Shown: piece by piece, positions 1-11,382 of the stretch
Layout of the letters: each line of letters begins with the position of its first letter
Position numbering within the stretch: the stretch's first letter is position 1
Assembly: GCA_027604185.1 (NCBI GenBank)
Contig: JADGKB010000209.1
Span: forward strand, 1 to 11,382
Origin: Boothiomyces macroporosus
Taxonomy: Eukaryota; Chytridiomycota; Chytridiomycetes; Rhizophydiales; Terramycetaceae
Direction of reading: 5' to 3'
DNA length: 11,382 bases
Notes under the pieces: model-generated
The model's database searches: none
Seen by the model: only the letters and a program-made list of their open reading frames with translations
Told to the model about the DNA's origin: nothing
Made by a program: the position numbers and the translations under genes

Positions 1-152
1 TTATCTTTTTTCTGAAAGAGTTTCTTTAGCCCCTAAAAGAAACTTATTTTTGTTGCCAGCAGACCAGAACTACTCGCGACTACACTCAGAACCACACGAA
101 GACTATACTCTCCGGAGCGAAACAAGCAATTACTCACACCCAGAACTTAGTT
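1..152 (+). promoter_or_regulatory. ATG-free probable 5' leader of the bZIP gene
   Basis: The 152 bases before the bZIP coding region contain no ATG in any plus-strand frame. From about 60 to 150 they are rich in A and C with no GT dinucleotide, so an ultrashort intron cannot lie there. Composition resembles a scanned 5' leader more than protein coding. A possible 3' splice site (cttag, ending at 150) exists, but the nearest upstream GT (position 52) would give a 99-nt intron, unlike the 19-22 nt introns elsewhere in the window. Gcn4-type genes are commonly controlled by upstream ORFs; any such uORF would lie outside the window. Confidence 0.4.
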
Positions 153-956
153 TTGTCGCACAACTCTAACTTCCCTGAATCTCTTTTGGAACAGACTCTG
201 AAAGAACAAGCTCTATTTACTCTCGAAAACCTATTCGCTTTGACTCCTCAACAAGAAACATGCAACACAACTCAAACTCAAATGAACGTTTTTTCGCCGA
301 CGGTGAACGGCTTCCAAACAGATAATTTTGCCGGTTTGGGCAGTGTGTCCAGCTCTAATTTATTTGACGAATTTATCAACCAGCCTACTGATCTACCTTC
401 TACCTATACTTTTGACGACTTTTTGAACGAAACACCATCGCTCCCTCTGGAGCCGGTTGCCATGGCGCCAAGCGCCAGCAACATGTCTGCTTTCAACGCC
501 GACTTTTCCAGCCTCGACATGGCCAGAACGCTCTCGCACTACTCGAACGACATGATGACTCCACAAGCACCGCTTGCCGCTCCGCAGCTCCCAGGCCTCG
601 CAGCTCAAGTAGCCATGATGACGCCGCAAGCGCAGCTGATGGCAATGACCCCAATGTTCCAGCCGATCGCGCCAGCGCTCACGCCAATGACTCCGTTCAC
701 GGCTCTTCCTGACAACAAGCGCAAGGCTGACGACGACGCAGCAGCCAGGGAGGAAAAGAAACGCCGCAACACAGAATCCGCAAGACGCTCCCGCGCAAGA
801 AAGCTTGAACGAGTGCAAGAGCTGGAGCGCCGCTTGGCAGAGTCTGAACGCCTGTGCCAGGAAATGGCCGCGCAAGTCGAAGCTCTAAAGCAAGAAAAGC
901 AGACCTGGAAGCAAAAGCAAGATGCTGTAAAGAAAGCCGAACAAGCTACCGCCTAA
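153..956 (+). CDS. Gcn4/CpcA-like bZIP transcription factor, start codon uncertain
   Basis: This is a sequence-specific nuclear activator of the Gcn4/CPC1 type, the family that controls amino-acid biosynthesis genes in fungi. Counting from position 153, the basic region spans about residues 201-221 and contains NTESARRSRARKLERV, close to the NTEAARRSRARKL core of yeast Gcn4. A leucine-zipper-like coiled coil follows to about residue 255, then a short K/Q/A tail. The first 190 residues are Thr/Pro/Met/Phe-rich and acidic-hydrophobic, as in activation domains. The zipper d positions read L-S-M-L by alignment to Gcn4, weaker than usual. Position 153 is TTG. The first in-frame ATG is 282, and an out-of-frame ATG at 260 precedes it. 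The frame is open back to position 30 with no ATG, but the stretch before about 150 looks like leader. The true start is therefore a non-AUG codon, an upstream exon, or position 282. AATAAA follows at 965-970. Confidence 0.85.
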   Translation: MSHNSNFPESLLEQTLKEQALFTLENLFALTPQQETCNTTQTQMNVFSPTVNGFQTDNFAGLGSVSSSNLFDEFINQPTDLPSTYTFDDFLNETPSLPLEPVAMAPSASNMSAFNADFSSLDMARTLSHYSNDMMTPQAPLAAPQLPGLAAQVAMMTPQAQLMAMTPMFQPIAPALTPMTPFTALPDNKRKADDDAAAREEKKRRNTESARRSRARKLERVQELERRLAESERLCQEMAAQVEALKQEKQTWKQKQDAVKKAEQATA

Positions 957-964
957 TTTTTATG

Positions 965-970
965 AATAAA
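965..970 (+). terminator. Poly(A) signal AATAAA for the bZIP gene
   Basis: A canonical AATAAA lies 8 nt after the bZIP stop codon. The opposite-strand AATAAA for PCMT (991-996) lies only 20 nt further on, so the 3' UTRs of the two convergent genes must abut or overlap. Confidence 0.5.
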
Positions 971-990
971 ATTGTGAATGAAAACTTGAT

Positions 991-996
991 TTTATT
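991..996 (-). terminator. Poly(A) signal AATAAA for the PCMT gene
   Basis: On the minus strand an AATAAA lies about 30 nt beyond the PCMT stop codon (1026-1028). It falls inside the 69-bp gap between the two convergent genes. Confidence 0.5.
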
Positions 997-1025
997 TACA
1001 CCACATTCGGTATTGTTGTTTCCTA

Positions 1026-1689
1026 TTAGGTAAAGATGTCAGGAGCCATGGAAATATTTCCTCCCATGTCTTTTTCGATCAAAAAGATTTGTTGTGGTAC
1101 ACTTGCTTGAATAAATAATCTTCCGCCTGGTTTGAGCTGATGAAGCAACTATAATTAATTATCAATTACTTCCTTTGGAACTTCAGTGTGGTAAATGTTC
1201 ACATGTATAGCATCAAATGGAGCTCCCGAAGCATACCCAACTTCGTCATCTACGTGTAATAATTGAAGCTGATGGTCAAGAAGTGTAGGGTCTTCTCGAC
1301 TTACATTTTCTTTGGCAAGTTTAACAATCTCAGGAACACTGTCAACTCCAATAACTTTTCCTGATCTTCCCACCATCTGGGCAAGGCAGGCGGACAGGTA
1401 TCCAGACCCAGTCCCAATATCCAACACTTTTGCCCCTTCTTGGCAATTTGGTGCCAAATACTCTAAAGCCTTTGCGTGTAGTCTTGGAGCAGAGATGGAC
1501 TTGTTGTATCCGATATACTGTGGAGTGTCAACATAAGCATCAGATTTGTTTGAGCAGTAATTTGCTCGGTCGACCAACTTCATTGTATGTGCTACTCTGT
1601 CGCTTCTGAGCAACCCAGATTCTATATTAGCAAATCTTACTTTGCAAGTTAGTAATCAAGTTTGTATTAGATATTCCAGATAGTGTCAT
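1026..1689 (-). CDS. Protein-L-isoaspartate O-methyltransferase (PCMT), three exons
   Basis: The enzyme transfers a methyl group from S-adenosylmethionine to isoaspartyl residues, starting repair of aged proteins in the cytosol. Exons on the minus strand are 1689-1641, 1621-1170 and 1148-1026, giving 207 aa; introns are 19 and 21 nt. Splicing rebuilds the family N-terminus (NTNLITNLQKSGLLRSDRVA, residues 8-27). Residues 46-66 carry the family D-T-P-Q and S-I-S-A-P-x-L-H-A signatures. Motif I of the Rossmann methyltransferase fold is VLDIGTGSGYL (82-92), and QLKPGGRLF (171-179) is also typical. The start is the ATG at 1689, in frame through the first intron. Two points are unusual: the GDGRxGY hallmark reads HVDDEVGY (139-146), and the C-terminus stops about 15-20 residues earlier than in animal PCMT. 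A CATAAATA element lies about 20-30 nt upstream of the ATG. Budding yeast lacks this gene; fission yeast has it. Confidence 0.92.
1149..1169 (-). other. Intron, 21 nt, PCMT intron 2 (phase 0)
   Basis: It starts GTAATTG, has TTAAT near the end and finishes ATAG. Removal joins HTEVPKE to LLHQLKPGGR, the expected PCMT order. Retention keeps frame but meets TAA at the fifth codon. Confidence 0.88.
1622..1640 (-). other. Intron, 19 nt, PCMT intron 1 (phase 1)
   Basis: On the minus strand it starts GTAAGA, contains CTAAT as a likely branch site, and ends TAG. Removing it joins exon 1 (16 codons plus 1 nt) to KSGLLRSDR in frame. Retaining it gives TAA within the intron. Confidence 0.88.
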
Positions 1690-1725
1690 TGTTTAATTCA
1701 AACCGTCCGCTTATTTATGCAGAGA
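1690..1725 (-). promoter_or_regulatory. TATA-like core promoter of PCMT
   Basis: Reading the minus strand, GCATAAATAAG lies about 20-30 nt before the PCMT start codon. The gap to the upstream gene's stop codon is 136 bp. No CCAAT box was seen in that gap. Confidence 0.35.
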
Positions 1726-1825
1726 GGAGATGTGATTCATAATTACATTTCGCACAGAAGCTCCCCCATCGGATTGTCCCCAAACATTCCTAAGCTTTCT
1801 ACAGTGGGTAATAATACTATCTTTA

Positions 1826-2444
1826 TTATTCTTCCATTTTTTCTTCAATTACGACCATTTGCTTTATACTCTTTCCGTTCATTTCTTGATATAAATCTTG
1901 CAGTAGTCCTATTGCTAGGCCCGAACCGGTTCCGGCAAGTATTACTGTTTTAGCACTTGTTAGCCACAGCTTATCTATATTAATATTGCTTACTAACTGC
2001 TGCAAATAGCAGTGATGTACCAAACGCTGAAACAGTCGTATTCGCAAACGTATATCCATCATTCAAGTTATACTCTTTTCTAAGTAAATCTATCCCGTAT
2101 TCCCCTGTGCAATAAACTGCAGTCCAACCAGCTGCTGACAGCCCATACATCACCCCATGAGGAAATGAACTTTTTATAATTTCAAAATTCTTTTGTTTCC
2201 TGTATTCAAACCACCCACCTTTAGTAGTTGGCATACGGTGAGAATTCTCTGCGAGAAACTGCCTCGACCTCCTGACTCCTCTTCGAATTCCTGCAAGCAA
2301 ACCAGCGACATAAAACGTGGAAGTGGTTAATTTAAGTGCCCATAGGGTCTCTGGAGAAGTGATTTTCGACAGTTCATAGGCAGACTTTCGGTCGAATGCA
2401 GCTGCCTTTAGAAACAGTTTCACTTTTTGCAAATCTTGTTGCAT
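1826..2444 (-). CDS. Tim17/Tim22/Tim23-family membrane protein, TIMMDC1-like, two exons
   Basis: Exons 2444-1994 and 1974-1826, separated by a 19-nt intron, encode 199 aa. Four hydrophobic segments can be seen: about 37-53, 95-112, 133-150 and 158-175. The third and fourth are small-residue rich, as in the Tim17/22/23/Pmp24 family (V-I-L-A-G-T-G-S-G-L-A-I-G in the last). The layout matches animal TIMMDC1, an inner-membrane assembly factor for respiratory complex I: a charged loop with R/K after segment 1, a G-W-x-T-A-V motif in segment 2, then a charged loop, and a short K/E-rich tail. I infer that identity from layout and short motifs only; another Tim17-family member is possible. The first ATG (2444) is used because the next Met is at residue 71, past segment 1. 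The start codon is 14 bp from that of the divergent TAF7 gene. Confidence 0.8.
1975..1993 (-). other. Intron, 19 nt, in the Tim17-family gene (phase 1)
   Basis: It starts GTAAGC, carries TTAAT and ends ATAG. Removal converts the premature end after FAAV into FAAVNKLWLTSAK and adds the fourth membrane segment and tail. Retention meets TAA inside the intron. Confidence 0.88.
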
Positions 2445-2458
2445 TGGATCAAAAAAAT
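2445..2458. promoter_or_regulatory. 14-bp divergent start-codon spacer (Tim17-family gene / TAF7)
   Basis: Only 14 bp (tggatc plus an A-rich run) separate the two ATGs. Any core promoter and 5' UTR for either gene must overlap the coding region of the other, or initiation must be almost leaderless. No TATA box fits in the spacer. Confidence 0.7.
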
Positions 2459-3523
2459 ATGGTCTCTATAAAAATCAAGCAGCCAGTTCCAGCACCAACT
2501 GAACCGGCAAAGGAAGCGCCAAAGCTAAAGATAAAAAATCTAAACAAGGACATGGATGAAGCTCTGACGGAAGCACCCATTGAAGAGCATTTTGTAATTC
2601 GTTTCCCACCAGGTCTAGCGAACGCTCTGCGAGACCCTATTCGGAATCGCAATGTGCCAGTTGATTTGGAAATAAAGCAGGATGCAAGGAGCGGAAAGTT
2701 GACTTTTAAAAACAAGACGTACAACACTACACTGGTGGATTTACCATGTATAACGGAATCATTGAAAACGATTGACAACAAGCAATTCTACAAGATTGCA
2801 GATGTATCGCAGATGCTTATTGTTCATGAAGGACGATATAGTGGGCCAAAAGATTATGCTTGGCCAGATGGATTAACGACACCATTGAAAGATGTCCGCA
2901 ATAGACGATTCAGAAAAAGAATGTCTAAAAAAGTGATTGAAGATGTGGAGGCGGAAGTAGAAAGATTGCTCACTGCAGATTTGGAAGCTGAAGACGTTCG
3001 ATATGGTAATCTGGAGTTTATCGTTAGAGGTGCACGAACGAAAAGAGCAGGACGAGGATGAAGATGAAGAACTTTCAGGACAGGTATTCTAATTCTTATA
3101 GTAGATGGGTGAATCGGATGGTGAGGATGATGATCTTGATTTGGCAGCTGCTATCGATGAGGCACTTGATAAGGATGAAGTAGAAGCAAACGCACAAGAT
3201 GCCCCTGATGAATCTGAAGAAGAAGAAGAAGAAAGCGGCGAAGAAAGTGAAGAGCCAGAAGAAGAACAAGATGTCGATGAAAATAACGAGTTGAAGAATC
3301 AAATGAACACTCTCAAACACGAAATTCAAGCATTAGAAGCGAAATTGGCTGAAAAGAATCAACTAGCTCAAAATCAAGTGAATGAAATTATGAAAGTAAG
3401 TTGAATTAACTGTAGGAACGTTTCAAAGGCATTGTAAATAAACTATCCATGGAATTGGTACTAAAGAGAGAGCAATTGGAAAAGCTGGAGGTAGAAATCA
3501 GAAACGAGGAAGAAGATCAATAA
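2459..3523 (+). CDS. TAF7: TFIID subunit TAF7, four exons
   Basis: TAF7 is the TFIID subunit that binds TAF1 and regulates its activity at RNA polymerase II promoters. Exons 2459-3005, 3028-3083, 3105-3395 and 3416-3523 give 333 aa, close to the usual size (human 349). The conserved TAFII55 N-terminal domain runs from about residue 42 to 190: EEHFVIRFPP (42-51), DLPCITESLKT (94-104), FYKIADVSQML (110-120) and NRRFRKRMSKK (148-158). Splicing the first 22-nt intron restores VRYEVHE, the expected continuation after the E-V-E-R-L-L-T-A-D helix. An acidic stretch follows (about 191-265), then a coiled coil interrupted by ERFKGIVNKLSMELVLKREQ, matching the R-F-K segment of TAF7 C-termini. The start at 2459 is chosen because the frame continues upstream without family similarity. 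AATAAA overlaps the stop codon (3519-3524). Confidence 0.95.
3006..3027 (+). other. Intron, 22 nt, TAF7 intron 1 (phase 1)
   Basis: It starts GTAATC and ends GTTAG, with no clear CTRAY branch site (TTTAT is the nearest). Removal shifts frame and restores Y-E-V-H-E-R-K-E. Retention has no stop inside the intron but runs into TGA at 3059. Confidence 0.85.
3084..3104 (+). other. Intron, 21 nt, TAF7 intron 2 (phase 0), tandem acceptor
   Basis: It starts GTATTC, contains CTAAT and ends in ATAGTAG, which offers two AGs (3101 and 3104). Only use of the second keeps the reading frame open; the first would put TAG immediately after the exon. Retention gives TAA at the third codon. Confidence 0.87.
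3396..3415 (+). other. Intron, 20 nt, TAF7 intron 3 (phase 0)
   Basis: It starts GTAAGT (perfect U1 match), has TTAAC and ends TGTAG. Removal links EIMK to ERFKGIVNK and the terminal coiled coil. Retention meets TGA at the third codon. Confidence 0.9.
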
Positions 3524-3751
3524 ATATGTGTAGCGTATTCATGCGGTTCAACTTTGATTCGCTTTGCCTTCAAGCGAGAGAGTCAAAATTATTAACACTT
3601 GTGTTACAATCCAGTTTCACTTTGTCCTCATGATTGGCTGAGGTGAAGTAGTGAATCTTTGGGATTCCGCAGTGGCCAATCAAATTGTGGCAAAGGCCCG
3701 CACTCCAAATAGTATAAATTACTGAAAAAAGAAGGGAACGAAAAATCTCAT
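3524..3751 (+). promoter_or_regulatory. Upstream region of AGMO-like gene 1, with CCAAT/TATA module
   Basis: The 228-bp gap holds ATTCCGC (3664-3670), four bases, GCCAATCAAATT (3675-3686), then TATAAAT (3713-3719), with the ATG 33 nt beyond the TATA box. An inverted CCAAT (ATTGG, about 3632) lies further up. The same ordered module, with the same four-base spacing, precedes the second gene. A TAACAC-TT-GTGTTA inverted repeat occurs at 3593-3606. Confidence 0.6.
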
Positions 3752-5167
3752 ATGCCAGCATATTCAACACTTGCCTCAGCGGCTGAAAAGGCGCTACGTA
3801 TGTTTTACATTGTAGATCCAGCCAAGACCACTTTTCTGGATTTAGAGAGTGTCCCAGATTATATCAGCGAAGCAGTTCCATTCTTCATCGCAACCATCAC
3901 TATTGAAGGCATATACTACATTATTGCAGACAGAAAGGGACTCGAAGAACATAAAGGTGACTGGAATAAGGGAAAATTGCGTCTGAATGACACGGTTACC
4001 AGTATCGCCTCTGGATCTATTCAACAGCTATTTAGATTCTTTATCAAAGGAGTTGAAATTACTAGTTATGTCTATGTATGGGAAAACTTTAGACTGTATC
4101 CTTTGGACGCAACAAGCTTGACTACCTGGTTTGCTGCTTTCCTTGCTGCCGACTGTGCTTATTATTGGTTCCATAGACTGGCACACGAAGTAAACATTAT
4201 GTGGGCTGGACATGTTGTTCATCACTCTTCTGAATACTACAACCAGTCTACGGCTCTTCGTCAGTCTTTCTTCCAACCTTTCACTTCCTGGATGTTCTAC
4301 TTGCCTGCCGCTTTGTTTATTCCACCACCAATGTTTGCTGTTCACAAGCAATTGACTACCATCTACCAATACTGGATCCACACTGAAACAATTCCACGTT
4401 TAGGATGGTTGGAATACATCATCAATACTCCATCTGCCCACAGAGTGCATCACGGCAGAAATCCATATTGTATCGACAAGAACTATGCTGGTACTTTAAT
4501 TATCTGGGATCGCATGTTTGGTACCTACCAAGATGAGTTGGTGTATCCACAAGTTGTAGACTCCAAGGACAAAGAGGAAAAGGTTGCCTATGGGTTAACC
4601 CACCCAATCAATACCTTTAATCCCATCACTGTCCAAATTCATCATTTGAAGCATGTGTTCACTACTGCTTACAATACTCCTGGATTTGTCAACAAGCTTA
4701 AAGTATTCTTTTATGGACCAGGATGGCATGAAGGCACTCAAAGATTGGGTGATCCAGAAGAAATCCCAAAGATTGATCAAAAAAGCCCTCCAGCCAAATT
4801 TGATCCACCAATGACCTCAAGCACAGCTTGGTATACTGCTTTGCACTCTGTTGCTCTAGTTGGGTTTGTAGACTTTGCATTAATGAACGCAAAAGTATTC
4901 CCTAATAGATACTCTCAAGCTTTGGCCGGATGGATTTTCTTTGGCTTCTACTCTGTTAGCAAAATGATGGAAAACAAAAAGTCTGCAACTTCCATTGAAC
5001 TACTTAGAATGGTTACTGGCCTGGGCTTGTCTGCCCTAGTTGCTAAGAACCAGGTATACAATTTCAGCCCAAGCCTCATAAATGGATTACGCGTATTTTA
5101 TGGTGCAAGTGGTATTTACATGGGATATAAATTGGCCAAATCATTTGGTAAACAAAAAAGAGAATAA
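3752..5167 (+). CDS. AGMO-like membrane fatty acid hydroxylase superfamily protein, copy 1
   Basis: This is an integral membrane di-iron oxygenase of the fatty acid hydroxylase superfamily, closest in motif and length to alkylglycerol monooxygenase (AGMO), which cleaves ether bonds of alkylglycerols using O2 and tetrahydrobiopterin, probably in the ER. It has 471 aa and no introns (human AGMO 445 aa). Metal-ligand histidine boxes are visible: HRLAH (141-145), HVVHH (154-158) and HRVHH (230-234), plus WIHTE at 208-212. Hydrophobic segments lie at about 41-58, 95-112, 124-140, 176-192 and three to four more between 360 and 460. Compared with copy 2 it has about 35 extra N-terminal residues. The ATG at 3752 is preceded by a TATA box at a suitable distance. 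Substrate is inferred from family only; a sterol or sphingolipid-type hydroxylase is less likely given the AGMO-like length and His spacing. Confidence 0.9.
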   Translation: MPAYSTLASAAEKALRMFYIVDPAKTTFLDLESVPDYISEAVPFFIATITIEGIYYIIADRKGLEEHKGDWNKGKLRLNDTVTSIASGSIQQLFRFFIKGVEITSYVYVWENFRLYPLDATSLTTWFAAFLAADCAYYWFHRLAHEVNIMWAGHVVHHSSEYYNQSTALRQSFFQPFTSWMFYLPAALFIPPPMFAVHKQLTTIYQYWIHTETIPRLGWLEYIINTPSAHRVHHGRNPYCIDKNYAGTLIIWDRMFGTYQDELVYPQVVDSKDKEEKVAYGLTHPINTFNPITVQIHHLKHVFTTAYNTPGFVNKLKVFFYGPGWHEGTQRLGDPEEIPKIDQKSPPAKFDPPMTSSTAWYTALHSVALVGFVDFALMNAKVFPNRYSQALAGWIFFGFYSVSKMMENKKSATSIELLRMVTGLGLSALVAKNQVYNFSPSLINGLRVFYGASGIYMGYKLAKSFGKQKRE

Positions 5168-5168
5168 A
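5163..5168 (+). terminator. AATAAA overlapping the stop codon of AGMO-like gene 1
   Basis: The last sense codon, TAA stop and next base together form AATAAA. The same arrangement occurs at TAF7 (3519-3524) and AGMO-like gene 2 (6680-6685), and on the minus strand at the Tim17-family gene (1822-1827). Confidence 0.35.
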
Positions 5169-5370
5169 TTTCGTTTTCAATTATTATTTGATTTCTTGAA
5201 CGGGCCGTTGTGAGGTCAGACGATGAATTTCTAAAGCCTTTTGTCCAGATTAGTACTTTGCTCCAGTGCATTGTTTAGCCTAAACATTTAGTATTCCGCT
5301 CGCGCCAATCAAATTAAACTTTAGCACATGATCTAAACTATAAATCAAGGAGTGATAAACGGTGAGTGCC
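5168..5370 (+). promoter_or_regulatory. Promoter of AGMO-like gene 2, with CCAAT/TATA module
   Basis: ATTCCGC (5293-5299), four bases, GCCAATCAAATT (5304-5315), TATAAAT (5339-5345) and the ATG at 5371 repeat the order seen before copy 1. CCAAT-to-TATA gaps are 23 and 26 nt in the two copies. The rest of the gap does not obviously align. A TGTTTAG-C-CTAAACA inverted repeat lies at 5272-5286. Confidence 0.6.
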
Positions 5371-6684
5371 ATGTACGACGTCACCGACCATACTGCGACA
5401 GCTGCACCATTTCTGTTGATGACTATAGGCCTTGAAGGCTTATATTATTACTTCAAGGACAAGGATGGTCTTAAATCGCAAAAAGGAAACTGGAATCAAG
5501 GAAAGTTCCGAACGAATGATATCCTCGCCAGTATCAGCCAGGGATCAATCCAGCAGCTCTTGAAGATTTTTGCGGGTGCATTTGAAATCTCGATCTACAT
5601 TTATCTCTGGGAAAATTGGCGTATATATCCATTGCAGTCGAACTTGGCAACTTGGTTCTTTACGTTCATTGCAACCGACTTTTGCTATTATTGGTTCCAT
5701 CGCATGGCTCATGAAGTCAATATCATGTGGGCTGGCCACGTAATCCACCATTCATCAGAGTATTACAATCTATCTACTGCTTTGAGACACTCTGTGTTCC
5801 AAGAGCTGTGTTCTTGGATATTTTACATGCCAATGGCCTTTATGATTCCTCCGCCAATGTTTGCATTCCATAAACAGTTGAACCTGTTTACTCAGTTTTG
5901 GATCCACACTGAAACAATTCCACGTTTAGGATGGCTAGAATACATCATCAATACTCCTTCCGCCCACAGAGTGCATCACGGCAGAAATCCATATTGTATT
6001 GACAAAAATTATGCAGGAGCTCTGATTATCTGGGATAGAATGTTTGGAACCTATCAAGATGAATTGGTATATCCTCAAGTGGTTGATTCAAAAGATAAAG
6101 AAGAAAAGGTTGCCTACGGAATTACGCATCCAATCAACACATTCAACCCATTAGTGATTCAAACTCATCATCTTCGCCATGTACTGACTACTGCTTTCTC
6201 AGTCAAAGGGATCGCCAATAAATTCAAAGCAGTATTTTTTGGTCCTGGTTGGCACGAGGGAACAGCACGATTAGGTGATCCAGAAGAGATACCAAAAATT
6301 GAACAAAGTAGCCCGCCAGTCAAATATGACCCAATCATTCCATTCACCATGAATCTTTACTGTGTAATTCAAACGGCTGCTACTGCTGGTATTGCTGATT
6401 ATGTTTTGTTACGGCTCAGCTCTCTTCCTGGAGTATTTTTAAAATTAGCTGCCGTTTGGATATTCTTTGCGTATTACTCTTTGGGATCAATTATGGACCG
6501 CAAACCTTACTTTCGTGAGTTGGAGCTGTTCAGACTTTTTGCGGGAGTAGTCCTTTGCAACTACGTTTCTAGCCACTCTGATCTTTATCAGATTTCTCGA
6601 TTTATTCCGTGGTCACTCAATATTCTTTATCTCGTTAGCATTTTGTTTCTTATTTGGACATATATTTCACAGAAATCTAAATAA
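5371..6684 (+). CDS. AGMO-like membrane fatty acid hydroxylase superfamily protein, copy 2
   Basis: A 437-aa intronless paralogue of the preceding gene, in the same orientation. Histidine boxes are conserved: HRMAH (110-114), HVIHH (123-127), WIHTE (178-182) and HRVHH (199-203). The region around the third box, PRLGWLEYIINTPSAHRVHHGRNPYCIDKNYAG, is identical to copy 1, and identity stays high to about residue 300. The C-terminal membrane region (from about 320) and the N-terminus have diverged. The frame extends 9 nt upstream to a GTG at 5362, but the ATG at 5371 is 26 nt past the TATA box and is the better start. Divergence is spread over both ends with intact catalytic residues, so both copies look functional; different substrate preference is possible but not shown. 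Confidence 0.9.
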   Translation: MYDVTDHTATAAPFLLMTIGLEGLYYYFKDKDGLKSQKGNWNQGKFRTNDILASISQGSIQQLLKIFAGAFEISIYIYLWENWRIYPLQSNLATWFFTFIATDFCYYWFHRMAHEVNIMWAGHVIHHSSEYYNLSTALRHSVFQELCSWIFYMPMAFMIPPPMFAFHKQLNLFTQFWIHTETIPRLGWLEYIINTPSAHRVHHGRNPYCIDKNYAGALIIWDRMFGTYQDELVYPQVVDSKDKEEKVAYGITHPINTFNPLVIQTHHLRHVLTTAFSVKGIANKFKAVFFGPGWHEGTARLGDPEEIPKIEQSSPPVKYDPIIPFTMNLYCVIQTAATAGIADYVLLRLSSLPGVFLKLAAVWIFFAYYSLGSIMDRKPYFRELELFRLFAGVVLCNYVSSHSDLYQISRFIPWSLNILYLVSILFLIWTYISQKSK

Positions 6685-6805
6685 ATCAGTTGAAACCTCG
6701 CCAATTTAGTATGAAAATCACTTTATCACAAGTATCTTTGACTATTTCTATTGCCTTGAACCAAACACAAAATCAGTGTTATGCACCGGCTCATAGTTGA
6801 TAAAC
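6685..6805. other. 121-bp convergent intergenic gap
   Basis: This separates the stop codons of AGMO-like gene 2 (+) and the SLF2-like candidate (-). AATAAA overlaps the plus-strand stop codon (6680-6685). Nothing else is recognised here. Confidence 0.5.
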
Positions 6806-9661
6806 TCATGGATTTATTATTAATCTAACTACAGTTTCCAATCTGAGCAATTCGTCTTTGACAAGTGATCTGTCCAAATACATACCCATTCTATCATCTA
6901 TCTTATTGTGAAAAACCCTAAATGCCTTTGCTACTACTTTTGCCGAAGTCTAAGATCAGAAATGGATAACCTTTTGCTCTAATATCCTGGGTTTCGAAAG
7001 CAATATTCCAAAAATCAGTAGTGCATCATAGGTTTCTTCATAGCTTGGTGTGTCTTTGGAAAAAAGTTTCAGTTGGTTAAGTGATTCAAATGCGGTTTCA
7101 AGAGAGATATCATCTTGTACATCCAGAGCAATTCTGTCCCAGCTTAGCAATATACACAAAGAAAACTGCTCAGCTACATTTATCAACCTTGGACACGAAT
7201 AGTCAAACAAAAATGACTTCAACAGCTTGTAGAGATTTAGTTTAAATACGCTATTTTCGGACAAAAATCCATTAATCATATTCCTTATCCATTGGTTCCT
7301 CACGTCAATCCATTCCAGTCTTTCGATATTATTGATTAAAGCTGATATAGATTTAACTGCAGATATTTGATACACTTCCATACGATCATCCAACAGCATT
7401 AATGAAAGTATATCTAATAAATGAACATTGTCAACGGTTGTGAAGCTTTGTTTTTGAAAAATGAGACACAGCAGTTCAAGGACATAGGAAGTGATAATAA
7501 ATGAGGCTTCAGTTGCTAATTTACGGTCAGCGTGCTCTTCCACTGTTTTAGTGTAACCCTCTAATTTGAAATCTTTTGAAAAAATCCCTGGAGAAACACC
7601 CGCAATCAGAAACAGTTGTATAAGATCGTCATACACAAATTTCATATTAGGGTGACCTGCAACATTTTTCAGCTCTGTGACTATATAAATCGATTGATTG
7701 GAAAGTAATATCCTTGCCAAATTTGGGAAAAAATTGGATGGTGGCAACCATTCATGACTTAGCCAATAGCTAAACAACTCTGCTCCAAAAAACTCCAAGA
7801 TGTTTTCAGAGGTAATATCATCCAATTTTTCAACCCCTTTCCACACTTCAAAGTCAATTTTGAAAGCTAAAGGTGGTGAAATTACATTAATGTGCTGAAT
7901 AAAGTGATTTCTAGTACCTTCTTCAATAATTTTGTGATCAATGTTGAACTTGCTGGATATTTTCTCTAAACTGTGTTTGTTTGAGCTTATTGGCGAAGAC
8001 GTTATCATAGTTTCAAGCTCGGCATACTTTGTAGTTTTCTGCTTAAAGTTCGAAGCCTTTTTCAAAAGTTTTTGCAAATCATCTAAATCATCCAATGATG
8101 AATCTCTTTTAAATTCGAATTTAGGAGTGTTTCTGGTGGATCTAAGTCCTCTTCGGCTATTTGGCGGTTCTCGAATAGAGTCAGACATCTTTGGCCGCTT
8201 AGGTGTATCGTTTCCAGGTTCATTTGATTCTCTTTTCATTTTTTGTCCGAAATTGGGCAACACACCTAGATCATCTTTTGCTGAAATAGAGTCCTCTAGA
8301 ATTTCTGAATCAACCAATATCGAAACTTCTGTAAATTGCTTTTCATTTAATTTTGCATTTGAATCCTCCACTTTCTTATCCAGCAAATAATCAGACAAAA
8401 AGTCTTCGTCATCCGAAATACTTCCAATAACCGGAGCAGCTACTGGATCCATATCAAATTCAGGGAAATCAAATGCAGGATTAGAGAAAATATCCAGATT
8501 ATTCGGACTGGCGCTTTTGATTGGGCTTTTCACAGCTATCTCTAGTCTTTCTTCTGAATTTCCATCAGTAGTGGACTTGACAGGACTGGTCTCTCTTTTA
8601 GCAACATGAGAAAGAATTTGGCTAATCTTGATTGGACTAATAGACTTGGTTGGGCTGATACTTTTTGTTGGACTGATAATCTTTGTTGAGCTGGTAACAT
8701 TTGTAGGGATGGATGGGCCAGTTTCCTTGCCCGGATTGATGGTTTGTACCGGGCTTTCTGAATTTTCTCTCTTTGGTGAGTTTTTAGGGGAAAGGTTCTT
8801 TATCTGTATTTCTTTTTTCACAGCAAAGTCAACTTCCACAATTTCAACATTTTTCTGGTTCTCCTTAACTATTTCAACAACAGTAGTATTCTCCTGAATT
8901 ATTATGGACGATTCTCCAAGGACAGTGGTATTGTTACTAGTCGCGGTAGGAACAACAGGGGTATTATCATTCTGGTGACCTTTTTGTTTCAATCTACGCG
9001 CAAGCTTGCTTGGAGTTGGGGGAATACTTTCCTCCTCGGGAGATGGCATTCTTCGGATAGTTCCTTGCGATGATTTGTGCAGAATTGGACCCAATTTTCG
9101 AACTTTCATAGGCTTACTATTAGCGTGACTTTCATCTGGTATTGTAATAATATTCCTTTGACCAGAGACTTTGGACCGCTGTTTTTCTGGTGATTCTTTA
9201 GGAATTAATGAAACAAATTCTGGTGATTTTTTGTCTGGATTTTTTTGTGATTCATTCAAATCTGGTGGGGTATATTTCTGTAACAATCTACTATTGTTTG
9301 CGGTACTATCTGGTTTCTGGCACTTTGATTTGCGCTCTGATAATGGGATTTTTGACAATTTAGAGCTGTCGGCCTTTTTCACCTTTGAAATTACCTACAG
9401 TCAGGGAATTTGTACTTGCACACAATCATCATCTTCTATTACAACAACATCCTGCTTTGGATCCTTTACAAATTTGGAGCTGGTTTTCTTGGATGTTGGT
9501 GTATTTGGTCTTTTTTCAATTCTAGTTATTTTCGGGGTCTTCACCCCTACAACCTGGATATTATTTTCCTTGAAATCGACCTTTTCCGTTTTACTATTGT
9601 CTGGCAATACTGGTGTAGACTCTCTAGGAGTCTTTTTGAAGAAGTCTGTAATTTTTTTCAT
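6806..9661 (-). CDS. Candidate SLF2/Nse6-like (CANIN-type) genome-stability protein, three exons
   Basis: Exons 9661-9416, 9394-6971 and 6949-6806, with two 21-nt introns, encode 937 aa. The N-terminus reads MKKITDFFKK, a PCNA-interacting (PIP) box shape with Met in place of the usual Gln. Residues 71-79 (DVVVIEDDD) fit a SUMO-interaction motif with acidic flank. Residues 83-540 are disordered, with at least nine S/T-P-x-K/R CDK consensus sites, including a tandem ISPTKS repeat at 322-338, and NLS-like basic runs near 467-484. From about 513, an SLDDLDDLQKLLKK segment leads into a mostly helical globular region running to the end, closing with RVFHNKIDDRMGMYLDRSLVKDELLRL. That closing pattern and the overall layout resemble the CANIN domain of SLF2/Nse6-type Smc5/6 adaptors. 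This is recognition by eye from weak similarity; a different PCNA- and SUMO-binding nuclear protein is possible. The ATG at 9661 is chosen because it places the PIP-like motif at the N-terminus. Confidence 0.6.
6950..6970 (-). other. Intron, 21 nt, SLF2-like gene intron 2 (phase 0)
   Basis: It starts GTTATC (a weak donor), contains CTGAT and ends CTTAG. Removal joins SKPRILEQK to TSAKVVAKAFRVF and a 47-residue charged helical tail. Retention meets TGA at the fifth codon. Confidence 0.75.
8627..8680 (-). repeat. Imperfect 18-bp tandem repeat coding ISPTKS
   Basis: About three units of 18 bp encode IISPTK-SISPTK-SISPIK within the disordered region of the SLF2-like protein. Each unit is a full CDK consensus (S-P-x-K). 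Base differences between units show it is not a recent expansion. Confidence 0.7.
9395..9415 (-). other. Intron, 21 nt, SLF2-like gene intron 1 (phase 0)
   Basis: It starts GTACAA, contains CTGAC and ends TGTAG. Removal joins DDDCVQ to VISKVKKADSS. Retention meets TGA at the fifth codon, which would cut the protein to 86 residues. Confidence 0.82.
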
Positions 9662-9741
9662 GATCAAATTGAAACTTTTCGGACAGATATCTGGATTCAA
9701 AATGATTTATTTACAAATTTAGAGGTGGAACAATTGGACTT

Positions 9742-10848
9742 TTACAAGTTGGGAGAGAGAGCTCTTATTTTCTTTCCTTTTGCAGCATTCTGTCCTGCAG
9801 TGTGCCCAGTAGAGCTGGCAACTGGTGGAGGTGATTTACGACTAGCACTGTTTGAGTTGCTATTTGATTTGTTGCCTATGCCTTTTGTGTTAGATTGAGC
9901 ATCAGCTGATTTGTTTGCAGAAGAGTTGGGCTTTGAATTTTGCTTTCCATTAGAATTTTTTGCAATAGTAACCCCTTGGGCAGCATTTTCATTTCCATTT
10001 CCATTATCTTGGGTTGAAGACGAAATGCCAACAATACGAGAGGCTTGATTTCCATGTGGGCCATCACCTCCTAGATTTACACCGTCATTAATTACTCCAT
10101 TATTTGAACTTTGAGCTCCTTGATCTCCGGAACTATTGTTTCCCGCTTGGTTATTGTTGGAATTTGACTTTTGATTCACGGTCTTGCCAGAAGCACCTTT
10201 CCCTTGAGTTCCCAGGAGGAAAGCACTGTTGGAATTCTGTGGGTTCCCTTGGCTACTAGTGGCCTCTTTAATGGTTGCTTGGATGATAGAGTTGACTGGT
10301 ACATTGCCGAGTGCTGCCGTTGCCAGATTGGAAATGGATGGGAGAATTCGTGCATCTCTGACGGTCCCCATCATCAACGCGAGCTGCTGGGCATTCTGGT
10401 TGGGGTTGCTGGCGATCGCTTGAAGACCGTTGAGAACAGTGGGGGTAAATGTCAAGATGTTGCTGTTGGCTTCGGCTCCAGCCTGACCAGCAGCTGCAAC
10501 CAGAATCTGTCGCTGTTCGTTCTCGTTGATTTCGGCGTTGAATGCAACTTGGGCCAGAGTTGCAATTGTAGCAGGATCGGTGACCTCCCCACTTCCAATC
10601 AGGTTAATTGCGTTGGATACCATCTGTACATCACCCAAGAAATTTCGAACGGCAGTTAGCGCGTTTTGGCCCTTTTGAGCAGTAATCTGAGAACTTGGAT
10701 CTCCAGTCTGACTAAAAACTGTTGCAGTAGCTACGTTGGCTCCAGATAGCACTTCACCAGCTGCTGGAACTTGTGTTTGTACGTTTACTTTTTGAACTGG
10801 GACAGCAAAAATAGAGGAAACAAAGATCAAAGTAGAAAGTGATTTCAT
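9742..10848 (-). CDS. Secreted Asn/Ser/Gly-rich protein of unknown function
   Basis: The 368-aa product begins with a clear secretory signal, MKSLSTLIFVSSIFA, with likely cleavage near residue 15-16 before VPVQK. Residues 35-195 are predicted by eye to be mostly helical, Ala/Gln/Asn/Val-rich and without charge clusters (for example NALTAVRNFLGDVQMVSNAI). Residues 200-345 are low-complexity N/S/G/Q, with a possible N-glycosylation site (N-S-S near 238). The end is basic (KGKKIRALSPNL). No cysteine occurs anywhere, no GPI-type hydrophobic C-terminus is present, and no catalytic motif is recognised. It could be a cell-wall or matrix protein; that is inference from composition. It is intronless and lies 80 bp downstream of the SLF2-like gene's start on the same strand. 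The ATG at 10848 has an overlapping out-of-frame ATG 4 nt upstream (10852). Confidence 0.8.
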   Translation of the reverse strand: MKSLSTLIFVSSIFAVPVQKVNVQTQVPAAGEVLSGANVATATVFSQTGDPSSQITAQKGQNALTAVRNFLGDVQMVSNAINLIGSGEVTDPATIATLAQVAFNAEINENEQRQILVAAAGQAGAEANSNILTFTPTVLNGLQAIASNPNQNAQQLALMMGTVRDARILPSISNLATAALGNVPVNSIIQATIKEATSSQGNPQNSNSAFLLGTQGKGASGKTVNQKSNSNNNQAGNNSSGDQGAQSSNNGVINDGVNLGGDGPHGNQASRIVGISSSTQDNGNGNENAAQGVTIAKNSNGKQNSKPNSSANKSADAQSNTKGIGNKSNSNSNSASRKSPPPVASSTGHTAGQNAAKGKKIRALSPNL

Positions 10849-11164
10849 ACATTGACTGTAAAATTGTGTAGTTTATATCTAGGATTTTTACATCCCTCAC
10901 ATGCTCAGGTTCAGTGTAAGGCTCTGTTGACTCGGTCCATGTATCCAATACACAAATAGTTGTAAAAAGTATCTTTTCTGTGATTATTGGTAGAGGCGCT
11001 TGCATTCAAGATATTGAGTCTGGCATACAATTATTGAGTTGGTATATAAAAATCAATGGTTATTCATTGCAATCATTCAGAAAATTCCTTTTTTCCGAAC
11101 GTCATAAAATACAGTTGCTTCGAATGTTTCATTGCCAATCGAATATCAAAGCCATTGGGGGGTT
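10849..11164. promoter_or_regulatory. 316-bp region upstream of the secreted-protein gene
   Basis: On the minus strand TATAAAC (10871-10877) lies 22 nt before the secreted-protein ATG, giving a very short 5' UTR. Minus-strand CCAAT and ATTGG elements occur around 11130-11160. Short open frames on both strands here show no recognisable protein. I see no RNA gene or repeat. Confidence 0.4.
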
Positions 11165-11380
11165 TCAAAGTTGAACAAATTTAAAAATGTACAACAAAAA
11201 TTTGCTGACATCATGTATAATTCCTCTCCCACCCAACCCATAATTGGGGGCAGTAAAGGGCAGACCAACCTGGGCAGAACCCTTCAGTGAGCCATTAGTA
11301 GGAACTAGGAACAGTGTAGAAGACTGTAGACGCATATCAGAAAGATCATTACTATTCTTGTTGGAATCGAATTGGTCTTC
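11165..11380 (-). CDS. Possible 3' end of a gene running off the right edge
   Basis: On the minus strand a frame is open from the window edge to TGA at 11165-11167, about 71 codons. The section around 11215-11345 is richer in G and C than the flanks and reads like protein (for example LFLVPTNGSLKGSAQVGLPF), with normal-looking codons. The last 20 residues are less convincing, so an ultrashort intron or an earlier true end may exist. I do not recognise the protein. A 71-codon open frame can also occur by chance, so this stays tentative. Confidence 0.35.
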   Translation of the reverse strand, partial: EDQFDSNKNSNDLSDMRLQSSTLFLVPTNGSLKGSAQVGLPFTAPNYGLGGRGIIHDVSKFLLYIFKFVQL

Positions 11381-11382
11381 CA

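Follow-up and report, generated by a model that had tools for sequence, protein, structure and literature searches.

The chytrid fungus Boothiomyces macroporosus (Chytridiomycota) almost certainly has a genome-wide class of ultrashort U2-type spliceosomal introns of 19–22 nt, whose length would be set by two spacings, one on either side of the branch adenosine. The assignment is made from sequence: the segments have GT...AG ends and a branch-like motif confined in position, and their removal restores conserved proteins, a combination that points to introns of the U2 type.

Introns in the window

The window, which was 11,382 nt in length, is one whole contig of the 15.2-Mb genome. A sequence-only reading had proposed that eight segments of 19–22 nt interrupt four of its genes. 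We found all eight where that reading had placed them; they begin with GT and end with TAG in every case, and each of the four frames becomes continuous once they are removed. The donors start with GTAA (five introns), GTAT, GTAC and GTTA (one each), in agreement with the earlier count of six beginning with GTA followed by A or T. A branch element close to the 3′ AG had also been claimed for most of them. YTRAY is indeed present in six of the eight; the other two, introns 1 and 2 of TAF7 (TTTAT and CTTAT), fit only the looser YTNAY, which occurs in all eight. The putative branch A is at nt 14 or 15 in each intron, and with the motif loosened to YTNAY it is followed by 5–7 nt in 8 of 8.

The gene for PCMT (protein-L-isoaspartate O-methyltransferase, PF01135; three exons, positions 1026–1689 on the minus strand, with ends read by hand from the sequence) contains intron 1 of 19 nt (1622–1640, minus strand; A at nt 14, then 5 nt) and intron 2 of 21 nt (1149–1169, minus strand; A at nt 15, then 6 nt). 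Both junctions are gap-free against human PIMT (1i1n), and the joined protein scored 192.1 bits with PF01135 (profile positions 3–194) as compared with 152.6 bits for the longest unspliced frame (positions 16–161), which bears out the earlier statement that joining restores the family sequence. For TAF7 (TFIID subunit 7; four exons, 2459–3523, plus strand; PF04658; PDB 4rgw, 30ff and 4oy2) the same statement held in part. Intron 1 (22 nt, 3006–3027, plus strand; a weak TTTAT with A at nt 15, then 7 nt) has a gap-free junction against both yeast and human TAF7, and intron 3 (20 nt, 3396–3415, plus strand; A at nt 14, then 6 nt) against human TAF7. The junction of intron 2 (21 nt, 3084–3104, plus strand; CTTAT with A at nt 15, then 6 nt) is in an acidic low-complexity region adjoining alignment gaps, so that the alignment is uninformative there and, of the three introns, the PDB alignments bear on 1 and 3; use of the AG three bases upstream leaves an in-frame stop. 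Pfam scores (153.8 bits joined, 159.5 bits for the unspliced frame) are no test of the TAF7 introns because these are located downstream of the domain.

In the remaining two genes the introns were identified by frame continuity. A Tim17/Tim22/Tim23-like gene of two exons (1826–2444, minus strand) has one intron of 19 nt (1975–1993, minus strand; A at nt 14, then 5 nt); its protein scored 25.2 bits with PF02466, below the cut-off of 32.7, and joining added little to the 24.0 bits obtained before. A long minus-strand gene (6806–9661; 937 aa joined) has two introns of 21 nt, intron 1 at 9395–9415 and intron 2, which starts with GTT, at 6950–6970 (both minus strand; A at nt 15, then 6 nt). It had been labeled SLF2-like, but no credible Pfam match was found (the best had an E-value of 0.028 to an unrelated family), leaving the label without Pfam support and the family unconfirmed.

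Intron lengths across the genome

Intron lengths were examined in a 211-kb sample consisting of stretches of 20 other contigs and the window, using a dynamic-programming ab initio decoder with a flat intron-length prior; its splice-site models had learned from joins that the decoder itself had made. Without any length preference, the decoder gave a single intron-length peak at 19–22 nt. When only GT and AG were required and length was flat from 10 to 300 nt, 19 joins of 19–23 nt were made, versus 3–6 for each of seven control dinucleotide pairs. Site models with flat lengths of 12–300 nt placed 166 of 382 joins at 19–22 nt, and restriction to 16–30 nt gave 95 gene models with 227 introns, 206 of them in this range. 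When introns were penalized more heavily, again with flat lengths, GT..AG yielded 12 joins of 18–24 nt against a mean of 2.2 for 41 control pairs, although TA..GA gave 9 and GA..TG gave 5. The nine TA..GA joins comprised two modeled introns read one base later, two that overlapped GT..AG joins and five unexplained chance joins. The idea that all of them were modeled introns one base out of register was rejected, being true for only two.

Permutation of the splice-site scores lowered the number of 19–22-nt joins from 68 to a mean of 9.7 and from 58 to a mean of 6.3 (two settings, 10 permutations each), the permuted controls still yielding 6–10 such joins. We also scanned the whole genome twice for the splice motifs, leaving the gaps between them free and covering lengths of up to ~84 nt. 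Of the first 100 matches listed from each, 56 and 55 were at 19–22 nt, a range into which 3–4% of the gap combinations fall. Among the matches listed, the number per gap combination was 2.1–2.8 at the peak versus 0.05–0.14 beyond it, where matches were thin and even.

Protein alignments were consistent with these results. In seven genes (PKA, MCM7, RAE1, Isy1, U2AF2, TAF7 and PCMT), 18 of 24 junctions, judged by eye on printed alignments, were gap-free, and the other six adjoined gaps or poorly aligned sequence; for Isy1, two of the five junctions inside the alignment were clean. Longer introns were needed nowhere in the aligned parts of these genes. As a separate observation, decoder introns of 17 nt and 26 nt in Isy1 look doubtful, as do those of 17 nt in the CWC25 model and 24 nt in the SF1 model.

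It is unlikely that the genome is mixed, with the 19–22-nt class real and a substantial set of 40–300-nt introns missed. The power of the decoder is weak where exons code poorly, and 6–19 joins per bin were still made from 35 nt up. In the stricter permutation setting, bin 201–300 (12 joins) exceeded the control mean of 8.3 and equaled the control maximum of 12; bin 16–18 was above its maximum (1 versus 0). However, between 23 and 300 nt the permuted maximum was exceeded in none of the bins of the 211-kb sample and most bins were below the permuted mean, and both the thin motif-scan matches past the peak and the seven aligned genes argue against such a set. A public gene model, P0021, implies a 258-nt intron, but this stretch is an open frame whose protein is conserved in a paralogue, and, judging from this, the implied intron is very likely false. 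Thus, no class of introns of ordinary length was found, up to 300 nt in the 211-kb sample and, genome-wide, up to ~84 nt among the matches listed. A single narrow peak below 30 nt, as found here, is the mark of an ultrashort class of the kind known from Stentor, the nucleomorph and mikrocytids. The 20 other contigs, the two motif scans, the permutation control and homology together support the earlier suggestion of a genome-wide fixed class of 19–22 nt.

Splice signals and spacing

The pattern of GTA and YTRAY with A at nt 14–16 followed by 5–7 nt occurred 191 times on both strands of the 211-kb sample, as compared with a mean of 20.6 (13–28) in 10 dinucleotide shuffles, and 134 of the 191 occurrences were introns of gene models. 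The 206 modeled introns of 19–22 nt, on which GT and AG ends were imposed by the decoder, had TAG (149), CAG (35) or AAG (22) as acceptors. YTRAY was present in 157 of them and absent from 49, and in 150 of the 157 the A was at nt 14–16. YTRAY with A at nt 14–16 was also seen in 14 of the 19 joins for which GT and AG had been the sole requirement. Among the matches listed from the two motif scans, there were 51 and 54 distinct ones of 19–22 nt; the A was at nt 14–16 in 47 and 53 of these, and 5–6 nt followed it in 48 and 50, respectively. Lengths of 19, 20, 21 and 22 nt follow from 14–16 nt to the branch A plus 5–6 nt after it (for example, 19 = 14 + 5). This two-part spacing behind the size range was absent from the sequence-only reading. 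A bias of the Paramecium type, involving 3n lengths and stop codons, was left out of the evidence because the decoder itself disfavors 3n introns without stops.

These signals bear on two further explanations. Any frame break may stem from an assembly or sequencing indel, yet segments alike in composition and spacing turn up repeatedly in the contigs sampled and indels would not share GTA..YTRAY..TAG, so that the chance of indels mimicking introns is negligible. Minor (U12-type) introns also have their branch site near the 3′ end, but their consensus is RTATCCTT at the donor and TTCCTTAAC at the branch. The commonest donors of the 206 introns were instead GTAAT, GTAAA, GTAAG and GTATT, and their branch motif was a degenerate YTRAY, making a U12 assignment scarcely credible.

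In U2-type splicing, the 19–22-nt segments would be excised in the cell. The A of the motif, 14–16 nt from the G at the 5′ end, would probably serve as the branch point, and the 3′ AG ends 5–6 nt later. Recognition would take place across the intron (intron definition), and U1 would have to make way, by departure or handover, before so short a segment is fully covered by U2 and U6. With only 2–4 nt between the branch motif and the AG, any U2AF2 contact would fall on the 5′ side of the branch point.

Splicing machinery

The genome contains U1, two copies of U2, and U6. U1 is full length (68.8 bits against a cut-off of 69.5; model positions 1–166 in 163 nt) and not shrunken as in a reduced spliceosome of the nucleomorph type; U2 and U6 are also full length. 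Recognition sequences are canonical: the U1 5′ end has AUACUUACCUG, U2 has GUAGUA and U6 has ACAGAGA. A search of the genome for U5 gave no match, and its control was equally silent, so that this search says nothing on U5. Genes for SF1, U2AF2, CWC25 and Isy1 are present. The first 14 residues of CWC25 are identical to those of human CWC25, and the N-terminal glycine plug lost in Stentor is retained. The N-terminus of Isy1 has an ambiguous first exon, with the Pfam match starting from profile position 4 and the PDB alignments from query residue 33 at least. Judged from U1, U2, U6, SF1, U2AF2 and CWC25, the splicing machinery looks unreduced.

Skipping of the segments without a spliceosome, by HAC1-like endonuclease splicing, translational bypass or DNA elimination, has some appeal in that their length sits awkwardly with the classic picture of simultaneous U1 and U2 binding. 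It is very improbable given the GT/AG ends, the branch-like motif at fixed spacing and the canonical U1, U2 and U6 recognition sequences. B. macroporosus is not known to be a parasite. With spliceosomal introns as the preferred reading, we consider it rather likely that the whole intron complement of this non-parasitic, non-reduced fungus is one fixed-size class with two rigid spacings (14–16 and 5–6) and an otherwise unreduced spliceosome.

Comparison with known ultrashort introns

Tiny introns are already known in other organisms, here compared on the basis of excerpts of the cited papers. The parallels drawn by the sequence-only reading with Paramecium, Stentor and the Bigelowiella nucleomorph were correct, but mikrocytids (16–17 nt) were missing from it. 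Stentor coeruleus introns are 15–16 nt, GT-AG, with a nearly fixed branch position; the 15-nt introns have A at nt 10 and 5 nt after it, and all snRNAs were reported present (PMC9505925). The chytrid introns share the GT-AG ends, the nearly fixed branch position and 5 nt after the A; they differ in a donor-to-branch arm of 14–16 nt (10–11 in Stentor), a visible YTRAY motif (no strong consensus in Stentor) and a CWC25 Gly2-Gly4 plug, which Stentor lacks. The nucleomorph of Bigelowiella natans, a 373-kb remnant genome, has 865 introns of 18–21 nt in which neither a donor motif nor a branch motif is obvious, and its U1 and U5 are shrunken (PMC6461891). It resembles the chytrid in a near-equal size range and canonical U1, U2 and U6 recognition sequences, whereas the chytrid genome is a fungal one of 15.2 Mb, its motifs are clear and its U1 and U2 are full length. 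Mikrocytid introns (224 in M. mackini; PMC10245619) likewise have a narrow size range and conserved sequence, but mikrocytids are parasites with reduced genomes and spliceosomes. The ciliates Paramecium and Nyctotherus, with only ultrashort introns reported (about 25 nt; PMC5014332), have introns several bases longer than the chytrid. In Cryptococcus neoformans, also a fungus with predominantly short introns, “ultrashort” means below 60 nt (average 56), and the small set of introns below 40 nt is spliced poorly (PMC11913375). A survey of fungal intron densities and mean lengths does not, in its excerpt, name such a class (PMC8476143), and we found no fungal or chytrid report of a 19–22-nt intron class in the literature searched, partly by title and abstract opening. 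There are surveys, as an excerpt of one indicates, that discard introns under 30 nt (PMC10639083) and would be blind to it.

The classic view, in which U1 and U2 sit side by side on the intron, is challenged by introns of such a length. The published cases found are ciliates, nucleomorphs and parasites, and the chytrid would independently extend the list to Fungi, where splicing genetics is well developed. A numeric rule (14–16 + 5–6), testable by mutation, can be read from its visible branch motif, and its intact CWC25 plug argues against plug loss as a general requirement for tiny introns. If the reading is true, extreme intron shrinkage is possible with an unreduced genome, a U1 of full size and the CWC25 plug still in place. 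Gene models built with ordinary intron-length limits would then be wrong for this genome, and P0021 looks like an example.

Ultrashort introns in the window

Eight GT...TAG segments of 19–22 nt had been proposed as introns of PCMT (two), a Tim17-family gene (one), TAF7 (three) and a long minus-strand gene at 6806..9661 (two), and all eight were confirmed in place in the sequence. Removal of these segments had also been claimed to restore family sequence in PCMT and TAF7. For PCMT, the joined protein aligned with human PIMT (1i1n) without a gap near either junction, and its Pfam match grew from profile positions 16–161 (152.6 bits) to 3–194 (192.1 bits). For TAF7, the claim held at intron 1, where the joined protein aligned across the junction to both yeast and human TAF7, and at intron 3, where it aligned across to human TAF7; intron 2 lies in an acidic low-complexity stretch, in which the alignment is uninformative. 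An alternative AG three bases upstream in intron 2 would fall only 3 nt past the A of the branch motif and would leave a stop. Introns of the Tim17-family gene and the long minus-strand gene were assigned by frame continuity and motif, and a Pfam search gave no support to the label “SLF2-like” for the latter gene.

Intron length distribution

Boothiomyces macroporosus (Fungi, Chytridiomycota, Rhizophydiales, Terramycetaceae) has a 15.2-Mb genome in 216 contigs. We analyzed a 211-kb sample (about 1.4% of the genome) consisting of the window (all of contig C209, 1–11382) and twenty 10-kb pieces taken from contigs C1–C20. An ab initio dynamic-programming decoder that relied on a coding model alone, required GT/AG ends and weighted all lengths of 10–300 nt equally returned 19 well-supported joins at 19–23 nt versus 3–6 for seven control dinucleotide pairs. 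The branch motif YTRAY, which the decoder did not request, was present with its A at nt 14–16 (counted from the 5′ G) in 14 of these 19 joins. At a higher intron penalty, 12 GT..AG joins were found at 18–24 nt, compared with a mean of 2.2 for 41 control pairs. The largest control value was 9 (TA..GA): two of these joins reproduce modelled introns in a register one base downstream, a further two overlap GT..AG joins and five are unexplained.

The decoder was then given site models trained on those first joins, again with no preference for any length up to 300 nt; of its 382 joins, 166 fell at 19–22 nt and the remainder were scattered over all lengths. As a control, site scores were reassigned by permutation across GT and AG positions: this cut the 19–22-nt count from 68 to 9.7 (mean) at one penalty and, at a stricter one, from 58 to a mean of 6.3. 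Across the 211 kb, counts in every bin between 23 and 300 nt stayed at or below the highest permuted value; in the stricter setting the 201–300-nt bin equalled it, at 12, and the 16–18-nt bin exceeded it (1 versus 0). With length restricted to 16–30 nt, 95 gene models contained 227 introns, 206 of them 19–22 nt long (46, 86, 57 and 17 at 19, 20, 21 and 22 nt, respectively); by extrapolation, this density would correspond to roughly 15,000 introns in the genome. The peak, its loss on permutation and a similar peak in the motif scans described below argue for the genome-wide fixed size class suggested by the sequence-only reading.

Joined models also matched PKA catalytic subunit (five introns), MCM7 (five), RAE1 (four), U2AF2 (four) and Isy1. 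Together with PCMT and TAF7, at least 5 residues on each side were gap-free at 18 of the 24 junctions that the printed alignments cover (PKA 4/4, MCM7 4/4, RAE1 2/4, U2AF2 2/2, PCMT 2/2, TAF7 2/3, Isy1 2/5), as counted by eye in genes picked as recognisable rather than at random; the remaining six adjoin gaps or sit in poorly aligned sequence.

Motif scans and spacing

Scans with free gaps gave 639 genome-wide matches for GTAAG..CTAAY..TAG and 2,207 for GTAAT..TTAAY..TAG. Reversed-pattern controls exceeded both (1,394 and 2,223), so match totals prove nothing and the evidence is the length peak. Among the first 100 matches, 56 (contigs C1–C7; five being repeats in duplicated segments) and 55 (C1–C2; one repeat) were 19–22 nt; matches per gap combination, among those listed, were 2.8 and 2.1 at the peak versus 0.05–0.14 beyond.

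YTRAY was present in 157 of the 206 modelled introns, with its A at nt 14 (77), 15 (58) or 16 (15), followed by 5 (76) or 6 (67) nt, a spacing already learned by the decoder's model. Spacing was free in the scans, and among the listed 19–22-nt matches the A was at 14–16 in 47 of 51 distinct GTAAG strings and 53 of 54 distinct GTAAT strings, with 5–6 nt following in 48 and 50, respectively. The lengths therefore decompose as 19 = 14+5, 20 = 14+6 or 15+5, 21 = 15+6 or 16+5, and 22 = 16+6, and the lower edge at 19 nt is sharp because two spacing minima add up. All eight window introns fit this rule, with A at 14 or 15 followed by 5, 6 or (once) 7 nt.

Splicing machinery and proposed mechanism

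U1, two U2 copies and U6 matched their Rfam families over the full length and carried canonical recognition sequences, U1 scoring 0.7 bit under the cut-off. The two U2 genes (L024 and L025) are full-length and diverged (142.2 and 135.4 bits). U5 gave no match in the genome search, which was silent for controls too. SF1 and CWC25 reached family cut-offs, as did Isy1, exon by exon. The U2AF large subunit scored 230.7 bits unspliced (cut-off 310.3), and its joined protein matched human U2AF65 (E 1.3e-61). Modelled introns were 19–20 nt in U2AF2, 24, 22 and 21 nt in SF1, 21 nt and a doubtful 17 nt in CWC25, and 17–26 nt in Isy1 (seven, several doubtful). The first 14 residues of CWC25 are those of human CWC25, including the Gly2–Gly4 plug, whose absence in Stentor is reported in PMC9505925.

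The 5′ splice-site element would occupy nt 1–6 and the branch element about nt 11–15, with about four bases separating the two and 2–4 bases from branch motif to AG. U1 and U2 could hardly both be fully bound at one time, which makes a hand-over likely. There would be no room for a polypyrimidine tract downstream of the branch point; the T fraction was 0.40–0.48 at −12 to −10 versus 0.31 in the sample, a difference to which the branch motif of longer introns may contribute.

Ultrashort introns as a kind are already known: published sizes are 15–16 nt for Stentor (PMC9505925), 16–17 nt for mikrocytids (PMC10245619), 18–21 nt for the B. natans nucleomorph (PMC6461891) and about 25 nt for Paramecium and Nyctotherus (PMC5014332). 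No fungal precedent was found in the open-licence literature searched, PMC8476143 and PMC11913375 included. Within that literature, what might be new is the spacing, the clear branch motif and the host, a fungus whose spliceosome shows no sign of reduction in the components tested.

Other features of the window and assembly

A bZIP transcription factor gene (PF07716) lies at 153–956 (+) in an uninterrupted frame. Two alkylglycerol-monooxygenase-like genes form an adjacent tandem pair of uninterrupted frames at 3752–5167 and 5362–6684 (+), the first product being 93% identical to a Terramyces protein. The second encodes the public protein HK103_002938 (351 aa; 5371–6684, +), which lacks the stretch encoded by about 5380–5637, a gap that would correspond to a 258-nt intron annotated within the uninterrupted frame; this is likely an annotation error, probably caused by ordinary intron-length assumptions.

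The surroundings of CWC25 occur as two identical copies of 3,111 bp (L036, C49:2042-5152; L037, C100:3637-6747), and hence reflect recent duplication or uncollapsed haplotypes in the assembly. Among the listed GTAAG..CTAAY..TAG matches, intron strings also repeat in the same order on C2 (~269–305 kb and 312–348 kb, constant offset ~42.6 kb) and C3 (~193–203 kb and 215–225 kb, ~21.6 kb), a pattern that points either to tandem duplication of large segments or to duplications in the assembly.
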